Shown piece by piece: positions 1-64,000 of a stretch of 64,000 nucleotides of DNA. The first letter of the stretch is position 1. Every line of letters starts with the position of its first letter. The DNA is from an uncultured Oscillospiraceae bacterium (GTDB lineage Bacteria; Bacillota; Clostridia; Oscillospirales; Acutalibacteraceae), in assembly GCA_949283785.1 (NCBI GenBank), contig CASDTR010000012.1:1-64000 (forward strand). The letters are read 5' to 3'. Position numbers and translations under genes: made by a program. The notes beneath the pieces were generated by a model. That model had not been told where the DNA came from, made no database searches, and was given only the letters and a program-made list of their open reading frames with translations.

Positions 1-440
1 GAGCGCACGCGGACGTTATCTCCCGTTGAGTAGCCCGTCCTTGTCTGAGTCACCGTGGGCTTTGTAAAGGAAACGTATTGTGCGCTGATATAGCCCTTTG
101 TACCGCCGCTGAGCTGTACGTTATACCAGCCGTTTTGATTTTCCCCTATGACCGTAAAGGACTGTCCCTTATTTACCGTCGTGAGAATAGTGGAGGACGT
201 GGAAGCAGAGGAGCGCACGCGGACGTTATCTCCCGTTGAGTAGCCCGTCCTTGTCTGAGTCACCGTGGGCTTTGTAAAGGAAACGTATTGTGCGCTGATA
301 TATCCCTTTGTACCGTTTGAAAGCTGTACGTTATACCAGCCGTTTTGATTTTCCCCTATGACCGTAAAAGACTGTCCCTTATTTACCGTCGTAAGAATAG
401 TGGAGGACGTGGAAGCAGAGGAGCGCACGCGGACATTGCT
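1..440 (-). repeat. 210-bp near-perfect tandem repeats coding SH3 modules
   Basis: The block starting GAGCGCACGC at position 1 recurs at 211 and, more diverged, at 421, a period of 210 bp (70 codons). The copies at 1 and 211 differ by only a few bases. They encode consecutive SH3 modules of the GH18 protein and continue past the window edge. Confidence 0.9.
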
Positions 441-1982
441 GCCCGTGGAGTAGCCTGTGCGTTCCTGGGGCGTCGGTTCGGGCTCAGGCTCTGTCTGTGT
501 ATCGAGAGTCACATATTCGCCGCTGACAAAGCCCGTCTCTCCGCTTGAAATGCGCACCTTGTACCAGCCGTTAACAGAGGCAAGCACGGTCACTTTGTCG
601 CCGCTGCCGTAATAGGCTATTATCTCTCCCCCTGTGCTCGGAGCCGTCCTTATTCTCAGTGAATCCGCCGTTACGGTGCCCGTTTTGGTCACCGCGTCGT
701 TTTCCGTAAGCCACGGGGAAAGGCCGCTGAGAATTGAGTCCGTTGCCTGATTGAGAGCCCATGAGCCCATTCCCTTCAAATTGTACTCGTGAACAAGATT
801 TATTTTATTTGATATGGAACGCTGATTTTCGAACCAGATTGTATAATTTCCCGGGGAAAGCTTTTTGCCTCCCACGGTGTATTCCTTGTCTCCCGACTTA
901 ACGGTAAACTCCGCTTTCGGTGAGCGGGAGGCGGTATCATAGGTGATTTTTGCGTTGTAATCGGTGAGCATACTGCTTATAACGCTCAGTCCTATTCCGT
1001 AGCCGTTGAAATCGCCGTTTTCGCTCCAGATTCTGCCGTAGAAAGGAACGCCCACCACTATTTTTTCCGCGGGAGCGTATTTAAGGGCGTATTCGATAGA
1101 TTTTTTTACAAAGTTATAACTTGCCACAGGTCCTGCTTCGCTGCCCTGCCAGCTCTCGTCGTAGGCCATTATCATAAGATAATCGGCGTGCTGTGCCAGC
1201 GCCTCGTAGTCGTAGGAGCCGTGCCAGCCCGTCGTCCAGCCGTTGGGGTTCGCCGCAACGGCCACGGATACCTCCTTCTCCGCCGGAATAAGACGCCTGA
1301 GCTCCGCTACAAGACGGGTATATTTATCCCGTTCCGTCTGGGTCACGTTTTCGATATCCACGTTTACGCCGTCAAGATTGTATTTCTTTACGTTTTCCGC
1401 TATCTCGGCCGCAAGGGACTCGGGATTTGCAAGAGCCAGTTTTCCGCCGTTTCTGTCCCAGTGGTTGCTGAGCATGGGTACCACCTTTATACCCATTGCG
1501 TGCATCTCGTTTACAAGCTGGGTGCTGACAGTATTTACCACAAGCTTGCCCTGGGAGTTGATGTCAAAGTAGGAGGGAGATACAGTATCGAAAGACCCTG
1601 CCTGCTTTACCTTGGCTATCTGCTGGGATACGGTCCCGCCGTAAAGATAGGTCATGCTGAATTTTTCCGAAAGCTGTGAGACGCCTGAGATCACCAGAGG
1701 GCTTTCAACGGAAAAAGCCGAGGTTACGGCCCTGTGCTCCTGGGAATCCGCAAAAACACTGAAGGGCATTGAGGCAATGAGTATTCCCGAAAAGAAAATC
1801 ACAACCGTTTTGATTTTAAGGTTCCTGTATTTTCCCGAAAGGGATTTTAAAATCCCCTCATAACCGTCATAGCCCTTTTCGCCGTGGAGGAATTCCCTGC
1901 CGAATTCCCCCGTATCGCGGCTGATTGAAATAATAAGATTGTATGTGTCGTCGCTGTTTTTTATAATTTTATAAGTGTACAT
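1..1982 (-). CDS. GH18 cell-wall/spore-cortex glycosidase with SH3 repeats (3' end outside window)
   Basis: A partial gene that runs off the left edge. It starts at ATG 1982 after GGCGGTG. About 55 charged residues come first, then a hydrophobic segment (residues ~57-78), so the product is membrane-anchored or exported. A GH18 domain follows; its catalytic DxxDxDxE motif is visible as LDGVNVDIEN near residue 202, and the chitinase-like barrel ends near WALNQATDS. Downstream lie bacterial SH3 repeats: one divergent copy, then near-identical 70-residue copies each containing NGWY. The layout resembles YaaH/SleL-type peptidoglycan N-acetylglucosaminidases of spore formers, although those usually carry LysM rather than SH3 domains. 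The specific substrate is inferred from the family. Confidence 0.85.
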   Translation of the reverse strand, partial: MYTYKIIKNSDDTYNLIISISRDTGEFGREFLHGEKGYDGYEGILKSLSGKYRNLKIKTVVIFFSGILIASMPFSVFADSQEHRAVTSAFSVESPLVISGVSQLSEKFSMTYLYGGTVSQQIAKVKQAGSFDTVSPSYFDINSQGKLVVNTVSTQLVNEMHAMGIKVVPMLSNHWDRNGGKLALANPESLAAEIAENVKKYNLDGVNVDIENVTQTERDKYTRLVAELRRLIPAEKEVSVAVAANPNGWTTGWHGSYDYEALAQHADYLMIMAYDESWQGSEAGPVASYNFVKKSIEYALKYAPAEKIVVGVPFYGRIWSENGDFNGYGIGLSVISSMLTDYNAKITYDTASRSPKAEFTVKSGDKEYTVGGKKLSPGNYTIWFENQRSISNKINLVHEYNLKGMGSWALNQATDSILSGLSPWLTENDAVTKTGTVTADSLRIRTAPSTGGEIIAYYGSGDKVTVLASVNGWYKVRISSGETGFVSGEYVTLDTQTEPEPEPTPQERTGYSTGSNVRVRSSASTSSTILTTVNKGQSFTVIGENQNGWYNVQLSNGTKGYISAQYVSFTKPTVTQTRTGYSTGDNVRVRSSASTSSTILTTVNKGQSFTVIGENQNGWYNVQLSGGTKGYISAQYVSFTKPTVTQTRTGYSTGDNVRVR

Positions 1983-2149
1983 TTTTTCACCGCCTTATGT
2001 TCTAGTTTTACCTGCGGAGAAAAAATTAGACTTAAAAGAAAATTAATTTTAAAGGAAAAATCTGCAAAAAACGCTTTTTTAAAAATTAAAGGTTAGGTCA
2101 GCGGCTGCATCGTGCAGAGGGAGCCGTGGGTAAGTGCTGGATTTCGCCT

Positions 2150-2330
2150 CGCGGGCACCTGTATTTACTGTTTGCCGTATCTCAGTGCGCGACTTGCTTG
2201 CAGGCTCAGCTTACTGCGCGAATTGGATGCAAACTCAGTTTGCTGCGCGACTTAAAGCGGACGTGTCCGCAGCGTCATGCTGTCAGGCATAGCCTGCTGC
2301 GCGGATTGCAAGAGAGGGTTTCTGCTGCAG
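2150..2330. repeat. Array of short hairpins separated by TGCGCG(A/G)
   Basis: The gap between the GH18 gene and the polyamine operon holds four TGCGCG(A/G) blocks. Between them sit small inverted repeats: GCAAAC-TCA-GTTTGC (with one overlap), GCGGAC-GT-GTCCGC and CAGGC-ATA-GCCTG. The first two units are each 29 bp. Reading frames here are low-complexity shadows without homology that I recognise. It looks like a degenerate dispersed-repeat or structured-RNA region of unknown function. Confidence 0.5.
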
Positions 2331-2354
2331 TATTTCAGGTTTTGCGGCAAATTT

Positions 2355-2384
2355 AAACGGATATGCCCGAAAGCATATCCGTTT
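2355..2384 (-). terminator. Terminator of polyamine operon
   Basis: A 12-bp perfect stem (AAACGGATATGC / GCATATCCGTTT) with a 6-nt loop, just after the last gene of the minus-strand operon. The T tract on the minus side is short; the plus side has more T, so it may work in both directions. Confidence 0.7.
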
Positions 2385-2412
2385 TGATATTTTTGCATTT
2401 ATGAAGTTTTAT

Positions 2413-3540
2413 TCACGAAAGCCTGCTTTCAAAATCCTCGTAGCCGAAGGTTTTGACCGTCACCGTCTCGCCGCTTTCCTTCCTGTAAAGAATCGACGGC
2501 AGGGGCATACCGTTAAAGGTGTTTGTCTTTACCATTGTGTAAAGAGCCATATCCTCAAAAATAACTCTGCTGCCCTCTGTTAAAGGCTCGTTAAAGGAAT
2601 AATCCCCTATGACGTCCCCTGCAAGACAGGTTGGACCTCCTAAACGGTAGGTAAACTCCTTTTCATCGGGTTCGCCGCTATTCATTACCGGCGGTCTGTA
2701 GGGCATTTCGATAACATCGGGCATATGGCAGGCTGCGGAGGTGTCGAGAATTGCAATATCCATGCCGTTATTCATGGTTTCGAGAACCGTGGAAACAAGA
2801 TACCCCGCATTGAGCACAACGGCCTCACCAGGCTCAATGTAAACCTCAACGCCGTATTTCTCACGAAAATGCTTTACAACCGAAATCAGCTTTTCCCTGT
2901 CGTAATCCTTTCGTGTGATGTGATGTCCTCCGCCGAAGTTGAGCCACTTCATGCCATGAAGATATTTGCCGAATTTTCCCTCAAAAGCCTTTGCGGTCAC
3001 TTCCAAATCGTCGGAGTTCTGCTCGCACAGGGTGTGGAAGTGAAGTCCGTCAAGAAGAGGCAGAATGTCCTCGTCAAAATTCGCGAGAGTGGTTCCCAGA
3101 CGTGAACCGGGAGAGCAGGGGTCATAAATGGCGTGTCCCTCCTGAGTGGAGCACTCGGGGTTGACCCTCAAGCCCACGGATTTTCCCGCTTTCCTCGCCC
3201 TTTCGGCATACTTTCTGACCTGCCTCGGAGAGTTAAAAACTATATCGTCGGCATACTTTAAAATCTCCTCAAACTCATCCTCACGGTAGGCGGGAGAAAA
3301 AACATGGGTCTCTCCCCCGAATTTTTCTTTGCCCAGCCTCGCCTCATAAAGTCCGCTGGCGGTGGTGCCCGCAAGGTACTTTGAAATGAGCGGATAGGCG
3401 TAAAACATAGAAAAGGCTTTCTGCGCAAGGAGGATTCTGCATCCCGCTGCGTCGGAAACAGCCCTGAGTATTTCGAGATTTTCTTTCAGGCTCTTTTCGT
3501 CCACTATGAAGCAGGGGGTTTTTACGTTGGAAAAGTCCAT
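2413..3540 (-). CDS. nspC: Carboxynorspermidine/carboxyspermidine decarboxylase
   Basis: A PLP-dependent fold-III decarboxylase of 375 residues that converts carboxyspermidine to spermidine (or carboxynorspermidine to norspermidine). The N-terminal KTPCFIVDE and LLAQKAFS (PLP lysine near residue 41) are typical, as are the glycine-rich LNFGGGHH and the CEQN segment. The ATG at 3540 overlaps the region just after the TGA of the dehydrogenase gene (TGATATG), so I prefer it to the upstream extension to 3624, which would overlap that gene. It is the last gene of the operon. Its substrate chain length cannot be read from sequence. Confidence 0.92.
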   Translation of the reverse strand: MDFSNVKTPCFIVDEKSLKENLEILRAVSDAAGCRILLAQKAFSMFYAYPLISKYLAGTTASGLYEARLGKEKFGGETHVFSPAYREDEFEEILKYADDIVFNSPRQVRKYAERARKAGKSVGLRVNPECSTQEGHAIYDPCSPGSRLGTTLANFDEDILPLLDGLHFHTLCEQNSDDLEVTAKAFEGKFGKYLHGMKWLNFGGGHHITRKDYDREKLISVVKHFREKYGVEVYIEPGEAVVLNAGYLVSTVLETMNNGMDIAILDTSAACHMPDVIEMPYRPPVMNSGEPDEKEFTYRLGGPTCLAGDVIGDYSFNEPLTEGSRVIFEDMALYTMVKTNTFNGMPLPSILYRKESGETVTVKTFGYEDFESRLS

Positions 3541-3541
3541 A

Positions 3542-4744
3542 TCAGTCCACCAAAACGGGGTTATGGGACTCTTTCCAGGGAAGTCCCCACTTGTTGAGAG
3601 CGTCCATAAAGGGATCGGGGTCAAACTCCTCGATGTTGTGAACGCCCGGTTTATTCCACTTGCCCGTCATCAGCATCATGGCGCCTATCATTGCGGGAAC
3701 GCCCGTTGTATAGGCGACTGCCTGTGAGCCTACCTCCTTGTAGCACTCCTCGTGGTCGCAGATATTGTAAAGATAGTAGGTCTTGTCCTTGCCGTCCTTT
3801 TTGCCGATGAAAATACAGCCGATATTGGTCTTTCCCTTTGTGCGGGGGCCGAGGGACGCGGGGTCTGGCAGCACGGCTTTAAGGAACTGGAGGGGAACAA
3901 TCTCCTTGCCCTCATACATAATGGGCTCAATGGAGGTCATGCCCACGTTTTCAAGGCATTTGAGGTGGGTGAGATAGCTCTGACCGAAGGTCATAAAGAA
4001 GCGGATTCTCTTGATACCGGGGATATTCAGGGCAAGGCTCTCCAGCTCCTCATGGTGGAGAAGGTACATATCCTTCATGCCCACTCCCTCGAAATTGTAC
4101 TCCCTCTTTATCTCCATGGGCTCTGTCTCCACCCAGTGGCCGTCCTCCCAGTAGGAGCCCTTTGCGGAAACCTCGCGGATATTGATTTCGGGATTGAAGT
4201 TTGTGGCGAAGGGATAGCCGTGATCGCCGCCGTTGCAGTCGAGGATGTCTATATAGTTTATTTCGTCAAACTCATGCTTGAGGGCGTAGGCTGAAAATAC
4301 ACCTGTTACTCCCGGGTCAAAGCCGCTGCCTAAAAGAGCGGTGATGCCCGCTTTCTCAAAGCGCTCTCTGTATGCCCACTGCCAGCAGTACTCAAACTTT
4401 GCCGTATCCTCGGGCTCATAGTTTGCAGTATCCACATAATTTGTCTTTGTGGCAAGGCAGGCGTCCATTATTGTAAGGTCCTGATAGGGCAGGGCAAGAT
4501 TCAGCACTACGTCGGGCTTTACCTCTTCAATGAGGGCGATGAGCTCGTCCACGTTGTCGGCGTCAACCTTGGCGGTTGTGATCTTTGTCTTTGTGGTGCC
4601 CTCCAGCTTCTCTTTGAGAGCGTCGCACTTTGACTTTGTACGGCTTGCAATGCAGATTTCCTCAAAAACTTCGCTGTTCTGGCAGCATTTATGGATTGCA
4701 ACGGAGGCAACGCCGCCGCATCCTATTATAAGAGCTTTTCCCAT
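3542..4744 (-). CDS. Carboxyspermidine dehydrogenase (saccharopine-dehydrogenase family)
   Basis: A 400-residue Lys1/saccharopine reductase-like enzyme with an N-terminal Rossmann motif GCGGVAS (residues 9-15). By family, it reductively condenses aspartate semialdehyde with a diamine (putrescine, or diaminopropane in Vibrio) to a carboxy-polyamine, using NAD(P)H. The next gene encodes the matching decarboxylase, and the two reading frames nearly abut, so they are probably translationally coupled. The agmatinase gene lies 24 bp upstream. Putrescine is the likely diamine because this operon makes it. Confidence 0.92.
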   Translation of the reverse strand: MGKALIIGCGGVASVAIHKCCQNSEVFEEICIASRTKSKCDALKEKLEGTTKTKITTAKVDADNVDELIALIEEVKPDVVLNLALPYQDLTIMDACLATKTNYVDTANYEPEDTAKFEYCWQWAYRERFEKAGITALLGSGFDPGVTGVFSAYALKHEFDEINYIDILDCNGGDHGYPFATNFNPEINIREVSAKGSYWEDGHWVETEPMEIKREYNFEGVGMKDMYLLHHEELESLALNIPGIKRIRFFMTFGQSYLTHLKCLENVGMTSIEPIMYEGKEIVPLQFLKAVLPDPASLGPRTKGKTNIGCIFIGKKDGKDKTYYLYNICDHEECYKEVGSQAVAYTTGVPAMIGAMMLMTGKWNKPGVHNIEEFDPDPFMDALNKWGLPWKESHNPVLVD

Positions 4745-4768
4745 TTTAATCTCCTCTTTTCTTTCACT

Positions 4769-5623
4769 TTATTTCTGAAATGCAAGAAGCATCTCTCTTA
4801 CTGTTTTACAGGCCGCAGCGGTGGAAATTCCGCTGTGGTCATAGTGGGGACTAAGTTCGTTTACGTCGCAGGCGACAACATTTGCCTTTTCGCAGACAAG
4901 AACGGCGCTTTTTCTCATTTCCTCAAAGCTTACTCCGCCGGGCTCGGGAGTTCCCGTTCCGGGGAATACGGAGGGGTCGAGGACGTCAAGGTCCACGGTA
5001 AAGTAAACGGGTCTGTCCCCTATCTCTTCAAGGGCTTCATTAAGGGTATCGAAATTAAAACGGCAGGTTTTGACGTGTTCCTTTCCCCAGGAAAACTCTT
5101 CCCTGTCACCTGAGCGAATGCCGAACTGGAAAATGCGTCCGTCACCTATTATCTCCCAGCAGCGCCTTAAAACGCAGGCGTGGGAAAGCTTATTGCCCAG
5201 ATAATCGTCTCTTAAATCGGCATGGGCGTCAAAGTGGACGATGGAGATATCGGGATATTCCTTTGCCGCCGCCCTGAATGCTCCGAGAGTGACAAGATGC
5301 TCTCTCCCCAGCATAAAGGGTCTTTTGCCCGCTGCGAGAATATCCGCCGCCCTTTCCTCAATCTGATTCAAAGCGTCCTCGGTGCATCCGAAGGGAAGCT
5401 CAATATCGCCGCTGTCCATGACTTTGCCGTCAAATAAATCCTTATCCTGATAGGGACTGTAGCTCTCTATACCGAAGGACTCATGGCGGATTGTGCTGCA
5501 CCCGAACCTTGTGCCGGGTCGGTAAGAGGTGGTTGAGTCAAAGGGAGCGCCGAAAAGGACGGTCTCAGCCTCTTCAAAACTACTCTCGCAGCCCATAAAC
5601 ACCTCAATATTTCTCTTCAACAT
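4769..5623 (-). CDS. speB: Agmatinase (ureohydrolase family)
   Basis: A 284-residue arginase-family enzyme that hydrolyses agmatine to putrescine and urea. Binuclear Mn ligands are visible in FDAHADLRDD (around residues 131-140) and VDLDVLDPS. The usual GGDH(S) motif reads GREHL, a common agmatinase variant. Its start lies inside the end of speE (20-nt overlap), so expression is operonic. It connects the arginine decarboxylase product to the spermidine-forming enzymes. Confidence 0.92.
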   Translation of the reverse strand: MLKRNIEVFMGCESSFEEAETVLFGAPFDSTTSYRPGTRFGCSTIRHESFGIESYSPYQDKDLFDGKVMDSGDIELPFGCTEDALNQIEERAADILAAGKRPFMLGREHLVTLGAFRAAAKEYPDISIVHFDAHADLRDDYLGNKLSHACVLRRCWEIIGDGRIFQFGIRSGDREEFSWGKEHVKTCRFNFDTLNEALEEIGDRPVYFTVDLDVLDPSVFPGTGTPEPGGVSFEEMRKSAVLVCEKANVVACDVNELSPHYDHSGISTAAACKTVREMLLAFQK

Positions 5624-6464
5624 CTTTTAAAAGCTCCTCTACATAGGCGGGTAAATAAAATGCGCCCTTGTGTAATGTAGTCGTATAATAGCGGCAGGAA
5701 AGGCCTCTTAAATTCCAGCGGGCCTCCTGCAAATCCTTTAAGGGATGATATTTTTTAGAGGCAAATCCGAAAAGCCAGTGTCCCGAGGGATAGGTGGGAA
5801 TGTGTGCCTGATAGACACGGCTTATGGGGAAGGACTCTACAATTCTCTTATGGGCTCTTTGGCATGCAACAGCGTCCTCGTCGTAGAAGGGGCTCTCGTG
5901 CTGGTTTACCATTATTCCGTCCTCGCGGAGGGCTTTAAAGCAGTTGCCGTAAAACTCCCTTGTGAAAAGTCCCTCGCCGGGGCCGAAGGGGTCAGTTGAA
6001 TCGACGATTATGAGGTCGTATTTATCCTCTTTTGTGCGGACAAATTTAAGTCCGTCCTCATAGTGAACCGAAACTCTCGGGTCGTCAAAACAGCAGGCGG
6101 TCTGAGGCAGGTATTTTTTGCACACCTCCACCACCAGCTCGTCTATCTCCACAAGGTCTATGTGCTCTATTTCGGGGTATCTTGCAAGCTCTCTGAGAAC
6201 TCCCCCGTCCCCCGCGCCTATTACAAGGACGTCGCGGACCTTGGGATGCACCGCCATGGGCACATGGGTTATCATCTCGTGATAGATGAACTCGTCCTTT
6301 TCGGTGAGCATCATGTAGCCGTCAAGGGTGAGAAAGCGTCCGAATTCGGGAGAGTCAAATACGTCTATGCGCTGAAATTCGCTCTTGCCGCTGTAAAGCT
6401 GCCTGTCCACTCTTATGGAAAGCTTTACGTTGGGGGTCTGCGCCTCGGAAAACCAAAAATCCAT
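5604..6464 (-). CDS. speE: Spermidine synthase
   Basis: A 286-residue aminopropyltransferase that transfers aminopropyl from decarboxylated SAM to putrescine. The SAM-binding GAGDGG (residues 83-88) and the catalytic region VDSTDPFGPGEG are intact. The N-terminal beta domain (LYSGKSEFQRIDVF, FLTLDGYMMLTEKDE) is typical, so the length is complete. The next gene overlaps its 3' end and the arginine decarboxylase gene lies 5 bp upstream. Together with SpeD it forms the classical spermidine route. Confidence 0.95.
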   Translation of the reverse strand: MDFWFSEAQTPNVKLSIRVDRQLYSGKSEFQRIDVFDSPEFGRFLTLDGYMMLTEKDEFIYHEMITHVPMAVHPKVRDVLVIGAGDGGVLRELARYPEIEHIDLVEIDELVVEVCKKYLPQTACCFDDPRVSVHYEDGLKFVRTKEDKYDLIIVDSTDPFGPGEGLFTREFYGNCFKALREDGIMVNQHESPFYDEDAVACQRAHKRIVESFPISRVYQAHIPTYPSGHWLFGFASKKYHPLKDLQEARWNLRGLSCRYYTTTLHKGAFYLPAYVEELLKDVEEKY

Positions 6465-6469
6465 ACTCC

Positions 6470-7924
6470 TTAAACTCCTTTCAAAACATTCAGTCTCTCA
6501 ATCGCCGCGTCTTCGGGTCCCGTCATGGAACAGCCCTTTTCCTTGGCGTAGGAAATATAGTCGAGAATACGTCTCGTTATCCTCTCCCCGGGAGCTAAAA
6601 TGGGGATTCCCGGAGGATAGCACATTACAAATTCGCTGCATATCCTGCCCTCGGTCTCGTCAATGGGAAGGGATTCCTTATCGGCGTAAAAGGCCACCTG
6701 GGGGGAAACGGCCAGCTCGGGCTCGATGTATTCCTGAGTCATAAGCCCCGCCTTGCTCTTGCCGAAGCGTCGTCTGACCTCGGCCAATGCGCTCACAAGG
6801 CGCTCTATATCACGGAGCCTGTCCCCGATTGAAACATAGGCAAGGATATTACCTAAATCGCCGAACTCTATCTGTATATCATATTCGTCTCTCAGAAGGT
6901 CGTATACCTCGATGCCCGCAAGGCCGATATCGAGAGTATGGACCGAAAGCTTTGTGGTATCAAAATCAAAAATGCTGTCGCCGTTTATGAGCTCCTTCGA
7001 GTAGGCGTAGTAGCCGCCTATATCATTGATTTCGGAGCGGGCGTACTCAGCAAGGCTCACCACTCCGCCGAAGGCTTCTTTTCCTCTCAGGGCAAGGTTT
7101 CTCCTTGAAATATCAAGGCTCGAAAGGAGCAGATATGAGCCGCTGGTGGTCTGGGTAAGGTTTATTATCTGCCTTATATGTCCCTCGCTCATAGCGGGGC
7201 CTGCAAGAAGGAGAGAGCTCTGAGTGAGGCTTCCCCCAGACTTATGCATGGATACCGCCGCCATATCGGCCCCCGCCGCCATGGCGGAGACGGGAAGGTT
7301 CTCGCCGAAATAAAAATGGGTTCCGTGAGCTTCGTCTGCAAGGCAGAGCATACCGTGCTCATGGGCGATTTTTACTATTGAGCGAAGGTCTGAGCAGATT
7401 CCGTAATAGGTGGGGTTATTTACTAAAATGGCCTTGGCGCCGGGATTTTCCCTGATGGCCTTTTTCACCGCCGAAACGCTCATGCCCAGAGGTATGCCCA
7501 GCTTCTCGTCGCACTCCGGATTTACATAGACGGGCACCGCTCCGCACAAAACAATAGCCCCCATAACGCTGCGGTGAACATTGCGGGGGAGAATTATTTT
7601 TTCTCCGCTTTTGACTACGGAAAGGACCATACTCTGTACGGCCGAGGTTGTCCCGCCAACCATCAGAAAAGCATGAGCCGCTCCGAAAGCTTCAGCGGCA
7701 AGAATTTCGGCGTCACGAATTACCGATATAGGATGGCAGAGATTATCAAGGGGCTTCATGGAGTTCACGTCCATATTGACGCATTTCTCCCCTAAAAGCG
7801 CCGCAAGCTCCGGGTTTCCCCTGCCCCTTTTGTGGCCGGGTACGTCGAAGGGCACCACCCTCATCTTTTTGAATTTTTCAAGGGCCTCATAAATAGGCGC
7901 GTTCTGCTGGGAAAGCTCCCCCAT
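6470..7924 (-). CDS. speA: Arginine decarboxylase (Orn/Lys/Arg fold-I type)
   Basis: A 484-residue aspartate-aminotransferase-fold decarboxylase. The PLP lysine lies in SMHKSGGSLTQ (K228) and the cofactor aspartate in LADEAHGTH. The C-terminal Orn/Lys/Arg decarboxylase domain contains the YPPGIPILAPGE signature. Arginine is the likely substrate because agmatinase is encoded in the same operon; lysine or ornithine cannot be excluded by sequence alone. It starts 1 bp after speD and is one member of a tightly packed six-gene unit. Confidence 0.9.
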   Translation of the reverse strand: MGELSQQNAPIYEALEKFKKMRVVPFDVPGHKRGRGNPELAALLGEKCVNMDVNSMKPLDNLCHPISVIRDAEILAAEAFGAAHAFLMVGGTTSAVQSMVLSVVKSGEKIILPRNVHRSVMGAIVLCGAVPVYVNPECDEKLGIPLGMSVSAVKKAIRENPGAKAILVNNPTYYGICSDLRSIVKIAHEHGMLCLADEAHGTHFYFGENLPVSAMAAGADMAAVSMHKSGGSLTQSSLLLAGPAMSEGHIRQIINLTQTTSGSYLLLSSLDISRRNLALRGKEAFGGVVSLAEYARSEINDIGGYYAYSKELINGDSIFDFDTTKLSVHTLDIGLAGIEVYDLLRDEYDIQIEFGDLGNILAYVSIGDRLRDIERLVSALAEVRRRFGKSKAGLMTQEYIEPELAVSPQVAFYADKESLPIDETEGRICSEFVMCYPPGIPILAPGERITRRILDYISYAKEKGCSMTGPEDAAIERLNVLKGV

Positions 7925-7925
7925 T

Positions 7926-8702
7926 TTACGGCCTCCTTCCGTAAACGTTGCAGCCGCTGAAAATCTCTATCATCTCGCGGCGCAGGTTATTCATTATTTC
8001 AAGGCGTTTTTTGGGCGGAAGCTCGTAAACGTCGGTTTTGAAAAGATAATTCTGCAAATCTATTTCCTTTACCATCATCTTCGTGTGGAAAAGGTTGGCC
8101 TCATATACGTTTATATCCACGGCGTCGTATTTTGCAAGTATCTCGGGGTCGATATAATCCTGAATGGAAGTGACGGGATGATCGAGGAAAAGCTTTTGGC
8201 CGTCCATATCCCTTGTAAAGCCCCTTACCCTGTAATCCATGGTTATTATATCCGAATCGAAGGAGCCTATGAGATAATCAAGAGTCGAAAGAGGGGTTAT
8301 TTCGCCGCAGGTGGCAACGTCTATATCCACCCTGAAGGTAGCAAGGCAGTTTTCTGGATGATACTCGGGATATGTGTGTACCGTCACATGGCTTTTATCA
8401 AGATGGGCAAGCTGAGTATCCCCCACGGGCACCATTGACTCCTCGGCTATAAGGATTGTAACGGACGCTCCCTGAGGGTCGTAATCCTGACGTGCGATGT
8501 TTAAAACCTGAGCCCCTATCATATCGGTGAGGTTAGTAAGGATATTGGTGAGCCTTTCGGAGTTATACTGCTCATCGATATAGGCTATATAGTCCTTCTG
8601 CTCGCGGGCGGTTTTCGCATAGCACACGTCGTAAATATTAAAGCTCAGCGCCTTTGTAAGGTTATTGAATCCGTAAAGTTTAAGTTTCTCATTCTCTGCC
8701 AT
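7926..8702 (-). CDS. speD: S-adenosylmethionine decarboxylase, proenzyme
   Basis: A 258-residue AdoMetDC of the long E. coli-like class. The self-cleavage site that makes the pyruvoyl group is visible in [12 protein letters not shown] (Ser near residue 104). The product, decarboxylated SAM, donates the aminopropyl group in SpeE. I chose ATG 8702 (MAENEKLK), preceded by GGGAGCTGGGG. A longer frame to 8816 would run back through the intrinsic terminator, so it is unlikely. It is the first gene of the operon and the one directly behind the structured leader. Confidence 0.93.
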
Positions 8703-8731
8703 TTTCCCCAGCTCCCGAATTATTTTATAAC

Positions 8732-8776
8732 AAAAAAACGCAAGATATATGCTTTTCGGCATACATTCCTGCGTTT
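8732..8776 (-). terminator. Intrinsic terminator/attenuator in front of speD
   Basis: Read on the minus strand, a stem of about 17 bp with a single bulged A pairs AAACGCA...TATGC with GCATA...TGCGTTT and is followed by seven T. It ends only about 30 bp before the speD start codon. It therefore either terminates a separate RNA or attenuates the polyamine operon. Confidence 0.85.
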
Positions 8777-8845
8777 GTCCCTGCTGCGAAACCGCCCCGA
8801 ATCGACACTTCGACACTGCGGCTGTTTTTTAAGCGGAGTTACAGA

Positions 8846-9090
8846 TTTCAGAGTCTATATAGCAAATATCTCACTTTTACCACTCTTATTGACCGTTTCA
8901 CAAGTTGATGTATGCATTTAAGCATCGGTTGTAAAGTAACCAACTTATAAAATTTGAGCTTCTAACTCAATCAATAAGGCAACAAACGTTGCCAATCGGC
9001 AGTTGACCCGGCTGTCCGTATGGCCTTTAACCCCTTCGGGGCGGTCAAAAATATTTGCATGGAAACTCTGAAAACCTCATATTTCCATGT
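8846..9090 (-). ncRNA. Large multi-stem leader RNA upstream of speD
   Basis: Three nested long-range pairings enclose the region. They are 9065-9073 with 8846-8854 (TTTCAGAGT/ACTCTGAAA), 9051-9058 with 8862-8869 (GCAAATAT/ATATTTGC), and 9042-9048 with 8889-8895 (TTGACCG/CGGTCAA). Inside are hairpins CCCC-GAA-GGGG, GGCAAC-GTTT-GTTGCC (8978-8993), GAGTTAGAAGCTC and a two-hairpin branch closed by AAGTTG/CAACTT. A consensus promoter lies upstream and a terminator downstream, both on the minus strand. There is no S-box, T-box or guanidine-riboswitch consensus. It may be a known large Firmicutes RNA (raiA-type is worth testing) or a new operon leader. Confidence 0.75.
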
Positions 9091-9096
9091 GAATTA

Positions 9097-9125
9097 ATTA
9101 TATCTCACTTTAAACATTGTGTCAA
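9097..9125 (-). promoter_or_regulatory. Consensus sigma-A promoter of speD leader
   Basis: On the minus strand TTGACA (9120-9125), a 17-nt spacer and TATAAT (9097-9102) match the consensus at every base. Transcription would begin near 9090, just before the first arm of the structured leader. Confidence 0.92.
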
Positions 9126-9282
9126 CAAAAATCGGATATTGAAAGTTTTCTTTGCGCAATGCGCAATAAAAAACATTTATCCAGAGTCCCGCCGCATAAA
9201 TTTTTCCGAAACAGTAAAACATTCGTCACGGCACTTTCATAAAATATTATCATTTATAATGTATAAAACGGGTGTTAATTTC

Positions 9283-9311
9283 TTGACAAAAACATTCCTT
9301 CGGTTTAAAAT
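9283..9311 (+). promoter_or_regulatory. Promoter of acn-icd-rex
   Basis: TTGACA (9283-9288), a 17-nt spacer and TAAAAT (9306-9311). It lies 50 bp before the acn start and fires divergently from the speD leader promoter. Confidence 0.85.
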
Positions 9312-9325
9312 TACCTTGTATGACT

Positions 9326-9343
9326 TTGTTAATTTTTTGAAAA
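9326..9343 (+). promoter_or_regulatory. Possible Rex operator
   Basis: TTGTTAA-N4-TTGAAAA, compared with the clostridial Rex consensus TTGTTAA-N4-TTAACAA (one perfect and one 5/7 half site). It sits between the promoter and the ribosome site of the operon that encodes Rex, so autoregulation by NADH/NAD+ is plausible. This is an inference from the motif and context. Confidence 0.45.
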
Positions 9344-9360
9344 AGTAGGAGGACTTAAAA

Positions 9361-11298
9361 TTGGGTTACACAATAGGTCAAAAACTTATTAAATCTCACC
9401 TTGTAAGCGGCGAGATGATCCCCGGCACAGAGGTGGGAATCAGAATCGACCAGACCCTCACTCAGGACGCCACGGGAACCATGGCTTACCTGGAGTTTGA
9501 GGCTATGGGCGTTGAGAGAGTCAGAACAGAGCTTTCTGTAGCTTACATAGACCACAATACTCTTCAGACGGGCTTCGAAAACGCCGACGATCACAGGTTT
9601 ATCCAGACCGTTACCAAAAAGCACGGAATTTATTATTCCCGTCCCGGCAACGGAATCTGCCATCAGGTTCACCTTGAGCGCTTCGGCAAGCCCGGCAAGA
9701 CCCTCATCGGCTCCGACAGCCACACACCTACAGGCGGCGGAATCGGTATGCTTGCAATCGGTGCAGGCGGACTCGACGTTGCAGTCGCCATGGGCGGAGG
9801 TACATATTACATAACCATGCCCAAAATGGTAAGAGTAAACCTTACAGGCAAGCTCTCCCCCTGGGTCGCTGCCAAGGACGTTATCCTTGAGGTGCTCAGA
9901 ATCATGTCCGTCAAAGGCGGAGTAGGCAAAATAATCGAATACGGCGGAGAGGGAGTCAAGACTCTTTCCGTTCCCGAACGCGCCACAATCACCAACATGG
10001 GCGCAGAGCTCGGCGCCACAACCTCCGTATTCCCCTCAGACGAAGTCACCAAGGCTTTCCTCAAAGCTCAGGGACGCGAAGAGGACTGGACGGAGCTCAA
10101 GGCCGACGCGGATGCAGTTTACGACGAGGTCATCGACATTGACCTTTCAGCCCTTGCTCCCATGGCCGCCATGCCCCACAGCCCCGACAACGTAAAGACA
10201 GTTACCGAAATCGGACAGATAAAAGTAAATCAGGTCTGCATCGGCTCCTGCACAAACTCCTCACTTTCCGACATGATGAAGGTCGCCGCCATCCTTAAAG
10301 GCAAGACCGTTCATCCCAACGTGAGCCTTGCAATCTCCCCCGGCTCCATGCAGGTCCTCAACATGCTCGCCCTTAACGGCGCGCTTTCCGACATGATAGC
10401 CGCCGGCGCAAGAATCCTTGAATCTGCCTGCGGCCCCTGCATCGGTATGGGACAGTCTCCAAACTCGGCAGGCGTTTCCCTGAGAACCTTCAACAGAAAC
10501 TTTGAGGGACGCTCAGGCACAGCGGATGCTCAGATTTACCTTGTAAGCCCCGAAGTGGCTGCCGCTTCCGCTATTACAGGCGTCCTCACCGACCCCAGAA
10601 CTCTCGGCGTTGCTCCCGTTATCACAATGCCCGATCACTTTATCATTAACGATTCAATGGTTATTCCTCCCGCTACTCCCGAAGAGGCTCCCGGTGTTGA
10701 AGTTCTCAGAGGACCCAACATCAAACCCTTCCCCGTAAGCGAGGCTATGGCTGACGAAATATCCGCCAGCGCAATTCTCAAAGTGGGCAACAACATCACT
10801 ACCGACCACATTATGCCCGCCGGCGCAAAGATTCTCCCCTACCGTTCAAACATCCCCTATCTTTCAAAGTTCTGCTTCGCTCAGTGCGACCCTGAATTCT
10901 CCGAAAGATGCCAGAAGGAAGGCAAGGGAATCATTATAGGCGGCGCTAACTACGGCCAGGGCTCTTCCAGAGAGCACGCAGCACTTGTTCCTCTCTACCT
11001 GGGAATTAAAGCGGTTATCGCTAAATCCTTTGCCCGTATTCACTGCGCTAACCTTATTAACGCAGGTATCATCCCCCTCACCTTTGCTGATGAGAGCGAT
11101 TACGACAAGATAACTCAGGGCGATATGCTTGTTCTCCCCGATATCCGCAATAGAATCGAAAAAGGCGAAGAGGTAACTCTTAAAAATACAACAACCGGCG
11201 AAGAATATAAACTCTGCTATGAGTTCTCACAGCGTCAGAAAGATATGCTCCTTGCCGGCGGACTTCTTAACTACACAAGAGAAAACGCAAAGAAATAA
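9361..11298 (+). CDS. acnA: Aconitate hydratase
   Basis: A 645-residue aconitase of the shorter Aquifex/Clostridia type that interconverts citrate and isocitrate. The [4Fe-4S] cysteines are visible in GSCTNSS and CGPCIGMGQ. The C-terminal swivel domain contains the GQGSSREHAAL substrate-binding motif. The start is TTG at 9361, supported by AGGAGG ten bases upstream. It lies first in an operon with icd and rex, which gives citrate-to-2-oxoglutarate capacity, mainly for glutamate synthesis in an anaerobe. Confidence 0.95.
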   Translation: MGYTIGQKLIKSHLVSGEMIPGTEVGIRIDQTLTQDATGTMAYLEFEAMGVERVRTELSVAYIDHNTLQTGFENADDHRFIQTVTKKHGIYYSRPGNGICHQVHLERFGKPGKTLIGSDSHTPTGGGIGMLAIGAGGLDVAVAMGGGTYYITMPKMVRVNLTGKLSPWVAAKDVILEVLRIMSVKGGVGKIIEYGGEGVKTLSVPERATITNMGAELGATTSVFPSDEVTKAFLKAQGREEDWTELKADADAVYDEVIDIDLSALAPMAAMPHSPDNVKTVTEIGQIKVNQVCIGSCTNSSLSDMMKVAAILKGKTVHPNVSLAISPGSMQVLNMLALNGALSDMIAAGARILESACGPCIGMGQSPNSAGVSLRTFNRNFEGRSGTADAQIYLVSPEVAAASAITGVLTDPRTLGVAPVITMPDHFIINDSMVIPPATPEEAPGVEVLRGPNIKPFPVSEAMADEISASAILKVGNNITTDHIMPAGAKILPYRSNIPYLSKFCFAQCDPEFSERCQKEGKGIIIGGANYGQGSSREHAALVPLYLGIKAVIAKSFARIHCANLINAGIIPLTFADESDYDKITQGDMLVLPDIRNRIEKGEEVTLKNTTTGEEYKLCYEFSQRQKDMLLAGGLLNYTRENAKK

Positions 11299-11315
11299 TC
11301 GGAGGAATTTTTAAA

Positions 11316-12488
11316 ATGCAGGATAAAATCGCAGCAGCAGTAGAAAAATTTGAAGCTCTTCTCAGAGAGCAGATTGAGCGTTCTGAAAAAATCAAGGAAG
11401 ACAGGGATTTCGTTGACTACTCTTCCCTCGATAAAATCGTCATCGGCGTTTGCGGCGGCGACGGCATCGGACCCATTATCACAAAGGAATCCGCAAGAGT
11501 TCTCGAGTACATGCTCAAGGACGACGTTGAAAGCGGCAAGGTAGAGTTCAAGGTCATCGACGGCCTTACAATCGAAAACCGCATCAAGGCCATGAAGGCT
11601 ATCCCCGACGACGTTATGGAGGAACTCAAGGCCTGCAACGTAATCCTCAAGGGACCCACAACCACTCCCCAGGCAGGCGGCGACATGCCCAATATCGAAA
11701 GCGCGAACGTTGCCATGCGCAAGGCCCTTGATCTTTTTGCAAACGTCCGTCCCGTAAAGATCCCCTCCGAGGGCATCGACTGGACCTTCTTCCGTGAGAA
11801 CACCGAAGGCGCTTACGCCGTAGGCTCAAAGGGCGTCAATGTAACCGACGACCTTGCGGTAGACTTCGTTGTCACAACCTCCGAGGGCTGCGACAGAATC
11901 GCAAAGCTGGCCTATGATTACGCCCGCAAGAACAAGAAGGACAGAGTTTCCATAATCACCAAGGCAAACGTCATCAAGACCACAGACGGAAAGTTCCTGA
12001 ACCTTTGCAAGAAGGTGGGAGAGCAGTATCCCGAAATCACAACCGACGAGTGGTACATAGATATACTTACGGCAAAGCTCATCGACCGGAAGCGCCGCAG
12101 AGACTTTAAGGTGATCGTTCTCCCGAACCTTTACGGCGACATCATCACAGACGAGGCCGCTGAGTTCCAGGGCGGCGTAGGCACCGCAGGCAGCGCAAAC
12201 ATCGGTAAGAAATACGCCATGTTCGAGGCCATCCACGGCTCCGCTCCCCGCATGATTCAGGAGGGCAGAGGCCGGTACGCAGATCCCTGCTCCATGCTCA
12301 GAGCTTCCGTAATGCTCCTTTCACACATCGACCGCCAGGATAAGGCGGACCTTCTCGAAAGAGCTCTCGACATCTGCATGACGGAAGAAAAGAAGATCGC
12401 AATTACAGGCCGTGAGGACGGCTGCACCTGCGAAGAGTTCGGCAACTATGTAATGGAGACGGTGCAAAAACTTTCAAGCAAAAGCTGA
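11316..12488 (+). CDS. icd: Isocitrate dehydrogenase (NAD(P)+)
   Basis: A 390-residue isocitrate/isopropylmalate dehydrogenase-family enzyme that makes 2-oxoglutarate, CO2 and NAD(P)H. Visible features are GGDGIGP near the N terminus, FRENTEGAY in the substrate loop, LPNLYGDIITDEAAE for metal binding and FEAIHGSAPR in the cofactor region. The gene lies 17 bp after acn with its own GGAGG site. Context (acn, rex) favours isocitrate over 3-isopropylmalate. Confidence 0.93.
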   Translation: MQDKIAAAVEKFEALLREQIERSEKIKEDRDFVDYSSLDKIVIGVCGGDGIGPIITKESARVLEYMLKDDVESGKVEFKVIDGLTIENRIKAMKAIPDDVMEELKACNVILKGPTTTPQAGGDMPNIESANVAMRKALDLFANVRPVKIPSEGIDWTFFRENTEGAYAVGSKGVNVTDDLAVDFVVTTSEGCDRIAKLAYDYARKNKKDRVSIITKANVIKTTDGKFLNLCKKVGEQYPEITTDEWYIDILTAKLIDRKRRRDFKVIVLPNLYGDIITDEAAEFQGGVGTAGSANIGKKYAMFEAIHGSAPRMIQEGRGRYADPCSMLRASVMLLSHIDRQDKADLLERALDICMTEEKKIAITGREDGCTCEEFGNYVMETVQKLSSKS

Positions 12489-12512
12489 TAGATAATAAGG
12501 ATGTGAATTGTT

Positions 12513-13154
12513 TTGGCTAAAAATGATAGCATATCAATGTCTGTTATAAAGCGTTTACCTCGGTATTACAGATTTTTGGGAGAGCTCAAAAACAAGGGTG
12601 TTACCCGAATCTCTTCAAGAGAACTTTCAAATAAAATGGGGCTTACCGCTTCTCAGATCCGCCAGGATTTCAACTGCTTCGGCGGCTTCGGACAGCAGGG
12701 ATACGGCTACAACGTCGAACAGCTCCATTACGAAATTGGCAGGATACTGGGCCTTGGAAACGGGTTCAAAACCATCCTCATAGGCGCGGGAAACCTGGGC
12801 AGAGCCATTGCCACCCATATGTCCTTTGAGGCAAGAGGCTTTAACCTTATCGGTATATTCGATAAAAACGAAGCCATGGCAGGAAATATGGTGAGAGGCA
12901 TCCCCGTGCGCCATACGCAGGTTCTGGATGATTTTTGCAGAGAGCACCACCCCACCGTGGCCGTGCTGTGCATCCCCAGCGAGGGAGCCGCCGCCACCGT
13001 CGATCAGCTCGTGGAGCTGGGAGTCAAGGGCTTCTGGAATTTCAGCCACTGCGACATCGCTGCCAAATATCCTGAGGTTGCCGTAGAAAACGTTCACCTG
13101 AGCGACAGCCTTATGACGTTAAGCTATCAGGTCGATTCAGTTATCAACAATTAA
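12513..13154 (+). CDS. rex: Redox-sensing transcriptional repressor Rex
   Basis: A 213-residue Rex. The N-terminal winged helix contains SSRELSNKMGLTASQIRQD and the recognition segment FGGFGQQGYGY; the C-terminal Rossmann domain contains GAGNLGRAI and senses NADH/NAD+. The start is TTG 12513 after AAGGATG. Rex normally represses fermentative and NADH-reoxidising genes when NADH is low. Its place behind acn-icd ties control of 2-oxoglutarate synthesis to redox state. A strong terminator follows. Confidence 0.95.
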   Translation: MAKNDSISMSVIKRLPRYYRFLGELKNKGVTRISSRELSNKMGLTASQIRQDFNCFGGFGQQGYGYNVEQLHYEIGRILGLGNGFKTILIGAGNLGRAIATHMSFEARGFNLIGIFDKNEAMAGNMVRGIPVRHTQVLDDFCREHHPTVAVLCIPSEGAAATVDQLVELGVKGFWNFSHCDIAAKYPEVAVENVHLSDSLMTLSYQVDSVINN

Positions 13155-13174
13155 ACAGGCTATCTGAGCCTGAA

Positions 13175-13206
13175 AAAGCCGAAGCTAAAAAGCTTCGGCT
13201 TTTTTA
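13175..13206 (+). terminator. Terminator of acn-icd-rex
   Basis: A 12-bp perfect stem AAAGCCGAAGCT / AGCTTCGGCTTT with an AAAA loop, followed by a T run, 20 bp after the rex stop. Confidence 0.92.
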
Positions 13207-13303
13207 ATCCCACGGGACGCAGCATCACAGCCCTATCTTTTTCATTCGCTTTAGGCTTTCGGCAGCATTCACGAAATAATGTATAACAAAACACAAGCCA
13301 TAT

Positions 13304-13333
13304 AAAAAAGCGGCCCATCTTTCGATGAGCCGC
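13304..13333 (-). terminator. Terminator of the lipoprotein gene
   Basis: On the minus strand GCGGCTCATC-GAAA-GATGGGCCGC is followed by six T, 37 bp after the lipoprotein stop codon. Confidence 0.9.
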
Positions 13334-13369
13334 AATTAAGCTGTTAAATTATAACCGCTCTGAGTTTAA

Positions 13370-14197
13370 TCAGAACTTATCTGTCTGTGTAACAGCAACC
13401 TTAGCTGAGCTGATCTTTACAACGCCGAGAGCTGTAGCGTTCTGTACGCTTACTTCAACCTTCATTGTGTATGTAGCGCTTACAAGCTTGCCGTCAGCAG
13501 TAACTGTAGCACTGATTGATCCGCCGCTGTAAATGAACTTAACGCTGTCAGCGGGAGAAAGCTTAAGTCCGCTGAGTGAGCTGTCGATATCAGCCTGGGG
13601 AAGCTCAGCAAATGCGCGTGCGTTTGCAGCATTGTTGGGAGCTGTCTCAGCCTTAACGTTCATTGTAAGAACCCAGTTGCTGCCGCTCTTCTTAGCTGTA
13701 ACGCTGGAGAAGTCGCCTGCCTGCATTGTTGTGTTGGGAACACCTGTAATAGCAGTTGCATCGTTGGGGTCGGGAAGCATTACGCTGATAGCGCTCTCAA
13801 GGATAGCGCCGCCGGGAACCTGAACAAGGTCAACAGCTGTATAACGGTTACCCTTAAGGCTCTTTGCGCTTGCAGTAGCCTTGTTGAAGAGAGCAACGGC
13901 CTCTTCCTTGGAAAGGCTTGTAGCGTCAGCAGAGGGAGTGGTAGCCTTTGTCTCGTCTGTGTCGCCGTCGTTTGCAGCCTCAGTGCCGTCCTCAGAAGCA
14001 CCCTCGGAAGCATTCTCGGAAGCGTCAGCGGAAGCATCCTCAGAAGCGGATGTATCGCCGGGTGTTGCTTCGTCAACAACTGCGTTTACAGTATCGGATT
14101 CTGTGGGCTCTTCGTCATTGCCGCCGCAGGCAGCCATTGAAAGAACGAGAAGCGCAGCAGCTGAAAGAGCTGCTATTTTCTTGAAATAAGCTTTCAT
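13370..14197 (-). CDS. Secreted lipoprotein, function unknown
   Basis: A 275-residue protein with a lipobox (LVLSMAAC, lipidated Cys near residue 23). A linker of about 75 residues rich in D, E, S, A and T follows, then a compact folded region (~residue 95 onward) predicted from alternating beta-type sequence. I do not recognise the family. It has its own promoter (TTGAAA-17-TATACT) and sits downstream of a two-component system, which might control it. The linker repeats (SEDASADASENASEG) are low complexity. Probably an abundant cell-surface protein; no catalytic motif is visible. Confidence 0.8.
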   Translation of the reverse strand: MKAYFKKIAALSAAALLVLSMAACGGNDEEPTESDTVNAVVDEATPGDTSASEDASADASENASEGASEDGTEAANDGDTDETKATTPSADATSLSKEEAVALFNKATASAKSLKGNRYTAVDLVQVPGGAILESAISVMLPDPNDATAITGVPNTTMQAGDFSSVTAKKSGSNWVLTMNVKAETAPNNAANARAFAELPQADIDSSLSGLKLSPADSVKFIYSGGSISATVTADGKLVSATYTMKVEVSVQNATALGVVKISSAKVAVTQTDKF

Positions 14198-14243
14198 TAG
14201 AATATCTCCTTTTAAAATATTTGTCGTATGACTTACATTTGAT

Positions 14244-14272
14244 AGTATAATAAACCGCCGTTAAAATTTCAA
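14244..14272 (-). promoter_or_regulatory. Promoter of the lipoprotein gene
   Basis: On the minus strand TTGAAA (14267-14272), a 17-nt spacer and TATACT (14244-14249); an AGGAGA ribosome site follows just before the ATG at 14197. Confidence 0.8.
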
Positions 14273-14413
14273 CCTCTAATTTATTAAAAAAAAGAAAATT
14301 TTCAGTTCAAATCTTGTTCACATTTTACCAAAAAACATATATTTTTCCTATTGGGACTTATGAAACAATTTTTCAGACTTTAAATGAGAATGCGGCAGCT
14401 CCCGAAAGCGGCG

Positions 14414-15115
14414 TCAAACCTGGGGAATATTAAACCTGTATCCTGTACCCCATACGGTTTCAATATATTTCGGATCGCCGTTCGCATCTCCGATTTTATC
14501 CCTGATACGATTTATATGCACGGTTATAGTGGAAGTCTCCCCCATTGAATCGTAGCCCCAGATTTTGCTGAACAGCTCCTCCTTGGTAAAGACTATGTTG
14601 GGCTTTGATGCCAGGAAATACAGCAGATCAAACTCTTTGTTTGTAAGACCTATCTCTTTTCCTGCAACAGTGACTCTTCGGGCACCATGGTCAATAAGTA
14701 TATCTCCGACTTTAAGAACCTCGTTGTTATGGCTCTCGCTTGATACAAGGGATTCATAGCGAAGAATATGAGCTTTTACCCTAGCTACCAGCTCAGAGGG
14801 ACTGAATGGTTTTACAACATAATCATCGCTGCCTAAACCGAAGGCTCTGATTTTATCAACATCATCCTTCCTGGCAGAAACAATAAGTATAGGTATATCT
14901 TTAACGCTTCTGAGCTTACGGCAGATTTCAAATCCGTCCATGCCGGGCAGCATAAGATCTATTAAAACCAGGCTGTAATTTGCATTAAGTGCAGTCTCAA
15001 GGCCGCTCACTCCGTCATCGGCTATATCGACCGAAAAATCGCTTGCTTCAAGATAGTCACGCTCAAGCTCCGCAATGGCGCGATCATCTTCAATAATAAG
15101 TACTTTCCTTTCCAA
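14414..15115 (-). CDS. OmpR-family response regulator
   Basis: A 233-residue two-domain regulator. The receiver carries the acidic pocket IIEDD, phospho-acceptor LIDLMLPGMDG (Asp53) and switch lysine DYVVKPFSPSEL. The C-terminal winged helix ends with TITVHINRIRDKIGD and VWGTGYRFN. It lies 19 bp after its cognate histidine kinase gene. Such pairs often act on envelope genes; the flanking lipoprotein and GHL10 lipoprotein are candidate targets, but no binding site is evident. Confidence 0.93.
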   Translation of the reverse strand: MERKVLIIEDDRAIAELERDYLEASDFSVDIADDGVSGLETALNANYSLVLIDLMLPGMDGFEICRKLRSVKDIPILIVSARKDDVDKIRAFGLGSDDYVVKPFSPSELVARVKAHILRYESLVSSESHNNEVLKVGDILIDHGARRVTVAGKEIGLTNKEFDLLYFLASKPNIVFTKEELFSKIWGYDSMGETSTITVHINRIRDKIGDANGDPKYIETVWGTGYRFNIPQV

Positions 15116-15134
15116 AATCCTTTTACCTCCTCAA

Positions 15135-16649
15135 TTAATTATGGACCGGCAGGCTGATAATTACGGTTAACCCGCCGCTTTCGTTGATTTCGGCCCTAAT
15201 GGTACCGTTATGGCCGATTACTATTCTTTTTGCTATGGCAAGCCCTAAACCGCTTCCGCTTTTTGTGGAATTGCTTCTCGCCTTATCGGTGCGGTAAAAG
15301 CTTTCAAATATTTTCTCAAGATCTTCGGGTGCAACTCCCGGTCCGTTATCCGCGATGGAAAGCTCGATATAATTTTTATTCCGTTTAAGGGAAACTTTCA
15401 GCTGCGGATTTTCACTGTTGTTGTATTTAACCGAATTTTGTACGATATTTTTCACAACACGCGTTATCTGCAGTTTGTCCACAAGCACAAACGTCCCCCG
15501 CGGACAATCATTTTCATAATAACATTTCGCATTTGAAGTTCCCGTAAGCATAGATAAATCAGAGCATTTATCATCAAAGTATGCCGAAATATCCATACGG
15601 GAAAAATCAAAAGTAAAGTTATCGGTTTCCAGCTTCGAGAGAAGGAACAATTCGTCTACAAGCTTGTCCATATCGCAGGCCGTGTCAAGAATCGTTTTCA
15701 GATACTTTTCCTTTTTCTCGGGAGTATCGGCGATACCGTCAAGAAGTCCCGAAACATATCCTTTAATGAGCGTAAGCGGAGAACCCAAATCATGGGAAAT
15801 ACCCGCTATCAGCTCCCTTCGGTTATCCTCATAGGCCTTCTGGAGTCTCTTTGACTGCTTGAGCTGGAGCCTCATCTGATCGAAATCCTCGCACAGGGCT
15901 CCGATCTCATTGTCCCCTCGGTAATCTATGCTGTAATCAAGATCTCCGTCCCTTATGCGCTTTGTAGCTATACTCAAACGGTATATGGGATTTACAAGAT
16001 CCCTGGACATGCCGTAAGAAAGCATAATGTTAGTAATAAGTATAATCAAAAGGGCCGCTATGGAGATGGGCACAAGTATACTGACTGTAAAATCAAAAAG
16101 GTCGTTGAGCATACCCTCGTTCGTCTCGCCGATTATATTGTTGAGATGATTGTTGCTGAAAAGTATCCTTAAATATCCTCCGCCGGATATGGCTCGGCAG
16201 CTGAACAAAATGGTACCGTCAGACCCCGTGTAAAATTCCGAGGTGTTTTTGGTGAATACATTATACTCGTCAGCGATTTCTACGGCATCCTGCTCCGTAA
16301 ATTCATCATTTACATATATCAGTTTCTCATTTTCAAATATGGCGACTTTTGCTCCGGTTTCGCTTATGCCGTCAATAAATTCGCGTATCTCAGCGTCGTT
16401 TATCATTTGCGAGGGCTCCCCCTCAAGCAAATCGTCCTGAATTTTATTGACGTACATCTGAAGCTGATAAACCGTTACAAAGCCGAGGCCCGCTTCATAA
16501 TTCTTGCTGATTTTTCCGCCTTCGTATGTAAACATAAAGCCGTATATGGCAAAGCCCAAAAAACCTACCGCAAGAAACGCACACAGGCACAAAATTATGG
16601 CGTTTGAAACGAAAACTCTGGTCCTCAAACCAAAACTGCTGTTTTTCAT
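15135..16649 (-). CDS. Membrane sensor histidine kinase
   Basis: A 504-residue kinase with two membrane segments (residues ~12-38 and ~190-212) around an extracellular sensor of ~150 residues. A HAMP domain (NPIYRLSIATKRIRDGDLD), a HisKA box GISHDLGSPLTLIKGY and a HATPase domain (NSVKYN, DNGPGV, SGLGLAIAKRIV) follow. It is encoded directly upstream of the response regulator. The ligand is unknown. Confidence 0.93.
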   Translation of the reverse strand: MKNSSFGLRTRVFVSNAIILCLCAFLAVGFLGFAIYGFMFTYEGGKISKNYEAGLGFVTVYQLQMYVNKIQDDLLEGEPSQMINDAEIREFIDGISETGAKVAIFENEKLIYVNDEFTEQDAVEIADEYNVFTKNTSEFYTGSDGTILFSCRAISGGGYLRILFSNNHLNNIIGETNEGMLNDLFDFTVSILVPISIAALLIILITNIMLSYGMSRDLVNPIYRLSIATKRIRDGDLDYSIDYRGDNEIGALCEDFDQMRLQLKQSKRLQKAYEDNRRELIAGISHDLGSPLTLIKGYVSGLLDGIADTPEKKEKYLKTILDTACDMDKLVDELFLLSKLETDNFTFDFSRMDISAYFDDKCSDLSMLTGTSNAKCYYENDCPRGTFVLVDKLQITRVVKNIVQNSVKYNNSENPQLKVSLKRNKNYIELSIADNGPGVAPEDLEKIFESFYRTDKARSNSTKSGSGLGLAIAKRIVIGHNGTIRAEINESGGLTVIISLPVHN

Positions 16650-16782
16650 ATATCACACCCGTCCGCAAACCAAGCTGATTTTACAGGTATTACGAATACA
16701 TTTTCTTTTTTCTCCGAAAAAATGTACTATGGGTATTATATCATATTTTTACAGACATATATGTAGAAAATTCTCCCTCTTT

Positions 16783-18069
16783 TTACTGCAATATGCCCAT
16801 TATTTTTTCTGTTTCCGACTTTAGGTGCTCATCTCCCTCCCTGTCGGCTATGCTTTTGTAAGAATACAGAGATATTCCGTCGTAATCGCACTCTCTGAGA
16901 TAACTTATCTGACGGCTGATTATATCGTCGTTATTTATCCATTCATAGCGTCCCGTATCCTTTTTTTCGCTCCGGGCTCCCGCATACTCATCCTCAAGGC
17001 CGCACTTATACAGAGCCAATCCTCCGTAAAGCTTAACGTGGCTCCCCTGCGGGACAAGCTCCGCCCATTCCTTCGCCGTTTTTTCAAAAGGCAATGTATC
17101 GTTCTCAAAGCCGTAATAAAGCTGCGGCATTATATAATCCACATACCCTGCCTTTGAGCACCACAGCTCAATATCCGCATAGAGGCTGTTATAATTTTTC
17201 TCCAGGTCGCCCGTGGGGCTTATTCCGAAAACCACATCGGGAGAAATACTTTTAATTTTCGCGTAAATTCCTCCCACAAGGGAACTCACCTGATTCCTCC
17301 GCCACTGAGCCTGCGAAAGCCCGCCTCCCGCCTGTGCGTATTTTTTATATTCCTCCCCGTCTATTTCCTCCCCCGTGTCGGGATAAAAGTAATCGTCCAT
17401 ATGTATCCCGTCTATATCGTAGGCCAGAAGCTCGGCAACTCCGTCCGTGACAAGCTTTTTCGCTTCCTCCTTTGCGGGATTGAGAAATATACCGCCTTCC
17501 GAAATATAGACGCTGTCTGCATCCTCCTCATACATTTTCCTCGCAGGATTATCCTCGCTCAAAAGGGATATGTCGCTTTTATAGGAAACACGGTAGGGAT
17601 TTATCCAGCAGTGGATTTGAAGCCCCAGCTTCCGCGCCTCCTGCGTCATTATTTCCAAAGGGTCATAGCCCGGGTCTTTCCCCTGTTCGCCCGTAAGATA
17701 CTCACTCCACGGGAAAAGCTCCGATTTGTAGAAGGCGTCACAAAAGGGACGCACCTGCACAAATACGGCGTTTACGCCAATCTCTTCGGCGGCTGAAAAC
17801 ATTTGTGACACCTTTTCCCTGAACTGCTCTTCGGTTCCTCCGCCCGCTTCCTTCATGGAAAGCTCATAGTAGTTGCACCACACACCTCTGAGCTCCCCGT
17901 TGTCCCCGTCAGTCTCATTTTCATATGTCTCGCCCTGAGTATATCCAAAATCCCAAAAATCACTGCCGCCCATTGAGTCCTTTGTATCGGCAGGTCTTTC
18001 GGCCAGACATCCGCTGAGGAGAAACAATCCCGTCACAAACAAAAAGGCTGCCCCGTAAATTCTTTTCAT
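16783..18069 (-). CDS. GHL10-family glycoside hydrolase-like lipoprotein
   Basis: A 428-residue lipoprotein (lipobox FLLSGC) followed by a short linker and a glycosyl-hydrolase-like 10 domain (YngK/UPF0748). Diagnostic segments are LRGVWCNYYEL, NAVFVQVRPFCDAFYKSE, LQIHCWINPYRVS, YDIDGIHMDDYFYP and FGISPTGDLEKNY. These proteins are TIM barrels thought to act on cell-wall or extracellular glycans, but their chemistry is poorly defined. The conserved DGIHMDDYF acid cluster suggests an active hydrolase. Confidence 0.88.
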   Translation of the reverse strand: MKRIYGAAFLFVTGLFLLSGCLAERPADTKDSMGGSDFWDFGYTQGETYENETDGDNGELRGVWCNYYELSMKEAGGGTEEQFREKVSQMFSAAEEIGVNAVFVQVRPFCDAFYKSELFPWSEYLTGEQGKDPGYDPLEIMTQEARKLGLQIHCWINPYRVSYKSDISLLSEDNPARKMYEEDADSVYISEGGIFLNPAKEEAKKLVTDGVAELLAYDIDGIHMDDYFYPDTGEEIDGEEYKKYAQAGGGLSQAQWRRNQVSSLVGGIYAKIKSISPDVVFGISPTGDLEKNYNSLYADIELWCSKAGYVDYIMPQLYYGFENDTLPFEKTAKEWAELVPQGSHVKLYGGLALYKCGLEDEYAGARSEKKDTGRYEWINNDDIISRQISYLRECDYDGISLYSYKSIADREGDEHLKSETEKIMGILQ

Positions 18070-18136
18070 AAAAAAAGCTCCTTTTCCCTTGACATATCAA
18101 TACCTAAATAATAGGATTATAGACGGAGGTGTTTTC

Positions 18137-18427
18137 ATGTCACACTTACTCGATTATAAAGGCAGGCTCCAAGCCTTCTGCACCGCCGAAAACGCGGTTT
18201 GTCCCAAGTGCCTGCAATCAACCAATATGCACATTTTTGAAAATTATGACAGCGCCGTTATACTTGCCTTCCCCGTGGGAAAATTCAGCCCACGATATTT
18301 TGCCCTGTGCCCTCTCTGCGCCGGCTCTGTCATGCTCACAAAAGAGGAAGCCGAAAAAATAAAGGGCGGCGATAAGGATATATTCGGAAATCTCGAAAGC
18401 ATGAAAAAGGAAGAAAGCGATGTCTGA
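18137..18427 (+). CDS. Small zinc-ribbon protein
   Basis: A 96-residue protein with CPKC and CPLC knuckles about 48 residues apart, as in a zinc ribbon; the middle is hydrophobic (SAVILAFPVGKF). ATG 18137 follows GGAGGTG, so it is preferred over an upstream frame from 18089. The last 8 bases overlap the next gene, implying translational coupling with the DUF1294 membrane protein. Function unknown. Confidence 0.75.
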   Translation: MSHLLDYKGRLQAFCTAENAVCPKCLQSTNMHIFENYDSAVILAFPVGKFSPRYFALCPLCAGSVMLTKEEAEKIKGGDKDIFGNLESMKKEESDV

Positions 18428-18713
18428 GCTTTATTCAAGTAAAGCTGTTGCTTTCATTATAATATATTATCTGCTGATTTCCCTGTACGGAATTTTCATC
18501 ACGGTTTCCGATAAAAAAAGAGCCGTCAAGGGCAAAAGAAGAATAAGCGAAAACCGCCTCATGGCAACGGGTCTTCTCGGCGCAAGTCTTCCCATGTTCA
18601 TAACCATGAAAATCATCCGCCACAAGACAAAGCACATGAAATTTATGATCGGCCTGCCCCTTGAATCGGTTTTCCATATATTTTTACTCGCTCTTGTCTT
18701 TATTTTAAACTGA
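18420..18713 (+). CDS. DUF1294 membrane protein
   Basis: A 97-residue protein with a hydrophobic N-terminal segment, a basic loop (DKKRAVKGKRRISENRL), and two further membrane segments. The RRISENRLMATGLLGASLP core matches the DUF1294 family of small inner-membrane proteins. It overlaps the zinc-ribbon gene by 8 bases. The role is unknown. Confidence 0.8.
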   Translation: MSELYSSKAVAFIIIYYLLISLYGIFITVSDKKRAVKGKRRISENRLMATGLLGASLPMFITMKIIRHKTKHMKFMIGLPLESVFHIFLLALVFILN

Positions 18714-18720
18714 AAAGCCC

Positions 18721-18748
18721 TTGACAAAATTTAATTTAAGCGTATAAT
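18721..18748 (+). promoter_or_regulatory. Promoter of rubrerythrin gene
   Basis: TTGACA (18721-18726), a 16-nt spacer and TATAAT (18743-18748). The operator that follows touches the -10 box. Confidence 0.85.
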
Positions 18749-18767
18749 AATGATAACGGTTATCGTT
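18749..18767 (+). promoter_or_regulatory. Fur/PerR-family operator
   Basis: AATGATAAC-G-GTTATCGTT is a 9-1-9 inverted repeat with 8/9 symmetry, adjacent to the -10 box and over the start point. Its form matches Fur-superfamily boxes. With rubrerythrin downstream, PerR-type peroxide control or Fur-type iron control is likely. Confidence 0.7.
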
Positions 18768-18795
18768 ATTAATAAATTTACGGAGGTTATACATT

Positions 18796-19341
18796 ATGAA
18801 GAAATTTGTTTGCAGTGTTTGCGGTTATGTTTACGAAGGAACTGAGGCTCCCGAAAAGTGCCCCCAGTGCAACGCTCCCGCTTCAAAGTTCGTTGAGCAG
18901 AAGGAAGGCATGAGCTGGGCAGCAGAGCACGTTGTCGGCGTTGCCAAGGGCGTTTCCGAGGATATCCTCGAGGATCTCAGAGCTAACTTCACAGGCGAGT
19001 GTACAGAGGTCGGCATGTACCTTGCAATGGCGAGAGTCGCGCACAGAGAGGGTTATCCCGAAATCGGCCTCTACTGGGAAAAGGCAGCTTACGAAGAGGC
19101 TGAGCACGCAGCAAAGTTCGCTGAGCTTCTCGGCGAGGTTGTAACAGACAGCACAAAGAAGAACCTTGAGATGAGAGTTGAAGCCGAGAACGGCGCAACA
19201 GCAGGTAAGTTTGACCTTGCAAAGCGCGCTAAGGCCGCCAACCTTGACGCTATCCACGACACGGTTCACGAGATGGCAAGAGACGAGGCCCGTCACGGCA
19301 AGGCTTTCGCGGGACTTCTCAAGAGATATTTCGGTGAATAA
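18796..19341 (+). CDS. rbr: Reverse-type rubrerythrin (peroxide reductase)
   Basis: A 181-residue rubrerythrin with the rubredoxin domain at the N terminus ([10 protein letters not shown]...CPQCNAP), the reverse of classical rubrerythrin. A four-helix di-iron domain follows with E-x-x-H motifs EEAEHAAKF and [12 protein letters not shown]. It reduces hydrogen peroxide to water with electrons from NADH via rubredoxin, a key oxygen defence in Clostridia. It is a monocistronic gene under a strong promoter with a Fur/PerR-like operator. Confidence 0.93.
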
Positions 19342-19441
19342 TTAACAGCATAAATTCAAAGGCGCCTGCCGAATGGTAGCTACTCATAAAACAGTATCAA
19401 CAATCAACTGAAACAGGGTAGCTGACATACAGGTTGCAACG

Positions 19442-19482
19442 AAAAGCGGGTAAGAGGTTAAGACTTCTTATCCGCTTTTTCT
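19442..19482 (+). terminator. Hairpin terminator
   Basis: AAAGCGGGTAAGA...TCTTATCCGCTTT followed by T, about 100 bp after rubrerythrin. It may terminate rubrerythrin or belong to the island edge. Confidence 0.65.
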
Positions 19483-19617
19483 GTGCTGTGTGGAACAATA
19501 GAACGGCATTTTTGCGCTTTCGAGGGATATTATATTGCCTACCCCGTTTCTGTTCTCTACAAATCGCATTAATCAAGGCTTTTTCCCTCTTAAACGTCCA
19601 ACACTGACAGAGTAAAA

Positions 19618-19737
19618 TGTTACGCAATAGAACATCATTTTCTCGAGGGTAGAAATATAAAAAAATCCCTATCACCGTTGTTTCTACGCCTGTAAAGCCG
19701 CATAGTACAATGCTCTATCGTACTCTATTGCGTAACA
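19618..19737. repeat. 14-bp perfect inverted repeat at the island's left side
   Basis: TGTTACGCAATAGA (19618-19631) and its exact complement (19724-19737) are separated by 92 bp without a recognisable gene. They could be recombinase binding arms or the ends of a tiny element. Confidence 0.6.
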
Positions 19738-19750
19738 CATCATCATGTAT

Positions 19751-19790
19751 TGAGGGCGCAAGCGGTTTATCCGTTTGCGCCCTCTTAATT
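19751..19790 (+). terminator. Terminator-like hairpin
   Basis: GAGGGCGCAA...TTGCGCCCTC followed by TTAATT, within the gene-free left part of the island. Confidence 0.6.
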
Positions 19791-19811
19791 ACCTAACAGC
19801 AAAGGCAGAAA

Positions 19812-19860
19812 AAGCCGTCAAGGATAAACTTCACGCTTCACGTCCTTGACGGCTTTTCCC
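19812..19860. terminator. Terminator of the restriction-modification gene
   Basis: AAAAAGCCGTCAAGGA and TCCTTGACGGCTTTT form a long stem 25 bp past the minus-strand stop codon at 19884. On the minus strand the stem is followed by T-containing sequence, and it is symmetrical enough to work both ways. Confidence 0.7.
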
Positions 19861-19883
19861 GCCTTTGCTATTTACTTTTCTGA

Positions 19884-22454
19884 TTAGAAATTAAATCGGT
19901 ATTCATCAATATCAGATAATTTTTCTAAATATTTATAGAACTCACCTGCTTTTTTGATTGCATTCTCTCTTGCCTCTCCTATAGGCAGAGGGATTTGAAA
20001 ATATCTTTCCCATGCATCAAGTTTTAATTCTGGCTGACTAGCTGTTTGTGCAAGATAATAGATTTGTTTCCGGCATATCTCACTTCGCAAAGCATACCAA
20101 AGTAACAGGCCCTCTGTTTCGTTTTTGGGAACAACAACTAAGAAACCCGATGTACAAATAGCATTATCAAATTCTTTTGGGACTAAAACTACTGTTCCTC
20201 TTGAACTATTGTTAAGTGCAACTAAAACATCACCTGTATGTATTTGGTACTCACCTCTTGTAGGCAAATTACTAAACAAATCTTCAATATAATTAGTAAT
20301 TAGACCATACTTTGTAACATCGCTAATTTCTATATATCTGTATAAGCGCCCGTCTTTGCGCATTGCATCTTTTTCCTTGCCTGTTAATTTCTTACGAAGA
20401 TCTAATTTATTTGCATTTAACAACTCAATTTTCTTCTCCCTAGCAGCTCGCTGAATATTTGCATAAGTATTGTGCAAATCAGGGCAATAGAAAAATGCAT
20501 CAAATCGTTCGATTGACAACTTTTCTGGTGGGAGCAACCAATATTGTAATGGCCCTTCCAAGTTTTCAGACGTATTTGGGTTTTCTCTAATTTTTTCGGA
20601 TACTATGCCTGTCCTCTGCCATTCCAAATAAGAAATTAGTATTTCAGTTAAATTATTGCGATATGGAGTATCTTTTAGAGCATTATCATGTCCTATATTG
20701 TTTGAAATAGACATAAATATGTAGCCTTGATTTTCTTCGCTATTTTCTTTTTTACGCAAATGAAGAATCGAAGTCTTAATATTCGCATTTGCTTTGAAAA
20801 AAGCATTAAAAGGTAATGAATGTACTCCTAATATGATAAACTTCTCAAGAATCCATTTGCGGACATCCTCAAAACTTTTACCATTGATAACAGTATCATC
20901 AAGAACAATTAACATTTCCCCTGATGGCTTAAGCAACTCATAGTATCTATCTAAAAATAAAATACTTGATTTAACTGTCGATACACCTTTAGTTAAATCG
21001 TGTTGTTCAATAATTCTCTTTTCATCTGTTTTTTTCGAATCGTATTTCATGCTAAACGGTGGATTAGTCAAAACAATATCAAAGGATTCTTTAGCTACTT
21101 TTTCTCGATATTCTTGCACAGCATCCCGCTGTTCACTTGTCATATCAGGCAACTCTTGTGAATCTATATCAAGTCCATCTCCGTGAAAAATGTGAGAACC
21201 GCCGTCCCCGTGTAGATACATATTGATTCTGGCAATCCTGCTAACTCGTTCATTTGCTTCCACCCCATATAGACATTCGTTGCAAATCAGAGTTTTTAAA
21301 TCTTTGCGCTGTGTATCAGTTAAACGTGTATCATCGCGTAGCCGCCCTGTTAGATAAGCCATCACCTCAATTAGAAATCCCGCTGTGCCACAACAAGCGT
21401 CTAGCACTTTAGGCGGTTTAGTAATATCAACATTACGCAATGCGATTCGTGTCATAAAGTCTACAACAGAACGAGGGGTAAAAAACTGTCCTAAGTCTTT
21501 GCCGCGAATAGAAGCTGCTAAAAAGACTTCAAACATTCGTCCATTTAAATCCTCGTCTATAGAACTTAAATTGACGGTTTGAAAAGCTTTAATTAAATCC
21601 TTACAGGTTGCAGCAGATAATTTTAAGGTTTCGTCTTTTTCGAAGATTCGTTTCTTCTTATCTTTTTTTATAGCATCTTCTAATTGAGTGTGCAGATTAT
21701 GGAACAGAATATCTCGTACAGGGTGACTACTTGTTTTTTCCTGCGCCTCTAACCACTTTTCAGTTAATGGAATAGCATACGTCGGAGTGTCTGCATCTAA
21801 CTTTTCTCGCTTTTTATCTTCCTGTATTTTTATGAATATAAACTTACAGAATTCAAAAAAGGCATCTGCAGGCGCCAACTTTTCTTTTTTCCAAACTAAA
21901 TTATGTGATTCTGCAAAAAGTTGATTAAGTTTCTGCGGAGGCAAAGATTCAAACGCCAATTCAGTTGCAGGTACAGGTGTAATCGCGCCATACTTAATAT
22001 ATGTTCGGAGTGTTACATATGGCGGCATACCACTTGCAAAGTCGGATAACTGTAATGTAACAATCGGGGTTTCTGAATCATGGGGAAACAAACCTGTAAA
22101 ATGACCGTTTGAAATTAACAACCATTTTACACGCTCATCTACATTTTTGTCGCGGTTATAACTTAATGCGTAACTGGCCGCTTGTCCCCAAGCATCTAAA
22201 ATGTTTATCTTTGGATCTTTTGCTTCAACAATTATTCTTGCTATCCCCTTTTTGTCCTTTAAAAGAAAATCCACTTCTTTCATCGTGTATTTTGTTCCAT
22301 CACTAATTTTTAAAGCCTTGATATGTTTTTTGGGTACAATGGCATCTGCAGGATACCCTAAGTCATCAAACACTTTCGCAAGAAGGCGTGTTTCGACCTC
22401 TGCTTCCGTTGTTAGTTGTGATGTATCTAAAGAAAAAAGCGTGCTAAAAGCCAT
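19884..22454 (-). CDS. Single-chain restriction-modification enzyme (type IIG/type I-like)
   Basis: An 856-residue protein combining three activities. The N-terminal HsdR-N-like nuclease domain shows a PD-(D/E)xK core, EVDFLL (D62) and IIVEAKD (E77, K79). The central HsdM-like N6-adenine methyltransferase has FTPRSVVDFM, motif I VLDACCGTAGFL and motif IV IVLTNPPF. The C-terminal ~190 residues resemble one HsdS target-recognition unit (YIEISDVTKYG...GDVLVAL...LDAWERYFQIPLP). One polypeptide could therefore methylate and cut, as in type IIG enzymes. No separate hsdR or hsdS is nearby. The gene is AT-rich, consistent with transfer. Confidence 0.85.
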   Translation of the reverse strand: MAFSTLFSLDTSQLTTEAEVETRLLAKVFDDLGYPADAIVPKKHIKALKISDGTKYTMKEVDFLLKDKKGIARIIVEAKDPKINILDAWGQAASYALSYNRDKNVDERVKWLLISNGHFTGLFPHDSETPIVTLQLSDFASGMPPYVTLRTYIKYGAITPVPATELAFESLPPQKLNQLFAESHNLVWKKEKLAPADAFFEFCKFIFIKIQEDKKREKLDADTPTYAIPLTEKWLEAQEKTSSHPVRDILFHNLHTQLEDAIKKDKKKRIFEKDETLKLSAATCKDLIKAFQTVNLSSIDEDLNGRMFEVFLAASIRGKDLGQFFTPRSVVDFMTRIALRNVDITKPPKVLDACCGTAGFLIEVMAYLTGRLRDDTRLTDTQRKDLKTLICNECLYGVEANERVSRIARINMYLHGDGGSHIFHGDGLDIDSQELPDMTSEQRDAVQEYREKVAKESFDIVLTNPPFSMKYDSKKTDEKRIIEQHDLTKGVSTVKSSILFLDRYYELLKPSGEMLIVLDDTVINGKSFEDVRKWILEKFIILGVHSLPFNAFFKANANIKTSILHLRKKENSEENQGYIFMSISNNIGHDNALKDTPYRNNLTEILISYLEWQRTGIVSEKIRENPNTSENLEGPLQYWLLPPEKLSIERFDAFFYCPDLHNTYANIQRAAREKKIELLNANKLDLRKKLTGKEKDAMRKDGRLYRYIEISDVTKYGLITNYIEDLFSNLPTRGEYQIHTGDVLVALNNSSRGTVVLVPKEFDNAICTSGFLVVVPKNETEGLLLWYALRSEICRKQIYYLAQTASQPELKLDAWERYFQIPLPIGEARENAIKKAGEFYKYLEKLSDIDEYRFNF

Positions 22455-22734
22455 ATTCCCGCCTCCTTTGTGTAGATTATAACCTATAAATCAAAAAAAC
22501 ACAAGCCTGTTTTTCAAAAATCCTTTGGTGCATCTTCAGTTGTATTCAAGATTTATATGGTCTTATTCATAACAAAAATTAGGGAAAAAGTGCAACAAAA
22601 GCCGCCTTTCAAACGGGATGTTGAGTGAGGGAAAGTGAAGGGTTTGGGATTTTCCCAACAAGCCAAAAAGGGCAAATGGGTACTCATTTGCTGTGCTTGC
22701 TCCCTACTCAAAACAGGGAAAGGACGGGAAAGGA

Positions 22735-22941
22735 ATGGAACGGAAACGAAAAATCAAAGACGGGCATATCGTGGTAAAAAATCCTCTGTATCAAGAGTTG
22801 CCGACACATGAAGTTACAATGCAATCCGGCAGGACGCTCTATCGTTTTACGGGAAGCTACGACGGAAGCAGAAGCCTGCCCCATAAAGTTTTGCGGCTCA
22901 TAGAACAGTCGCCTATTGATGAAGAAAACAAGGAGCGTTAA
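22735..22941 (+). CDS. Small mobile-element-associated protein
   Basis: A 68-residue basic protein (MERKRKIKDGHIVVKNP...) ending in SLPHKVLRLIEQ. Small proteins of this form are often found directly before TnpX-type recombinase genes in clostridial elements; I infer the same here from position. ATG 22735 follows AGGAAAGG and is preferred over a TTG at 22693. Function unknown. Confidence 0.55.
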   Translation: MERKRKIKDGHIVVKNPLYQELPTHEVTMQSGRTLYRFTGSYDGSRSLPHKVLRLIEQSPIDEENKER

Positions 22942-22946
22942 AATGA

Positions 22947-23894
22947 GCATATCCCTATGGTTGGGATCAAAAAACCGTTTCAGGCATTTTGGAGCGTCCG
23001 GAGTATAAAGGGCATACGGTAAACTTCAAGACCTACAAACAGTCCTACAAAAGTAAAAAGACTTGCTACAATCCCGAAGAAAAATGGCTTGTGTTTGAAA
23101 ATACCCATGAAGCAATCATTGACGCTGACACATGGGAGCGGGTACAGGAATTAAGAAAGAACAAATGTCGCCCGACAAAGACAGGCAAGACTAATATGTT
23201 TTCCGGTATTGCGCGTTGTGCTGACTGCGGAGAAAAGCTGTATTACTGCACAAGCAGGAACTTTGAAGCAAGGCAAGATCACTTTATCTGCTCTACTTCA
23301 AGGCTCAAAGGGAAAGAGGTTTGCTCTACTCATTTTATCCGCGCTGTGGTATTGGAACAGGGCGTACTTGCTCACATGAGAATGACGATTGCCTGTGTCG
23401 CTAACCACGAAGAACAATTCCGTAAAGCTATGGGCGCGAAGCAGAAAGCCGAAACGAAAAAGGAAATTGCAGCAAAGCGGCGGCAACTGGCGCAAGCAGA
23501 ACTCCGGATAGAGGAACTTGACCACCTATTCAAGCGTATTTACGAGGACAACGTCAATGGGAAACTATCTGACAGAAGGTTTCAAATGCTCTCTGACGAT
23601 TACGAACAGGAGCAGGAAGAACTGCGAGAAAAGCTGGTGCGTCTGAATGAAGAAATTACAAAACAGGAAGAACAGGCAGAAAACATCGCCAGGTTTATCG
23701 GCAAAGCAAGGAAGTATCTCGACTTGGACAAACTAACGCCCACTATACTCAATGACATGGTAAAGGCGGTGTATGTTCACGCGCCGGACAAGTCAAAGGG
23801 TTATCGGGAACAGCAGATTGATATTTCCTATGACCTTGTGGGAATACTCCCTGTGTCTTTGCTGAATGGCCTACAAAACGACGAAACGGCATAG
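22947..23894 (+). pseudogene. C-terminal fragment of a large serine recombinase (TnpX-like)
   Basis: An open frame of 316 codons from just after a stop codon. It reads as the middle and C-terminal part of a large serine recombinase: PYGWDQKTVSGILERPEYKG, HTVNFKT, the HEAIIDADTWERVQ segment, a zinc ribbon (CADCGEKLYYC...C...C) and a long coiled coil (~residues 160-250). The catalytic N-terminal resolvase domain, with its active serine, is absent. An ATG at 22943 is in another frame and stops quickly. A deletion removed roughly 300 residues and probably immobilised the island. Confidence 0.85.
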
Positions 23895-24011
23895 CCGAAG
23901 CTACGCCGTTTCCCGAAACCAATCTTATGCTGTTTTATGAGGGCTTCCCAAAAGACAGGCGCCTTTTCGTTTGTCATACGCTGATTCAAAATCCTTGCTG
24001 CTCCGACGGAA

Positions 24012-24380
24012 TCATCCCTTTCGGGAAAGCACGCAGATATTCGGCAAAATAAAAAGGTATGGGGAAAAATCCTCGTACCTTTTGTTTTTATTATTCTCAC
24101 TCAGGCGGTAATCGACAAGCATTTCTATCATTTTGTAATCCGATTCCGTCAGCCGTGAAATCTTTTCCGTTAAAGTATCAAAATCATTATCCGTGCGTTT
24201 GCCCGTCAATATATAATCCGTGCTTATTTTGAGCACATCGCACAGCCGCACGAGATTTTCAATTCTTACGGCCTTGTTTCCTCTCTCGATATTGGAAATC
24301 ATCTGAACCGATACATTCATACGCTCTGCAACTTGCTCCTGCGTCAATTTAAGCTCCCTGCGCCGCCGGGCAATGCGCAC
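24012..24380 (-). CDS. XRE-family HTH regulator
   Basis: A 122-residue regulator with an N-terminal helix-turn-helix (LTQEQVAERMNVSVQMISNIERGN) and a C-terminal tail. GTG 24380 is the likely start; the frame continues upstream to a stop without ATG. An AAAGGAT site lies upstream. It is divergent from the small gene at 24540, and inverted repeats in between (24451-24493) are candidate operators. A typical island repressor. Confidence 0.8.
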   Translation of the reverse strand: MRIARRRRELKLTQEQVAERMNVSVQMISNIERGNKAVRIENLVRLCDVLKISTDYILTGKRTDNDFDTLTEKISRLTESDYKMIEMLVDYRLSENNKNKRYEDFSPYLFILPNICVLSRKG

Positions 24381-24450
24381 TCCTATATCCTTTAGTTCCT
24401 GAGTTTTTATATACTCACCGCCTGTCCTATGGCTTCAGTATATGGTTTTT

Positions 24451-24493
24451 AAGATTAATTTATAAGCGTTTATAGGCTTACTCTATTAATCTT
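24451..24493. promoter_or_regulatory. Inverted repeats, candidate XRE operator
   Basis: AAGATTAAT (24451-24459) and ATTAATCTT (24485-24493) are exact complements and flank a smaller TATAA-GCGT-TTATA dyad. They lie between two divergent genes. An extended -10 TGTATAAT for the plus strand follows at 24498-24505. Confidence 0.5.
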
Positions 24494-24539
24494 TAGATGT
24501 ATAATGATTAAAAATCATATCTGAAAGGAAGGGTTGATA

Positions 24540-24716
24540 ATGAAATATTTTAAGTTAAGGAAATTTTTAAGCAATATATTTGAACGGCTGCTTTTTGATA
24601 AAGAGGATCCGTACTTTTTGGATAATGTTCCGCCTTTTACAGGCAGTGTGAATTGCCGGGCATTTGCAGGGACAGTGACAATAACCGGAAATGTCATCAT
24701 GGATGTATTATATTGA
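24540..24716 (+). CDS. Small hypothetical protein
   Basis: A 58-residue product (MKYFKLRKFLSNIFERLLFD...) with a good ribosome site (GGAAGGG, 8 bp before ATG 24540) and an extended -10 box upstream. It has a basic amphipathic N terminus and a polar C terminus. I recognise no family. It may belong to the edge of the island. Confidence 0.45.
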   Translation: MKYFKLRKFLSNIFERLLFDKEDPYFLDNVPPFTGSVNCRAFAGTVTITGNVIMDVLY

Positions 24717-24922
24717 ACAGCGAAAAAAGGGCAACGAAAAAAGTAAATTATTTTTGAATCACCCGCCTGCTTTCCCGAACCCGTAAACCGCCAATGCGCA
24801 GCAAAATGAACCCTGCTGCGGATTTTCTCACCGCACACACGGCAAAATGCACATCTCAGCTTGAAAATTGCGCCTGTTTATGGTATTTTGTTATAAGAAA
24901 ATTCAGTTTGGGAGGCTTGTCT

Positions 24923-26281
24923 ATGGCTTCGGATAAAACGTCCTCCGCCGTGAAATCCACAAAGCTCGGAGGAAAAATCTGGTTTAACGGAATCCTTTTC
25001 GGCCTTGTAGGTCAAATCGCCTGGATGGTGGAAAATATGTATTTCGCCACCTTCGCCCAGAACATCTTTGAGGACACCTCAAAATACGGCAATCTCTACT
25101 ACATCGCCACAACCTTCATGGTGATTTTTTCAGCCATTACGGCTACCGTGACCACCATTTTCGCAGGCGGACTCTGCGACAGAAGCGGCAAACGTAAGCC
25201 CTTTATCTCCATAGGCTATATCCTCTGGGGCCTTACTATCATCATGTTTGTTGCGGTCCCCACGGATTTTTCCCCGGAAAAGGGCGCCACGGTCGTGGCT
25301 ATCCTGGTAATTTTCGACTGCATCATGACAGTGGCGGGCTCAACGGCCAACGACGCCGCCTTCAACGCCTGGATAACCGACGTGACAGACGTTTCAAACC
25401 GCGGAAAGATGAATACGGTTTTGTCTATCCTTTCCGTTCTCGCTATGGTCATAACCCTCATCATCGCCATGTTCACTTTCGACAGCGGCAACTATAACGG
25501 ATTTTTCTATATCCTCGGCATCATCCCCATTATCGCCGGAATCCTCTCCCTCTTCCTGCTCAGGGATTCCGCCAAAGTCGTTAAAAACAGAAACTCAAAC
25601 TATTTGAAGGATACCTTTTACGGATTCAGAAGGGACGTGAGCCGTGAAAACAAAATGCTCTACGTCACCCTGGCCTGCTACTGCCTCATCGGCATCGCAC
25701 AGCAGGTGTTCATGTCCTATCTGATAAATTTCGTTGTAAAAACCCTCGGCATCACCGATTATCTCGTCCCTCTCGCCGTGGTTATCGTCGGTTCTGCAGC
25801 CATAACCGCAGTCATGGGAATACTTTTCGACAGGTACGGCAGAAAGCATTTTCTCTTCCCCATTCTGCTGCTTGTGGCAGTCGGCACGTTTATAATTTAC
25901 CTTATGAAGTTTATGCCCTCTTCGGCATACCTTCCCATGCTTTACATAGGCGGAATCATGATGCTCGGATGTATGCTCTCCATGATAGGCGCCCTTAACA
26001 GCGCTTTCCAGGACTACATCCCCAAGGGCGCGGAAGGACGCTTCCAGGGAGTCAGGATGTGCTTTACGGTCATGATACCCATGATAATAGGCCCCGTCAT
26101 AACTCTGGCTATCGGCATCAATTCCTTTAATCCCCTTGACCCCGTAGCGGCTAAGCCGCCCTTTGAGATTTTCCTCGCCTCCTCCCTTATTGCGCTCATA
26201 GCCTTTATCCCCATGTATTTCGTGCGGCGCGATTCCGAAAGGCTCAGAAAAGCTCTTCTTGCCGAACGCGACGGAAAATAA
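24923..26281 (+). CDS. MFS transporter, GPH/SLC45-like sugar:cation family
   Basis: A 452-residue 12-segment carrier. GPH-type hallmarks are the N-terminal NGILFGLVGQIAWMVENMYF, the loop GGLCDRSGKRKPFISIGY and AFNAWITDVTDVSNRGKMN. ATG 24923 follows GGGAGG and begins MASDKTSS; the upstream extension to 24794 is unlikely. Sugar or glycoside import by cation symport is expected. The gene stands alone, followed by a terminator, so the substrate cannot be inferred. Confidence 0.88.
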   Translation: MASDKTSSAVKSTKLGGKIWFNGILFGLVGQIAWMVENMYFATFAQNIFEDTSKYGNLYYIATTFMVIFSAITATVTTIFAGGLCDRSGKRKPFISIGYILWGLTIIMFVAVPTDFSPEKGATVVAILVIFDCIMTVAGSTANDAAFNAWITDVTDVSNRGKMNTVLSILSVLAMVITLIIAMFTFDSGNYNGFFYILGIIPIIAGILSLFLLRDSAKVVKNRNSNYLKDTFYGFRRDVSRENKMLYVTLACYCLIGIAQQVFMSYLINFVVKTLGITDYLVPLAVVIVGSAAITAVMGILFDRYGRKHFLFPILLLVAVGTFIIYLMKFMPSSAYLPMLYIGGIMMLGCMLSMIGALNSAFQDYIPKGAEGRFQGVRMCFTVMIPMIIGPVITLAIGINSFNPLDPVAAKPPFEIFLASSLIALIAFIPMYFVRRDSERLRKALLAERDGK

Positions 26282-26290
26282 TTAAATGAA

Positions 26291-26323
26291 AAAACGCTCC
26301 CGAGTTTTCGTCGAGAGCGTTTT
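26291..26323 (+). terminator. Terminator of the MFS gene
   Basis: AAAACGCTC...GAGCGTTTT hairpin, 10 bp after the stop codon. Confidence 0.85.
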
Positions 26324-26382
26324 ATGCTCATTGTGAATTGTTATTGAATTTACTTTATACCGAACTCAGAGGAGGAAAAAAG

Positions 26383-27429
26383 GTGAAAGCAAAAATTTTT
26401 GCAGTGCTGGCGGCAGCCTTTTACGCCGTAAACATTCCACTTTCGAAATTACTGCTGGCAAAGACGGGGCCCACCATGCTGGCGGCCTTTCTGTACCTGG
26501 GCGCGGGTATCGGAATGGTCATATACATGGCTCTGAGAAAGACCTCGGGCGCAAAGGCTGAAAAAGAGCCTCTCGGCCGAAAAGACCTGCCCTATGTAAT
26601 CGCCATGGTGGCTCTCGATATCGCCGCCCCCATTCTCCTGATGCTGGGCGTTGAAAGGACCACCTCGGCCAACGCATCCCTTCTCAACAATTTTGAAATA
26701 GTCGCCACAAGCCTCATCGCCCTGATAATTTTCAGGGAGTTCATTTCAAAAAAGCTCTGGACCGCCATTTTTCTCGTGACCGCCGCAAGCATCATCCTCA
26801 GCCTAGACGGCTCGGGGGAGGCCTTCACGTTTAACTCGGGCTCTCTGATGATACTGGGCGCATGCATCTGCTGGGGCTTTGAAAACAACTGCACCAAAAT
26901 GATAAGCGGCAAGAGCTCAGAGGAAATAGTTGCCGTTAAAGGCTGCTTTTCGGGCCTCGGAAGCCTGATAATAGCCCTTATTATCGGTGAAGCCTTTCCC
27001 GCCCTTGTCACCGTCGCAGAAATCCTGATACTCGGCTTTGTCTCCTACGGACTGAGCATCAATTTCTACATCATGGCTCAGAAGGACCTTGGAGCCGCCA
27101 AAACGAGCGTATACTATTCCATAGTGCCGTTTTTGGGAGTACTGTTCAGCATGATACTAGTTGGAGAAAGGCCCTCACTGCAATTTTACATAGCCCTTTT
27201 AATCATGGTCGCGGCGACTGTTTTCATCGTAAAGGACACAACCGAGCTACAGCACACCCACGAGCATACCCACGTCCATACCCATGAGCACCGCCACGGA
27301 GATCTCGTCCACACTCATCCCCATGAACACACCCACAGCCATTTGCACACTCACGGCGCCGACCATGAAAGCCACACGCACAGCCATGATTTTAACGACA
27401 GCCACAACCATATCCACCCCGCTTTGTAA
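26383..27429 (+). CDS. EamA/DMT transporter with a His-rich C-terminal tail
   Basis: A 348-residue drug/metabolite transporter with ten predicted membrane segments and two EamA repeats (SKLLLAKTGPTMLAAFLYLGAG; VKGCFSGLGSLIIALIIGEA). After the last segment comes a tail of about 57 residues dominated by His (runs such as HTHEHTHVHTHEHRHG), ending HNHIHPAL. The tail would bind Zn, Ni or similar ions and suggests metal export or metal-gated transport. The start is GTG 26383 (after GAGGAGG), not the in-frame TTG at 26338. Confidence 0.85.
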   Translation: MKAKIFAVLAAAFYAVNIPLSKLLLAKTGPTMLAAFLYLGAGIGMVIYMALRKTSGAKAEKEPLGRKDLPYVIAMVALDIAAPILLMLGVERTTSANASLLNNFEIVATSLIALIIFREFISKKLWTAIFLVTAASIILSLDGSGEAFTFNSGSLMILGACICWGFENNCTKMISGKSSEEIVAVKGCFSGLGSLIIALIIGEAFPALVTVAEILILGFVSYGLSINFYIMAQKDLGAAKTSVYYSIVPFLGVLFSMILVGERPSLQFYIALLIMVAATVFIVKDTTELQHTHEHTHVHTHEHRHGDLVHTHPHEHTHSHLHTHGADHESHTHSHDFNDSHNHIHPAL

Positions 27430-27485
27430 AAGCGCATGTGCGGAAAATTAAGTTTGCGGGGCTTTGAAACAGACCGAAGGCTATG

Positions 27486-27751
27486 AAAAATCCCCCCTTC
27501 ACATGGGAGGATTTCAGCTTGTCGATAAAGTTGTTTTTATACTTAAACAATTTCAGAATTGCCGTTTTGCACGATAATGGGAAAACTCAATGCGGGCGCA
27601 GAAAACAGCGCAGTATCAAGGTTTCTTCATATACAATCCCTCTGTCAAAACTGCGTTTTGACATCTCCCTTTACACAAGGGAGACAAGGGGTGTGCTGAA
27701 TTTTAGTTTTTCGACAGTCTCAAATCCTCCATTCACAAGGGAGGATTTTTT
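27486..27751. repeat. MITE-like 266-bp element with inverted ends
   Basis: The left end begins AAAAATCCCCCCTTCACATG. The reverse complement of the right end begins AAAAATCCTCCCTTGTGAAT. Over 45 bp about three quarters of positions match, including GGAGGATTT and TGTCGA. A further hairpin TCTCCCTT-TACAC-AAGGGAGA lies inside (27664-27684). No credible gene is present. It fits a non-autonomous miniature element or dispersed intergenic repeat. Confidence 0.6.
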
Positions 27752-27855
27752 GCCGCTTTTACTGTTTATATTTTATGCATCCGTCGGGTGAGCTTCTTTA
27801 TATAACCGCGTCTGCCGTGTACAGCGTCGTTTTTAAACATAACCGCCCTGCTTTT

Positions 27856-28677
27856 TCAGCCTAAAAATTCCTTCAAATATTCTACGGCGATTTTATCCTG
27901 ATGCTTTAAAAAGCCGTGTCCCGCGCCCTCGATAAATTTAAGGACCGCTTTGCTATTGTATCCCTTTTCCTTTCCCGTTTCAAAATAGCTTTCATAAGCC
28001 ATCTGACTGTAACTGAAGTTCACTATTTTATCCTTTGTGCCGTGAACGATGAGCACGTCTCCCGAATAATCCTTTATTTCTTCAAAGGGGTCCATATGTA
28101 TCACGTCCTCAACGTAGCGCCTGCCCAAAACCATGGGACCGCACCTGAACCTTTCGGGAACGTTTTTTGGGTCAAATTTCGCAAGCATCATTTTGCCCGC
28201 TCTCGCGTCGTCGGGGATACACAGTGCCGGATAGAAAAGGATGAGATTTTTTACCTCTTCCCTGTGCTTTACCGCAGTGAGTGCAGAGACAAAGCCGCCC
28301 TGACTGCATCCCATAAGGAGAATATTTTCGGAATCGGTATATTCCTTCCCCTTCACATACTCTATAACGGCTTCAAGGTCCTCAACCTCGGTCAGCACCG
28401 ACATTTCGGCGGTGTCGCCGTCGCTCTTTCCCCTGATTACACTGCCGCCGCAAAAATCAAAGCAATAGGAAACATATCCCAGTTTAGCCAAAGCCTTGGC
28501 GTACTGACGCACCGTATCCTGAAAAGCCATAAATCCGTGGCAGACGATTGCAGCGGGAAGATTGTCGCCCTGAGGGCGATACTCGGTGCCCCTTACGGTC
28601 AAATCTCCCCTTTTGCAGGAAAACAGGGATTTTTCGATTTTTTTATCTGCTGAATTTCTGCCGAAAATATTTTTCAT
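27856..28677 (-). CDS. Alpha/beta hydrolase
   Basis: A 273-residue serine hydrolase. The oxyanion region AIVCHGFMA, nucleophile elbow GCSQGG, acid GTKDKI and GAGHGF histidine complete the catalytic triad. ATG 28677 follows GAGGTGG. It resembles the dienelactone-hydrolase/BAAT-like peptidase S9-type group; a precise substrate cannot be assigned. Cytoplasmic, without a signal peptide. Confidence 0.85.
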   Translation of the reverse strand: MKNIFGRNSADKKIEKSLFSCKRGDLTVRGTEYRPQGDNLPAAIVCHGFMAFQDTVRQYAKALAKLGYVSYCFDFCGGSVIRGKSDGDTAEMSVLTEVEDLEAVIEYVKGKEYTDSENILLMGCSQGGFVSALTAVKHREEVKNLILFYPALCIPDDARAGKMMLAKFDPKNVPERFRCGPMVLGRRYVEDVIHMDPFEEIKDYSGDVLIVHGTKDKIVNFSYSQMAYESYFETGKEKGYNSKAVLKFIEGAGHGFLKHQDKIAVEYLKEFLG

Positions 28678-28813
28678 TTTTACCACCTCGTCTACCTGAT
28701 AATATCACAGTGAGATAAAAACGGCAATAAATCAAAATCAGAAGCATCCCGCCTTGACCGCAAAAGCTGCTCGTGGCGCCTCGATTTTTCAGCGCAGGAA
28801 GCTTTCGCAGCCC

Positions 28814-29662
28814 TTACAGTATGATTTCCATGCCGTCAAAGGCAAATTTTACGCCGTCATATTCCTTTTCCAGCTCAAGATAATCGTCATAGGATTTTCC
28901 CCAGTCCTCTTCGATATGGGTGACGATCACCTTCCCGATACTCATTTTCTCGGCTATTTTAATAACGCCGTCCAATGTGTGAAGCTCTTTTACCAGCGGG
29001 TGAGAAGAGGTGATGACCTTCCCGTTTTTCAGTACGTCCCCCACAACGGTATTGCCTATGATCAGCACGTCGGCGTCCCTGATTATTTCATCCTCGGGGA
29101 AGGGAACGCAGTCACAGGGGGCGTATACAAGCTTTTTGCCGTTTTTCTCAAATACAAAAACCGAAACAGACTTATCCTTTTTAACAGGGACAAAAGAAAT
29201 TTTCACTCCGTTAATCAGCAGCGGCTCTTCCCTGACAAAACGGCGCACCAGTCCCATGTATTCATAATAGTCCATAAACGAGCCGTAAGAGCTTCGAATT
29301 TTATTTATGTCCTTCATTACCCCTGCCTGAGCATAGATATTCACGGGTGACTCGGGCTTTTTGCCGTCGTAAAAGTCGAGCCATTCAAGGCGCAGCTGCT
29401 CCGCTATCCTCATGCCCATGGTGTGGTCCGGGTCACAGTGGCTGTAAAGAATATTATCAACCCTTCTTATATCGGCATTATTCAGGGCATGGGAAATATC
29501 CTCGGGAGTATCAACAAGCATGGCGCAGTCCTCCAGATACAGGCTGCACCCGCAGCGCTTATAGGGATAACCCTTTTCCCTCGCTTCAGCACACACTCTG
29601 CACTGACACAGAGGCTTCGGAATGCATACGCATCCGCCTGAACCCGTAATTGTAAATTTCAT
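28814..29662 (-). CDS. MBL-fold metallohydrolase (PhnP-like)
   Basis: A 282-residue metallo-beta-lactamase-fold enzyme. The metal-binding SHCDPDHTMG replaces the canonical HxHxDH and is followed by the APCDCVPF and THIEEDWG segments. The N terminus has a Cys-rich insertion (CVCIPKPLCQCRVC...RCGC) like the PhnP phosphodiesterase group, which often holds a structural zinc. ATG 29662 has GGAGAGAG upstream. It lies 34 bp after the ART-like gene on the same strand, so the two may be cotranscribed. Confidence 0.82.
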   Translation of the reverse strand: MKFTITGSGGCVCIPKPLCQCRVCAEAREKGYPYKRCGCSLYLEDCAMLVDTPEDISHALNNADIRRVDNILYSHCDPDHTMGMRIAEQLRLEWLDFYDGKKPESPVNIYAQAGVMKDINKIRSSYGSFMDYYEYMGLVRRFVREEPLLINGVKISFVPVKKDKSVSVFVFEKNGKKLVYAPCDCVPFPEDEIIRDADVLIIGNTVVGDVLKNGKVITSSHPLVKELHTLDGVIKIAEKMSIGKVIVTHIEEDWGKSYDDYLELEKEYDGVKFAFDGMEIIL

Positions 29663-29696
29663 TTCATCTCTCTCCTTTTTAACATACAGGGAAAAT

Positions 29697-30506
29697 TTAA
29701 AAATCCGATGACACATGTCCGCCGAACAGGCTGTTAAAAGCATTGTTTGACTTCTCGGTAAATATTTTCGGCGATGAAATGCTGCCTGTCAAGCCCGCCT
29801 TCTTCCAGTCGGCATACCATATTAAATATGGTTCCAGCGGCAGCTCCTTTTCCACCTTCAAATGGATTCCGTCGCGAATCAGCAAGCCGTCCTCAGCTAT
29901 TTTTTTAATATCAAAATACAGCCTAACGCCTGTTTTATAGGGTTTATCCGGGTCCATAACGATTTCCCCGCTCTCCTTCGAGGAAACCACGATTTCACCT
30001 GATATCCCGCCCCCTGAAAACATAATAAAATCGCTGAAATCCTCAGGATCTCCGAGTTTAAGGCCAATGGGCTTGTCTTCCCATGCCGTTTTTTCTCTTT
30101 TCAATACATTCCAGCTTTTAAGGCGCCCGTCCCTTTCGATACTCAGCCAGTTTTCATATGAAGTACTGTGAACCAATACCTCGGGCTCGTTTTCCCTGAG
30201 AAAATTATCATTGTATTTATGACCGCCGTAATGCTTTTCGGCGCAGTCAAACTCCTCCTGTGACATGGATAAAATTATATTCTTATTTCTCTCTGCGTTA
30301 AATCCGATAAAATCGCAAAGGGACATTTTCCAGTCTGCTGAATTTCTGCTCGCTTTAACGGTGTACACAGCCCCTCCTGCGGAACCCACCATCATATTGT
30401 AATCTGCGCAATCCGTAAGGTAATAGACAAGCCATGAGTCATCAAAGACAAGTCCCGTCACGGGATTTATTGAGCTTTCGGTAAAATTATCAACTCTGTA
30501 TATCAT
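29697..30506 (-). CDS. Hypothetical protein with possible ADP-ribosyltransferase-like region
   Basis: A 269-residue soluble protein. The C-terminal half (EVLVHSTSYENWLSIERDG...RLYFDIKKIAEDGLLIRDGIHLKVEKE) is reminiscent of ART/KptA-fold proteins, which begin with an H-x-T strand and carry later beta strands with conserved Tyr and Glu. This is a shape-based guess. ATG 30506 follows GGAGGAG; a longer frame to 30641 is less likely. Its neighbour is a PhnP-like phosphodiesterase, compatible with nucleotide chemistry. Confidence 0.55.
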   Translation of the reverse strand: MIYRVDNFTESSINPVTGLVFDDSWLVYYLTDCADYNMMVGSAGGAVYTVKASRNSADWKMSLCDFIGFNAERNKNIILSMSQEEFDCAEKHYGGHKYNDNFLRENEPEVLVHSTSYENWLSIERDGRLKSWNVLKREKTAWEDKPIGLKLGDPEDFSDFIMFSGGGISGEIVVSSKESGEIVMDPDKPYKTGVRLYFDIKKIAEDGLLIRDGIHLKVEKELPLEPYLIWYADWKKAGLTGSISSPKIFTEKSNNAFNSLFGGHVSSDF

Positions 30507-30719
30507 CCTGAAACTCCTCCGCTGCAAATAAGAAGGCGAATCGTCGAAACGTGAAGCATAAACTGCGGTGCTGATTATACCAATTATACACCTATTTCCC
30601 CGCCCCTCTCGGTTATGATTTATAAAGCGATACTCATGCATTTGCTTACCCTTTTTATGTTCTCCCGGAACCCGAAAATCAAAAATCGGAACAAATGCAT
30701 ATGCGTACCTGTTCGATTT

Positions 30720-31220
30720 CTAATTCACGTTCATTGTAATCAGCAAAATATATGCTGTAAGCGGTATAATTCCCAAAAGCCAGTCAAAAATCGAAGCAAA
30801 CCTTCTTTTATCGTCATACACCCTGTACACGCCGAATACAACAAACCCTTTGCCGAAATGTATATAATTATCATAGATTAATGATATGTAATATGCGGGA
30901 ATTAAAGCTGCCCCCGCAAGAATTCCGGCAATCACAATCGGTATCTTTAAAAAAGGAATCCATGAAAACAGGATACCGACAGCAAAGATTCCGAATAAAA
31001 CAAGGCATATAATATTGATATAATAACGTATACCGAGATTCTTCTCCTTATGCAGCTGAGTATACAGCCAATAATTCGACGCGCCTTTTCTGTTCTTTCG
31101 AATAAAGGTCTTGCTCATTCCCCTGTACTCTCTGCAATATGAAAGGACGCTGCATCTGAAACCTATGTAAAAAAGCATATACCAAAAAAGAAAAACTGCA
31201 TTTATCAGCGCAAATGTCAT
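30720..31220 (-). CDS. Hypothetical integral membrane protein
   Basis: A 166-residue protein with about four hydrophobic segments (residues 2-22, 68-90, 94-114, 143-163) and a basic loop after the first. ATG 31220 follows GAGGTGGAG. An extended -10 TGCTATAAT lies upstream on the minus strand. No family recognised. Confidence 0.65.
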   Translation of the reverse strand: MTFALINAVFLFWYMLFYIGFRCSVLSYCREYRGMSKTFIRKNRKGASNYWLYTQLHKEKNLGIRYYINIICLVLFGIFAVGILFSWIPFLKIPIVIAGILAGAALIPAYYISLIYDNYIHFGKGFVVFGVYRVYDDKRRFASIFDWLLGIIPLTAYILLITMNVN

Positions 31221-31271
31221 AGCTCCACCTCTTTTATAACTGATTCTGCGAAAACTTTCTCGTATTTGATA

Positions 31272-31277
31272 ATTATA
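31272..31277 (-). promoter_or_regulatory. Extended -10 of the membrane-protein gene
   Basis: TGCTATAAT on the minus strand about 50 bp before ATG 31220; there is no good -35. Apart from this I see nothing definite between 31221 and 31553. Confidence 0.5.
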
Positions 31278-31553
31278 GCATTAAATACGTGAAACAGCCA
31301 TTATTTTAATAAAATATATCCCTTTCAGGATTAGGCGGGTTTTGCCGAACAAAAGCAGGGGCCTTTGCGCCTTTTTCCGCATTGACGGCCCTGCCGAAAA
31401 CTTCCTCGAAGAAATCTCCTCCCGAAACTCTCCCTTCCGCCGAGCTTACGACAGGGAGTTTTCCGTATATTGCCGACAGCTTCAAAAGCGTATATAATAA
31501 ATCTGATAATTTGGGCTTAACACATGAACATGTTCCCGTAAGGAGGTAATTTC

Positions 31554-31895
31554 ATGGGCGGCAAAGAGGAAATCGGCTGCTGCGGCGCGTACTGCAAAAC
31601 CTGCCGTGAATTTCTTAAAACCTGCAAGGGGTGCAAATCGGGATATTCCGACGGAACACGAAATTTGAGCAAGGCTAAATGCAAAATGAAAATTTGCCGC
31701 CTTAACAAATCCCACGCCACCTGCGCGGACTGCTCCGACTTTGAGACCTGCGAAATTATCGGCCGATTTATAAATCACAGCGGTTACAAGTATTCCAAGT
31801 ATAAACAGGCGCTGGAATTTATTCGTTCCGACGGTTACGATAAATTTTTATCCCTTGCGCAAAAGTGGAAAAATCCGTACGGACGGTATAACTGA
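31554..31895 (+). CDS. DUF3795 cysteine-rich protein
   Basis: A 113-residue protein with the DUF3795 pattern: GCCGAYCKTCREF, KTCKGCKSG, KCKMKICR and CADCSDFETCEI, followed by a helical segment. The paired cysteines suggest zinc or Fe-S binding. ATG 31554 has a perfect AAGGAGG site. Function unknown; common as single genes in anaerobes. Confidence 0.85.
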   Translation: MGGKEEIGCCGAYCKTCREFLKTCKGCKSGYSDGTRNLSKAKCKMKICRLNKSHATCADCSDFETCEIIGRFINHSGYKYSKYKQALEFIRSDGYDKFLSLAQKWKNPYGRYN

Positions 31896-32012
31896 CTCTC
31901 TCCCGCTCAAAGCAGCGCACCCAAACGCGATGCCGCACCGCCGCGAAAGAGATATTCTTTCAGTCCCGCAAAGATTTCGCTGCACTAAAAGATGCAGAGC
32001 CTATAAATTTTA

Positions 32013-32050
32013 AAATCCCTGCCTTTTGCAATGAACGGGCAGGGATTTAT
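32013..32050 (+). terminator. Terminator of DUF3795 gene
   Basis: AAATCCCTGCC...GGCAGGGATTT hairpin with a T-rich 3' flank, about 120 bp after the stop codon. Confidence 0.75.
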
Positions 32051-32089
32051 CTTTCGGCGGATTCAAGAAACACAAAGCGATATAAAAAA

Positions 32090-32140
32090 TTAAGAACCGC
32101 AACTATGATACCCGTTGTATCAAAATTGCGGTTCTTTTTT
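32090..32140 (+). terminator. Second terminator-like hairpin
   Basis: AAGAACCGCAA...TTGCGGTTCTT followed by six T, in the gene-free stretch before the tRNA. Confidence 0.8.
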
Positions 32141-32196
32141 AGAAGCGTTGACAAAATAGATACCCACTGTCAACGCGGGCACCCAGCTGAATAAAA

Positions 32197-32236
32197 AGAA
32201 AAAAGCCTCAAACGCGAATTGCGTGTTGAGGCTCTT
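32197..32236 (-). terminator. Terminator of tRNA-Ser
   Basis: On the minus strand AGCCTCAACACGC...GCGTTTGAGGCT followed by TTTTTTC, starting a few bases after the tRNA CCA end. Confidence 0.88.
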
Positions 32237-32238
32237 TT

Positions 32239-32331
32239 TGGCGGAGAGCAAGGGATTCGAACCCTCGAAGCCGTTTTAGCGACTTACACGATTTCCAATC
32301 GTGCTCCTTCGACCAGCTCGGACAACTCTCC
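32239..32331 (-). tRNA. tRNA-Ser (GGA anticodon)
   Basis: The minus strand folds as a 93-nt class II tRNA. The acceptor is GGAGAG/CTCTCC with encoded CCA. The anticodon stem is CACGA/TCGTG with loop TTGGAAA (anticodon GGA, reading UCC/UCU). There is a long variable arm and a T arm GAGGGTTCGAATCCCTT. It stands alone with its own terminator, just before the spore coat genes. Confidence 0.96.
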
Positions 32332-32552
32332 GTATGCTTTCAGTCAAGCGACGCTCTATATTATAATTTATTGTCCCGAAAAAATCAAGAGTATTTTTAA
32401 AGTTTTTGCATTTGCTCCGCAAAAATCCTGCAGCCCGTCTCCGACGCTTATTCCGCCCGCGCCCGACCTTATGTTTATTCGACTCACCAATCCCGCCCGC
32501 TTTCATATTATATAAAAGGGACTTGCCCAAAAGCATAAAAGGAGCTGAAATC

Positions 32553-32798
32553 ATGGAAAACTTTGACAATTACTTCAATCCCTATTTCGCGGGACTCAGG
32601 AGCTCCGACGGCGAAAGCGACTGCGAGGAAGCCTATACCCCCACCTCCGCGCTGCCGAAGAATCCCGTTCCCGCAATGGCATATATACCCTTCCAGCAGT
32701 TCACACAGCCCTACTCCTCATCGGAAGGCTTTAAAAAGGGAACGCTTTTCCCCTGCCTGGACAAACCGTTCCTCGGCGAAAGGGGCTGCGGCATATGA
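32553..32798 (+). CDS. cotJA: Spore coat-associated protein CotJA
   Basis: An 81-residue protein with the CotJA signature AYIPFQQFTQPYSSSEGFKKGTLFPCLDKPF (residues ~42-73, quoted in part). ATG 32553 follows AAAGGAGC; the long upstream extension is spurious and would cross into the tRNA flank. It is the first gene of cotJA-cotJB-cotJC, overlapping cotJB by four bases. In Bacillus the operon is transcribed in the mother cell under sigma-E. No unambiguous sigma-E promoter was identified by eye here. Confidence 0.88.
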   Translation: MENFDNYFNPYFAGLRSSDGESDCEEAYTPTSALPKNPVPAMAYIPFQQFTQPYSSSEGFKKGTLFPCLDKPFLGERGCGI

Positions 32799-33046
32799 CT
32801 GACAGAGAGGCCCTTTTAAAAAAGCTCAGCATCGCTCAGTTTGCGGCCTGGGAAATGCACGTCTTTCTCAACACGCACCCCGACTGCCCCGAAGCGGTGA
32901 GGAAGTTCAAGCAGTACACCAATGAGGCAAAGGTGCTCACTCAGGAATATGAGAGCAAATACGGCCCCCTTTCCTCAGAGCAGAGCGACGGCTCATCTTG
33001 GCTCAAGGGGCCGTGGCCCTGGGAGAATACGGGAGGTGAAAATTAA
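32795..33046 (+). CDS. cotJB: Spore coat protein CotJB
   Basis: An 83-residue CotJB: REALLKKLSIAQFAAWEMHVFLNTHP, PEAVRKFKQY and the C-terminal GPWPWE are typical. It overlaps cotJA (ATGA) and its stop overlaps the start of cotJC by one base, so the three are translationally coupled. CotJB is a small partner of the coat-associated CotJC catalase-like protein. Confidence 0.92.
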   Translation: MTDREALLKKLSIAQFAAWEMHVFLNTHPDCPEAVRKFKQYTNEAKVLTQEYESKYGPLSSEQSDGSSWLKGPWPWENTGGEN

Positions 33047-33225
33047 TGTGGAATTATGAGAAAAAACTCCAGTACCCCGTAAACATTAAAAACCCCAACC
33101 CAACCTACGCCAAAATCATAATGACCCAGTACGGCGGACCCGACGGAGAGCTGGGTGCGTCGCTGAGATACCTGAGCCAGCGCTTTTCCATGCCCTATGC
33201 CGAGCTGAAAGGGCTGCTGACGGAT
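33046..33225 (+). CDS. cotJC: CotJC manganese catalase, 5' part (interrupted gene)
   Basis: These 60 codons (MWNYEKKLQYPVNIK...GGPDGELGASLRYLSQRF...GLLTD) are the N-terminal third of CotJC, a spore-coat Mn-catalase-like protein. In the chromosome as given, the frame continues past the junction as IGTEYTQISFLY and stops at 33264, so only a 72-residue truncated product is possible. The break lies in IGTEELAHLEM, which holds metal-binding Glu and His. Joining position 33225 to 37093 restores the frame exactly. GGAGGTG precedes the ATG. Confidence 0.95.
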
Positions 33226-33233
33226 ATAGGTAC
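33225..33233. repeat. Left core direct repeat (attL)
   Basis: TATAGGTAC in the fifth codon group before the break, immediately followed by the inner arm at 33235-33252. The same nine bases occur at 37092-37100 in the same orientation. Confidence 0.9.
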
Positions 33234-33242
33234 AGAATACAC

Positions 33243-34877
33243 TCAAATATCCTTTTTGTACTGAGAGATTTCCTTTCGGCCTTTCAGGATAAGTGCCTCC
33301 CATTTCCCCGAAATATACTTTAAATATATATCCGCCCTGCCGCTGCCGAAAATCTCGATCCGCTCCGTAAGCTTTCCGTAAAACGCGTCGCTCCATATGC
33401 CGCCACGCAAAATTTCGGAGGCAAAGTTCTCTGCTTTCCGCAAAAAACTTTCCTCTTCCCTTCGGCCGAGATTTTCTCCTCTCTTCGCCGTTTCCGAAAG
33501 GCGCTTTTCGAGCTCTAACCTTTCTCTCTCGGCTTTGCCTATAATTTCGAGAAATTCCTCTTTCTCAATATACCCTTCCGACCACATTTCAACAAGCCTC
33601 TTTTTCCTTATCTTACATTTCCTTATTTTCTCCCGAAGGACGCCTTCTTCATCCTCGGAGCATTTTGTCACCGACTCGAGAGCTTTCAGAACCGCTTCCA
33701 TTTTGTCCTCCCTGCCTTCCAGCGTCTCCATCGCGGCTTTCATAACCATATCCCTTATGTCCTCCTCCTTCACGGAAAAGAGCCCGCACCCTTCCACGCA
33801 TCGGGAAAGGCTGTCTTTTCCCCCTCTCCTTGCGCCGCAAACCCAGCTGACACTTAGGCTCCCGTCCTTTTTCCGCCTCTGCCGCCTTATGAAAACCTTC
33901 CCCGTTTCCCCGCAGACGATCTTACCTGACAGTGCGTATCCGCTTTGCATACATCTTTCCCCGCCCGAAACCCTGCTGCGCCTTTCGAGCTCACGCTGCG
34001 CCTGCTCGAACCTCTCCCGCGAAATTATCCCACGATGATGATCCCTGATTATCACCTTTTCCCTCTCCCCTCGGTTTAGCTTTTTGCAGTGGGTGAGATA
34101 ATCGGGAGTATAGGTTTTCTGCTGAATAAGGTCTCCGCAGTATTTTTCGTTTCTGAGTATCCGAAGGATATTTGTGTAAGACCACTCCTTCATGTATTCC
34201 GAGGTTCCCGCGCCTTCCTTACTCAGCTCCTGCGCTATTCTGCGGGCTCCCTTGCCCTCGTCAAGAAATTTGTGAAATATCCTGCGCACCGTCTCGGCGC
34301 CTTCCTCGTTTATTATGAGCCTGCCGTCCCTTACATCATACCCCAGCATATCCCTGCCGAACACCACGCCTTTTTCCATTTGACGCCGCTGACCCCACTT
34401 TACCCTTTCGCTGGTCTTTCGGCTCTCCTCCTGAGCAATGGCTGCCATAAGGGCTATCCTCAGCTCCCCGTCATTATCCATGGTGTAAACTGAATCATTA
34501 AGAAAAAGCACCCCTACGCCGATTTTTCTTAGCTCCCTTGTATAGACGAGGCTGTCAACGATATTGCGGGCGAAACGGCTTATTTCCTTCGTGATTATCA
34601 GATCGAATTTCCCTTCCCTCGCGTCCTCTATCATCCTGCCGAAGGCTTCTCGGTTTTTTGTGTCCGTACCCGATATGCCGTCGTCGGCATATATCCCGCA
34701 GAAAGTCCAATTGGGATTTTCTCCTATGTACCGCTTGAAATATTTTTTCTGGCTCTCGAGGGAATTCGCCTGATCCTCCTTATCGGTGGAAACGCGGCAG
34801 TAGGCCGCCGCACGCATGGGCCTATCCTTTAACTGAGTCACTTTAATCCGCTCCCCTAATATGCCGTTTTCGTCCAT
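33243..34877 (-). CDS. Large serine recombinase of the cotJC element
   Basis: A 544-residue site-specific recombinase. The resolvase domain shows AAAYCRVSTDKEDQANS (catalytic Ser30, Arg28), DDGISGTDTKNR and TKEISRFARN. A recombinase domain (GRDMLGYDVRDG...YTNILRILRNEKYCGD), a zinc-ribbon-like part (VCGETG...WVCG...RCVEGCG) and a coiled coil (~residues 390-480) follow. The gene appears complete. It ends only 10 bp from the left core and starts 3 bp after the SHOCT-like gene. It is the expected enzyme for excising the element and restoring cotJC. Confidence 0.95.
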   Translation of the reverse strand: MDENGILGERIKVTQLKDRPMRAAAYCRVSTDKEDQANSLESQKKYFKRYIGENPNWTFCGIYADDGISGTDTKNREAFGRMIEDAREGKFDLIITKEISRFARNIVDSLVYTRELRKIGVGVLFLNDSVYTMDNDGELRIALMAAIAQEESRKTSERVKWGQRRQMEKGVVFGRDMLGYDVRDGRLIINEEGAETVRRIFHKFLDEGKGARRIAQELSKEGAGTSEYMKEWSYTNILRILRNEKYCGDLIQQKTYTPDYLTHCKKLNRGEREKVIIRDHHRGIISRERFEQAQRELERRSRVSGGERCMQSGYALSGKIVCGETGKVFIRRQRRKKDGSLSVSWVCGARRGGKDSLSRCVEGCGLFSVKEEDIRDMVMKAAMETLEGREDKMEAVLKALESVTKCSEDEEGVLREKIRKCKIRKKRLVEMWSEGYIEKEEFLEIIGKAERERLELEKRLSETAKRGENLGRREEESFLRKAENFASEILRGGIWSDAFYGKLTERIEIFGSGRADIYLKYISGKWEALILKGRKEISQYKKDI

Positions 34878-34880
34878 AAA

Positions 34881-35045
34881 TCAGATGAACCTCAGCCTGC
34901 GCCTGCACTGCTCATACTGACTGAAACTTATGAGCTTTTTTTCATAAAGGGCAAGCAGCAGCGCCTCGGTAAAATTTCTGTCAAACTCTTCGCTTACGCT
35001 GCGCGCATATTTGTTTTTCTCGGGAAATATTACTTTCGTTTTCAT
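34881..35045 (-). CDS. Small SHOCT-like protein, candidate directionality factor
   Basis: A 54-residue protein (MKTKVIFPEKNKYARSVSEE...FTEALLLALYEKKLISFSQYEQCRRRLRFI). Its C-terminal half matches the short helical pattern of SHOCT domains (LLxLYEKGLIsxxEYExxrrrl). ATG 35045 follows GGGGCGG, and the stop is separated from the recombinase start by three bases (TGATTTATG), so the two are coupled. Position beside a serine integrase suggests a role in directionality or DNA binding; this is inference. Confidence 0.75.
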   Translation of the reverse strand: MKTKVIFPEKNKYARSVSEEFDRNFTEALLLALYEKKLISFSQYEQCRRRLRFI

Positions 35046-35301
35046 AAAACCGCCCCTGAACAGTTTATGACGCCCGAGCCCTTCTTTATGATATAAATGA
35101 AGACGGCACGGGCCTTGCGCCTTTTTCTAAAAAACACCGGCCCTTATTCCGTAATGTAAATTATTTAAAAAATCGCCTTCATGTAGCAAATGCATATTTC
35201 TTCGGTAAATCTAACATTTTTTCTGTGTGTTTTCCCAATTTTTGTTGTTTTTGAGTTACCCCCATTGTATAATGAGTTAAAGAATAAAACGGGGTGAGAA
35301 T

Positions 35302-36936
35302 ATGAAGCTGACAATTATAATTAACCTTATATGCCTGCTTATAAACCTCATAACAGGCGGAGTTTGCACGGGGGCCGACGCGGTAATGAAGCCTCTTTAC
35401 GGCGACGCCCTGAGCTTTGACGATACCTACGGAGTATCCGTCCACGACCCTTCCGTTTACAAGGCGCAGGACGGCACATACTACATAACAGGCTCCCACA
35501 TCGCCTCTGCCAAAAGTACGGATCTCATCAACTGGCAGACCGTAAGCTCAGGCGTATATGACAGCAACCGTACCCTCGTAAAGGAAGGCTCCACCCTCAG
35601 GGAGAGCTTTTCCGAGGCCTTCGCCTGGTGCGACGGAGCGCAGAAGCTCCGGTGGGACAGAAGCGACGAGGACCTTGAAACCAACGTCTGGGCCTCCGAC
35701 GTTATCTACAACGAGACAATGGGCAAATACTGCTACTATGCCTGTTCCTCAGTTTGGGGCACTACGGCGTCGGTGATCTGGATGGCGGTTTCAGACACCC
35801 CCGAAGGCACCTTCGAGTTTGTCGATACAATGATATACAGCGGCTTCAACAAGCACACCGCGAAGCTGGGCGTTCCTCAAAACGAAATGCACTACTCCTT
35901 TACAAATATCGGCGAGCTTATCAGAAAAGGCGTCTTTAAAAAGAGCGAAGTGGAAGCTCAGGACTGGTTCGACCCCAACGGCTATTATGACTGCGGCTAC
36001 GGACAGTATCCCAACGCAATCGACCCCACCGCCTTCTACGACGAGGACGGAAACCTGTGGCTCGTATACGGCTCCTACAGCGGCGGCATATATGTAATGC
36101 CCCTCGTTGAGGAGACGGGACTTCCCGACTACGCCGCTATGAGGGCGTCGGAGGGCTATGACATCTACTTCGGCAAGCAAATCTCCTGCACTAACGAGGC
36201 CACAAACGGTACCGGCGAAGGTCCCTTCATCACCTATGACAAGGTAAGCGGATACTATTATTTCTTCCTTACCTACGGCGGACTCGGCGCCCTTGACGGC
36301 TACAATATTCGCCAATACCGCAGCGAAAATCCCGCCGGACCCTATGTGGACCTTGCAGGCAATGACGCGCGGGACAACGTGAACACCGGCACGAAGGTGA
36401 TCGGAAACTATCAGTTCTCCTTCGAGGATACCGCAAAGCTTTCCCCCGGCCATTCCTCCTGCCTTGCGGATGACGACGGCAAGGTATATCAGGTTTACCA
36501 CCAGAGATACAACGACTCCTTCGGCGGCTTCCACAGCATTCAGGTCCACCAGATGCTCAGAACCGCCAACGGCTGGCTCACAATGCTTCCCCTCTCCTAT
36601 AACGGGGAAACGGCGGAAAACGTAACGCAAACAGACATTGAAGGCGACTATGAGCTCATCCTTTTCTCAGCCGACACTAAATCCACCGACGACTGGGCAA
36701 AGGTGGCCGATATAATCGAACCGACCTGTGAAGCTCAGATAAAGGGCGGAAAGCTCATATTCGGCGGACAGGCATATCCCCTGACTCTCGACGACGATTC
36801 CTACACCTTCACCCTTGACATTGACGGCGAAGCCTTCTACGGCGCTTTCTGCGTCGGCACAAAGGACGGCGAAACGGTGATGACCCTTTCCGCCGTTTCC
36901 GACGGCAACCGCACTCTTTGGGCCGCAGCCCGCTGA
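35302..36936 (+). CDS. Secreted GH43-family glycoside hydrolase (arabinanase-like)
   Basis: A 544-residue exported enzyme with an N-terminal hydrophobic signal (residues 1-27). The five-bladed GH43 fold shows the catalytic base in VHDPSVYKAQDGTYYITGSH, the transition-state Asp in NAIDPTAFYDEDGNLWLVYGSY and the acid Glu in GTGEGPFITYD. A C-terminal beta domain (~residues 450-544) completes it. It resembles endo-1,5-arabinanase/exo-arabinanase subfamilies. It lies inside the cotJC element as cargo, with its own GGGGTGAG site and a following terminator. Codon usage resembles the host. Confidence 0.88.
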   Translation: MKLTIIINLICLLINLITGGVCTGADAVMKPLYGDALSFDDTYGVSVHDPSVYKAQDGTYYITGSHIASAKSTDLINWQTVSSGVYDSNRTLVKEGSTLRESFSEAFAWCDGAQKLRWDRSDEDLETNVWASDVIYNETMGKYCYYACSSVWGTTASVIWMAVSDTPEGTFEFVDTMIYSGFNKHTAKLGVPQNEMHYSFTNIGELIRKGVFKKSEVEAQDWFDPNGYYDCGYGQYPNAIDPTAFYDEDGNLWLVYGSYSGGIYVMPLVEETGLPDYAAMRASEGYDIYFGKQISCTNEATNGTGEGPFITYDKVSGYYYFFLTYGGLGALDGYNIRQYRSENPAGPYVDLAGNDARDNVNTGTKVIGNYQFSFEDTAKLSPGHSSCLADDDGKVYQVYHQRYNDSFGGFHSIQVHQMLRTANGWLTMLPLSYNGETAENVTQTDIEGDYELILFSADTKSTDDWAKVADIIEPTCEAQIKGGKLIFGGQAYPLTLDDDSYTFTLDIDGEAFYGAFCVGTKDGETVMTLSAVSDGNRTLWAAAR

Positions 36937-37005
36937 GGGAAACAGCGCATATGTTCTGCCCGAAACCAAAAATAAATATTTTAAGACAAAAAGCAACACA
37001 AAACA

Positions 37006-37041
37006 CATCCCCCGAAGCAGAGCCTTACGCCTCGGGGGATG
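37006..37041 (+). terminator. Terminator of the GH43 gene
   Basis: A ten-base perfect stem CATCCCCCGA / TCGGGGGATG followed by CTTTCGTTTT, inside the element's right end. Confidence 0.85.
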
Positions 37042-37091
37042 CTTTCGTTTTAAAAGGCAGAGGAACACAAAAGGGACATTTCAGTGTACTC

Positions 37092-37100
37092 TATAGGTAC
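37092..37100. repeat. Right core direct repeat (attR)
   Basis: TATAGGTAC, identical to 33225-33233, preceded by the inner arm 37074-37091 and followed by the cotJC 3' part (CGAGGAGCTGGCCC). Confidence 0.9.
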
Positions 37101-37527
37101 CGAGGAGCTGGCCCATCTTGAGATGATAGGCGCCATAGTCTACCAGCTCACCCGCAACCTTTCAATAGAGGACATCAAAAAGGGCGGCTATGACTCCTAT
37201 TTCGTAGACCACACCACGGGCATATATCCTGCCTCTGCAGGCGGAGTTCCCTTTACCGCCGCCTATCTTCAGTCAAAGGGCGACGTTATCACCGACCTCC
37301 ACGAAAACCTTGCCGCAGAGCAGAAGGCCCGCACCACCTACGACAATATCCTCAGGCTCGTAGACGACCCCGACGTGCGAGACGCCATAAAATTCCTCCG
37401 TGCAAGAGAGGTAGTCCACTATCAGCGCTTCGGAGAAGGACTCAGGCTTGCCACCGACAAGCTCAACGAAAAGAACTTCTACGCCTTCAATCCCAGCTTC
37501 GACAAATGCCCCGATAAAAAGGCGTGA
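37093..37527 (+). CDS. cotJC: CotJC manganese catalase, 3' part (interrupted gene)
   Basis: These 144 codons continue CotJC from IGTEELAHLEM through YQLTRNLS, YFVDHTTGIYPAS, EQKARTTYDNILRLVDDPDVRD, FLRAREVVHYQRFGE and end FNPSFDKCPDKKA. The ligand-bearing helices (EELAHLE; EQKARTTYDN; REVVHYQRF) are all intact, so no decay is visible. A GTG at 37084 could start a truncated product, but without the first 60 residues it would be inactive. Joined to 33046-33225 it makes a normal-looking 204-residue protein. Confidence 0.95.
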   Translation: MGTEELAHLEMIGAIVYQLTRNLSIEDIKKGGYDSYFVDHTTGIYPASAGGVPFTAAYLQSKGDVITDLHENLAAEQKARTTYDNILRLVDDPDVRDAIKFLRAREVVHYQRFGEGLRLATDKLNEKNFYAFNPSFDKCPDKKA

Positions 37528-37552
37528 CCTGACTTTTCCCGAATATGATTTC

Positions 37553-37586
37553 GGCAGCTCATCGCAGAAGCGGTGGGCTGCTTTTT
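37553..37586 (+). terminator. Terminator of the cotJ operon
   Basis: GGCAGCTCATCGC-AGAA-GCGGTGGGCTGC followed by five T, 26 bp past the cotJC stop. Confidence 0.85.
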
Positions 37587-37590
37587 GTAA

Positions 37591-37640
37591 AAGGAATAAA
37601 AAATCCCCCTTCGGCCCGCTGTCGGCTGAAGGGGAAGAGT
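37591..37640 (-). terminator. Terminator of the lipid kinase gene
   Basis: On the minus strand CCCCTTCAGCCGACAGCGGGCCGAAGGGG (split stem) followed by ATTTTTT, just after the 37649 stop codon. Confidence 0.8.
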
Positions 37641-37648
37641 GATTAACT

Positions 37649-38557
37649 TTATATGGAACCGAAAAGAGAGTGGGCGGGTGAACAAATCGAAATGGCTCTC
37701 GAAAGGTTTTCAACATTTGCCTCGCTGAATTCTCCGCCGTATTCGCCGTCCACAAGCCAGCCTATAGGTTTGTCGGCGGTGAACTTTACCTTATCGGTTT
37801 TTATAAGGAAAACTCTTTTTCCGTCGTAATCCTGTTTTTGAAGCTTTCTTATCATGGTGGGCAGCTGGGTCACGCGGTTCAGACGGCTGACAAGCACCAC
37901 CTCAAAAAGTCCGTCGTCCAGCCAGAAGTCCTTTTCGTCAAGATGAAAAATTCCTCCTACAGATATGGTGTTTACCACCGCTCCGAAAATAAAGTCTCCC
38001 TCGAAGCTTGTGCCGTTGCATTCTATCTGCATATGTATAGGCTTTATGTCGCTTATATTCTTTATTCCCGAAAGGATGTAGGCCAAATGGCCGATCTTAT
38101 TTTTTATGCTCTGCTTTGTGCTGTAAGAAGCCTTGGCTCCGAAGCCGAAGGAGGTGGCGCAGAAAAAGCTGCGTCCGTTGATTATGCCCACGTCCACGGG
38201 GTGAAATGACTCACGCTTTATAAGAGAAATGATCTGGGAAACGCTTCCGTCTATGCCCAAGGTTTTTGCGGAATCGTTCGTGGTTCCGTTGGGGAAATAT
38301 ATGAGGGACACGTCGGGATGAGGCATTACTCCGTTTATGACCTCGTTTAAAGTGCCGTCGCCTCCGCAGCTGAGTATGTAATCGTAGTCGCCGTGATGCT
38401 CCCTCGCTATGTTGATGGCGTCGCCCTTGGCGGTGGTTTCGATGATGTCAATATCGTAATCGAAGGCGGCTATCTGCGAAGCCAGCGACTGGGCTCTTAC
38501 CCTTTTATTGTTTTTTCCCGAACAGGGATTTGATATAATAAGAATTTTTTTATTCAT
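37649..38557 (-). CDS. Diacylglycerol kinase-family lipid kinase
   Basis: A 302-residue member of the DagK/YegS/BmrU family. The nucleotide-binding CGGDGTLNEVINGV and PNGTTNDSAKTLG motifs are clear, as is the N-terminal IISNPCSGKNN. Such enzymes phosphorylate diacylglycerol or related lipids at the membrane. It is monocistronic and converges on cotJC. Substrate not determinable. Confidence 0.9.
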   Translation of the reverse strand: MNKKILIISNPCSGKNNKRVRAQSLASQIAAFDYDIDIIETTAKGDAINIAREHHGDYDYILSCGGDGTLNEVINGVMPHPDVSLIYFPNGTTNDSAKTLGIDGSVSQIISLIKRESFHPVDVGIINGRSFFCATSFGFGAKASYSTKQSIKNKIGHLAYILSGIKNISDIKPIHMQIECNGTSFEGDFIFGAVVNTISVGGIFHLDEKDFWLDDGLFEVVLVSRLNRVTQLPTMIRKLQKQDYDGKRVFLIKTDKVKFTADKPIGWLVDGEYGGEFSEANVENLSRAISICSPAHSLFGSI

Positions 38558-39094
38558 GGCTTTTCCTCAAATTACTGGCAGTACACCCTGCCGACAGTTT
38601 AATTAACAGTATTGATTTTATCGTTTTTCCCCTTCACCTCCCGAAAAATCACACAGAAAACGGCCCTTAGAACCAGGCGATAATTTTATCACCTGCGCTG
38701 ACTATATTTTAATATTATTGCTATATCCAATTTATGTCAATATACTTTGATAAATCACTAAAATTTACGTTAATTATTTACAAAGTTCACACCTTTTATT
38801 TGTGGATTTTAATTGCAGCCTTTTTATTGCTGAATAAATATTAAAATTTCCCCTTTGTATAATTATCATCGGCTGATTATACGCATAAATATGCATACAT
38901 AATTTAAAATCAAAGCCGCAAAACAGATTTATAAAAATAGATGTTTTTTGCTATTCGTCCCGCGTTGACAACATCCCGAAACAGAGGTAAACTTTAATAA
39001 AAATGTCATCCGTACTTTCCGAAAACTGTAAATTTATCATCTCGGAAAGCTACATGAAGAACGGTAAACCGACGGGCGGGAGGAGACGAATGCC
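38558..39094. other. AT-rich intergenic region
   Basis: A stretch of 537 bp between the divergent kinase and glycosidase genes. Apart from the promoter at 38965-38993 I see no gene, repeat or structured RNA. Confidence 0.5.
38965..38993 (+). promoter_or_regulatory. Promoter of the six-hairpin glycosidase gene
   Basis: TTGACA (38965-38970), a 17-nt spacer and TAAACT (38988-38993), about 100 bp before the start codon. Confidence 0.7.
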
Positions 39095-40876
39095 ATGGAT
39101 ACTTTACTCTTAAAAAATCACGAAGAAATATACGCCGCATTCAGGGAGGAAAACGAGCTCTACGTTATACCTCCCCTCTTTCAGCCTGATAAATTTGAAG
39201 GCGGCGAATTCCTCTGGATAATAAACGAAAGGGAAAACAGCTTTTCATACATCAAAACCGGAGGGAAATACACAGTTTCCGCCGAAGACCGAGAAAAGCT
39301 TATCAGCTTTTCCGAAGGATTTACAAGAAATGATTTTGAAGGCTATCCCTCCTGCGACTTTCTCGGAAACGCTTTCAGCTTCTGCATAGGCGGCAGCGGC
39401 GAGCTTACACGGACCCTTGCCCGATTCTACTGGAAAAATCTTTTGTGCGAATGCGCCGAACGCAGCTTTATGGCTGAAAAAAAGAGGCTTCGCGAAGGGT
39501 ACGTCCTCTCCACCCTGAACACCTCCTTTTACGGGGGCACCTACCCCGCCGTTGACCACGAATTTCACATCCGCGGCCGCCTGGCAATGGGGGATGCTTT
39601 TGACGCGGGCGTTGTAAAAAGGATGATTTCCCTACAGCTCAGAGTCATGAAAACCGATTGGAAAAGGCAGCACAGGAACCTGCTCTCCCTCCAGCCCGAC
39701 GGCCGCCGCGAATACAGAGTGAGAAGGCGAAGCCGCAACCTGCGGAAAAGAGCGGTCATGTTTCTCCTTACGGGAAATATCGAACTCATCGAGGAGCTTT
39801 ACGGCTATTACTGCCTTACAAAGGATAAAGAGTTTCTGGAAAAGAGCCTCCCTGCGGCCGAAAAAGGTCTCGCATATGTGGAAAAGCACATTGATAAACA
39901 CGGCAGGCTCCGCTCCGACGTATACTATGAGGATCAGGTCATCAAGGACGGGTCCGCAGCTCAGGCTCAAGCCTTTGCCGTAAACAGCTTTCGCCTTATG
40001 GCAAAGCTCGAAAGGACCGTCGGCAGGGAGGCCTTCGCACAGCGCTGTGAAAGCCTCAGCGAAAAAATGGCTGAAAACTATGTTCTGGACGTGCCGAATG
40101 GATACTGGGATCCCAAAAATGAGCGCTACATCGACTGGATAGAAAAAAACGGCAAAGTCCACGACCACATTCACCTTCTGAGCAACGCTCTTTCCGTTAC
40201 CTTCGGCCTCAACAGCCCTGAGCGTGACGGCATTATCTCCTCCATGATAAGAAGCAACGACAATATCTTCCAGAAGTTCCCCACCTTCCTTGCAGCGGAC
40301 ATCGCCGCCTACACCGAAAGCGAAATCGGCACGGGAGGGCCATATGACCTTTGCGCGGCGGGAAGATACTGGTGCCACGACTCTAAATACAGAAGGCATG
40401 TGGGCGAAAGGTCCTTGATTTTGAAGCAGCTTACGGCAGTTTCGGAGCAGGCGAAAAAGGACGGATACAAAATGGGCGAACGCTACGACATGAATTACGT
40501 TTACTACAACACGGGAAAGGACGCCGAAAAAAACTGGCACGGAGCCGAATACTATTATGAATATCCGAACGTATTCGCCGACGTGCTCATCCACGATTAC
40601 TGCGGAATAAACGGCCACGAAATCGCCGACTGCTCGGTAAGCCCCTGCCTTTCGGAGAATGCGAATATAAAAATGGAGAGCTACGGCATCGAATATTCCT
40701 GTGAGGAAACCATATTCCGCATAAGGAATTTAAAGGAGCGGCCTTTAAAGGTATTCGTTGATTTGTCAAGGACGTTTGAAAGCTGCCGATGCATTTCCGA
40801 GGACGCCTCTCCCGACGGCATGTATGAAATCGCTCCCGATGACACCCTGACCTTTGAGGGAAAGCTCTGCCGATAG
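39095..40876 (+). CDS. Six-hairpin glycosidase-like protein
   Basis: A 593-residue cytoplasmic protein without signal peptide. The middle (~residues 150-470) has the alternating helical pattern of an (alpha/alpha)6 barrel, with GTYPAVDHEFHIRGR, KHIDKHGRLRSDVYYEDQVIKDGSAAQAQAFAV (in part) and AAGRYWCHDSKYRR. A C-terminal beta domain follows. Acid residues in YYEDQ and TGGPYD could be catalytic. The family resembles GH63/GH78-type barrels but I cannot assign it. It has its own promoter and terminator. Confidence 0.7.
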   Translation: MDTLLLKNHEEIYAAFREENELYVIPPLFQPDKFEGGEFLWIINERENSFSYIKTGGKYTVSAEDREKLISFSEGFTRNDFEGYPSCDFLGNAFSFCIGGSGELTRTLARFYWKNLLCECAERSFMAEKKRLREGYVLSTLNTSFYGGTYPAVDHEFHIRGRLAMGDAFDAGVVKRMISLQLRVMKTDWKRQHRNLLSLQPDGRREYRVRRRSRNLRKRAVMFLLTGNIELIEELYGYYCLTKDKEFLEKSLPAAEKGLAYVEKHIDKHGRLRSDVYYEDQVIKDGSAAQAQAFAVNSFRLMAKLERTVGREAFAQRCESLSEKMAENYVLDVPNGYWDPKNERYIDWIEKNGKVHDHIHLLSNALSVTFGLNSPERDGIISSMIRSNDNIFQKFPTFLAADIAAYTESEIGTGGPYDLCAAGRYWCHDSKYRRHVGERSLILKQLTAVSEQAKKDGYKMGERYDMNYVYYNTGKDAEKNWHGAEYYYEYPNVFADVLIHDYCGINGHEIADCSVSPCLSENANIKMESYGIEYSCEETIFRIRNLKERPLKVFVDLSRTFESCRCISEDASPDGMYEIAPDDTLTFEGKLCR

Positions 40877-40896
40877 CCCTTTATATACACAAAATC

Positions 40897-40931
40897 AAAA
40901 CCCGTACAGTGGTGAGCTGTACGGGTTTTAT
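40897..40931. terminator. Bidirectional terminator
   Basis: AAAACCCGTACAG...CTGTACGGGTTTT stem of 13 bp with a T tail on both strands, 20 bp after the glycosidase stop. Confidence 0.85.
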
Positions 40932-41215
40932 TGTCGGAATCTGCCGAAGCTAAAAAGATAAAACAGAAAAGCAAATTGGTGAAGCTTATAGAAAGGTATT
41001 TGAAGGAAATGCTCGCTGCTTCTGATTTTAACGTAATTTTAAAGTCCAACAGTGCATCAGGCTCTCCCCTTGGTTCAAAATCGGCAGAAATCCGAACGCG
41101 GGACGAATGGAGGGCGATGCTGTATGCCTTCCTTTCGCCTTGTGACAATTCTACCATAATCGCCTTATATTACAATATTTACCTGATAAACGACACGTTT
41201 TTTATGACGTAATGC
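40932..41215. repeat. Possible dispersed intergenic repeat
   Basis: About 280 bp open on both strands (a plus frame MSESAEAKKIKQKSK... and a minus frame SADFEPRGEPDALL...) with no ribosome site and protein-unlike composition. It resembles an intergenic repeat I associate with gut Clostridia, but I cannot verify that. Confidence 0.35.
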
Positions 41216-41241
41216 ATTAAAGCGTTTTTTCGGATGCGGAT

Positions 41242-42102
41242 TTATTCTTCCGTTATTGCGCTGCCTTCTCTTTGCTCCCTGAAATAGTTTTCCGCAGCAT
41301 AGGCGAACTCCTTCTCGAACCGCTCCACCGCCATTTTCCTTTTCCTGCTCAGGGGCATATACGCGTCGTAGGCATGGAACCAGTTATGATATACGTCCAC
41401 CTTGGCGTCAACTCCCGACTCCTTCAGCTTCTCCACATAATCCACGGTTTCCTTGTAAAAGAGCTCCCGGTCCCCCACGAAAGTATAGGCGGGAGGGAGA
41501 TCGCTGCAATCAGTAAGCCTTGAGGGAGAGGCATAGGGCGGCACCTTGTCCGTATTCCAGAGCTTGCCTAGATACTTTTTCCACGCATAATGGTTCATAT
41601 AGGTGTTCCAGATAGGGTCAAAATTCCGCTTTGAGGACTCGGTGTCATGGTTATCCAGCATGGGATACAAGGGCATCTGAAAGGCGATATTTACCTCTCC
41701 CTTATCCCTGGCGTAAATGCACAATCCCGCGGTGAGTCCTCCTCCCGCGCTCTCTCCGCCAACCATTATCTGGCTGCTGTTTATGCCCAGCTCCTCGGCG
41801 TGGTCTTTCATATATTTAAGGGCCGCGTAGCAGTCCTCAACGGCGGCGGGATAGGGAGCCTCCCACACAAGGCGATAGGCAGGAGCTACCACCACGGCTC
41901 CGAATTTCTTTACAAGGCTTATCCCCCTCGTAAAATGGAGCATCTCGGGAAAGCCGTTCATATAGCCGCCGCCGTGAATCCATAAAACTCCCGGGGCCCT
42001 TTCCCTCTCCTTTTTCTCCTTTACGGGACGGTATATCACTATCCTGATATCCCTTCCCGTTGAGCTTATGCGCCTTGTTTCCTTGGTGTAGTATTTGCTC
42101 AT
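41242..42102 (-). CDS. Alpha/beta hydrolase, hormone-sensitive-lipase family esterase
   Basis: A 286-residue esterase. The HSL-type oxyanion motif WIHGGGYMNG and the nucleophile GESAGGGLTA are diagnostic; GDRELF and YHNWFHAYDAY supply the acid and histidine. Likely cytoplasmic and active on short-chain or acetyl esters, perhaps from plant glycans. Monocistronic, divergent from the LytTR regulator. Confidence 0.9.
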   Translation of the reverse strand: MSKYYTKETRRISSTGRDIRIVIYRPVKEKKERERAPGVLWIHGGGYMNGFPEMLHFTRGISLVKKFGAVVVAPAYRLVWEAPYPAAVEDCYAALKYMKDHAEELGINSSQIMVGGESAGGGLTAGLCIYARDKGEVNIAFQMPLYPMLDNHDTESSKRNFDPIWNTYMNHYAWKKYLGKLWNTDKVPPYASPSRLTDCSDLPPAYTFVGDRELFYKETVDYVEKLKESGVDAKVDVYHNWFHAYDAYMPLSRKRKMAVERFEKEFAYAAENYFREQREGSAITEE

Positions 42103-42201
42103 TGTTTTCTCCTCCTGAATTTTATTACATAATAATAATTGCTTTTGTTTTTTGCTTATACATGATATAATGCTAAATATAACTTAAAAAGGAGAATATG
42201 A

Positions 42202-42912
42202 ATGATTAATATCATAATTTGCGATGACGATACGGATTTCAGCGAAATCATTGAATACAAAATTAAAAATTGTATCGCAGCTCTCGATTTTGATTTCAGA
42301 ATCGTCAAAACCCAATCTCTCGGCGAACTGCAAAGCTTTATGAAGGAAAATTCCGCCGACATCGTCTTTATGGATATTATGGTAAACTCCGTCAATGCCG
42401 TTAACTGGTCAATTGAAAACATAAGTAGTAAAAACGTGCAGCTGATATTTATGACCGGCTTCCCGACGGAAGCGTACAACATATCCGAAATCCGGCACTG
42501 CTATTATCTGATAAAATCAAAACTCACAGAGGAACAGCTCGCAAAAGCCATAGCCCGAGCCGTACAGAACCTGTCCCGAAAGTGCGACAGCCTCACCTCA
42601 ATAAAAGCAGGCAGCAGAAGCTATACCGTAAATTATCAGGACATACTGTTCGTTGAAACCTACGCAAACAACATCACCATACACCTGAAGGATAACCGAA
42701 ACATCACCGTATACGCCACCCTCATAAGCTTTCTCGACAAGGCACCCCCCTGCTTCCTGCGGTGTCATAAATGCTATGCGGTAAACATGAACCATGTGGT
42801 TTCCTATGAACCCCATGAATTTCTCCTGTATTCGGGAGACAGAATTCCCATTCCGCAGAAAAAGTATAACGGAGTAATCGAATCCTATAAAAAATACCTT
42901 GCTCTGGCTTAA
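42202..42912 (+). CDS. LytTR-family response regulator (AgrA-like)
   Basis: A 236-residue regulator. The receiver has IICDDDTDF and the phospho-acceptor IVFMDIMVN; the C-terminal LytTR DNA-binding domain shows AGSRSYTVNYQDILFVETYANNI (in part), FLRCHKCYAVNMNHV and IPIPQKKYNGV. It starts the operon with the GHKL kinase 12 bp downstream. This pair type senses peptides in Agr systems, but no agrB or agrD is nearby. Confidence 0.92.
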   Translation: MINIIICDDDTDFSEIIEYKIKNCIAALDFDFRIVKTQSLGELQSFMKENSADIVFMDIMVNSVNAVNWSIENISSKNVQLIFMTGFPTEAYNISEIRHCYYLIKSKLTEEQLAKAIARAVQNLSRKCDSLTSIKAGSRSYTVNYQDILFVETYANNITIHLKDNRNITVYATLISFLDKAPPCFLRCHKCYAVNMNHVVSYEPHEFLLYSGDRIPIPQKKYNGVIESYKKYLALA

Positions 42913-42924
42913 GGGAGGCACAAT

Positions 42925-44274
42925 ATGACCGAAGTCGATCTCACAAATTTTTTCTCCTGGACCTTCCTGCTTCATTTCATCCGAGCCCTTGTCACCTTCA
43001 ACATATCAACCGCCATTCTCAAAGGCAAGCGAAACATATTTATAACCTTTGCCTCAATCGTCATCCCGTCGCTGGTTTATTCGTGGATTGGAGTAAGTCT
43101 CTCCACACTGGAAAACGAATTATTTATTATGGTGGGCTATTATATCCTTACGTTCATCATACTTTGCTTTTCCGTGGAAGGAACTATTTTTGCAAAGCTT
43201 TTCACCGCTGTATTCAGCCATGTGGCATATCTTATAGCAGGATATGTGGGGAGCCTGCTCACTACGTTTCTGTTCGGAGCAACCATCAGCATCGGAGTAC
43301 AGCTTAACATCACCTTGAATATTTTTCTTACCGTATGCATAAGTATATATTCGTTTTCTTTTATTTTTGTGGCCTTTATAAATTTCATTAAATCAAAAAC
43401 AGATCCTTCACTTAAGTATAAGACAAAATATACTTTTTATTATCTTTTTCCCATAACCCACATTTTTTCTTCAATGCTGATTTTTCAAGCCATAAAAATC
43501 GCCACTCCGGAAGGCTTTGCAAAATTGACGCAACGGGATCCTTTTTTTGAAAGCTGGGTCATTATTCTGATGATACTTTGCCTGAGTTTCGACATTTTTA
43601 TCGTTTTTGTTGTGGACAGGCAGTCCAAAACCGAGGAAAAAAATATCAGAAACGAGAAGGAGCTCCTTAAAAACGAGCTGGTGTACAGCCAGATGCAGCT
43701 TTTAAAAAAGGAACAGAGCGAATTTAGAAAAGTAAAGCACGACTTTATGAACCTTCTGACAACGGCAAGCGGATTTATCGAAATCGGAAAGCCCGAAAAG
43801 GCCCTTGAAATAATACGCAAAACGGGCGGCGATTTAGCCGAAATTTCGGGAACGCCCCTTTGCTCCAACGAAACCGTAAATACAGTGTGCTACATAAAAC
43901 AGCAGGCGGCGGAAAAAGCCGACGTAAAGCTGAAAATAGAAATCAGCGAAACCGCGCTTTTAAAGATGGACGAGTACGACCTTTGCAGACTGCTCCACAA
44001 TATAATGGATAACGCCGTAAACGCATGCAGCCTTCTCGCAGACAGCAAAACGGCGAAAATTTTCATCGACATAAACCCTGACTTTTTCTCGGTAAAAAGC
44101 GTCAACAGAACTTTGCAGCAGAAAAAATCAAGGGATAAAAAAGACGGCCACGGCAACGGGATCGGCATCATAAGAGACATTGCCAAAAAATACTCGGGAA
44201 CCTATACCGCCGTACAAAAGGACGGTTTGTATACAGCCTGCGTAAAGCTTAAAAATATCGCCCCGAAGGCCTGA
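42925..44274 (+). CDS. GHKL sensor histidine kinase (AgrC-like)
   Basis: A 449-residue kinase with six or so N-terminal membrane segments (residues 1-235), then a coiled-coil linker (KTEEKNIRNEKELLKNELVY). The phospho-acceptor region FRKVKHDFMNLLTTASGFIE is typical of AgrC. The ATPase carries HNIMDNAVNAC and GHGNGIGIIRDI. It lies downstream of its LytTR regulator. The ligand is unknown; an autoinducing peptide is the family precedent. Confidence 0.9.
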   Translation: MTEVDLTNFFSWTFLLHFIRALVTFNISTAILKGKRNIFITFASIVIPSLVYSWIGVSLSTLENELFIMVGYYILTFIILCFSVEGTIFAKLFTAVFSHVAYLIAGYVGSLLTTFLFGATISIGVQLNITLNIFLTVCISIYSFSFIFVAFINFIKSKTDPSLKYKTKYTFYYLFPITHIFSSMLIFQAIKIATPEGFAKLTQRDPFFESWVIILMILCLSFDIFIVFVVDRQSKTEEKNIRNEKELLKNELVYSQMQLLKKEQSEFRKVKHDFMNLLTTASGFIEIGKPEKALEIIRKTGGDLAEISGTPLCSNETVNTVCYIKQQAAEKADVKLKIEISETALLKMDEYDLCRLLHNIMDNAVNACSLLADSKTAKIFIDINPDFFSVKSVNRTLQQKKSRDKKDGHGNGIGIIRDIAKKYSGTYTAVQKDGLYTACVKLKNIAPKA

Positions 44275-44354
44275 AAGCTCCGCTTCCCTTAATCATTTTT
44301 CCTATTGCATACGGGAAAAATTAAAATCGGACTTTTTATCAGTATAACTTTCGC

Positions 44355-44380
44355 CTGTTAAATTGTCAACAATTTAACAG
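44355..44380. promoter_or_regulatory. 26-bp palindrome
   Basis: CTGTTAAATTG-TCAA-CAATTTAACAG, a perfect 11-bp inverted repeat in the gap between the kinase and LysR genes. It could be an operator or a weak terminator of the kinase operon; no T run follows. Confidence 0.55.
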
Positions 44381-44521
44381 CACCATAAACAAAATATTTA
44401 ATCACGGCTTTAAAATACTGTTGTAATTCTATATAAATATTTCAAAAAGCGCCTTTCCACTCCCGAAAGCTCGATTCATCTGCGCCGATAACTGCTTTTT
44501 ACGAAGAAGCCGAAATCTGCC

Positions 44522-44550
44522 TTGACACTCAGCTTTCATAAAAATATAAT
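44522..44550 (+). promoter_or_regulatory. Consensus promoter of the LysR gene
   Basis: TTGACA (44522-44527), a 17-nt spacer and TATAAT (44545-44550), all consensus, 35 bp before the start codon. Nothing else is seen in 44275-44585 apart from the palindrome. Confidence 0.9.
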
Positions 44551-44585
44551 TCAGTTGTATCCCTTTTTAAAGGAGCTGTTCTTAA

Positions 44586-45479
44586 ATGATCGAGACGAGA
44601 CTTTTATATTATTTCCTCACCGTGGCTCAGGAACAGAGCATAACCTCCGCCGCAAAGGTACTGCACATCACTCAGCCCACTCTGAGCCGCCAGATGGCGA
44701 TGCTCGAGGAAGAGGTCGGCGCAAAGCTCTTTGTAAAATCAGGCCGCCCCCTGACCCTCACCGCCGAGGGGATTCTCCTTAAACGCAGGGCGGAGGAAAT
44801 CCTGGAGCTTATGAAAAAGACAGAGGATGAGATTTCACTCAGAGAGGAACAGATCGAGGGAACCGTCTCTATCGGCTGCGGAGAGCTCTCCTGCGTTAAA
44901 CTCCTTTCCGATATGCTGGAGGGATTCAGGGAAAAATATCCGAGGGTCGTGTTCGACGTTTTTACCGCCAACGCCGACGAAATCAAACACCGCATGGATA
45001 ACGGCCTTACGGACGTGGGACTGCTTTTAGAGCCTGTTGACATAGAAAAATATGAATATATTCGCATGCCGATAAAGGAAAAATGGGTGGCCGTAGTCCC
45101 CTCAGGGGTTCCCCTCGCCAAACAGGAATACGTCACCGCCGAGGAGCTCTCCCGCATCCCCGTCATCATGCCCCGCCGTCAAAAGGTACTCGACGAAGTG
45201 GCAAGCTGGTTCGGCGACTGTTACAAGGATATAGAAATCGCTGCCGTATGCAATTTCAGCACTAACGCCGCCATGCTCGTAAGGGCGGGACTCGGGTACG
45301 CCTTGACCGTAGAAGGGGGACTTCCCTTTCTGGAACGTTCGGAAGTCACCATGGTGCCTCTTTTCCCCGAGCTTTCGGCAACCTGCGTCCTTGCCCGCAA
45401 GCGGCAGCAGCCCGTCTCATCAGCCGTTGACCGCTTTATCGAATATACAAAATGCTTTTTAGGCATGTACAGCTCATAA
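44586..45479 (+). CDS. LysR-family transcriptional regulator
   Basis: A 297-residue regulator with an N-terminal winged helix (YYFLTVAQEQSITSAAKVLHITQPTLSRQM, in part) and a periplasmic-binding-like effector domain. It precedes a redox-type gene set (cupin, flavodoxin, aldo-keto reductase, CMD protein), which it probably controls. The gap after it contains a terminator at 45520. ATG 44586 has AAAGGAGC. Confidence 0.93.
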   Translation: MIETRLLYYFLTVAQEQSITSAAKVLHITQPTLSRQMAMLEEEVGAKLFVKSGRPLTLTAEGILLKRRAEEILELMKKTEDEISLREEQIEGTVSIGCGELSCVKLLSDMLEGFREKYPRVVFDVFTANADEIKHRMDNGLTDVGLLLEPVDIEKYEYIRMPIKEKWVAVVPSGVPLAKQEYVTAEELSRIPVIMPRRQKVLDEVASWFGDCYKDIEIAAVCNFSTNAAMLVRAGLGYALTVEGGLPFLERSEVTMVPLFPELSATCVLARKRQQPVSSAVDRFIEYTKCFLGMYSS

Positions 45480-45519
45480 AATATAAGTATTGGACATAAT
45501 ATTCCTTTCGCAATATAAT

Positions 45520-45560
45520 AAGTATGTCGGATAAAGAATATCCGATGTGCTTATTTTTTT
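45520..45560 (+). terminator. Terminator of the LysR gene
   Basis: AAGTATGTCGGATA-AAGAA-TATCCGATGTGCTT followed by ATTTTTTT. Confidence 0.85.
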
Positions 45561-45607
45561 ATTTTTGCCGACTTTACAATATGAATAAATGAAAGAGGGT
45601 TTTATTT

Positions 45608-46030
45608 ATGAAGCAAAAAAGCGAATTTGAAAAAGAGCTTATTTTCCCCATAGGAGAGGATAACAGAGCCTACGCCGACTATTTTGCGGGAAACAGCTAT
45701 CTCAATATGCTTTCCCTGAAGCAGGTGGTCATCGGCAGCGTGACCTTCGAGCCCGGCTGCCGCAACAACTGGCACATACACCACGCCAAAAGCGGCGGAG
45801 GACAGATTCTCCTTGTCACCGCAGGCAGAGGCTACTATCAGGAATGGGGCAAAAATCCGGTGGAGCTCCACCCGGGAGACGTTGTTAACATCCCGCCCGA
45901 GGTAAAGCACTGGCACGGAGCGGCGCCTGACAGCTGGTTTTCCCATATCGCCGTGGAGGTACCCGGAGAGGGAACCGCCAACGAATGGTGCGAAAAAGTG
46001 ACAAATGAAGAATACGGCAAATTAAAGTGA
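45608..46030 (+). CDS. Cupin-domain protein
   Basis: A 140-residue single-domain cupin. Motif 1 reads NNWHIHHAKSGGGQILLVTAGRG and motif 2 HPGDVVNIPPEVKHWHGA (both in part), giving three His and possibly a Glu/Gln as metal ligands. It belongs to the cupins found beside CMD-family proteins, a type often linked to dehydratase or thiol chemistry. ATG 45608; it is the first gene of the likely LysR-controlled set. Confidence 0.9.
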   Translation: MKQKSEFEKELIFPIGEDNRAYADYFAGNSYLNMLSLKQVVIGSVTFEPGCRNNWHIHHAKSGGGQILLVTAGRGYYQEWGKNPVELHPGDVVNIPPEVKHWHGAAPDSWFSHIAVEVPGEGTANEWCEKVTNEEYGKLK

Positions 46031-46042
46031 GGGCTGATTCAC

Positions 46043-46516
46043 ATGAAAGCGATAATACTCTGTTATTCATACAGCGGAAACACAAGGCGCATAGCGCAGA
46101 TGATAAAGGAAAAGCTCAGATGCGACTGCGCCGAGATAGAAACCGTAAAGCAATATCCCGACAATTACAACGACACGGTGGAAGTGGGAAAACGGGAAAT
46201 CGACGGCGGCTTCATGCCCGAGATAAAGCCCCTTGACCTCGATCTTGCAGACTATGACACCGTCATTTTAGGTTCCCCCGTATGGTGGTACACCTTTGCC
46301 CCCGCCGTGAAAACATTCCTGAGCAAAGCGGATTTAAAGGGAAAGAGAGTTTTCCCATTTGCGACAAACGGCGGCTGGATCGGCCACACATTAAAGGATT
46401 TCACAAAAGAATGCAAAAACGCCGATGTACGGGACGGGCTCAGCGTTAAATTCAACGGCAAAAAGCTCCTCACAGATAAAGCCGACATCGAAAGGTGGAT
46501 TAAGAGCATAAAATGA
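46043..46516 (+). CDS. Flavodoxin
   Basis: A 157-residue flavodoxin-family protein. The FMN phosphate loop YSYSGNTRRIAQ (residues 8-19) and the isoalloxazine loops GSPVWWYTFAPAV and ATNGGWIGHT are clear. It would shuttle electrons in the cytoplasm. It follows the cupin gene by 12 bp and resembles the flavodoxin genes that sit beside aldo-keto reductases in many Clostridia. Confidence 0.92.
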   Translation: MKAIILCYSYSGNTRRIAQMIKEKLRCDCAEIETVKQYPDNYNDTVEVGKREIDGGFMPEIKPLDLDLADYDTVILGSPVWWYTFAPAVKTFLSKADLKGKRVFPFATNGGWIGHTLKDFTKECKNADVRDGLSVKFNGKKLLTDKADIERWIKSIK

Positions 46517-46702
46517 GCCGTCAATCCCTTCGAGAATGAGGGGATTTCGCCCATTTGTAAAACCTCATCGCTCATTCGAAACGGCAAAGCATTTGCATTT
46601 AAATGTTTTTGCTTGTCCGCCTATTACAGCCGATGATTTTATGATATAATCAGTATAACAATTTGCGCACTGAATCTGCAAAATAGAAAAGGAGCGGTTA
46701 AG

Positions 46703-47812
46703 ATGAATCCTTATTTCAGTGAAGTAAAAAAGAATTTCGGCTTCGGCTGTATGCGTCTGCCCATGAAAATGGGAAAAGTTGATTACTCCGAGTTTACGAA
46801 AATGGTGGACACGTTTATAGAAAACGGCTTTAACTATTTTGATACCGCCCACGGATATCTGGACGGCAAAAGCGAAATCGCCCTGAGGGACTGCCTGACA
46901 AGCCGTTATCCGAGAGAAAGCTATATCCTTACCGACAAGCTTTCGGAGCACACCTTTAAAAAGCAGGAGGATATACGAGTCATTTTCCAAAAGCAGCTTG
47001 AGGCCTGCGGCGTAGAATACTTCGACTTTTACCTTATGCACGCCCAAAACGCCAAGTTTTTTGAAAAATATAAAAAATGCCGCGCCTATGAGACAGCCTT
47101 TGAGCTTAAAGAAGAGGGAAAAATAAAACACGTCGGCCTTTCCTTCCACGATAAGGCCAAGGTTCTCGATCAGATCTTGACGGAATATCCTCAGATCGAG
47201 GTCGTTCAGATTCAGTTTAACTACGTCGATTACGACAACGACTCAGTGGAAGGCAGAAAGTGCTATGAGGTATGCCGCAAGCACAACAAGCCCATAATCG
47301 TCATGGAGCCCGTTAAGGGCGGAACTCTCGCAAAGCTTCCGAGAAAGGCTCAGAAGGTCATCGACTCCCTGCAAGGCGGAAGCGCCGCAAGCTATGCCAT
47401 AAGGTTTGCCGCAGGCTTCGAAGGCATCATGATGGTCCTTTCGGGAATGGGAGACATGGATATGATGAACGACAACCTGAGCTTTATGAAGGATTTCGTA
47501 CCCTTAAACGAAACTGAGATCAAAGGAATAAGAGAAGTGGCGAAGATATTCAAGGCACAGGACCTTATCCCCTGCACCGCCTGCCGCTACTGCACCGAGG
47601 GATGCCCAACCCACATTGCCATACCCGATCTGTTCGCCTGCCTTAACTCCGCAAGGGAATTCAAAAGCGTAAATTATGAGCAGGTTCTCGCGGACACGGG
47701 CAGCGCAAGGGCGTCGGAATGCATAAAATGCGGAAAATGCGAACACAGCTGTCCCCAGAACCTTAAAATCCGCAAGCTCCTGAAAGAGGTTGCGGAGGAA
47801 TTTGAAAAATAA
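46703..47812 (+). CDS. Aldo/keto reductase with 4Fe-4S domain
   Basis: A 369-residue protein. The barrel (residues 1-280) has FDTAHGY, the catalytic DKL segment and LMHAQN. The C-terminal ferredoxin-like part contains CTACRYCTEGCPTHI and CIKCGKCEHSCPQNL, which would bind two 4Fe-4S clusters. Such fusions reduce carbonyls using ferredoxin or flavodoxin electrons. It stands 190 bp after the flavodoxin and has a TATAAT near 46645. The CMD gene follows 13 bp later. Confidence 0.93.
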   Translation: MNPYFSEVKKNFGFGCMRLPMKMGKVDYSEFTKMVDTFIENGFNYFDTAHGYLDGKSEIALRDCLTSRYPRESYILTDKLSEHTFKKQEDIRVIFQKQLEACGVEYFDFYLMHAQNAKFFEKYKKCRAYETAFELKEEGKIKHVGLSFHDKAKVLDQILTEYPQIEVVQIQFNYVDYDNDSVEGRKCYEVCRKHNKPIIVMEPVKGGTLAKLPRKAQKVIDSLQGGSAASYAIRFAAGFEGIMMVLSGMGDMDMMNDNLSFMKDFVPLNETEIKGIREVAKIFKAQDLIPCTACRYCTEGCPTHIAIPDLFACLNSAREFKSVNYEQVLADTGSARASECIKCGKCEHSCPQNLKIRKLLKEVAEEFEK

Positions 47813-47825
47813 GGAAGTCTTGATA

Positions 47826-48566
47826 ATGGCACAGTCCGATAAAAATTTTGAAGCTCTGCTTCCCGAATACTATAATGAAATTTTTGAAAACGACGGGGAA
47901 TTTGCCGAAATACTCAATGATTTCGCATACGGAGAAGTCCCGAGCCACGACGACCTCGACGACATAACCCGCTTTGAGGCCATACTCGCCTCACTCATAG
48001 GCTGCCGGGGAACCGATGAATTTGAAATCATCCTTTCGGCGGCCCTGGACTTCGGCACGGAGCCTGTTAAAATCAGAGAAATCGTCTATCAGGCGACGGC
48101 CTATTTAGGCATCGGCAGAGTTTTGCCCTTTATAAAAATCACAAACTCAGTGTTTAAAGAAAAAGGAATATCTCTCCCCCTGCCCTCACAGAAGAAAACA
48201 GACAGGGAGCACCGCAGAGAGGACGGAACCAAGGTACAGGTGGATATTTTCGGAGAGTCCATGGAGGACTTCTGGAAATCCGGTCCCGAAGAAAGCCGCC
48301 ACATAAACCTATGGCTCGCTTCTAACTGCTTCGGCGACTATTACACAAGAGGCGGCCTCGACCTTAAGGAAAGGGAGCTCATAACCTTCTGTTTTCTGTC
48401 GGCTCAGGGAGGATGTGAGCCTCAGCTCATATCCCACGCCGCCGCAAACATAAAAATGGGCAACGACAAAGCTTTTCTTATCAAGGTCATTTCCCAGTGC
48501 CTTCCCTATGTCGGATACCCCCGCTCCCTCAACGCCCTGCGCTGCGTTAACGAGGCGGCAAAATAA
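47826..48566 (+). CDS. Carboxymuconolactone decarboxylase-family protein (two domains)
   Basis: A 246-residue protein made of two CMD/AhpD-like helical domains. The first has ITRFEAILASLIGCRG and FEIILSAALDFG; the second has LDLKERELITFCFLSAQGGCEPQLISHAAANI (in part). The CxxC/H-type AhpD active site is not evident, so peroxidase activity is uncertain. ATG 47826 follows the reductase by 13 bp. Probably part of the same redox set. Confidence 0.88.
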   Translation: MAQSDKNFEALLPEYYNEIFENDGEFAEILNDFAYGEVPSHDDLDDITRFEAILASLIGCRGTDEFEIILSAALDFGTEPVKIREIVYQATAYLGIGRVLPFIKITNSVFKEKGISLPLPSQKKTDREHRREDGTKVQVDIFGESMEDFWKSGPEESRHINLWLASNCFGDYYTRGGLDLKERELITFCFLSAQGGCEPQLISHAAANIKMGNDKAFLIKVISQCLPYVGYPRSLNALRCVNEAAK

Positions 48567-48589
48567 GATAAATTCAAAGGAGACGCAAA

Positions 48590-49162
48590 ATGTCAAATAT
48601 ATCAGCAGTCAAAGCTTTGGAAAAGCCTCATCTTTCCGTAAAAGCCAAAACCCTTTACGCTGCCGCAGCAATTGCGGGAGCCGTAGTCCTGCCCCAGATT
48701 TTCCACGCCCTGGGCGCCGTATCGGGCTTGGGAACAAGCGTCGGAGAAGCTTTCCTCCCCATGCATCTTCCCGTTATACTGGCGGGCCTTTTAGCGGGTC
48801 CCCTTGTCGGCGCCGTTTCGGGATTCGCAGCTCCCCTTATAAGCTTTGCCCTTTCGGGAATGCCCTTAGTCACAATGGTCCCCTTTATGGCTGTTGAGCT
48901 GTGCGCCTACGGCCTGCTTGCGGGGCTGCTCAGAAGCGCAAAAATGCCCCCAGCTGCCAAGGTCCTTCTTGTTCAGCTCGGCGGACGTCTTGTCAAGGCC
49001 GCCGCAATAGCCGCCGCATTCTATGTGTTCGGCAGCGAAAGCGTACAGGTTTCGTCGGTTCTCACAAGCGTATATACGGGCGTATTCGGCATCGTCCTTC
49101 AGCTTGTGCTCATCCCTCTCATTATATACCGTGCCGAAAACCCGAAAAGACATGAGAGCTGA
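48590..49162 (+). CDS. ECF transporter S component
   Basis: A 190-residue membrane protein with six hydrophobic segments. It has the S-component pattern FLPMHLPVILAGLLAGPLVGAVSGFAAPLIS (in part), known from vitamin-binding ECF subunits, and a C-terminal LQLVLIPLIIY. No energising EcfA or EcfT genes are nearby, so a shared module elsewhere is implied (group II ECF). Substrate unknown. Its end overlaps the next gene by 11 bases. Confidence 0.85.
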   Translation: MSNISAVKALEKPHLSVKAKTLYAAAAIAGAVVLPQIFHALGAVSGLGTSVGEAFLPMHLPVILAGLLAGPLVGAVSGFAAPLISFALSGMPLVTMVPFMAVELCAYGLLAGLLRSAKMPPAAKVLLVQLGGRLVKAAAIAAAFYVFGSESVQVSSVLTSVYTGVFGIVLQLVLIPLIIYRAENPKRHES

Positions 49163-49580
49163 CACGGAAAAAGCCAAAGAGCTTCTTTTCTCGGGAAAAT
49201 ATACCTGCGTTCTCTGCAAGGGGGAAAGGGTATACAGCAGCAGCCAAAGAGGCGTTGCTCCCCTGCTCTCATGGCTCAATTTCGAAGAAGATCTTAGAGG
49301 CTTCTGCGCGGCGGACAAGGTCGTGGGGAAAGCTGCGGCGTTTTTATATGTGCTGCTCGGAACGGCCGAGGTGTACGCGGATATAGTAAGCGACCCCGCC
49401 GTCGAAACTCTCCGAAAATTCGGCATCCCCTGCTTTTACGGGGAAAAGGTCAAGGCTGTAAGGAACAGAACGGACACAGGCTTTTGTCCCATGGAAACGT
49501 CGGTGCTGGATATAGAAGAGCCCGAAGCGGCCCTTGATGCAATACTCAAAAAGCTGGAAGAACTCAGAAACGGAAACTGA
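49152..49580 (+). CDS. DUF1893 protein
   Basis: A 142-residue protein (MRADTEKAKELLFSGKYTCVLCKGERVYSSSQRGVAPLLSWL, in part) matching DUF1893, a small fold related to nucleotide-like deaminases, often with conserved Cys residues. The ATG at 49152 lies within the ECF gene's end, so it is coupled. Function unknown. The overlap with an S component suggests a link to vitamin or nucleoside salvage. Confidence 0.8.
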   Translation: MRADTEKAKELLFSGKYTCVLCKGERVYSSSQRGVAPLLSWLNFEEDLRGFCAADKVVGKAAAFLYVLLGTAEVYADIVSDPAVETLRKFGIPCFYGEKVKAVRNRTDTGFCPMETSVLDIEEPEAALDAILKKLEELRNGN

Positions 49581-49583
49581 AAG

Positions 49584-49616
49584 CAAAGCCTTCCGATTTA
49601 TTTCGGAAGGCTTTGT
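49584..49616 (+). terminator. Terminator of ECF-DUF1893
   Basis: CAAAGCCTTCCGA...TCGGAAGGCTTTG, followed by TTTAT. Confidence 0.9.
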
Positions 49617-49627
49617 TTATCGCAAAA

Positions 49628-49662
49628 CCTGCTCCGACAATCATGTCAGAGCAGATTTTTTG
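49628..49662 (+). terminator. Second terminator
   Basis: CTGCTCCGACA...TGTCAGAGCAG followed by ATTTTTTG, 15 bp after the previous one. Confidence 0.8.
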
Positions 49663-49674
49663 TTTGTAAATACG

Positions 49675-49700
49675 AAAAAAGGCGATGCAAAAGCATCGCC
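49675..49700 (-). terminator. Terminator of the TetR-controlled operon
   Basis: On the minus strand GGCGATGC-TTTT-GCATCGCC followed by TTTTTTC. Confidence 0.88.
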
Positions 49701-49711
49701 CTGAGCTTCGA

Positions 49712-50356
49712 TTATTCTTCGGTTTTTCCTTTTCCCGGAGTCCAATCCCTGAGCCCGCCTCGGTGAAGAAGTACCGTGCCCAACAGGAAGGTGCCCTGAG
49801 AAACGATATTCACAGTCTGAGCGACCCGGTGCATGGAAGCGGAGTCGTCAAACCTGGCGCTCAAATAGCCCATTCCAAGCATAAAAATAAATGAAACTAC
49901 ATATAGAACCGCAGCGGCAGCCTTTTTAAGCTTGACCGCTATTGCAAACAGCGACCACTGAGTTCCCGAGCATCCTATTATCTGCATTATGACAAAGGGC
50001 ATGGAGCTCGTATAAACAGGCACAACGCCTACACCCAAAAGCTTCGCATCCTTACGGTTGTATTTTGTGAAAAGTCCTATAAACGCGATAAATACCAGCA
50101 GGAAGCCGGGTCCCTGCAAAGGGAAAAACGACTGCTCAAGAAGCGGATAGTCACAGACGTTTGCTGCGTAAAGTATTTTCCACAGAGCTTTAAAAATTCC
50201 GCCTATGAGAACCATGTAAGAGCCCGTAGCCAGCAGCGCGTAAGCGCCTTTGACCATTTTTCCGTAAAAATCGCGCTGTAAAATAAGAGTGGCAAAAAAG
50301 AAAAGCAGAACAGGAATAAAATCTATAATTGCCATACTTACTGTAATTCCGTTCAT
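49712..50356 (-). CDS. Hypothetical membrane protein
   Basis: A 214-residue protein with about six hydrophobic segments, for example IDFIPVLLFFFATLIL and GPGFLLVFIAFIGLFT. It has no recognised family. It is the last gene of the TetR-controlled operon, 37 bp after the DUF1295 gene, and resembles the membrane protein at 53700 in size and layout. Confidence 0.75.
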   Translation of the reverse strand: MNGITVSMAIIDFIPVLLFFFATLILQRDFYGKMVKGAYALLATGSYMVLIGGIFKALWKILYAANVCDYPLLEQSFFPLQGPGFLLVFIAFIGLFTKYNRKDAKLLGVGVVPVYTSSMPFVIMQIIGCSGTQWSLFAIAVKLKKAAAAVLYVVSFIFMLGMGYLSARFDDSASMHRVAQTVNIVSQGTFLLGTVLLHRGGLRDWTPGKGKTEE

Positions 50357-50393
50357 CTCAACATCCCTCTCTACGCTAAACCCCTGCTGTGAA

Positions 50394-51221
50394 TTAAGCG
50401 ACTATAAATTTGACGTCCTTTAAGTGATACAAAGGTATCAGGGGGAAAATAATCGGCGTCTTTCTGACATATGCCTGATATTCGGGAGCGTCGCCGTAAT
50501 TTTTGTTCTGGCGGATTTCAAGACGCTTTGCCCCGCTGAGCATAACGTAAACTATGAGGATGTAGCCGAGAATTGCAATGATCCACTGAACTGCGCCTGT
50601 CAAAACGCTAAGTCCCGAAATCAATACTCCGGTCCAGAAGAGTACCTCGCCGAAATAGTTGGGGCAGCGCACGATTTTGAAAAGCCCTCTGTCACAGAAG
50701 CGGTTGGGGTTTTCGCTTTTCGCCGCAGACTTCTGCTTATCCGAAATACTTTCAATAAGCAGAGCAATCACCATAATAACGGCGCCTGCGGGAGCCAAAG
50801 CTCCTCCCTTATCTCCGTTTGCCGCACGGTAAAAAATCGGTGAAACCTGAAGCACATACATAAACGACACGCATATCCATATGGCTGCCTTTACAAAGAC
50901 GGGAATGGGCTTCTCCGTTTTTGTTACCTCCTGAAAGGTCTTTTTGTATGATTTGCTCTTGATTTCCCGCCACAGCAGAAAACCGCCGAGGCGAACGCCG
51001 TATACCATCAAAAGCACGCACATTATAATTGTCCACAATGTAAGCTCTTTTACGTAGATTATCAGCGTGGCGGCGCCTGCCCCTAAAACGGCAAAGCCGT
51101 AGCCGACTGAAAGAAAGTAGACGAATTTATAAAATCCGACGGCGCTCATTACAGCGCAGGCCGCAAGGATTATCCAGATTGTATTGGGAAATGCCGCGGA
51201 AACCATCTCAGAAAAAGACAT
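50394..51221 (-). CDS. DUF1295 membrane protein (steroid 5-alpha-reductase/ICMT-like)
   Basis: A 275-residue membrane protein with about seven segments. The C-terminal block GLFKIVRCPNYFGEVLFWTGV followed by YVMLSGAKRLEIRQNKNYG and EYQAYVRKTPIIFPLIP marks DUF1295/steroid-reductase-like proteins related to isoprenylcysteine methyltransferases. They bind NADPH or SAM and act on lipid or sterol-like molecules. It sits 12 bp after the SDR gene, so it may act on the same lipid. The substrate is unknown. Confidence 0.88.
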   Translation of the reverse strand: MSFSEMVSAAFPNTIWIILAACAVMSAVGFYKFVYFLSVGYGFAVLGAGAATLIIYVKELTLWTIIMCVLLMVYGVRLGGFLLWREIKSKSYKKTFQEVTKTEKPIPVFVKAAIWICVSFMYVLQVSPIFYRAANGDKGGALAPAGAVIMVIALLIESISDKQKSAAKSENPNRFCDRGLFKIVRCPNYFGEVLFWTGVLISGLSVLTGAVQWIIAILGYILIVYVMLSGAKRLEIRQNKNYGDAPEYQAYVRKTPIIFPLIPLYHLKDVKFIVA

Positions 51222-51233
51222 ATTAAAGCCCCC

Positions 51234-52082
51234 TTATTTCTTACAGTACGCTTCAATATACTCTTTGAAGCTTGCTTCCCCGCAGACGTCCTTACCCACG
51301 AGCTCGTTTGTAAGAGTCCACTTTGAAAAACGAATGAGGCCTTCCTTACCGTTCTTTTTTCGCTTGTTGACAAAGGCGAGCACGTCGAAAAGGAATACGG
51401 GCGCACGCTTTATGACAACGGGTTTGCCCGACGCCTTAAAGAACATCTCGGCGATTTCCGCATATGAATAGGTCTCCTTGCCGCCCACCTCATAGGTGCA
51501 GTTTTGATCGGCCATATGAAGGACGATGAAATCGGCAAAATCGGGAGTATCCACAACATTTGCGTGGGCGTCTTTCTTGCCCAGAAGAGTAACCTCTCCC
51601 TTTTCTATCATGGGCTTGAACACCTTTGCTATATCGTAAAAATATCCCGTGGGACGGTGGATAACATAGGGGATGCCGCTCTCCTGAAGCTTCTGCTCAA
51701 AAAGATATTTTGAATGGAGCATGGGCACCTTTTCATCGGAATCGGCTTTAATAACGGAAATATATGTAAAGCCCTTTACCTGCGCCTTTTTGGCCTCGTT
51801 CAAAAGATTCAGGTTGCCCTTATAGTCGATATCGTAATTTGTCACCGTGGCGGAGGCTCCCGTCAAGCCCACGGTTGTTATCACATAATCGGCGCCGTCG
51901 CAAAGGCCCTCCATCGTTTCGGGCTTCGTAACGTCGATTACTCGTGAAGTATATTTTCCCTCGATGCCTTCTATCTCCATGACCTTGAGGTCGGCCGCCA
52001 CTACCTCGTGTCCCTCACGGACAAGAGCCTTTAAAATATCAGCGCCGAGATTTCCGAAAGCTCCTGCAAGTACTACTTTCAT
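51234..52082 (-). CDS. Atypical short-chain dehydrogenase (NAD(P)H-binding)
   Basis: A 282-residue Rossmann protein of the NmrA/YwnB-like atypical SDR type. The nucleotide motif is VVLAGAFGNLGADILKAL. ISVIKAD and HRPTGYFYDIAKVFK are later features. It lacks the classical YxxxK, so it may be a reductase of a quinone- or lipid-like substrate. The start overlaps the stop of the flavin-reductase gene (ATGA). Confidence 0.85.
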   Translation of the reverse strand: MKVVLAGAFGNLGADILKALVREGHEVVAADLKVMEIEGIEGKYTSRVIDVTKPETMEGLCDGADYVITTVGLTGASATVTNYDIDYKGNLNLLNEAKKAQVKGFTYISVIKADSDEKVPMLHSKYLFEQKLQESGIPYVIHRPTGYFYDIAKVFKPMIEKGEVTLLGKKDAHANVVDTPDFADFIVLHMADQNCTYEVGGKETYSYAEIAEMFFKASGKPVVIKRAPVFLFDVLAFVNKRKKNGKEGLIRFSKWTLTNELVGKDVCGEASFKEYIEAYCKK

Positions 52083-53005
52083 TTGTTCTTCTCCTTCGCT
52101 CTTTTATCGTTGATTATATCCATATGCTCCGCAGTGATAAGGGTAATATCCCTTTCACGCGCCCAGGAAACGTAGCCTTTAAGAACGGTGGGCAGGAATA
52201 TCCTCGGGACCTTTACCAGCTTTGCACAGGCTTCGTCGGTAAATTTGATCTGATCGTCAATGCGGTTGGCCGCGTATTTGACCGATTCAACGGTCGTCTG
52301 GCGAATGGGAAGAAGCTCCGGAATGGGACGGCGGAATCTGGTATACCAGAAATTCTTTGAATCACGATAACCGTAATCCACGGGGACCCTGGGGAAGCCC
52401 GAAGCCTTTACTCCGTTAATAATGGCGTTATACTGCTTTTCCTTCATAAGGATTTTATCAACCTTCAGAATAAAATGAGCGCCGAATTCCGAGGTTATTC
52501 CGTTAAAATCGTGGTATGGAGGCGGATAACCGTTGAGAAGGCCCGCCTTGTCGTTCTGGGCGTTGTCAAGAGTTTCAACCCATGTGCACTCAAAAACCTG
52601 ATAACTCTCCTTGACCACCTGAGGATATTTTCCTTCCGGGTCGGCCTCTTTCATAAGTCCGTCCTCAAGGGTGAAGATGCAGTCCTTCATCTTTTCTTCC
52701 GTCGTATCCCCGGGGAAGCCCATGCGGACCGCTTCTTTGAAAAGCTTTCTGTCATCAGTGATAAAATTGAGCGAGCATTTTTTGTTTTTCAAAATGTTCT
52801 GGGCCGTGTTTGATGAATTTCGGCAGCACAAAAGCATGGCGTAATAATCCTTGCCCGCAATATAATAGGGCTGGCAAAGGGAATAGGGGCCGAGATTTGT
52901 CTTGCCGTCATCGGTAAGAGTACCTACGATAACCGTCGGCATGGGAAAAAAAGCCGAGGTCTGATAAAAGTTGTCTACGATTCGCAAATCTTTAAAACTG
53001 CTCAT
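52079..53005 (-). CDS. Flavin reductase-like FMN-binding protein
   Basis: A 308-residue protein with a flavin reductase-like split barrel (FFPMPTVIVGTLTDDGKTNLGPYSLCQPYYIAGKDYYAMLL, in part, then the NFITDD segment). I chose ATG 53005, eight bases from AGGAG, over the ATG at 53011. It overlaps the SDR gene by four bases. Together these would supply reduced flavin or NADPH to the DUF1295 enzyme. Confidence 0.85.
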   Translation of the reverse strand: MSSFKDLRIVDNFYQTSAFFPMPTVIVGTLTDDGKTNLGPYSLCQPYYIAGKDYYAMLLCCRNSSNTAQNILKNKKCSLNFITDDRKLFKEAVRMGFPGDTTEEKMKDCIFTLEDGLMKEADPEGKYPQVVKESYQVFECTWVETLDNAQNDKAGLLNGYPPPYHDFNGITSEFGAHFILKVDKILMKEKQYNAIINGVKASGFPRVPVDYGYRDSKNFWYTRFRRPIPELLPIRQTTVESVKYAANRIDDQIKFTDEACAKLVKVPRIFLPTVLKGYVSWARERDITLITAEHMDIINDKRAKEKNK

Positions 53006-53022
53006 AACCATCTCTCCTAAAC

Positions 53023-53547
53023 TTATAAAATTCTGTTTATCAAAACACGGATATGCTCGTCTGAAATATCTTCCTGAAGGGCTGCTACGAGAGCCAGCTC
53101 AGCCAAAAGCGGAACCAGCACCGCATCCTGTTTTTTCAGACGTACCATCAGAGCCGAAATTCTCGATTCGATCTGACCTCTCAGCATAAGGTGACGGCTG
53201 TTAACTTCGCCGGAGGAACCTGCGTACTGTGAAAATTGCACCCACACCTTATCGTATATCCCCGCAAAATCCTTGATCGCTTCAAGAATAAACGTAAAGC
53301 CCTGATACAAATCCTGCGCTTTTTCACATCCTGCGTCCATAGCAGCAAGGGCCTTCTGCCAGTCCTCCATCATAACGTATGCGATAAGAGTGTTTTTGTT
53401 TTCAAAATAGTTGTAAATGGTTCCTACCGCAACAGAGCAATCCTGAGCAACACGGCGAATAGAAATTCCGTTGTATCCTTCCTCCAAAAGCATCCGCTTT
53501 GCGGAATTTAGGATTTTTTCTCTGGCTTCATCAATAATTTTAGGCAT
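53023..53547 (-). CDS. TetR-family transcriptional regulator
   Basis: A 174-residue TetR regulator. The helix-turn-helix is EEGYNGISIRRVAQDCSVAVGTIYNYFENK (in part). ATG 53547 follows GAGGG. It is the first gene of a five-gene minus operon and has a 30-bp palindromic operator at its promoter, so it is autoregulated. The C-terminal helical domain (residues ~60-174) would bind the inducer, which may be a lipid-like molecule judging by the operon. Confidence 0.92.
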   Translation of the reverse strand: MPKIIDEAREKILNSAKRMLLEEGYNGISIRRVAQDCSVAVGTIYNYFENKNTLIAYVMMEDWQKALAAMDAGCEKAQDLYQGFTFILEAIKDFAGIYDKVWVQFSQYAGSSGEVNSRHLMLRGQIESRISALMVRLKKQDAVLVPLLAELALVAALQEDISDEHIRVLINRIL

Positions 53548-53562
53548 GGCTTCCCTCACTGT

Positions 53563-53592
53563 ATATTTTTATGAACGTGTTCATAAAAATAT
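53563..53592. promoter_or_regulatory. Perfect 30-bp palindromic operator of the TetR gene
   Basis: ATATTTTTATGAAC-GT-GTTCATAAAAATAT: 14-bp arms identical on complement, with a 2-bp centre. It overlaps the -10 box and start of the tetR promoter and lies 15 bp before the start codon. Confidence 0.93.
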
Positions 53593-53619
53593 TATAGCAC
53601 TTTGTTATTTAATTATCAA
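53591..53619 (-). promoter_or_regulatory. Promoter of the TetR operon
   Basis: TTGATA (53614-53619), a 17-nt spacer and extended TGCTATAAT (TATAAT 53591-53596) on the minus strand, overlapping the operator. Confidence 0.9.
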
Positions 53620-53663
53620 TGTCGCTTTTTGATGAATTTGACCTTGATTTTTCAGAAAAAACA

Positions 53664-53694
53664 CAAAAATCTGCCGATTTGACACGGCAGATTT
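53664..53694 (-). terminator. Terminator of the membrane-protein gene
   Basis: On the minus strand AATCTGCCG...CGGCAGATTTTTGTG, just after the 53700 stop. Confidence 0.85.
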
Positions 53695-53699
53695 TCCCG

Positions 53700-54383
53700 T
53701 CAGGAATTTTTGCGGTTTTTGTATACCTTATCGCAGTAAAGCAATATAAACAGCATCATGAGTACCTCGCCTATCATGCTGATAAAGGCGTTAATATCCA
53801 TATTTCCCGTAGCAGGACCCAGCGCCGCAAAGACAAACATGAAAAAGCCCGAAAGGAACAGATAAGGCGTTTTGTTCTTGACCCAGGCAGCAATTCCGCA
53901 CACAATGAGAGGCAGAACCGTACCGAAGGAAAGCACTGAGCTTATCGTATCCGCCCAGACAGGAGTAGCGTCGGAGCCTGCATAGCGGACGATGCCGGCT
54001 ATTTCACGAATTTCAAGCTCCGTTGCAAAGCCCCGGACTATTCCTGCCGCAATTACCACGCCCGTAAAAATCCACACCGCAGTCAGAATTTTCTTCTTCG
54101 CGCCGAGGCCGTAGGCGCAAATGGGGAAAAGCAGAGGCACCAAAGCGCCGTGGCTTACGAAGCGCAGCTGACTGAGCGGTTCGAGAAACGCGCCTGTATA
54201 AAAGCTGCCTACGGCCATAATAAGGGCGTCATAGAACAATCCAAAGGTCATCAGCATGGAACAGACCGATATCGCCTCTTTCCTTTTTGCAAACCTAACC
54301 GCAAACAAAACGAATATAACGGCGTTGATAACCGTTATACTCCAAACCAGCAGGGGCCCGTTGTTTAAAACCAGATCTCTCAT
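53700..54383 (-). CDS. Hypothetical seven-TM membrane protein
   Basis: A 227-residue protein with about seven hydrophobic segments (for example LLVWSITVINAVIFVLFAV and PLIVCGIAAWV). It has no recognised family. It lies divergently upstream of the TetR operon region and may be related in size and design to the membrane protein at 49712. An AGGAGG site precedes ATG 54383. Confidence 0.75.
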   Translation of the reverse strand: MRDLVLNNGPLLVWSITVINAVIFVLFAVRFAKRKEAISVCSMLMTFGLFYDALIMAVGSFYTGAFLEPLSQLRFVSHGALVPLLFPICAYGLGAKKKILTAVWIFTGVVIAAGIVRGFATELEIREIAGIVRYAGSDATPVWADTISSVLSFGTVLPLIVCGIAAWVKNKTPYLFLSGFFMFVFAALGPATGNMDINAFISMIGEVLMMLFILLYCDKVYKNRKNS

Positions 54384-54508
54384 TAAAAAACCTCCTCTTT
54401 ATCAGGAGCTTAGCATAAGTTGACAAAATCATCAACTAAAATATGATTATTTTGTGAGATATTTCTAAAAGCGCATATTGAATATACATTTCTTCATATT
54501 TATGCGCA

Positions 54509-54548
54509 AACAGCCCCCCACGCTCCTTCTGCGCAGAGGGCTGTATTT
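54509..54548. terminator. Hairpin between genes
   Basis: ACAGCCC...GGGCTGT stem with TATTTTTCCC on the plus strand. It may terminate the metallophosphoesterase operon weakly on the minus strand. Confidence 0.5.
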
Positions 54549-54588
54549 TTCCCATTTGGAAGCATTTATGATTTTGCTTGGGCAAATA

Positions 54589-55995
54589 TCAGACAGAGTA
54601 TTTGTTCAAATTAAGCAGAGCGTTGTTGTGGTCAATTCTCTCGTTAAACAAGACGGGCCCCACTATCTCTTTAAAACTTTCAAAGCCCGTAAGCTTTTTT
54701 ATATCCACGGGCAAAATTTTGATTACGCGGTCAACGGCCGAAACGACGCCCATGGCAATCTTATATTCCGCCGATTCGGGAGATATATAGCAGTCCCCGC
54801 TGTAAATATTGCAGATAACATCGAACAGAAATGGAACCACCTTTTTGTCCTTTATATCAGAACATTCTATCCTTTTCAGTCCGTTTCCGAGGCGGGCCGC
54901 TTTTTCCGCTTTGCCGAAGGTGAAGTTATTTAAAAATCTTCCCGCTCTGCTCACGAGCCGCTTATGGCTCATAATCTTCTCCTTCGGGAGATTTATCCCG
55001 CCCCCCGTTTCGGCAAAGGCCTTTACGTCATGCTCCATGTTATAGGGAACCGCCTCAAGGCTTCCTAAAAAGCCCTTCCTGCAATACTGTTCGAAGGACA
55101 TACCGAGATTAAGTTCGGGCAAATCCATGAGTATTGTCGTTATTTGAGCCGTTTTAAGTTCGTTGTCAATGGTAACTCTGCGCATTTTCGGAGGACATCC
55201 CACAAGGGAACAGGTGCTTATATTATAGAAGGGACGTCCTCTTTCGCTCACACAGGACTGTACGGCGTGCATATGGCAGTGACCCGAAAAGACAAGGCTC
55301 ATCCCCATATCCCCGAGAAAGGCCCCCGTCTCTTCGCCCTTTATAAAAACGTTTTCACGGCTTACCGCGGAATATACGGGATTGGGTGAAATAATGGGCG
55401 GATGTATACCGCCTATGAGCAGTGCGCCGCTTTTTTCCGCCTCGAAAACCTGATTTTTCAGCCAGCTTTTGTAATCCTCCGAAAAGTAAAGGCCTTCCTT
55501 CGACTTCTCATAACAGAGGGCTGTGTATCTGAGGCCGGGGAAAATTTCGGTTGTCCATGACCTGCCGTCCCCGTACACCGACACGGCCTTGCCGACGTTA
55601 TATTTTTCATAAAGGGGCAGGACCTCCTCCTTCTCCATGTGCTCCTTTTCATAGGGCTTTCCGTCCTTGTCAAAGCGGAAAACCTCCATTTCGTCGGGGT
55701 AGTCATGGGAATCGGTAAAGGCAAACACATTTCCCCCGCGGGACTCGAATTCATCCAAAAGCGCCGTAAGCTCCTCGTGACTGTCCCTGTCACCGTGATG
55801 AGTCATGTCTCCCGTAAATATGACAGTATGGGTCTCGCTGTCCTTTAAAATCATTGAAAGCGCCTTTTTAAGTATTTCCTCGCTCTCACGCATAGCTATC
55901 TGGTCATTCCACTGAGGCAGAGTCCACGGGTCGCCGTCATAGTTTTTCTTTGAAAAGTAGTGGGTATCCGTAATATGATAAAATGAGTACTTCAT
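54589..55995 (-). CDS. Metallophosphoesterase
   Basis: A 468-residue calcineurin-like phosphoesterase. Metal motifs are ITDTHYFS, FTGDMTHHGDRDSH and SGHCHMHAVQ; GIHPPII sits between. There is no signal peptide, so the enzyme is cytoplasmic. It is the last gene of the carbohydrate operon and is a paralogue of the next gene. A phosphoesterase for phosphorylated glycans or a nucleotide is conceivable; the substrate cannot be assigned. Confidence 0.88.
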   Translation of the reverse strand: MKYSFYHITDTHYFSKKNYDGDPWTLPQWNDQIAMRESEEILKKALSMILKDSETHTVIFTGDMTHHGDRDSHEELTALLDEFESRGGNVFAFTDSHDYPDEMEVFRFDKDGKPYEKEHMEKEEVLPLYEKYNVGKAVSVYGDGRSWTTEIFPGLRYTALCYEKSKEGLYFSEDYKSWLKNQVFEAEKSGALLIGGIHPPIISPNPVYSAVSRENVFIKGEETGAFLGDMGMSLVFSGHCHMHAVQSCVSERGRPFYNISTCSLVGCPPKMRRVTIDNELKTAQITTILMDLPELNLGMSFEQYCRKGFLGSLEAVPYNMEHDVKAFAETGGGINLPKEKIMSHKRLVSRAGRFLNNFTFGKAEKAARLGNGLKRIECSDIKDKKVVPFLFDVICNIYSGDCYISPESAEYKIAMGVVSAVDRVIKILPVDIKKLTGFESFKEIVGPVLFNERIDHNNALLNLNKYSV

Positions 55996-56016
55996 CGCAA
56001 TGTCCTGAATCTAAAT

Positions 56017-57453
56017 TTATTTGAGCTTTAAAACCGCGTCGTAATCGTCGATGCCGTAATTTCCCGCAGTATTTTTAAGCATATCATAGAGGTCCACGGG
56101 GGTTCCGTTTATGTCTTTAAGGCTGATTTTTTTCAGTATCGGGTTTATCCTGTTTAAAAATCCCATAAATACGTCCCCTTCGGCAGTTCCCGCCTTAAAG
56201 GTCTGATTTCCTACGAATATGCCTCTGACAAGCTTAGTCACATACTTTTTAACGGGCATATTTCGGACTTCGGGGCTGCATTTTATATTCAGCAGCCTGC
56301 ACGCCCCTCCTACGGTGGCGGCGGAAAAAATCCTTCCGATGATTTCCGTAACGGGATAGAGCACTTTCACGTCCTCAGCCTCGAACTTTTTCAGGAACAC
56401 TTTCGGATTTGTACTCATATCCTCAAGGATATTGAGTATCATGCTGTCAAACATATCCTCGAGATATTCCCTGCAGCTTCTGCCCCCTGTGTCCCATCGG
56501 AAATCGGGGGTGGGGATACTTTTTATATCCACCGTCGCCTCGTCCCTTATCGTCACAAGGCGCATATACGCGGGGCAGGCAATTACGGAGCCTGTACACA
56601 CATCGTAAAATTTATTGCCCGCAGGGGTGATTTTCTCGTTTATGCTCTGATTGTGCATATGTCCCGTAAAGACGAGATGAACTCCCTCGTCGGCCAGCAT
56701 ATCCGTGATTTTGTCTCCGTTCTCCTGGACCGCCGTGGGGACAAGCCCGAACACCGGCTGCCCCGGAAGCAGGGGGTAATGATTCACGGCGAACATCATC
56801 TGTCCGTCCTCTCTCGCCTTTCTCGCCTGCTCCTTTATCCAGCTCAGCTGTTCCTCGTCGTAGGTTATGAATTCGTCGCAGTCGCCGTCGTTGTTGAGGG
56901 CCAGAAGGCGGACCCCGTCAAAGAGCTGCACCACATAGGAAAGGTGCTTTCGGTCAACGGCTATGGCCTGCTTAAAGCCGAAGTCAAAGTAAAGATCAAA
57001 AAGCTCATCCCTTTTCGTTCCCTCGGGCCTTTTTTTGACGTTTCCGTCGTTGAAGAAGGTGTATCCGCAGTCATAGGAAGCATCAAAAAGCTCCTTTTTA
57101 TCGGTCAGAGAGATTTTTTTATCACCTTCAAAGGCGAATGGGCGGTCGTTAAAATCATGGCCCGCCGTTATGACGAAAACCCTTTTGCCTTTATTTTGAA
57201 GCTCCCTTAAAAGCTTTATAAATCCCAGATGGCTTTCCTTTTCCCCGTTGAAGGACAAATCTCCCGCAATGAGCACCGTATCGGCTTCACTGCTGTTCCC
57301 CAGATACTCAAATACGGATTCGTTGATGCTCTGGGTCTCGGCAAAGCATTTCTGCTCATACCTCATTATTTTATCGTAGCTTCTGCCCTCGGCTCCCAGG
57401 GAGTTTTTAAAATAGTGGGTGTCGGTAATCAGATAAAATTTTGCCTCGTTCAT
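56017..57453 (-). CDS. Metallophosphoesterase (paralogue)
   Basis: A 478-residue calcineurin-like phosphoesterase with LITDTHYFKN, IAGDLSFNGEKESH, TAGHDFND and FTGHMHNQSIN. The overall layout matches the preceding gene, with a C-terminal helical extension of ~180 residues that is shared. It overlaps the DUF4965 gene by four bases, so it is clearly cotranscribed. Cytoplasmic. Confidence 0.88.
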   Translation of the reverse strand: MNEAKFYLITDTHYFKNSLGAEGRSYDKIMRYEQKCFAETQSINESVFEYLGNSSEADTVLIAGDLSFNGEKESHLGFIKLLRELQNKGKRVFVITAGHDFNDRPFAFEGDKKISLTDKKELFDASYDCGYTFFNDGNVKKRPEGTKRDELFDLYFDFGFKQAIAVDRKHLSYVVQLFDGVRLLALNNDGDCDEFITYDEEQLSWIKEQARKAREDGQMMFAVNHYPLLPGQPVFGLVPTAVQENGDKITDMLADEGVHLVFTGHMHNQSINEKITPAGNKFYDVCTGSVIACPAYMRLVTIRDEATVDIKSIPTPDFRWDTGGRSCREYLEDMFDSMILNILEDMSTNPKVFLKKFEAEDVKVLYPVTEIIGRIFSAATVGGACRLLNIKCSPEVRNMPVKKYVTKLVRGIFVGNQTFKAGTAEGDVFMGFLNRINPILKKISLKDINGTPVDLYDMLKNTAGNYGIDDYDAVLKLK

Positions 57454-59387
57454 CCCTTTTCACCTTCCGAAAGTTTTTCTTTGAGTATGGGCATCCAAAG
57501 CCCCGCCTGTACGCTGCGGTGGTTCATGCCTCTTTCCTCGGGAACCTTTGTCTCATACCAGTCCGTAAAGCAGTTCCTGTCCTGAGTGTCCTCAAGATAT
57601 TTTACAATGCAGGAGGAAAACAGCTTTGTATTCTCCCCGCTCTCGTCAAGGCAGGAGGCCCAAAGCATCCAGTCCGTCTTTGTAAAATCCTTTCGGTTAT
57701 CAAGGGGAACGCCGTATCTGTTGAGCTGGGCGCGGTATTTTTCGCTTTCTCCCGCATAAATCTCCTTTGGGAAAAGATGAAATTTAAAGAGCATATCCCA
57801 CACGAGATTATATTTTAAGCTCCAGCTCTTTTCATTCCCCACGGAAAAGCTCAGATACTTCCCTGCCCTTGAGATCTCGCAAAGCTCATCCGCATATTTC
57901 TTTGCTGTTTCAAAGTAACCCTCGCTGCCGCTCTCGCCGAGAACCTCGCATATCCTGCTGAAACATGCTATTCCCATGATTTCTTTGATTGCAAGGTTGA
58001 CGTTTTTCTCGCTGTGTCCCGCAAAGTCGTCGGTGCAAAGCTGATTGTCGAGAACAACGCCCTTTTTCACGAGAAAATCCGCCCACTTTTTGAGCAGGTC
58101 GAAATTTTTCTTTATCTGCGAAATGTCCCCTGTTACATAATAGTAGGCGTAGGACATTATAAGCATATTTCCGCACTCTTCAACAGGCATTTGACAGTCG
58201 GGATTGAAAATTCCGAAATCCTTGCTTTTATAGATAGTCTTTTTATTTACGCCTTTTCCGTAATTGCTTTTAAGGGCGTAAACCTGCCCGTCGGCAACGG
58301 GGTATGTACCGATGTCGTGAGGGGCGAAGTCAGCCTGCCACACGGGCATACGGGAAAACTCAAAAATTCCCGTCAGCATCGCCTTTACAAGCTCGGGGCG
58401 ATAGGACAGAAACAGAGGCACGGCGGGATATGACACATCCACCGTATTGATGCAGCCGTTTGAGTGGCACTCCTTCGAAAGATAGAGCAGCTCCCCCGTG
58501 GAATTTCTCACAAGCTTGTGGGCGGCCAGCACCTGCCTTGCGGCAGCGGTGATTATCGTTTTATAGTCCTCGCCGAACTTTTTCGCGTCGTCAAGTATTT
58601 TCTTATTCTGGGCCTCAATCTCTTTGAGCAGCTCGTCGTGATGCTCGTCGCAGTAGGCTATGGCATCTTCAACACAAGCAAACTTCTCCTTCCAAAGCCC
58701 TGTAAGACGCTTTCCGAAATACTCAATGGAAAATACGTCGTCAAAGGCGATTATATTTGTCGCCTCCGCGCTGCCGTCAAGGTGCGGGAAATTAAATACT
58801 GATTTTACTGCGTTTTTCTTGGTAAGGCCGAAGGAGACCTCTCCCCCGCACACATAGAGGAAACCCCAGTCGGCCGAAACGCCGTCGCCCGTTTTATTAA
58901 GAGGCTTCTGGTTCAATCTGCCTATTTTCCCGTAGGAAACTCTTCCTGCCGTTCCCGTGGTTTTGATGACCCGTTTTATGCATTTATCGTAGCAAAATTC
59001 CTCCCCTGCCGAAAGCGCCAGGGATATATCGTGGCTTTTGCCGTCGATAACCTCTATTTTGTAGTCGATAAAGGAGCACGGCATAGACAAAAGATAAAGG
59101 TCATCTATTATAAGAGGCGTCCAAAAGGAGACTTTCAGACGTATATATTCGTTTTGAAAGGTGTATTCAGTAATATAGGGCGTCACCTCAAGGCCAGTCT
59201 GCTCTATGACCGAGGACTGTCCGCTGCCGAGAAAGCGGTAAGCCTCCGCGTCGATGTATACGGTACCCGTTATTCTCTTTTTTATCCCGCTCCAGAAATA
59301 TGTGGGCCCGTCGTAAAGCTTTTCGCTTTTCGACCAGATGCTGAAAAATGGGTCCACCGTTATAAGCGGATATGCAGGTAATCTCAT
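57450..59387 (-). CDS. DUF5127/DUF4965 protein (glutaminase A-like, six-hairpin)
   Basis: A 645-residue cytoplasmic protein. The N-terminal beta domain (AYPLITVDPFFSIWSKSEKL) and the C-terminal (alpha/alpha)6 domain (HSNGCINTVDVSYPAVPLFLSY, in part; DIGTYPVADGQ; MPVEECGNMLIMSYAYY) match the DUF5127 plus DUF4965 architecture of fungal GtaA-like proteins. Position in a fucosidase locus suggests a glycoside hydrolase-like role. It overlaps the phosphoesterase gene (ATGA). Confidence 0.88.
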   Translation of the reverse strand: MRLPAYPLITVDPFFSIWSKSEKLYDGPTYFWSGIKKRITGTVYIDAEAYRFLGSGQSSVIEQTGLEVTPYITEYTFQNEYIRLKVSFWTPLIIDDLYLLSMPCSFIDYKIEVIDGKSHDISLALSAGEEFCYDKCIKRVIKTTGTAGRVSYGKIGRLNQKPLNKTGDGVSADWGFLYVCGGEVSFGLTKKNAVKSVFNFPHLDGSAEATNIIAFDDVFSIEYFGKRLTGLWKEKFACVEDAIAYCDEHHDELLKEIEAQNKKILDDAKKFGEDYKTIITAAARQVLAAHKLVRNSTGELLYLSKECHSNGCINTVDVSYPAVPLFLSYRPELVKAMLTGIFEFSRMPVWQADFAPHDIGTYPVADGQVYALKSNYGKGVNKKTIYKSKDFGIFNPDCQMPVEECGNMLIMSYAYYYVTGDISQIKKNFDLLKKWADFLVKKGVVLDNQLCTDDFAGHSEKNVNLAIKEIMGIACFSRICEVLGESGSEGYFETAKKYADELCEISRAGKYLSFSVGNEKSWSLKYNLVWDMLFKFHLFPKEIYAGESEKYRAQLNRYGVPLDNRKDFTKTDWMLWASCLDESGENTKLFSSCIVKYLEDTQDRNCFTDWYETKVPEERGMNHRSVQAGLWMPILKEKLSEGEKG

Positions 59388-59407
59388 AAAAACCTCCGTT
59401 CAATCTG

Positions 59408-60898
59408 TCAGTCGTCGGCGTCATTACCGTCATCGTGTGTCTCAGAAGCCTTCTCGGTGCCTCCGCGGCTCTCTTCAATCATTCTGCGTTTTTCCAAAAC
59501 GGCGCTGTGGATTTTGTCCTTGCGCTCTCCCGTAAGACGGTAAAAGAAGAAGGGCACCCCTGCGAGAAGCATCATAATGCCGTGGAAAATTGTGTAGAAA
59601 AACAAAAGAAGTATCTTTGTCCTCAGCTCCTGCTCGGGATAAACGCCCTCAACAGGCTGCATGTACTGAATTATGGAATTGTCTCCGTAAAGGATAAGGG
59701 GCGCAACGCCTGTTGCGATAGCTCCGCTTATAGTTGAGCCTATGCCGCACACAAAGCCAAGGCTTACGTCCAGACGTTTGCCCGTTTTCAGCTCGATATC
59801 CTCGAGAATATCCGCCTGGAACATGGACGGCAGCAGGTTCGACGCTCCGAACTGGAGGCCGATGAGGAAAAGAGAAACGATAAAAACAATCTGAAGCAGC
59901 GCGGAGCCCGTTTTGAAATACATAACTCCTATGCCAAAGGCAAGGGCGTTTGCGCACACGGAGTAAATACCCGAGGCGATATATATCTGCTTCGAATTGA
60001 ATTTTTTCAGAAGCGCCTTTACTATGAGCATACCGACAAAGGTGCCTATGCCCGTGGGAAGTCCCAGAAGGATGTATTTGCTCGTTGAGCCCAGCAAAGC
60101 CGCTGCAAGGAAAATTCCCATGTAGGTAGCGATGCCTCTGAAATTCTTGAGGAATTCGCTTATGAGAACTATCCAGGCGTATTTATTCTTGATGATGTCT
60201 CTGTAGCCTAAAAGGGGATTTATCTTTTCTCCTGTGTAAGTGATTCTCTCCTTGACCATTTTGCTTGCCAGCAGCATGAATACCGTACATACGAGGGCAC
60301 ACAGGATAGAGGAACCGAGATACTGCAAACCCTCATCCTTCGTCACAAAGCCCGCCACAAGCACCACAACCAGAGGCGCGGAATTGCCCACGGCGTTTAC
60401 TATTCCCCTGAAGGTAAGGGCTGTATCCCTCTCATCGTTATTGGGAGAAATCACAACGGCAATGTTGTTGAGGGTTCCCGCGAAGGTGTTGGCGATATTA
60501 TAGACAAGCTGAATGCCTATAAGGTAAACAACGATGATTACGCCCGTCCTCGGAATAAAGCCGGGAGTCCAGAAAAGCAGGACGGACAGTATGCCCGTAG
60601 GTATGGCCCAGGCCGCCACTATGGGCTTGAATTTGTTTTTGCCATCCTTGGGAGTACGGTCAATAATCATCATCAAAAAGAAATTGATGATGAAGCTTGC
60701 GATCGTACAGAAGGAGTTGATAAATCCTACGGAATCGGAATCGATCTGCAGCACGTTTACGAGATAGGCCTGACGATAGTTGCCCTGCATTCCCTGCATT
60801 ACCGTCAGGAAAAAGGTTCCCATAAGGAAAACTATCATCTCTTTGGTAGGTACATACTTTTTACTGCTTTTGCTGTTTTCCACCATGACACTCTCCAT
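59408..60898 (-). CDS. MFS transporter (GPH-like), glycan importer
   Basis: A 496-residue carrier with 12 predicted segments; MGTFFLTVMQGMQGNYRQAYLVN is the first, and FAGTLNNIAVVISPNNDERDTALTFRGIVNAVG (in part) is the central loop with the conserved Arg/Asp. The C-terminal tail is charged. It stands between GH95 and DUF4965 genes, so it probably imports fucosylated oligosaccharides for the intracellular enzymes. Confidence 0.88.
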   Translation of the reverse strand: MESVMVENSKSSKKYVPTKEMIVFLMGTFFLTVMQGMQGNYRQAYLVNVLQIDSDSVGFINSFCTIASFIINFFLMMIIDRTPKDGKNKFKPIVAAWAIPTGILSVLLFWTPGFIPRTGVIIVVYLIGIQLVYNIANTFAGTLNNIAVVISPNNDERDTALTFRGIVNAVGNSAPLVVVLVAGFVTKDEGLQYLGSSILCALVCTVFMLLASKMVKERITYTGEKINPLLGYRDIIKNKYAWIVLISEFLKNFRGIATYMGIFLAAALLGSTSKYILLGLPTGIGTFVGMLIVKALLKKFNSKQIYIASGIYSVCANALAFGIGVMYFKTGSALLQIVFIVSLFLIGLQFGASNLLPSMFQADILEDIELKTGKRLDVSLGFVCGIGSTISGAIATGVAPLILYGDNSIIQYMQPVEGVYPEQELRTKILLLFFYTIFHGIMMLLAGVPFFFYRLTGERKDKIHSAVLEKRRMIEESRGGTEKASETHDDGNDADD

Positions 60899-60931
60899 TC
60901 ATAAAATAATTTGCCCGTTAAGGGCATCTAT

Positions 60932-63124
60932 TTAATCTGCAAAGCAAATTACTTCATTGGTGCGCACCGTGCATTCCTTTCCGTTGACTTTCACAAGGCA
61001 CTCCTTTTCTCTTTCATGGCCGACCCTGAGCCTTGTAACCTTTCCGTTCAAAAATTCAAAGGAAACCTTAAAGCCTCCCTTTGCTCTCATTCCCTTTACT
61101 TCTCCCGAAGTCCAGCTTTCGGGAAGAGCGGGAAGGACGTCGATAAAGCCGTAATGGGACTGCATGAGCATTTCGCTTACGGCCGCCATGATTCCGAAAT
61201 TCCCGTCGATTTGAAAAGGTGGATGAGCGCACAGATAATTGGGATAGGTTCCGCCTGCGTTCCTGTAGTCAAGAGCTGCCGAGGGCTCCACGGGATTCAA
61301 ATGGCGTTTTATGAGCTCGAGAGCTTTTTCGCCGTCGCGGAGCCTCGCGTACTGGTTCGCTTTCCAGGCGATGCTCCAGCCCGTTCCTCCGTGTCCTCTT
61401 ACGGCAAGGCTCTTTCTTACGGCCTCGTCATATTTCCCGTCAAAGTTAAGGGATGCGGGATGATTAAAATAAAGATGTGAGATGTGGCGGTGCTTTACCT
61501 CGTGTTCTTTGTATTCCCTGTCCCATTCAAGTATCCTGCCGTCTGAGCCTATCTGCGGTTTTCGCAGTCTTTTGAGAGCTTCTTCCGCTTTTTTGCAAAG
61601 CTCCCCCTTCGTTCCCAGAACACAGCAGCAATCTATATAATTTCTGAAAAGTCCTTCTATTACAGAGTTATCCATGGCGGAGCCGCAGCACAATGCGCGG
61701 CGCATTCCGAACTTCACATAGGAGTTTTCGGGAGAGGCCGAGGGGATAACCGTAAGGCTGCCGTCATATTCCTCTAAATTGGCTAAATAAAATCTGACTG
61801 CGCCCTCAATTACAGGCATGGCCGTATTCCTGAGATACTCCGTATCCCCCGTATACTGATAATGCTCATACAGCGGCAGGCAAAGCCACCCCGCCGCTCC
61901 CATGAACCAGGCATACTGGCTCGGGTCTGATCTGCGTCCGTTGCCCACGGGCGTCGTCATGTTCCAGACATCCGAATTGTGGAAAGCGCACCAGCCCTCT
62001 GTGCCGAACAGCTCCTTCGCCGTCCTTTCTCCGCTCTCTTTAAGCCTTGAAACAAAGGATATGAGTGGCTCGATACATTCTCCCAGTCCGACCTGCTCGG
62101 CTCCCCAGTAGTTCATCTGGAGATTAATGTTCATGGTATACCCGCACTTCCAAACAGGCTCGGGGCTTTCGTTCCAAATGCCCTGCAAATTGGCGGGCAT
62201 CGACCCGCAGCGCGAGCTTGATATGAGCAGATATTTTCCGAAATTAAACAGCGTCTCGCTCTTATCCGCCGTGTCGTCGCCGTGAAGGCTCAGGCTGCTC
62301 AGAGAGTAAAGGCTTGAGTAATCCTCAATGTGCCTCTCCCTTACGGACTCAAAGCCGAGACTGAGGGCTCTTTCAGTAACGGCACATATTTTCTCAGCAT
62401 TTGCTTTCACATCATAAAAATCGGTGACACCGGAAAAATATATTTCTATAAATGAGGCTCCCGTTATTTTTATTCCGCCGTCAGCCTCCCTTTTGCCGTC
62501 GCTCCTTATCTTTATGCTGCAATAATACTTTATCGTTCCCTCTCCCGAGGCAAAACTCACGGGATAACACTTATCGGGACACCTGCCGCCAAAGACGATT
62601 TCGCTGTCAGTACAGCTCTTTTCACAGAAGAGGGCGGGCTCAAAATCAACGATCCTTGTAAGAATATTGCCGTCGGCTCTTATCTTTAAACCGAGAACCA
62701 TATCCGCGTTGGAGCAAAAACACTGCTCCTCAACGGAAGCTCCCCCTTCCCTGTAAAAAGCGCTCACTGTCGCCTTTTCCAAATCAAGCTCCCTTGCGTA
62801 ATCCTCGCGCTGAACGTTTTCCGATCTTATGTATAGATTTCCTAAAGGGACATATGCCTCCGAATCGTCGCCGTAAAAGTATTTTCTCAGGAGCTTCGCC
62901 GTTTTTCCCGGTTTTCCGTCCTTGGCCGCACTGCGCACAAGACTTATCTTATCAGCTGCGAAACCCTTTCCTTTATTCCTGCCGTTTCCGCTCCAGAGGG
63001 AATCCAAATTAAGTGATATTTTCCCGTTTTGGTCTGCGTAATACATGCCGCCGAAAAATCCGTTGCCCACGGGGTAGGCCTCCTCAAAATACGCAGCGGG
63101 TGATGAAAATAATATTTTATTCAT
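60932..63124 (-). CDS. GH95 alpha-L-fucosidase/galactosidase, intracellular
   Basis: A 730-residue GH95 enzyme. N-terminal NLDSLWSG and PLGNLYI, the barrel motifs [32 protein letters not shown] and [18 protein letters not shown], and the C-terminal [19 protein letters not shown] (carrying the conserved catalytic Asp) are present. There is no signal peptide. It is the first gene of the operon; ATG 63124 follows AAGAAGGGA and is preferred to 63151. It cleaves terminal fucose from imported glycans, or another sugar. Confidence 0.92.
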
Positions 63125-63249
63125 TTTATCCCTTCTTCTTTGTTTTTTCAATTAATAAACGTAAAAAAATTTTCGTTTTGGGAAAAATCATTATATTTTT
63201 TTCTAAAATTGCAATAAATCACAACAAATAATTGTAACATTACTTAAAT

Positions 63250-63278
63250 ATTTTATACTGCTGCAATAAATTAGACAA
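63250..63278 (-). promoter_or_regulatory. Promoter of the GH95 operon
   Basis: On the minus strand TTGTCT (63273-63278), a 17-nt spacer and TAAAAT (63250-63255). Two copies of GCAATAAAT (63211-63219 and 63263-63271) sit in the intergenic region; the second lies inside the promoter spacer, a candidate ROK operator. Confidence 0.55.
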
Positions 63279-63401
63279 GTTTGTAATATGGAGCTTTTAT
63301 ATGGTATTTTGTATCCATACGCTGACGGATACGATCTGAATACGGTTGACTAATCTTAAAAACTTTGTTAAAGTGGGTTTAATAAATAAAGGGAGGCGAA
63401 A

Positions 63402-64000
63402 ATCACGGAAAATCAGGCTTTAAAGAAAATCAAAACCGAAAACCTCAATATCATCTGCGGCTATATGCGCACGGCAAGGAAAGCCACCCTTCCCGAAATC
63501 ACGGAAAATACAGGGTTCAGTTTCCCAACGGTAAAGAAGCTTGTGACGCTGGGAGTAAGCCACGGCGTTTTTTCTGTCTGCGAGGAGAAAAACGTTTCCG
63601 AAAAAGCAGGAAGAAGAGCTCAGGTCTACAAAATAAATCCTCAATATATGTATCTTGCCGTCATCGTAATCGACATCGACACGATTTTTACAAGAGTTTA
63701 CGATTTTTGCCTTGATACCGTCTGCTCCCGCCAAAGAGAGATCTTTGACCCCTGTGCGCTCAGCATCATCGACGAGGAAACGGATATGATTTTTAAAACC
63801 TACAAAAACCTCAGATCTCTCGTCATGGTCCTTCCCGCCCCCATCTTCAAAGGGAAAATCAGAAAGAATTTCAGACTTCCGTCCCTTGAAGGAATAGATT
63901 TCAGAGAAAGGTTCGCCGATAAAACCAATGCTCTGATAAAAGTGGAAAACGATATGAACATCCTCACCCTCTCCGCTTTGAGGGATGAGCGGGTGGAAAA
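63402..64000 (+). CDS. ROK-family transcriptional regulator (3' end outside window)
   Basis: A partial ROK repressor: winged helix ATLPEITENTGFSFPTVKKLVTLG, then a sugar-kinase-like fold with IVIDIDTIFTRVYDF, VLPAPIFKGK and FADKTNALIKVENDMN. The frame is bounded upstream by a TAA and contains no ATG, GTG or TTG before the helix; the GGGAGG site lies six bases before ATC at 63402, so an unusual start or an error is implied. It is divergent from the fucosidase operon and likely regulates it. Confidence 0.8.
   Translation, partial: MTENQALKKIKTENLNIICGYMRTARKATLPEITENTGFSFPTVKKLVTLGVSHGVFSVCEEKNVSEKAGRRAQVYKINPQYMYLAVIVIDIDTIFTRVYDFCLDTVCSRQREIFDPCALSIIDEETDMIFKTYKNLRSLVMVLPAPIFKGKIRKNFRLPSLEGIDFRERFADKTNALIKVENDMNILTLSALRDERVE

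Follow-up and report, generated by a model that had tools for sequence, protein, structure and literature searches.

Programmed excision of DNA in the mother cell of a sporulating bacterium is usually presented as a few cases, in which the affected genes are sigK, spsM, gerE, spoVFB and yabG. Heterocysts, too, have genes that are assembled by programmed DNA excision. The SPbeta prophage reportedly interrupts spsM and leaves it precisely. The vfbin element in spoVFB and the yin element in yabG are described as interrupting late sporulation genes and leaving them precisely (PMC10747680). The skin element in sigK of Clostridioides difficile has a serine recombinase, CD1231, and a recombination directionality factor (RDF), CD1234; sigma-E and SpoIIID are required for expression of the latter (PMC5025042). 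The gin element in gerE of Bacillus cereus ATCC10987 is 28.6 kb long and contains three serine recombinase genes, and its rearrangement has been shown by experiment (PMC5595907). Large serine recombinases also form clusters in which diverse recombinases converge on one conserved coding site (PMC10083194). The targets described there are a chelatase/protease gene and a prolyl isomerase gene, and the word catalase is absent from the main text of that source. The phi027 prophage of C. difficile is found next to a CotJC homologue, and it is described as adjacent to the cotJC-type gene rather than as splitting it (PMC11222575, PMC12122855). An earlier note on the DNA studied here knew of no described cotJC element of this type in gut Clostridia, and our literature search likewise found no description of an element that splits cotJC.

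Here we describe a 3,867-bp element that interrupts the spore-coat gene cotJC in a stretch of 64,000 nucleotides (the window) from an uncultured Oscillospiraceae bacterium. The element is very probably a minimal sporulation-gene-intervening element that resembles skin and gin, lacks phage genes and is excised in the mother cell.

The Split cotJC Gene

Pfam matches place the interrupted gene within a cotJA-cotJB-cotJC array and identify it as a sporulation gene. The features of the locus are as follows.

32553 to 32798, forward strand: cotJA, which opens the cotJ operon (PF11007, E = 2.6e-17 on 32547-32798; the ATG at 32553 was read from the sequence)
32795 to 33046, forward strand: cotJB (PF12652, E = 3.8e-25)
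33046 to 33225, forward strand: cotJC 5' part, codons 1-60 (PF05067, Mn_catalase, profile positions 1-61)
33225 to 33233, forward strand: left core repeat TATAGGTAC, located at the D-I-G-T codons
33231 to 33264, forward strand: left end of the element, putative attP half-site TACAGAATACACTCAAATATCC, inverted match to the right end
33243 to 34877, reverse strand: large serine recombinase, 544 aa (PF00239, PF07508 and PF13408; phrog_95 integrase), whose clade is associated with cotJC in the region of codon 61
34881 to 35045, reverse strand: 54-aa ORF directly upstream of the recombinase, candidate RDF
35062 to 35089, reverse strand: sigma-E-like promoter ATA-N17-CATAAACT, 16 nt upstream of the ATG start codon of the 54-aa ORF
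35302 to 36936, forward strand: cargo gene for a GH43 glycoside hydrolase of arabinanase type (PF04616 and PF16369) with a putative signal peptide
37062 to 37095, forward strand: right end of the element, putative attP half-site, inverted match to the left end
37092 to 37100, forward strand: right core repeat TATAGGTAC
37093 to 37527, forward strand: cotJC 3' part, codons 61-204 and stop (PF05067 profile positions 62-197)

The element interrupts cotJC after codon 60, and the two halves rejoin in frame. Both copies of TATAGGTAC stand in the same codon phase, which gives the element its length of 3,867 bp. The in-frame join at TATAGGTAC scores 1072, and the next best join scores 1061. The congener G002 has an empty site, where the flanks of the window element align to the adjacent positions 2392 and 2393, and the joined CotJC of the window is 97% identical to the intact CotJC of that genome. 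The earlier note had claimed a cotJC split by a precisely removable element, a nine-base repeat in one codon phase at both junctions, 60 + 144 codons of normal CotJC after joining and a complete serine recombinase inside the element. The coordinates, the join scores, the empty site and the three Pfam domains of the recombinase bear out each of these points. Its proposal to look for intact cotJC in relatives was followed, and full-length genes were found in the congeners G001 and G002. A second intact cotJC that supplies the protein, one of two findings that the note had named as speaking against it, was ruled out as far as a draft assembly (97% complete, 71 contigs) can show, since no other Mn_catalase match was found in the window's own genome. 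The host genome encodes SpoIVA and contains a SpoIIID-like gene, and its spore sigma-factor-like genes are uninterrupted.

Gene Content Compared With Described Elements

Two genes of the element, the 54-aa ORF and the GH43 gene, go beyond what the earlier note had described. The best PDB sequence match of the GH43 cargo is the extracellular arabinanase 5ho9 (E = 5e-77); its signal peptide was judged by eye. No phage structural or replication genes are found among the assigned genes of the 3.9-kb element (the recombinase, the 54-aa ORF and the GH43 gene), and a prophage identity was rejected on the lack of phage structural genes. Relaxase or conjugation genes are likewise missing among these three ORFs. 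The element of Pusillibacter faecalis, which is about 30 kb long, has an annotated mobC gene. Rfam at gathering thresholds gave no match in 32000-38000, and no tandem repeats were found.

SPbeta, vfbin and yin are described as prophages or prophage-like, whereas the only phage gene of the window element is its integrase-type recombinase. Gin and the window element are both non-phage elements in a short sporulation gene with a 9-bp core repeat, a serine recombinase (GirC in gin), a directionality factor (GirX in gin, a candidate here) and rejoining during sporulation, which is predicted here (PMC5595907). The window element differs from gin as described there in its target gene and its recombinase, and it spans 3.9 kb with one recombinase. 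Transcription of the skin RDF starts 14 bp before the start codon, and a comparable short leader is predicted for the 54-aa ORF (PMC5025042). In the same account the skin recombinase has its own sigma-A promoter and the host gene sigK is a regulator, whereas the window recombinase lies directly behind the candidate RDF and cotJC encodes a structural coat enzyme.

Recurrence Across Clostridia

A piece of cotJC broken near residues 60-64 adjoins 76 of the 80 closest recombinase relatives, these being the best 80 kept from a GTDB scan that covered named genomes. Members of the clade occur in genomes recorded as Oscillospiraceae, Lachnospiraceae and other Clostridia. For the clade recombinases of L113 and L127 no recognisable cotJC piece was found at the gene's end. 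L154 and L164 sit at contig ends. At the site of the window element (site b), precise in-frame rejoining was obtained at 16 of the 19 loci tested, the window included, and all 16 read TDIGTEEL. L157 joins in frame, though ambiguously and not at TDIGTEEL, and L138 and L152 (2 of the 19) have no open join. At the other sites 7 of 9 locus pairs rejoin precisely and in frame. For the g68 genomes G255 and G069 (L046, L047) no open in-frame join was found. Compared across these genomes, the split cotJC is not a one-off, and a recombinase clade is tied to one codon. In a FastTree phylogeny of 190 recombinases the site-b label changes 14 times, against 62 when shuffled, so that it is strongly clustered without forming one clean clade.

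Breaks fall in three recurrent stretches of cotJC, which we take to be the metal-ligand segments. At least 75 of the 300 sampled genomes of the host family have cotJC fragments that end at one or more of these sites. In one genome three elements divide the 0.6-kb gene into four pieces that span 48 kb, and all three joints rejoin in frame. Elsewhere the cargo includes a Cas9 system.

The genome of the window is a draft in 71 contigs, which leaves room for an assembly artefact or chimera. That explanation is hardly credible and was set aside, as the split arrangement recurs in independent assemblies, among them the single-contig genomes G009, G056 and G174, the complete chromosome of Anaerocolumna sp. 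MB42-C2 (L151) and a replicon of P. faecalis MM59.

Attachment Sites and the Candidate Directionality Factor

The element ends, as reconstructed, form a symmetric serine-integrase attP. Its inverted half-sites, anchored on a central GG dinucleotide, agree in 18 of 22 positions (p = 0.002, the lowest value that 500 shuffles can give). In this symmetry test the locus L151 was mis-anchored.

A 54-aa ORF family lies upstream of the recombinase in 92 of 118 clade loci and in 2 of 62 others, which have lower-scoring recombinases. The protein is modelled as a hairpin of two helices (mean pLDDT 85). Pfam and PHROG searches returned nothing over a cut-off, and a fold search gave no match with E <= 0.001. 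The conserved ORF probably encodes the RDF of the recombinase. At 41 of 93 loci this candidate gene is preceded by a sigma-E-like pattern, where shuffling predicts 2.1. It was found in 9 of 38 upstream clusters compared with 47 of 2,940 random windows, and a wider pattern in 13 of 38 compared with 386 of 5,880 (P = 5e-7). A simple promoter scan found 5 sites where shuffling gave a mean of 3.5, and when related upstream sequences are counted once only about one-quarter to one-third of the clusters have the pattern. These promoters suggest that sigma-E drives the candidate RDF gene. A SpoIIID-like GGACAA box was seen between the promoter elements in some clusters (ATA-N0-4-G[GA]ACAA in 5 of 38, and in 60 of 5,880 random windows). 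We do not lean on it because the data used to test it are those in which it had been spotted by eye, and because the window lacks it.

Selection, Mobility and Decay

The sister species G174 and G056 share an element at site a, with a synonymous difference of 0.28 in the recombinase and 0.26 in cotJC. Of the differences between their split cotJC genes, 35 are synonymous and 2 nonsynonymous (under neutrality, P = 2e-20), and therefore the split gene stays under strong purifying selection in this clean test of shared inheritance, which concerns site a while the window element occupies site b. In the window clade, some recombinases share 93-99% identity, yet the cotJC N-halves of the hosts that carry them differ at 22-39 of some 40 synonymous sites. 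Such recombinases, by this comparison, move between species. The note had also described the window halves as free of decay. In this genome alone this is weak evidence, because the clade moves between species and the insertion may be recent, and intact halves alone prove little. Mobility alone could keep the recombinases intact. Stops are present in 2 of 71 distinct N-halves and in 2 of 24 C-halves (22 distinct). The cotJC piece of G026 contains two, and the G350 family recombinase contains one.

If cotJC were a decaying pseudogene in this host, its halves would be clean only from recent insertion. The full-length genes of G001 and G002 agree with this, as do the many synonymous changes that separate the window cotJC from that of G002 (dS 1.85), with an insertion on this branch that may be recent. 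We regard decay as very improbable, since the recombinase, the core repeats and the attP symmetry are all intact and the data from relatives speak against decay as a rule.

A plain site-specific island would insert at conserved codons and excise only to move; an expendable cotJC would stay broken, and developmental regulation would be missing. Its recombinases would move between distant hosts yet strike the same codon, as is seen here, and late spore-coat genes would be plausible tolerant targets. The stops in some cotJC halves also fit, as do the searches for the excised junction, which found none in viral contigs (two attP patterns), in 398 family genomes (one common attP type) or in the window's own genome (its own attP). 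Against such an island stand the few nonsynonymous changes between the sister species, the gene that is broken by three elements and still readable, and the excess of sigma-E-like promoters before the candidate RDF. Nor would excision in a dying mother cell obviously help an island to spread. A plain island is therefore unlikely, and a developmentally excised element is the preferred reading.

Proposed Mechanism and Significance

In vegetative cells the element would sit in cotJC, where the gene is not needed. In the mother cell, sigma-E would transcribe the small gene together with the recombinase gene that follows it. Assisted by the small protein in the role of directionality factor, the recombinase would recombine attL with attR, so that the element would leave as a circle and the cotJC reading frame would be restored unaltered. 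Restoration would be confined to a cell that is dying anyway, and the forespore, as the germ line, would keep the element. From the sequences we infer that excision occurs and that it is specific to the mother cell. The skin-like excision that the earlier note had suggested thus gains support from in-frame rejoining, the codon-tied clade, the symmetric attP, the small gene with sigma-E-like promoters and selection at site a; excision itself is predicted.

We put forward a wider reading tentatively, and with more doubt than confidence. cotJC may serve as a landing pad throughout the Clostridia, with three short coding stretches on which serine recombinases of at least three groups have converged. 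The islands would carry useful vegetative cargo (Cas9, restriction-modification-type and polysaccharide genes, glycosidases), and a directionality factor under mother-cell sigma-E would restore the host gene only in the dying cell. Lysis would free the circles, a possible route of spread between species, and the coat gene would be put together from as many as four pieces through programmed excision.

In at least one-quarter of the genomes sampled from one gut family, a single coat gene is broken, with three recurrent break sites and sometimes with three elements at once. This could account for broken cotJC annotations in gut spore-formers. It provides a recombinase and candidate RDF system that is directly testable, and it suggests that defence and metabolic genes carried as cargo find a safe harbour in sporulation genes.

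The split cotJC gene and its element

An earlier note had claimed that cotJC in the window is interrupted by an element that can be removed precisely and in frame, and this interruption is borne out. The break falls after codon 60, and excision of 3,867 bp yields 204 codons. The 5' part of the gene covers positions 1-61 of the Pfam Mn_catalase profile and the 3' part covers positions 62-197. Comparison with an intact relative, which the note had proposed, agrees. The flanks in the congener G002 are contiguous at exactly the window's break point, and the joined window CotJC is 97% identical to that of G002. A second intact cotJC was said to speak against the claim; no other Mn_catalase was found in the window's draft genome, which is 97% complete. 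The core repeat and the three genes of the element are as follows.

Core repeat and genes of the window element
33225-33233 and 37092-37100: core repeat TATAGGTAC; the 5' part of cotJC ends, and the 3' part starts, inside the repeat
Large serine recombinase: 544 aa; its end adjoins the left junction
54-aa ORF: candidate recombination directionality factor (RDF), 3 bp upstream of the recombinase, same strand as the recombinase
GH43 gene: divergent from the recombinase; arabinanases are its closest sequence relatives of known structure

The inverted half-sites of the attP obtained by joining the element ends agree at 18 of 22 positions. Among 16 attP reconstructions from elements at this break point (site b), 10 show symmetry at p <= 0.02, a level not reached by L037, L038, L135, L146, L151 (mis-anchored in this test) and L159. 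The host genome contains SpoIVA above its cut-off and a SpoIIID-like gene slightly below its own. Its spore sigma-factor-like genes are uninterrupted, and none scores above the sigma-K cut-off. Elsewhere in the window, positions 22989-23894 hold a recombinase-like C-terminal ORF, in which the domain search found no resolvase domain, and a type I restriction-modification-like ORF lies nearby at 19884-22454; both likenesses were judged from translations only.

A recombinase clade linked to one codon

Across 398 family genomes, with up to three candidates scored in each, 36 recombinases exceed 340 bits, counting the window's own; the next in rank reaches 284 bits. A cotJC piece broken at the window's codon is present in 25 of 30 fetched loci of this clade, the window's own counted. 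In two more of the 30, from G142 and G041, the broken piece lies 2.4-2.5 kb from the clade recombinase on the same contig. Among the GTDB relatives of the recombinase (best 80 of at least 570), 76 adjoin a cotJC whose break falls near residues 60-64. L113, L127, L154 and L164 do not, and of these L154 and L164 lie at contig ends. Family and GTDB counts are not additive because the GTDB set overlaps the family genomes. Record titles of the GTDB relatives name Ruminococcaceae, Oscillospiraceae, Lachnospiraceae, Peptococcaceae and one Bacteroides sp. (L086). A cotJC piece also occurs in 11 of 80 viral-contig relatives, and in none of the 62 scoring below 340 bits. The IMG/VR contigs L166-L174, L181 and L182 are classed as viral and carry a broken host cotJC near a clade recombinase.

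Three break sites and their rejoining

A Mn_catalase match was found in 229 of 300 sampled genomes of the host family, a family code that spans 135 or more genera among those sampled. Eighty of the 229, picked mostly for a weak best match, were re-searched, and 79 genomes are among the matches listed. In at least 74 of these, cotJC fragment boundaries fall on at least one of three sites; with the window's genome added, the lower bound is 75 of 300 family genomes.

Recurrent break sites in cotJC (genomes among the matches listed)
Site a: profile position about 30; at least 41 genomes
Site b: profile position about 62; at least 40 genomes
Site c: profile position about 148; at least 11 genomes

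Sites a and b occur together in at least 15 genomes and all three in at least two, again among the matches listed. A single boundary may reflect the end of a contig or of an alignment, but as a set the boundaries cluster sharply. We take the three sites to be the Mn-ligand segments of the enzyme. The cotJC of G108 is broken into four pieces that span 48 kb of one contig (L257-L259; G108:C23, about 86646-134506). Elements of 4.0, 20.7 and 22.6 kb lie between the pieces. All three elements have a serine-recombinase match, and all three joints are in frame, giving a 197-residue protein without gaps.

At site b, 16 of 19 loci tested rejoin in frame and free of stops by way of a core that matches exactly over 3-10 bp and lies at GGTA or beside it, and all 16 have TDIGTEEL at the junction. 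Compared with the window's protein, 13 of the products have no inner gap, and those of L036, L116 and L159 have one additional residue. No open join was found for L138 and L152, and L157 joins elsewhere. In-frame rejoining was obtained in 7 of 9 pairs at sites a and c (L039-L045); a search of L046 and L047 found no in-frame join, and both were left out of join scoring. The 2.3-kb site-a elements of L039 and L040 (genomes G121 and G279) comprise a serine-recombinase-like ORF, one or two small ORFs and little else. Pusillibacter faecalis MM59 has a cotJC element of about 30 kb with the core GGTAC (read by eye). In P. faecalis, L254:18012-23094 holds a small, phage-like cluster of a major capsid protein, a phage ORF5 protein and a XerC-type recombinase near the cotJ operon.

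Selection, transfer and stop codons

The sister species G174 and G056 have a site-a element in common, recombinase and cargo included. Between the two, synonymous differences affect 86.5 of 311 sites in the recombinase and 35 of 136 in cotJC; nonsynonymous differences affect 49.5 of 1,129 sites in the recombinase and 2 of 458 in cotJC (neutrality P = 2e-20 for cotJC). Since synonymous divergence is alike in recombinase and cotJC, the gene has probably been split since their common ancestor, which argues that the split cotJC still makes a selected product. The window cotJC differs from intact G002 by 94.5 synonymous and 9.5 nonsynonymous changes, on a branch where the insertion may be recent. 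At site b, recombinases with 93-99% identity occur in hosts that differ from one another at 22-39 of about 40 synonymous sites in the N-half of cotJC, so these elements move between species, and this transfer confounds the selection test at site b. Stops occur in 2 of 71 distinct cotJC N-halves (L081, L174) and in 2 of 24 C-halves, 22 of them distinct (L138, L165). The recombinase stretch has no internal stop in 137 loci, some genomes being counted twice; the G350 recombinase, from outside this set, has a stop.

Cargo

The cargo scan covered 62 of 71 larger ORFs from the loci of the site-b rejoining test. It returned 95 Pfam families; among the 25 most frequent, none exceeds three members, and phage structural families are absent. 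The cotJC element of G271 (L036:3150-8995) contains cas9, cas1, cas2 and csn2, all above NCBIfam cut-offs: a predicted type II-A CRISPR system lodged within a gene for a spore-coat protein. Other cargo, in part assigned to loci by eye, includes an hsdM-like N-6 methyltransferase (below its cut-off), lacto-N-biose phosphorylase, an MsbA-like ABC transporter, a sodium:alanine symporter, and O-antigen-ligase-like and glycosyltransferase genes. Apparently one and the same cargo pair, an FAD/Rieske oxidoreductase with a tocopherol-cyclase-like protein, sits in the cotJC elements of two distant hosts (L037:1461-3804 and L151:7319-9761, assigned to the loci by eye).

Candidate RDF and proposed control of excision

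Built from 17 of these small ORFs, a model detects one upstream of the recombinase in 92 of the 118 loci of the clade, against 2 of 62 lower-scoring loci; at intermediate scores it does so in 7 of 10. It finds one in 63 of 80 GTDB loci, the sequences of which were not used as seeds; a few of the 63 (e.g. L102, L105, L130) are apparently from seed genomes. The AlphaFold model of the small protein is a confident two-helix hairpin. The strict pattern ATA-N15-18-CATA[CT]A is found ahead of the small ORF in 25 of 93 loci, where shuffling predicts 0.9, and a loose sigma-E-like form in 41, where it predicts 2.1. The same scan showed no excess of sigma-K-, sigma-A- or sigma-G/F-type patterns. With related upstream sequences counted once (38 clusters), the strict form occurs in 4 clusters versus 29 of 2,940 random windows. 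The loose form occurs in 9 clusters versus 47 of the 2,940 windows; among other ORFs, 31 of 1,121 have it. A wider form occurs in 13 versus 386 of 5,880 (P = 5e-7), and most of the 38 clusters lack the sigma-E-like pattern. The window has a loose-form match, ATA-N17-CATAAACT, which is weak taken alone. Expression of the C. difficile skin RDF depends on sigma-E and SpoIIID, with a transcription start 14 bp before the start codon (PMC5025042). The excised junction was not found in the viral contigs, the 398 family genomes (searched for one attP type) or the window's own genome.

A cotJC-intervening element is a type of which no description was found among the papers listed from the open-licence PMC literature. 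As the earlier note had proposed, the window element fits best with the sporulation-gene-intervening elements skin (sigK) and gin (gerE); we infer its excision and regulation, by which cotJC would be restored in the mother cell.
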